DNA of 9,186 nucleotides from Lentzea sp. (GTDB lineage Bacteria > Actinomycetota > Actinomycetes > Mycobacteriales > Pseudonocardiaceae), in NCBI GenBank assembly GCA_030146905.1, contig JASLAV010000271.1:1-9186 (forward strand), read 5' to 3'. This document shows, piece after piece, positions 1 through 9,186 of this stretch. Each line of letters starts with the position of its first letter. The stretch's first letter is position 1. The translations under genes were made by a program, and so were the position numbers. The notes beneath the pieces were generated by a model. The model was given only the letters and a program-made list of their open reading frames with translations, was not told where the DNA came from and made no database searches.

Positions 1-975
1 GTCCTCGATCAGCCGCGTGAGCAGTGCCGGGGTGACCTCCTCCGGTCGTGCCGCGAGCCCCGCCCCGCGCCCGCTGATCGCCGTGGCGTGCACGGTCCGG
101 TCGCCGGGCCCCGGCTCGACCAGCTGGGGCACCCCGGCCGCGAGCGCACCGAGCAACGTCCCGGCGCCGCCGTGGTGCACGATCCCGTCGCAGAACGGCA
201 GCACGCGGGGGATCGGCACCCATCCGACCGTCCTCACGTTGTCCGGCAGGCCCTCCTCCCGCGCGGGCCTGACGAGCACGAACTCGGCGTCCACCTGCTC
301 CGCGGCCTTCGTGACGGCCGCCATCATGCGGCCGGAGCCGGGACCGCCCACGGTGCTGCGGCTGACCAGGATGCGCGGCTTGCCGGAGGGTTCGGCCAGC
401 CACGCCGGCACCTCGCCGTCACCGCTGTAGGGGACGAACCTCATCGGCCGTCCACCCAGGAACTCGGCGATGCTCCTCGGCGCGGTGCGCAGGGTCGTCG
501 TGGGAGAACGCACCTCGGCCTTCATCCGCGCGCCGACCGCGGCCGTCAGGTCCACGCCGTCGAACAGCGACACGTCGTGGACGACCGCGGGCACGCCCAG
601 GGCCGACCCGGCGGCGGCCAGCGGTTCGTGCACCACGATGTCCGGCCGCCACCTCTCGGCCAGCGCCCGCAACGGCCCGGTCATCGCGTCGCCGACGGTC
701 CCGAACAGCCGTGACACGAAGTCCAGGCCGCCGATGCCGCGCATCTCCCGCTTGGCGATCAACGGGTGCCTGAGCATGATGCGCAGCGCGATCGGTCCGA
801 AGCGGACGCTCGGCGGGACGACGTCCTCGACGGGCAGACCGGAGTCGCGGACCCGCAGCGCCTCGCCGCCGGTCGCGACCACGACGTCGTGACCCGCGTC
901 GCGCAGGGCGAGTGCGAGCGGCATCAACGGGAAGACATGGCCAAGCAGCGGCGCAGCGACCACAAGAACGCGCAT
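1..975 (-). CDS. GT1-family (MGT/EryCIII-like) glycosyltransferase, 3'-truncated by window edge
   Basis: The first 325 residues of a GT-B fold glycosyltransferase that would transfer a nucleotide-activated sugar to a small-molecule acceptor in the cytoplasm. It opens with MRVLVVAAPLLGHVFPLMPL, the usual N-terminal strand and acceptor-domain loop, with His13 in the position of the catalytic base. The C-terminal donor domain carries GWVPIPRVLP (251-260) and the nucleotide-sugar signature HHGGAGT (267-273), followed by GALAAGVPQ and an acidic loop. At the usual Asp-Gln sugar-binding pair it has Asp292-Arg293, a possible difference in donor choice. Family members run about 380-420 residues, so some 50-90 residues lie beyond the left edge. 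The ATG lies 9 bp after the tetR stop, with no strong Shine-Dalgarno, so the two are probably co-transcribed. A macrolide-type inactivating transferase or a late biosynthetic transferase are both possible. The acceptor cannot be read from sequence. Confidence 0.9.
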   Translation of the reverse strand, partial: MRVLVVAAPLLGHVFPLMPLALALRDAGHDVVVATGGEALRVRDSGLPVEDVVPPSVRFGPIALRIMLRHPLIAKREMRGIGGLDFVSRLFGTVGDAMTGPLRALAERWRPDIVVHEPLAAAGSALGVPAVVHDVSLFDGVDLTAAVGARMKAEVRSPTTTLRTAPRSIAEFLGGRPMRFVPYSGDGEVPAWLAEPSGKPRILVSRSTVGGPGSGRMMAAVTKAAEQVDAEFVLVRPAREEGLPDNVRTVGWVPIPRVLPFCDGIVHHGGAGTLLGALAAGVPQLVEPGPGDRTVHATAISGRGAGLAARPEEVTPALLTRLIED

Positions 976-984
976 ACAGCCAGG

Positions 985-1506
985 TTACGGCTCGATCAGC
1001 CGTCGCACCGCGTCCTCGACGGTCCGCCGCCGTTCGGCGTGCTCCGATCCGCTCGCGGGTGCGCTGGACCACATCGACGCGATCGCCAGCACCAGCCGCA
1101 GCACCTGCTCCGCGGGGAACCGCGACGACACCAGTCCCGACGCCTGCGCCGCCCTGATCGCCTCCACCTCGGCGGCGTGGCTGACGGTCCCGCGCCGTTC
1201 CAGCCGCCGCCAGGCCGCGAGCCGCGCGAACTCCGGGTGCCGGTGCTGCAGCTCGTACAACCGGGCCGCGTACCCAGGCAGGTCTCCCGCGTCGAACGCC
1301 ACGGCCGCCGCGTCCACCACCTCGGCCTGCACAGCGTCGAACAGCTCGTCCTTGCCGCCGTAGTAGGTGTAGGCCAGTCCGGCGGAACACCCGGCGATGC
1401 GGGCGATCCGCTTCATCCGCGCACCGGCGATCCCGTAGGCCGCGAACTCGACGAACGCGGCGTCCAGCAATCGGCGGCGGGTCCGTTCCCGATCGCGGCT
1501 GGGCAT
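985..1506 (-). CDS. TetR-family transcriptional regulator
   Basis: A 173-residue one-component repressor-type regulator. Residues 6-52 form the TetR DNA-binding domain: helix 1 RERTRRRLLDAAFVEFAAYG, then the helix-turn-helix with MKRIARIAGCSAGLAYTYYGGKDELF (about 31-56), where YYGGKDELF is the family hallmark. The C-terminal ligand-binding half is short and helical, with LQHRHPEFARLAAWRRLER (86-104), as in subfamilies with a TetR_C_17-like domain. The ATG at 1506 was chosen because it gives the full helix 1. It is immediately upstream of the glycosyltransferase gene (9 bp), so it probably controls that gene and itself. A 13-bp perfect palindrome 18 bp upstream of its start is a candidate operator. 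The ligand is unknown, perhaps the compound glycosylated by the neighbour (inference). Confidence 0.93.
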   Translation of the reverse strand: MPSRDRERTRRRLLDAAFVEFAAYGIAGARMKRIARIAGCSAGLAYTYYGGKDELFDAVQAEVVDAAAVAFDAGDLPGYAARLYELQHRHPEFARLAAWRRLERRGTVSHAAEVEAIRAAQASGLVSSRFPAEQVLRLVLAIASMWSSAPASGSEHAERRRTVEDAVRRLIEP

Positions 1507-1513
1507 GCACCCC

Positions 1514-1519
1514 AGGCTA
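1514..1519 (-). promoter_or_regulatory. Possible -10 hexamer for tetR
   Basis: On the minus strand TAGCCT fits the actinobacterial TANNNT -10 pattern and ends 7 nt before the tetR ATG, the spacing of a leaderless transcript. A -35 at 17 bp spacing would be TTCAGG (1537-1542), which falls in and beside the loop of the palindrome. That makes the palindrome well placed to block the promoter. This is pattern matching only. Confidence 0.3.
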
Positions 1520-1524
1520 TGGCG

Positions 1525-1555
1525 AAGGGCCGCACCCCTGAAGGGTGCGGCCCTT
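1525..1555 (-). promoter_or_regulatory. 13-bp perfect palindrome: candidate TetR operator and/or terminator of the peptidase gene
   Basis: The left arm AAGGGCCGCACCC (1525-1537) and right arm GGGTGCGGCCCTT (1543-1555) are perfectly complementary across a 5-nt loop. The site lies 32 bp past the stop of the secreted peptidase and 18 bp before the tetR start. As RNA it would make a very stable GC hairpin, but no T-tract follows it in the minus direction, so it would be an atypical terminator. Its symmetry, length and position over the probable tetR promoter also suit a TetR-family operator. The two roles need not exclude each other. Confidence 0.6.
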
Positions 1556-1570
1556 GAAGGGTGCGGCTCT
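1539..1570. repeat. 16-bp tandem duplication overlapping the palindrome arm
   Basis: TGAAGGGTGCGGCCCT (1539-1554) is followed directly by TGAAGGGTGCGGCTCT (1555-1570), differing at one base. A further partial copy TGAAGG begins at 1570. The unit contains the right arm of the adjacent palindrome, so the half-site is present twice in direct orientation and once inverted. This may be slippage or an added regulator half-site. Confidence 0.75.
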
Positions 1571-1587
1571 GAAGGCTCAGACCGTGA

Positions 1588-2508
1588 TCACTTGGCCATG
1601 TCGAACCAGTTGAAGCCCTCGACCATCCCGCGGGCGGTGTCGCTGACGTAGGTCGGGCCGGCGACCTCCCAGCGCGTCACGGTGCGATAGGTGCCCGGCT
1701 GCTGCGACTCGTCCTCACGGGTGTTCTCGTCGTCCTTGACCGGCACGTACTCGTTGAGGACCCTCTTGGTGAGCGTCACGTCGAGCGACTGGTAGGCGGA
1801 CTGGGTGTAGAGGTAGTCGCCCTGACCGCTGTCGCCCGCACGGCCCGGGTCGGCGAGCTTGAGCTGGATCGTGTTGCCGTTGAACGAGCCGGTCGCGGAC
1901 ACCACCGTGACGATGTGGCCACCGGTGCGCTGCACCGAGCCGGTCGTCGGGCCGACCTTGTAGCGGCCGTACACGAGCTGGATCGGGCCCTCGTTGAGCT
2001 TCTTCGCGAGCTCACCGGCGAAGTCCGGCACGTTGTTGGTGCTCACCACACCCGTGGAGGTGGTCCACCCGGCGTCGCGGGCGGGCTTGGTGGCGATGTT
2101 CCACGCGGTGCGCAGGTTGGTGAGGTTGGTGCCGCCGTCGTACTTGGCGTCGACGCCGATCCGCCCGATCGAGTTGGTGATGACGCCGAAGTCGGCGGGG
2201 TCCTTCGGGTCGAGGTTGCCGACCTTGGTGGTCAGCCAGCCGACCGGGGCGTCCTTCTCGTGGCCCCAGTAGTGCAGGACGTTGTAGAGCGACGCGGGGC
2301 CGCAGTAGGCGCCGCCGTTGCTCTCCAGGCCGGCGCGGTGCTGGTCCACGTCGCTGACGCCGCACCTCTTGACGTTGAAGTCGGCGCCGGCCAGGTCGGA
2401 GGCGCCCACACACGGCGGCGGCGTGCCGAGGACCGGGTCCGCCACCGCGGTGGCGGGAGCGACGACGGCGGTGAGAGCGGCGGCGGCGACCAGTGCGTTG
2501 CGGATCAT
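1588..2508 (-). CDS. Secreted C39-like cysteine peptidase
   Basis: A 306-residue exported protein. MIRNALVAAAALTAVVAPAT plus AVA-DP is a Sec signal peptide with a likely signal peptidase I cut after Ala23. The mature part has the papain-like C39_2 arrangement: nucleophile Cys69 in AYCGPASLYNVLHYWG, His198 in GGHIVTV, and Asp220 in LADPGRAGDSG. Cys33 and Cys49 may form a disulfide outside the cell. There is no ABC-transporter or membrane domain, so it is not a bacteriocin-processing exporter; the substrate is unknown. The ATG at 2508 was chosen over an in-frame start at 2577 because it puts the signal peptide at the N-terminus and has an AGGGGA ribosome-binding site 7 nt upstream. It stands alone, 138 bp after the LAL gene and before a strong palindrome, so is probably monocistronic. 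The C-terminal 50 residues (VKDDENTREDESQQ onward) are hydrophilic and not family-typical. Confidence 0.85.
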   Translation of the reverse strand: MIRNALVAAAALTAVVAPATAVADPVLGTPPPCVGASDLAGADFNVKRCGVSDVDQHRAGLESNGGAYCGPASLYNVLHYWGHEKDAPVGWLTTKVGNLDPKDPADFGVITNSIGRIGVDAKYDGGTNLTNLRTAWNIATKPARDAGWTTSTGVVSTNNVPDFAGELAKKLNEGPIQLVYGRYKVGPTTGSVQRTGGHIVTVVSATGSFNGNTIQLKLADPGRAGDSGQGDYLYTQSAYQSLDVTLTKRVLNEYVPVKDDENTREDESQQPGTYRTVTRWEVAGPTYVSDTARGMVEGFNWFDMAK

Positions 2509-2512
2509 TTCG

Positions 2513-2538
2513 GTGTCCCCTGTCTCGTGTTCCCCTGT
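2513..2538 (-). promoter_or_regulatory. Ribosome-binding site of the peptidase gene, within a near-duplicate sequence
   Basis: AGGGGA (complement of 2516-2521) sits 7 nt before the ATG at 2508 and decides that start. An almost identical block lies just upstream: GTGTCCCCTGT at 2513-2523 and GTGTTCCCCTGT at 2527-2538 on the + strand, one inserted base apart in sequence. The upstream copy therefore repeats the same AGGGGA core 15 bp away, where it could serve as a regulator direct repeat rather than a second ribosome site. Confidence 0.6.
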
Positions 2539-2576
2539 GGTGACACAAGATTCGCGGGAACGGACCCCCAAGGGCA

Positions 2577-2593
2577 TGAGGGGAGAACCCTCA
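2577..2593 (-). terminator. Small hairpin between LAL gene and peptidase gene
   Basis: TGAGGG (2577-2582) pairs perfectly with CCCTCA (2588-2593) over a 5-nt loop. It lies 54 bp past the LAL stop. The stem is only 6 bp with no T-tract, so termination is a guess. It could equally be an operator for the peptidase gene. Confidence 0.3.
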
Positions 2594-2612
2594 ACTCCGG
2601 CGCGGGAAAGTT

Positions 2613-2631
2613 GGGTGTATCAGGAACACCC
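2613..2631 (-). terminator. Weak hairpin just after the LAL regulator stop
   Basis: GGGTGT (2613-2618) pairs with ACACCC (2626-2631) over a 7-nt loop, 15 bp past the LAL stop codon. Position suits a terminator for that gene, but the 6-bp stem and absence of a T-run make the call weak. Confidence 0.3.
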
Positions 2632-2646
2632 CCACGTCGCTCCGTC

Positions 2647-5406
2647 TCAGGCGAGAACTCGGGCCAGGTCCCTGCGACCTGCGATTCCGAGCTTCGTGTA
2701 GATCCGCCCGAGGTGGTTCTCGACGGTCTTGGGCGTCACGAACAGCTCCTGCGCGATCTCCCTGTTCGCCCGCCCGGTCGCCGCGAGGTCCGCCACCCGC
2801 CGCTCGGACGCCGTCAACGCCTCCGCGCCCACCACGACCTGCCTGCGCGGCCGGTCGCCGAGGGCCTCCAACGCCTCGACGGCCCGCGTCCTCAGCACTG
2901 CCGAGCCGCACTGGCCCGCGAGGTCGATCGCCCTGTGCAGCGGTTCCCGCGCGTCCGTGCGGCGTCGTGCCACGCGCAGCGTCTCGCCCAGGTCGACCAG
3001 CGACCGGGCCAGCTCCAGCCGCGACGGCGAGTTCTCCAGCACGGACACCGACTCGCTCATGAGCTGCAGCCGCCTGTCCGGACCGGCGTGCGCGAGCAAC
3101 CGCAGAGCCGAGCCGACCTCGGTCGCCGCGCCCCACCTGCGCGCCACGTCGAGCTGCTCGGTAGCCAGCTCCAGCGCGAGCTCGTGCTGGCCGAGCTGCA
3201 ACGCCCCCCTCGTCGCCGGAGCGCGCCAGGGGATCGTCGGCGGGTCGACGTGCACCTGGTGCATCGCGTCGCGCTGGCGGTAGGCCTCGGACATCGCGCG
3301 CCGTGCGTCGCCTTCCGCCAGCGCGATCAACGCCCGCACCTCGTGCAGCCAGATCATCGGCATGGCCAGCGGGGCGTTCGCGTGGGCGGTGTCGAAGGCG
3401 TTCATGAAGGTCTTCGCCGCCGCGACATCGCCTCGTTCGAGCGCCGCGTAGACCGCGAAGTGCGTCGAGGTCGCCCGCAGGCTGATGACCTCGGACACCG
3501 GGTCCTCGTGCGCGACGGCGGCCAGCGCGCCCTCGGCCTCCGCCTCGACCGCCGGCATGTTCCCGACGCGCCAGTTCAGGAACAGCGACGCGTTGGCGAC
3601 CATCGCGAACTCGATCGGCGAGCCGTGCCGGCGCACTCTCAGCCGTGCGCGGTCGATCTCGTGCCTCGCCGTGTCGACGCCGTCCGCGGCCATCAGCGCG
3701 AGCAACGCCACCAGCCACGCGACCATCGCGTCCGTGCTGCCCGTCGCGTCGTCGAAATAGGCGCCGTTGGCCAACGCCCGTGTCGCGGTCGCGGCCACCT
3801 CGTCGTGCGGCCACACCTCGTAGCGGCCCATCTGCGCGAGGAGACCGAGCAGCGTCCGTTCGTCGGGGGTGCCGCCCGCCAGCCCGGCATAACCGGCGAG
3901 GTGGGCGGAGGCGACCTGCCGCTGGTCGGGCAGGAACGAGCGGAACACCGCGAGCCGTGCCTCCAGGTGCAGCCGCGACTCGCCGTCCGGGCGGGCCGCG
4001 ATGGCCTCGGTCAGCTCCGCGATCGCCGCCGCGGGGCCTTCCAGCGCCGCCGTCGCCGAGGCGGCCGCCGCCACCAGTTCCGCGTCCGGCAGTCCCTGCG
4101 CCGCCGCCTTCAGGTGCCGGTGCGCGTTGACCGCGTCGCCGGTCCGCAGCAGCGCCCGTCCCAGCTCGGCGCGCAGGCCCGCGTCGCCGGGCTTCTCGTC
4201 CACAGCACGTGCCAGGTGAGCCGCGGCGGTTCGAGCGTCACCCGCCGAGAGCAAGGTGGCAGCGGCCTTCCGCAGGACCTCTGCCGCGTCCGGGAGCGTC
4301 CCTTTGGGAGCGTGCACGAGATGGGCCGCGACACGATCGGCCGATGCGTGCGACGCCGACAACGCTTTCGCGGCGCGCGCGTGCAGCGAAGCGCGCGCGA
4401 TCGGTCCGAGACCGGTCAGAACCGCTTCGCGCACAACGGGATGCACGAACTCCAGGTGTTCACCGGTGACGAGCACGTTCGCCGCCGTCAACGCCTCCAC
4501 CGCGGCCGGGAGATCGCCGACCTCCGCCAGTTCCGCCGCCTGCCAGGGATCCGCGTGCGTGCCGAGGACCGCCACCGCACCCGCGAGGGCCACGGCCTGC
4601 GCGGGCAACCGCCCGAGCGTGGCGCGGAAGACGGTGCTCGGCCCCAGCGTGCCGACCTTCTCCGCCGTCGAGGCGTCGTCGAGCGGCAGGCCGAGCACGG
4701 CCAGCTCGTCCACCAGAACGCCGGTGAGGAAGGGGTTTCCGCCGCTGGCCGCGTGCAGTGCGGCGATCACCTCGGGATGTCCGCCGACCAGCCTGCCGAG
4801 CGCCTCGGTGGTGAGCGGGCGCGGCAGCAACCGGTCGGCGGACACGCTGAGCTGCGCGAGCGGCCCTGAGTTGTCCGAAGGTGGCCTGGTCGCGACGACG
4901 AGCGTGATCGGGAGGTCCGCGATCCGCCTCGAGAGGTAGACGAGGAACTGCAGCGACGAGTGGTCCGCCCAGTGCGCGTCGTCCACCGTGATCAGCAGCG
5001 GGCGGGTGGACGAGAGGTCCACCGCGACCCACCACAGCGAGTGCAGCGTGCGGGCCAGTTCGGCCCCGCTCGGGTCGAGCGCGGCGTCGTCGAGTGCCTT
5101 GAGCGCGGCCCCTGACGGCCCGGCCAGGATCTTCTCGCGGATCTCGCCGGAGTACCGCGACACCGACCGCTCGACCATCTGCCGGACGACGCCCCACGCC
5201 ATCGCGCTTTCCAGGGCGTCGCCGACGGCCTGGAGCCTGCCGAACCCGCGCCGCTTGGCCAGCTCGCGGCACTCGTGGACGAGCCTGGTCTTGCCGATGC
5301 CCGCACGGCCCTCGATGACGACGACGCGCCCCTCACCACGGGTGGCGGCGTCGAGAGCTTCACGGATGTGCGCGATCTCGTCGTCTCGTTCAAGTGGTTC
5401 GCGCAC
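2647..5406 (-). CDS. LAL-type LuxR-family transcriptional regulator (ATPase plus HTH)
   Basis: A 919-residue cytoplasmic regulator of the large ATP-binding LuxR (MalT-like STAND) class. An N-terminal AAA/NTPase module has Walker A GRAGIGKT (33-40), Walker B LLITVDDAHWAD (137-148) and a sensor-like VVATRP (170-175). A long alpha-helical TPR-like middle follows, rich in AxxHLxxA patterns. The C-terminus is a complete LuxR helix-turn-helix (about 864-919: LTASERRVADLAATG, NREIAQELFVTPKTVENHL, RIYTKLGIAGRRDL). There is no receiver or acyl-homoserine-lactone domain. Length matches the family (about 870-1100). The GTG start at 5406 leaves the usual short LERDDEIAHI lead-in before Walker A. AGGA ends 7 nt upstream, overlapping a possible -10. 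Such proteins often act as pathway-specific activators. No biosynthetic cluster is visible here, so its targets are unknown; the peptidase gene downstream is one candidate by proximity only. Confidence 0.95.
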   Translation of the reverse strand: MREPLERDDEIAHIREALDAATRGEGRVVVIEGRAGIGKTRLVHECRELAKRRGFGRLQAVGDALESAMAWGVVRQMVERSVSRYSGEIREKILAGPSGAALKALDDAALDPSGAELARTLHSLWWVAVDLSSTRPLLITVDDAHWADHSSLQFLVYLSRRIADLPITLVVATRPPSDNSGPLAQLSVSADRLLPRPLTTEALGRLVGGHPEVIAALHAASGGNPFLTGVLVDELAVLGLPLDDASTAEKVGTLGPSTVFRATLGRLPAQAVALAGAVAVLGTHADPWQAAELAEVGDLPAAVEALTAANVLVTGEHLEFVHPVVREAVLTGLGPIARASLHARAAKALSASHASADRVAAHLVHAPKGTLPDAAEVLRKAAATLLSAGDARTAAAHLARAVDEKPGDAGLRAELGRALLRTGDAVNAHRHLKAAAQGLPDAELVAAAASATAALEGPAAAIAELTEAIAARPDGESRLHLEARLAVFRSFLPDQRQVASAHLAGYAGLAGGTPDERTLLGLLAQMGRYEVWPHDEVAATATRALANGAYFDDATGSTDAMVAWLVALLALMAADGVDTARHEIDRARLRVRRHGSPIEFAMVANASLFLNWRVGNMPAVEAEAEGALAAVAHEDPVSEVISLRATSTHFAVYAALERGDVAAAKTFMNAFDTAHANAPLAMPMIWLHEVRALIALAEGDARRAMSEAYRQRDAMHQVHVDPPTIPWRAPATRGALQLGQHELALELATEQLDVARRWGAATEVGSALRLLAHAGPDRRLQLMSESVSVLENSPSRLELARSLVDLGETLRVARRRTDAREPLHRAIDLAGQCGSAVLRTRAVEALEALGDRPRRQVVVGAEALTASERRVADLAATGRANREIAQELFVTPKTVENHLGRIYTKLGIAGRRDLARVLA

Positions 5407-5412
5407 TGATCG

Positions 5413-5418
5413 ATCCTA
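5413..5418 (-). promoter_or_regulatory. TAGGAT: candidate -10 and/or Shine-Dalgarno of the LAL gene
   Basis: On the minus strand TAGGAT lies exactly 6 nt before the GTG at 5406. It fits TANNNT with the transcript beginning at the start codon (leaderless). The same bases hold AGGA at 7-nt spacing, a usable ribosome site. The two readings are mutually exclusive, and I cannot choose. The hexamer directly borders the long palindrome, so any -35 would lie inside that element; no good TTGACA-like match was seen there. Confidence 0.35.
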
Positions 5419-5579
5419 GGGCGTGTCCCGTGGGTCTGTTCGATGAGAGTCACGGTCGAGCGTCCCGGAGGCGGTGCCGCCGCGACGTCCTCATACCGGG
5501 CGTATTCGGGTGTTGCGGCGGTGCCGTCTCCGGGGCCCTCGGCCGCGACTATCGCGGACGAGACTCACGGGACACGCCC
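5419..5579. repeat. 161-bp full-length palindrome (MITE-like or structured-RNA element)
   Basis: The ends are a 19-bp inverted repeat, GGGCGTGTCCCGTGGGTCT at 5419-5437 and its complement at 5561-5579, with 18 of 19 matching. The symmetry does not stop there. Pairing base i with base 10998-i runs without any gap to the centre, leaving a 5-nt loop CGGGC at 5497-5501. Of 78 positions, 59 are Watson-Crick, 10 are G.T on the + strand and 9 are mismatches (mainly in 5438-5461). No convincing coding sequence and no clear target-site duplication were found; the flanks are CCTA on the left and CAGC on the right. The sharp terminal repeats suggest a non-autonomous transposable element with insertion-sequence-like ends. 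A conserved hairpin RNA is the alternative. It lies between the LCP stop and the LAL start. Confidence 0.8.
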
Positions 5580-5655
5580 CAGCGGCCGTCCAGCCGGCTA
5601 CGTGCTGGTCATCGACGGTGCGTCCGGGCGACTTGATGCTCCAGTGGTGTGAAGG
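5580..5655. other. Remainder of LCP-LAL intergenic gap
   Basis: Seventy-six bases between the palindrome and the LCP stop codon. Only a weak inverted repeat is visible, CCAGC (5590-5594) against GCTGG (5604-5608), which may help terminate the sigma-LCP transcript. No gene or clear promoter seen. Confidence 0.3.
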
Positions 5656-6573
5656 TCAGCGCAGGCACTCGTCCGGCGAACCCGGCTTGCCGCCGAACTG
5701 GTCCGCGACGAACTTCTTCGCTTGGCCCACGTCGACAGGCAGGCCCTGACCGCCCCTGGAGTCGACGGGGTCGCCGACCGGCAGCGTCGCCGCGGAGATC
5801 TCGACGGACCCCTGGAACCGCTGGGCGAACGCGAGCACGTCCCAGCCCTCGTCGACGCGGATGGACTTCCCGACCTCACCGGCGAGGGCTGGGGCGTGCT
5901 CGCTGATCTTGGGCGCGAGCCCGACCAGGAACGCCTGGTGCCGCCTGGTCCTGTCGAGGTCGCCCATGGCCAGGCCCATGCGCTGGCGGAGGAACGCGAG
6001 CGCCCGGTCACCGTCGACCGTCTGCCGGCCCGCGGGGAACGAGACACCGGTCTGGTCGTCCCTGGTCGCGGTGAGCAGGCAGACCTCGACACCTCCGACG
6101 ACCTTGGCGATCCGGCCGAACTCGCTCATCCTGACCGCGGCGTAGTGGTCGACCTCCACCCCGGTCAGCTGCTCGACCGCGGCCGTCAGCTTCGCCGGGT
6201 CCTGCCGGTACAGCGAATTGATCTTCACGTCACCGACCAGGACGTCGCGCGGCACCGACACCGCGCTGACGGACCCCTCACCCGCGAAGCGCGCGAGCAC
6301 GAGCGCGTCGGTGTAGTCGTTGTCGTCGGTACCGATGAGCAGGACGTTCTGGGCCGTGGCCGATGGCTGCACCGCGGGGGTCGTGTCGACCTTCTTGAAC
6401 GTCGCCGGGATGATGGCGGCCGCGGCGGCAGCGGCCACCGTCAACGTCGCCACTCCGACGATCATCCTGAACGGCTTGCGCTTCTTGTGCTTGTGCAACC
6501 CGGCCAGCACGGTCCGCGGGTCGACGCGCTCCTCGGCCTCTGCGGCGACGGCTTGGCGGATGAGGTCGTTCAC
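5656..6573 (-). CDS. LytR-CpsA-Psr (LCP) family membrane protein with anti-sigma-like N-terminus
   Basis: A 305-residue type II membrane protein. Residues 1-36 are cytoplasmic and charged (MNDLIRQAVAAEAEERVDPR, then HKHKKRK). Residues 37-59 are the single membrane segment, and an extracytoplasmic LCP domain spans about 75-223. LCP motifs seen: NVLLIGTDD (76-84), SVPRD (106-110), KINSLY (117-122) and DLDRTRRHQAF (205-215). The family transfers polyprenyl-linked glycopolymers, such as teichoic acid or arabinogalactan, to peptidoglycan. The conserved Arg before the TD of strand 2 is replaced (DNDYTDALV), so activity may be altered. Cys165 and Cys303 could pair. The GTG start has GGAGGT 6 nt upstream and overlaps the sigma stop (GTGA), implying translational coupling. 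Its N-terminal tail resembles the short sigma-binding tails of actinobacterial anti-sigma factors, so it may restrain the sigma factor (inference). At 305 residues it is shorter than many LCP proteins and lacks the extra C-terminal LytR_C domain. Confidence 0.88.
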   Translation of the reverse strand: MNDLIRQAVAAEAEERVDPRTVLAGLHKHKKRKPFRMIVGVATLTVAAAAAAAIIPATFKKVDTTPAVQPSATAQNVLLIGTDDNDYTDALVLARFAGEGSVSAVSVPRDVLVGDVKINSLYRQDPAKLTAAVEQLTGVEVDHYAAVRMSEFGRIAKVVGGVEVCLLTATRDDQTGVSFPAGRQTVDGDRALAFLRQRMGLAMGDLDRTRRHQAFLVGLAPKISEHAPALAGEVGKSIRVDEGWDVLAFAQRFQGSVEISAATLPVGDPVDSRGGQGLPVDVGQAKKFVADQFGGKPGSPDECLR

Positions 6574-7076
6574 GAGTGCACCTCCAGGGTGGCGGACCGG
6601 GCGATTTCATGAGCGCGCAACGTCTGCAGCGCACGAGAGAGTTGGCTGCGCACAGTCGATTCCGTGCACCCGAGCACCTGCGCGATCTCCGCGTCACTGC
6701 AGTCCTCGTAGAACCGCAGCACCAACGCCGCACGTTGCTTGCGCGGCAGCACAGCGATCCGTGCGCGCATGGCCTCGCGTTCAGCGTGCGCGTCGGCCGG
6801 ATCGGCCATCGACGGCACGTGCCTGGCGAGCTCACCCCGCTCCAGGGCGATCTCCCGCGCGGCCTTGCGGTGCCGCCACGACAGGTAGTCGTTGGTCACC
6901 ATGCGCTTCACGTAGAGATAAGGAACATCCATCGCTCCGATGCGTTCCCACTTGCCCTGCGCGCGCAGGAGCACGTTCTGCACGATGTCCTGCGCCAGGT
7001 GTTTGTCGCAGGTGATCGCGGTGGCATACCCGAGTAGCCTGTCCAGCCGATCAGCGACGAACTGGTCGAACCCCAC
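6570..7076 (-). CDS. SigE-family ECF RNA polymerase sigma factor
   Basis: A 168-residue group IV sigma factor. Region 2 covers about residues 4-70 (FDQFVADRLDRLLGYATAIT, LAQDIVQNVLLRA, YLYVKRMVTNDYLSWRHR), and region 4 about 103-155, with the -35-binding helix-turn-helix DAEIAQVLGCTESTVRSQLS (128-147). Length and the YVKRMVTNDYLSW segment match the actinobacterial SigE-type family, which lacks region 3. An in-frame GTG at 7163 would add 29 low-complexity residues. I prefer GTG at 7076 because it begins right at the family's FDQFV motif and has the strong purine tract GAGGAAGGGGG just upstream. The stop codon overlaps the LCP start by 4 nt, so the two form an operon in which the LCP protein may be its regulator. 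ECF factors usually autoregulate; GGAAC at about 7154 could be a -35, but no convincing -10 pairs with it. Confidence 0.92.
   Translation of the reverse strand: MGFDQFVADRLDRLLGYATAITCDKHLAQDIVQNVLLRAQGKWERIGAMDVPYLYVKRMVTNDYLSWRHRKAAREIALERGELARHVPSMADPADAHAEREAMRARIAVLPRKQRAALVLRFYEDCSDAEIAQVLGCTESTVRSQLSRALQTLRAHEIARSATLEVHS
6580..6585 (-). promoter_or_regulatory. Ribosome-binding site of the LCP gene
   Basis: GGAGGT on the minus strand, 6 nt before GTG at 6573 and inside the end of the sigma coding region. It fixes the GTG start and supports coupled translation. Confidence 0.8.
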
Positions 7077-7080
7077 ACCG

Positions 7081-7091
7081 CCCCCTTCCTC
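7081..7091 (-). promoter_or_regulatory. Ribosome-binding site deciding the sigma factor start
   Basis: GAGGAAGGGGG on the minus strand ends 4 nt before GTG at 7076, with the GAGGA core 10 nt away. It is better than anything before the alternative GTG at 7163, where only GGAAG 12 nt upstream is seen. Confidence 0.6.
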
Positions 7092-7194
7092 GTGGTCGTG
7101 TGCGGTTCGGGAAACCCCCTGGCTGCCCCCGTTCGCTGCACCGGGTTTTGTGTTCCAGCTCACAAGTGCCGGCTTCTTCCGGTCGTTCTGACGG

Positions 7195-7623
7195 TCAGCC
7201 CGGCCGCCTGCTCAGCACGACCTCGTACACGCGGGCGGCCGCGGCGGCGACCGTCTCGTGCTCCCACACCCGCACGGCGAGCCAGCCGGCATCGGCGAGC
7301 TTCCGGTCCGTGTCGAGGTCGCGCCGGCGGTTGGTTTCGATCTTCGTCCGCCAGAACTCGGCGTTGTTCTTGGGCCACGTCGCGTGCTCGGGGCAGCCGT
7401 GCCAGAAACAACCGTCGACGAACACCGCGACCTTGGCCGAGGTGAAGACGATGTCCGCCTCTCGGCGAACGCCCTCCACCGGCCTGCGGTGCACCCTGTA
7501 GCGCAGGCCTGCGGCGAACAGGGCCCTGCGCAGGTCGACCTCGATCTGCGTGTTCCGAGTCTTCTGCTTGCTCATGCGGGCCCGCACGCTCGGCGCTGTC
7601 TCGAGGGGTTCCACGCCGGGCAT
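7195..7623 (-). CDS. vsr: Vsr-type very short patch repair endonuclease
   Basis: A 142-residue mismatch endonuclease homologue. In Escherichia coli, Vsr nicks beside T:G mismatches left by deamination of 5-methylcytosine. The order of motifs is complete: MSKQKTRNTQIEVDLRRAL (17-35, with Glu28), GLRYRVHRR (39-47), EADIVF (55-60, with Asp57 at the catalytic position), AVFVDGCFWHGCPEH (66-80, with Cys72, His75, Cys77, His80 for catalysis and zinc) and AGWLAVRVWEHE (112-123, His122 where E. coli has a zinc Cys). Length is normal. The E. coli Thr-His before GC is Val-Asp, as in many bacterial homologues. The ATG at 7623 lies 17 bp past the methyltransferase stop with a weak GGGA ribosome site, so the two are probably co-transcribed. 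No dcm-like cytosine-5 methyltransferase is in the window; Vsr normally partners one. GTG at 7587 is a possible shorter start. Confidence 0.92.
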   Translation of the reverse strand: MPGVEPLETAPSVRARMSKQKTRNTQIEVDLRRALFAAGLRYRVHRRPVEGVRREADIVFTSAKVAVFVDGCFWHGCPEHATWPKNNAEFWRTKIETNRRRDLDTDRKLADAGWLAVRVWEHETVAAAAARVYEVVLSRRPG

Positions 7624-7640
7624 TGTCCCGGACGAGGCGC

Positions 7641-8444
7641 TCAGATCTTGCGACCCACTCCCACGTAGACGTCCTCCGGGCCGCCCTCGCCCGCCGGGCC
7701 GAGATCCGAGTGCCACCGCGGCGCCGGGAGGACGCCCGGCTGGAGCACCTCCATGCCTGCGAACATCGCCTCGAACTCCGCGAGTGAACGGAAGTGCATC
7801 GGATCGCGGCTGTGCTTCATGGCCTCGACGACGGCGTCCATCTCGTCCGGCTTGAAGTCGGCGGTCAGGTGGGAGAGCGCGATCAGGCTGCCGGGCGGCA
7901 TGGCGTCGAGGTAGTGGGCGACGACCTCGGCGGGGCCCTTCTCGTCCGACACGAAGTGCAGCACGGCGACCATGAGCAGGCCGACGGGCTGCGAGAAGTC
8001 GATCAGGTCCTTCACGACCGGGTCGGACAGCACGTCGTGCGGCCGGCACATGTCCGCCTGCACGATGCCCGCGTTGGCGTTGCCCTCCAGGATGAGCTGG
8101 CTGTGCGAGACCGCCACCTCGTCGTAGTCCACGTAGACGACACGCGCCTCCGGGTTCTCCTGCTGCACGATCTCGTGGACGTTGCCGACCGTCGGGATGC
8201 CGGAGCCGAGGTCGAGGAACTGGGTGATGCCCTGCTCCATCATCAGCAGGACCGCGCGGCGCATGAACGACCTGTTCGACGCGGCGATCGCGCGGCCGTC
8301 GCGCAGGATCTGCAGCACCTTGTCGCCCACGACGCGGTCCGAGGCGAAGTTGTGGCCACCTCCCAGCAGGAAGTCGTAGACGCGCGCTGCGCTCGGCACG
8401 TCCGTGTTGATCCCCGTCGGCACCCATGAGAAAGGCTCTGCCAT
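7641..8444 (-). CDS. SAM-dependent methyltransferase, Methyltransf_19 (DUF574) family
   Basis: A 267-residue class I methyltransferase. The N-terminus SWVPTGINTDVPSAARVYDF (6-25) and LLGGGHNFASDR (26-37) is the family signature. The SAM-binding core follows: motif I FLDLGSGIPT (76-85), acidic motif YVDYDEVAVSHSQ (104-116), QADMCRP (129-135) and VLHFVSD (161-167). The family is greatly expanded in Streptomyces and relatives; the substrate is unknown and it is not a DNA methyltransferase. Length is typical. The ATG at 8444 gives the standard MAEPFSWVPTGI start. It lies 57 bp after the upstream regulator gene and 17 bp before vsr. Upstream there is no good ribosome site, but TAGGTT 7 nt before the ATG could be the -10 of a leaderless transcript. 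Confidence 0.93.
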   Translation of the reverse strand: MAEPFSWVPTGINTDVPSAARVYDFLLGGGHNFASDRVVGDKVLQILRDGRAIAASNRSFMRRAVLLMMEQGITQFLDLGSGIPTVGNVHEIVQQENPEARVVYVDYDEVAVSHSQLILEGNANAGIVQADMCRPHDVLSDPVVKDLIDFSQPVGLLMVAVLHFVSDEKGPAEVVAHYLDAMPPGSLIALSHLTADFKPDEMDAVVEAMKHSRDPMHFRSLAEFEAMFAGMEVLQPGVLPAPRWHSDLGPAGEGGPEDVYVGVGRKI

Positions 8445-8451
8445 GCAGGAG

Positions 8452-8457
8452 AACCTA
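8452..8457 (-). promoter_or_regulatory. Possible -10 hexamer for the methyltransferase gene
   Basis: TAGGTT on the minus strand fits TANNNT and ends 7 nt before the ATG, a leaderless spacing. The 10-bp palindrome GTGCGCGCAC (8463-8472) lies just upstream within the expected spacer and might bind a regulator. No good -35 was found. Confidence 0.3.
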
Positions 8458-8501
8458 CCTGGGTGCGCGCACGGGTGTACCGGACCGGATCGGGTGAAGG
8501 A

Positions 8502-9186
8502 TCAGTTGCAGCGTGCGAAACGTGCCGAGATCTGGTCCACCAGCACCGATGCGCCGGCGTCGCGGGCTTCTTCCGCCAGCCACCGCAGCTGGTCGTCGGC
8601 GCGTGCCGAACGCAGGTTCGCCGCACCGGCCAGGGCGTTCTCGGCGTACCGGCCGGCCGCTGCCACGTCACCTATGGCGAGGTGGTTGCGTGCCAGGGCG
8701 GTCAGCGTGATCGTGCGTGCACGGACGTGCTCCTCGCCATAGGTGCCAACCTTTCTCGTCAACGAGGGGATGGCCTGTTCCGGATCGGTCACCCCCCGCC
8801 GGTCTGCCCACGAGTTGTGGGCGGCCACGAGTCCGAGCTGGAACGCCTTCAGCGCGTCGTCGAGTGCGTTGTGGTGCAGGAACATCCGGCCGGCGCGCGT
8901 GAGCACCGAGGCGATCAGCGACTCGTTCTCCGCCTGCCGGGCGAGGGTCAGCGCGCGTTCGAAGTGCGGGAGCACCATGCCGGGCAGCCCGCTGTCGAAC
9001 GCGGTCCAGCCCGCCAGTTCGTGCACCTCGGCGACGGCGGTCCAGACCGCCTCGTCGCCGACGACGATCATCGGTTCGACGGCGGCGAGGTGCTCCAGCA
9101 CCGAGGCGTGGCAGGCGATCCCGCCGTACCGGCGGTCCAGGGCGCGCAACGCCCGCGTGCGCGCCGCGATCGCCGACGGCTCGATG
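8502..9186 (-). CDS. C-terminal part of an actinobacterial TPR-type (probably XRE HTH) regulator, 5'-truncated
   Basis: The last 227 residues of a larger protein; the frame stays open to the right edge, and the TTG at 9149 is an internal leucine, not a start. The visible part is all-helical with TPR-like repeats: WTAVAEVHELAGWTAFDSG (about 48-66), MVLPHFERALTLARQAENES (70-89), LTRAGRMFLHHNALDDALKA (95-114) and LARNHLAIGDVAAAGRYAEN (about 163-182). The segment ALRALDRRYGG (12-22) resembles the linker that follows the HTH in many Streptomyces-type XRE regulators with a C-terminal helical domain. The HTH itself lies outside the window, so the DNA-binding call is inference. It precedes the Methyltransf_19 gene by 57 bp and may control it. 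Confidence 0.65.
   Translation of the reverse strand, partial: IEPSAIAARTRALRALDRRYGGIACHASVLEHLAAVEPMIVVGDEAVWTAVAEVHELAGWTAFDSGLPGMVLPHFERALTLARQAENESLIASVLTRAGRMFLHHNALDDALKAFQLGLVAAHNSWADRRGVTDPEQAIPSLTRKVGTYGEEHVRARTITLTALARNHLAIGDVAAAGRYAENALAGAANLRSARADDQLRWLAEEARDAGASVLVDQISARFARCN

Follow-up and report, generated by a model that had tools for sequence, protein, structure and literature searches.

A palindromic TA-type miniature element of Lentzea and other actinomycetes with hairpin pairing selected on one strand

Why should a short sequence between two Lentzea genes be palindromic over its whole length, and is it a miniature mobile element, a structured nucleic acid maintained by selection, or both? 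The question is raised by positions 5419-5579 of the window (the whole 9,186-nt stretch of DNA analysed in this study), where a 161-bp palindrome lies between the start of a LuxR-type regulator gene and the end of a LytR-CpsA-Psr (LCP) gene (Table 1). The sections below consider the fold of this sequence, its copies and their target sites, the changes that have accumulated in its stem, and its relation to known elements.

The palindrome and its locus

Recomputation of the pairing gave the same counts as the earlier note, which had described a 161-bp palindrome pairing ungapped over 78 positions around a 5-nt loop. The 78 pairs consist of 59 Watson-Crick pairs, 10 G.T pairs and 9 mismatches (two of them A.C), with 18 Watson-Crick pairs and one G.T pair among the outer 19, and a repeat search recovered the same arms, extending to 5416-5582. 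Folded as RNA, the plus strand reached -135.5 kcal/mol (z -13.6, with 0 of 200 shuffles as good), compared to -109.6 kcal/mol (z -9.3) for the minus strand, while DNA parameters gave -67.0 (z -9.5) for the plus strand and -57.3 (z -6.5) for the minus strand. Folding against shuffled sequence, which the earlier note had proposed as a check, thus came out far in favour of the palindrome. Because of these z-scores on both strands and with both parameter sets, the palindrome is beyond chance and is not strand-symmetric, with its wobble pairs on the plus strand; a chance palindrome is ruled out by the comparison with shuffles and by the stem covariation presented below. No Rfam match on the palindrome was found in the window at E ≤ 1, and eight further hairpin loci gave three matches only, all far below the gathering score and all to microRNA hairpins; no known Rfam RNA fits among the window and eight loci searched. 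Judged by its length and by the list of open reading frames, the 161-bp element contains no transposase.

A search with the LCP protein identified Lentzea xinjiangensis as one relative (71% protein identity), and the DNA flanking the palindrome is 85-88% identical to this species on both sides, in keeping with the Pseudonocardiales host assumed earlier. The L. xinjiangensis ortholog of the locus is without the element: it reads GATCG-TA-GCGGCC where the window reads GATCC-TA-(161 bp)-CA-GCGGCC, the left flank differing slightly. This alignment of the empty locus, another check that had been proposed, shows a single TA in the relative and rules out that the hairpin is a regulatory feature belonging to the LuxR or LCP gene. 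Elsewhere in the window, a 24-bp inverted repeat (92% complementary, 5831-5854 with 5880-5903) lies inside the LCP coding region, and the minus strand at 7195-7575 encodes a Vsr mismatch endonuclease (TIGR00632).

Table 1. Coordinates of the palindromic element and its neighbouring genes in the window
Feature	Position	Strand	Basis or remark
Left TA of the target duplication (forms CTAG together with the first G of the element)	5417..5418		TA on both sides in 47/70 copies; single TA at the empty site in L001
Left terminal inverted repeat, 19 bp, 18/19 Watson-Crick with the right one	5419..5437	+	
Left hairpin arm, 78 nt	5419..5496	+	Fold; family alignment A1
Conserved tip: CC, TC/TC internal loop (5491-5492 vs 5506-5507), ATAC/GTAT stem (5493-5496, 5502-5505), GGG	5489..5510	+	
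Loop, 5 nt, CGGGC	5497..5501	+	Fold
Right hairpin arm, 78 nt	5502..5579	+	Fold; covariation
Right terminal inverted repeat, 19 bp	5561..5579	-	
CA, right target-duplication copy, decayed from TA	5580..5581		Most other copies, and the empty site of L001, have TA
AAA ATPase / LuxR-type regulator	2647..5406	-	Pfam AAA_16 and GerE; start 12 nt from the element
LytR-CpsA-Psr (LCP) family protein	5656..6573	-	Pfam PF03816; stop 76 nt from the element

Copies, target sites and insertion-sequence partners

The search for further copies, also proposed in the earlier note, was positive. L. xinjiangensis contains three full copies elsewhere in its genome (90-95% identity), 21 of 24 Lentzea genomes have matches to the element (E ≤ 1e-6), and family-wide at least 34 of 297 genomes have them (E ≤ 1e-8), a lower bound as two candidates were scored per genome. 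A script set the ends of 119 candidate places, using in part how well the outer 12 bp complement each other. Seventy-six distinct elements passed the score and length cut, and 70 of these, nine from outside Lentzea, entered alignment A1; the six excluded were two shorter elements (L154, L177), two from Streptomyces and two IS630-neighbour forms. TA stands on both sides of 47 of the 70 copies, and 34 are flanked as CTA..TAG.

Joined flanks of eight insertion sites were searched against the genus, a procedure biased towards contiguous matches and hence towards empty sites. Of the 30 loci fetched, 27, at four sites, run straight through a single TA (6/6 at the L006 site, 12/14 at L040, 7/8 at L133 and 2/2 at L150), and the other three have extra sequence or gaps. 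Six further places were read; in five the two flank halves were separated, and in one there was a long gap. A different hairpin occupies exactly the same CTAG, or TTAG/CTAA, at three places: L333 in genome G024 (the L150 site), L334 in G009 (the L133 site) and L336 in G007 (the L006 site), which fold at -158.0, -126.0 and -81.4 on the printed strand compared to -112.3, -84.4 and -57.6 on the complement. The same insertion site is therefore used by different family members in different species. L335 and L337 hold other sequence. At the L133 site of G019, L300 shows 11 extra bases in an otherwise empty site, possibly an excision footprint.

The palindrome is thus a member of a family of non-autonomous palindromic MITEs, which insert at TA, mostly within CTAG, and duplicate the TA. 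The element is short, multicopy and dispersed, with a whole-length stem-loop, empty sites and no transposase of its own, and the hairpin-type miniature element that had been suggested from the single copy is borne out by the copy number, the TA duplication and the precise empty sites. Several derived forms were also observed. Palindromes of 56-94 bp with intact ends (L056, L061, L062, L063 and L064, in G006, G012 and G008) have lost the middle of the hairpin by deletion, and some of them retain TA or CTAG on both flanks. L051-L054 in G006 are half elements, in which a single end and its arm can be followed to about the tip (94-97% identity) before unrelated DNA begins. In G009, close to or at the ends of contigs, the same outer sequence (..AAACTCAAGC) stands directly against the TA of L057, L058, L059 and L136, which looks as though another repeated element lands at hairpin borders.

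The earlier note had remarked that the terminal repeats look like insertion-sequence ends, and elements with similar ends were found: Lentzea contains IS5-family elements of about 0.93-0.95 kb with TA flanks, whose ends read GTGCGTGTCCTGTAAGTC / GAGCCTGTCCTGTAAGCC in L188 (G024), GGGCGTGTCCGCCGGAAC in L189 and GGGCCTGTCCTCAAAGCT in L216. L188 has two overlapping frames with DUF4096 and DDE domains, both matching NF033580 (IS5 family transposase). Hairpins in the same genome, G024, start AGCCGTGTCCTGTAAGTC or GGCCGTGTCCTGTAGGTC, and the L333 hairpin starts GGGCCTGTATCGAGGTCT, which is 16/18 like the IS end GGGCCTGTATCGAAGTCG in L240; in both cases the terminal repeats resemble those of a resident IS and the target is the same. 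The hairpins and these IS5-family elements (NF033580; L188, L189, L216) thus share TA flanks, similar terminal repeats and genus, but the hairpin is without a transposase gene and its interior is unlike the scanned IS loci, where hairpin core segments matched at three IS630-neighbour loci only. Given the similarity of ends and target, IS5-family transposases of the DUF4096 and DDE type, a subgroup that we take to be IS427-like, may recognise the terminal repeats and would move the hairpin in trans.

IS630-type elements were rejected as the source: although several abut hairpins, their ends (GTAGCGTGTCGC, GTGTCCTGCGCC) fit worse than IS5-family ends, and those adjoining hairpins are read as insertions beside them. 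At L070, L071 and L180-L187 (G012 and G002; nine of the ten loci were read, all but L187), an IS630-type element adjoins hairpins of a divergent subfamily and shares the CTAG. Some of these hairpins are truncated, and at L071 one hairpin lies between two IS copies; at L193 (G023), another IS630-type end abuts a hairpin. This pattern suggests that hairpin borders attract IS630-type insertion sequences.

Covariation and one-strand selection

Across the 70 copies of A1, 85.9% of cells are paired and 53 of the 78 pairs have changed on both sides (10 of the 53 in the outer 12 bp used for setting ends, 43 inside). Double-change cells number 448, compared to 110.8 ± 11.7 after shuffling and at most 110 with slid partners, so the compensatory changes that the earlier note had listed among its tests are present. 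The mismatches of the tip are kept, with pair 73 being T.C in 69 copies and pair 74 C.T in 66; pair 58 is G.T in 61 copies, and pairs 19-35 show poor pairing with many A.C cells. G.T exceeds A.C in 63 of the 70 copies (the reverse holds in three), and the plus strand folds better in 68 of the 70 Lentzea-type copies.

Changes were counted on the branches of a FastTree tree with parsimony states. Among Watson-Crick pairs of the helix set, which was chosen, with weak pairs set apart, after the pair table had been seen, internal branches carry 25 C>T, 11 A>G, 0 G>A and 0 T>C changes (36 to G.T and 0 to A.C), and terminal branches carry 48, 31, 13 and 5, respectively, again favouring G.T (79 to 18). 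Trees from the left arm only or the right arm only gave the same outcome. G>A and T>C changes that restore Watson-Crick pairs from G.T were found 18 times on internal and 33 times on terminal branches, and transversions that break Watson-Crick pairs 6 and 34 times. In the weak and loop columns, the two transition classes are balanced, 59 to 54. Counted instead as pair types over all 78 pairs, those seen at least twice comprise 41 G.T to 8 A.C and those seen once 23 to 17; within the helix set, the corresponding figures are 35 to 2 and 15 to 13. A clean neutrality of single copies, as read from this last count, was dropped on account of the bias of the tree count on terminal branches too. Since G.T is preferred on terminal branches as well, inserted copies do not seem to be purely neutral, and the contrast between internal and terminal branches is a tendency with no clean split.

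These counts indicate that pairing is selected on one strand, in a pattern that is neither mutational nor strand-symmetric; it is the pattern expected from selection on plus-strand pairing with wobble tolerated. Covariation with one-strand wobble, a mark of a structured RNA, is present, in agreement with the earlier proposal of a structured RNA or DNA maintained by selection. No change giving A.C falls on an internal branch, which suggests that selection acts on lineages as they continue to spread, not on the value of each copy to its host.

The explanation that we consider likely is a palindromic TA-type MITE that carries a selected hairpin, with the plus strand selected most likely as RNA and IS5-family transposases as the movers. 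The predominance of G.T over both A.C and transversion mismatches favours RNA as what is selected. The plus strand would be transcribed and act in single-stranded form, most likely folded as an RNA hairpin that is about 160 nt long and bears the conserved tip. Spreading lineages would keep its pairing with G.U tolerated, and changes giving A.C are seen on terminal branches only. As a speculation, G.U pairs could let the RNA stay paired while the DNA cruciform is weakened.

There are several potential alternatives. The selected form in the same mobile element could be a plus-strand single-stranded DNA hairpin, arising in replication or transposition and recognised at its tip. The conserved mismatched tip recalls single-stranded DNA hairpins read by other transposases, and DNA folding also favours the plus strand (-67.0 vs -57.3); however, the 36 G.T-producing transitions against 6 Watson-Crick-breaking transversions on internal branches suit RNA wobble better, and a duplicated TA with terminal repeats is in keeping with double-stranded DNA as the substrate of DDE transposition, which makes this form unlikely. 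It would be still more surprising if the element were one in which the ends alone matter, its palindrome and one-strand G.T excess being products of mutation (for example, deamination of an exposed plus strand) or of arm-to-arm copying. C>T and A>G on one strand are expected from deamination of exposed DNA, and arm-to-arm correction of palindromes is known, but the balanced weak and loop columns rule out deamination as the cause of the excess, 51 G>A and T>C changes convert G.T back into Watson-Crick pairs, and arm copying would yield Watson-Crick pairs and not lasting G.T such as pair 58. The least probable explanation is that copies are kept by the host as transcription terminators or mRNA 3'-end stabilisers for neighbouring genes: 26 of the 60 scored copies (10 of the 70 were unscored) lie between convergent genes compared to 8 between divergent ones, and in 46 of the 70 the TA and first G, or the mirror image, complete a neighbouring gene's TAG stop codon (in 12, this is so at both ends), but tandem copies are equally frequent in the two orientations (13 and 13, with no signal of copy orientation relative to neighbouring genes among the 60), the sites are empty in most fetched relatives, a scan of 5300-5750 that covers few actinomycete promoters found no sigma-70-type promoter or terminator-like site, and the CTAG target alone can explain the stop codons. 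In the favoured explanation, many copies lie exactly at gene ends because the CTAG target often overlaps a TAG stop codon.

The wider family and known systems

A whole-element search of plasmids gave partial matches only, which led to the Streptomyces copies. Streptomyces plasmids contain hairpins of 159-160 bp with the same tip and with ends GGGCTGTCCCGT, several of them in CTAA..TTAG, which is TA plus one more element base. The tip and both ends are present in 10 of 15 fetched Streptomyces loci, and the plus strand, oriented by the tip, folds better in 10/10. A tip in common with these plasmid copies fits the earlier argument against a very recent inverted duplication. With a covariance model of the tip (R1), at least 13 of the 394 genomes searched in the class gave matches at E ≤ 1e-4, a lower bound given strict filters and 12 candidates scored per genome. 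Thirty loci were returned, of which 19 were folded and 14 measured; L246 and L250 had no hairpin of this kind at the place searched. The 14 measured class-wide elements are 163-177 bp long, with TA on both sides in six; their tip is CC-TC-GTAC-nnnnn-GTAC-TC-GGG or nearly so, their inner stem is a different one and their ends vary. In arm alignments scored without wobble, the ratio of G.T to A.C is 515:107 in the 70 copies of A1, 90:25 in the 10 Streptomyces elements and 135:8 in the 14 class-wide elements. The tip and the strand bias persist while the ends change.

Among 12 hairpin ends from outside Lentzea searched against 30 IS loci, those of L244 (2/20 mismatches), L258 (3) and L265 (3) matched, each in a genome other than its own, and the match at L303 is to only a candidate IS end. 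These matches hint faintly that terminal repeats may be exchanged outside Lentzea. A more tentative proposal is that what persists is a gene for a structured RNA, a long hairpin whose tip is conserved, and that it has spread across Actinomycetes while its terminal repeats were exchanged, so that it is carried by different IS5-family transposases. The spread of the element would need the RNA, which might, for example, act on the transposase, on its mRNA or on the target. If true, this would make the element a mobile non-coding RNA instead of two IS ends joined by a spacer.

Enterobacteria, neisseriae and pneumococci are known to carry palindromic MITEs, and REPINs are likewise palindromic and mobile, forming hairpins with fixed mismatches. 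The actinomycete hairpin resembles REPs and REPINs (the RAYT system) in being palindromic and mobile with fixed mismatches, but it is 161 bp long with a TA duplication and DDE-type ends. It is not built of tagged units of 20-40 bp, the length outlined for REPs, mostly tagged GTAG or CGTC, in PMC3733652. ERIC (or IRU), RUP and Correia/NEMIS elements are outlined in PMC2229807 as about 100-200 bp long with TA termini, a whole-length stem-loop and many dispersed copies. In these general features (PMC2229807) the actinomycete hairpin is alike, being also short, TA-flanked and dispersed with a long stem-loop, but it differs in hosts and sequence, in its 161-bp length and in its 19-bp end repeats. 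In addition, the partner of RUP belongs to the IS630 family, while the partner of the actinomycete hairpin is likely of the IS5 family. One ERIC copy, when folded, gave -52.3 kcal/mol on the plus strand and -38.2 kcal/mol on the minus strand; one-strand selection is shown for the actinomycete hairpin, while ERIC is represented here by the fold of that one copy.

The main text of a 2024 review of prokaryotic MITEs contains no occurrence of Actinobacteria, Streptomyces or actinomycet- (PMC10969869), and no actinomycete MITE like this hairpin was found in searches of open-access literature. The hairpin family is of the ERIC/RUP/Correia kind, and what is new is its actinomycete host group, for which none was found described, and the evidence of one-strand selection. 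Why palindromic MITEs stay palindromic over their whole length can be answered here by counting copies: in spreading lineages, selection maintains pairing on one of the two strands. For the annotation of actinomycete genomes, this adds a repeat that sits at gene ends, beside which insertion sequences land, and which can be confused with a terminator or a small RNA gene. For the element itself, selection on one strand points to an RNA (or single-stranded DNA) step in a kind of element thought to need its ends alone.
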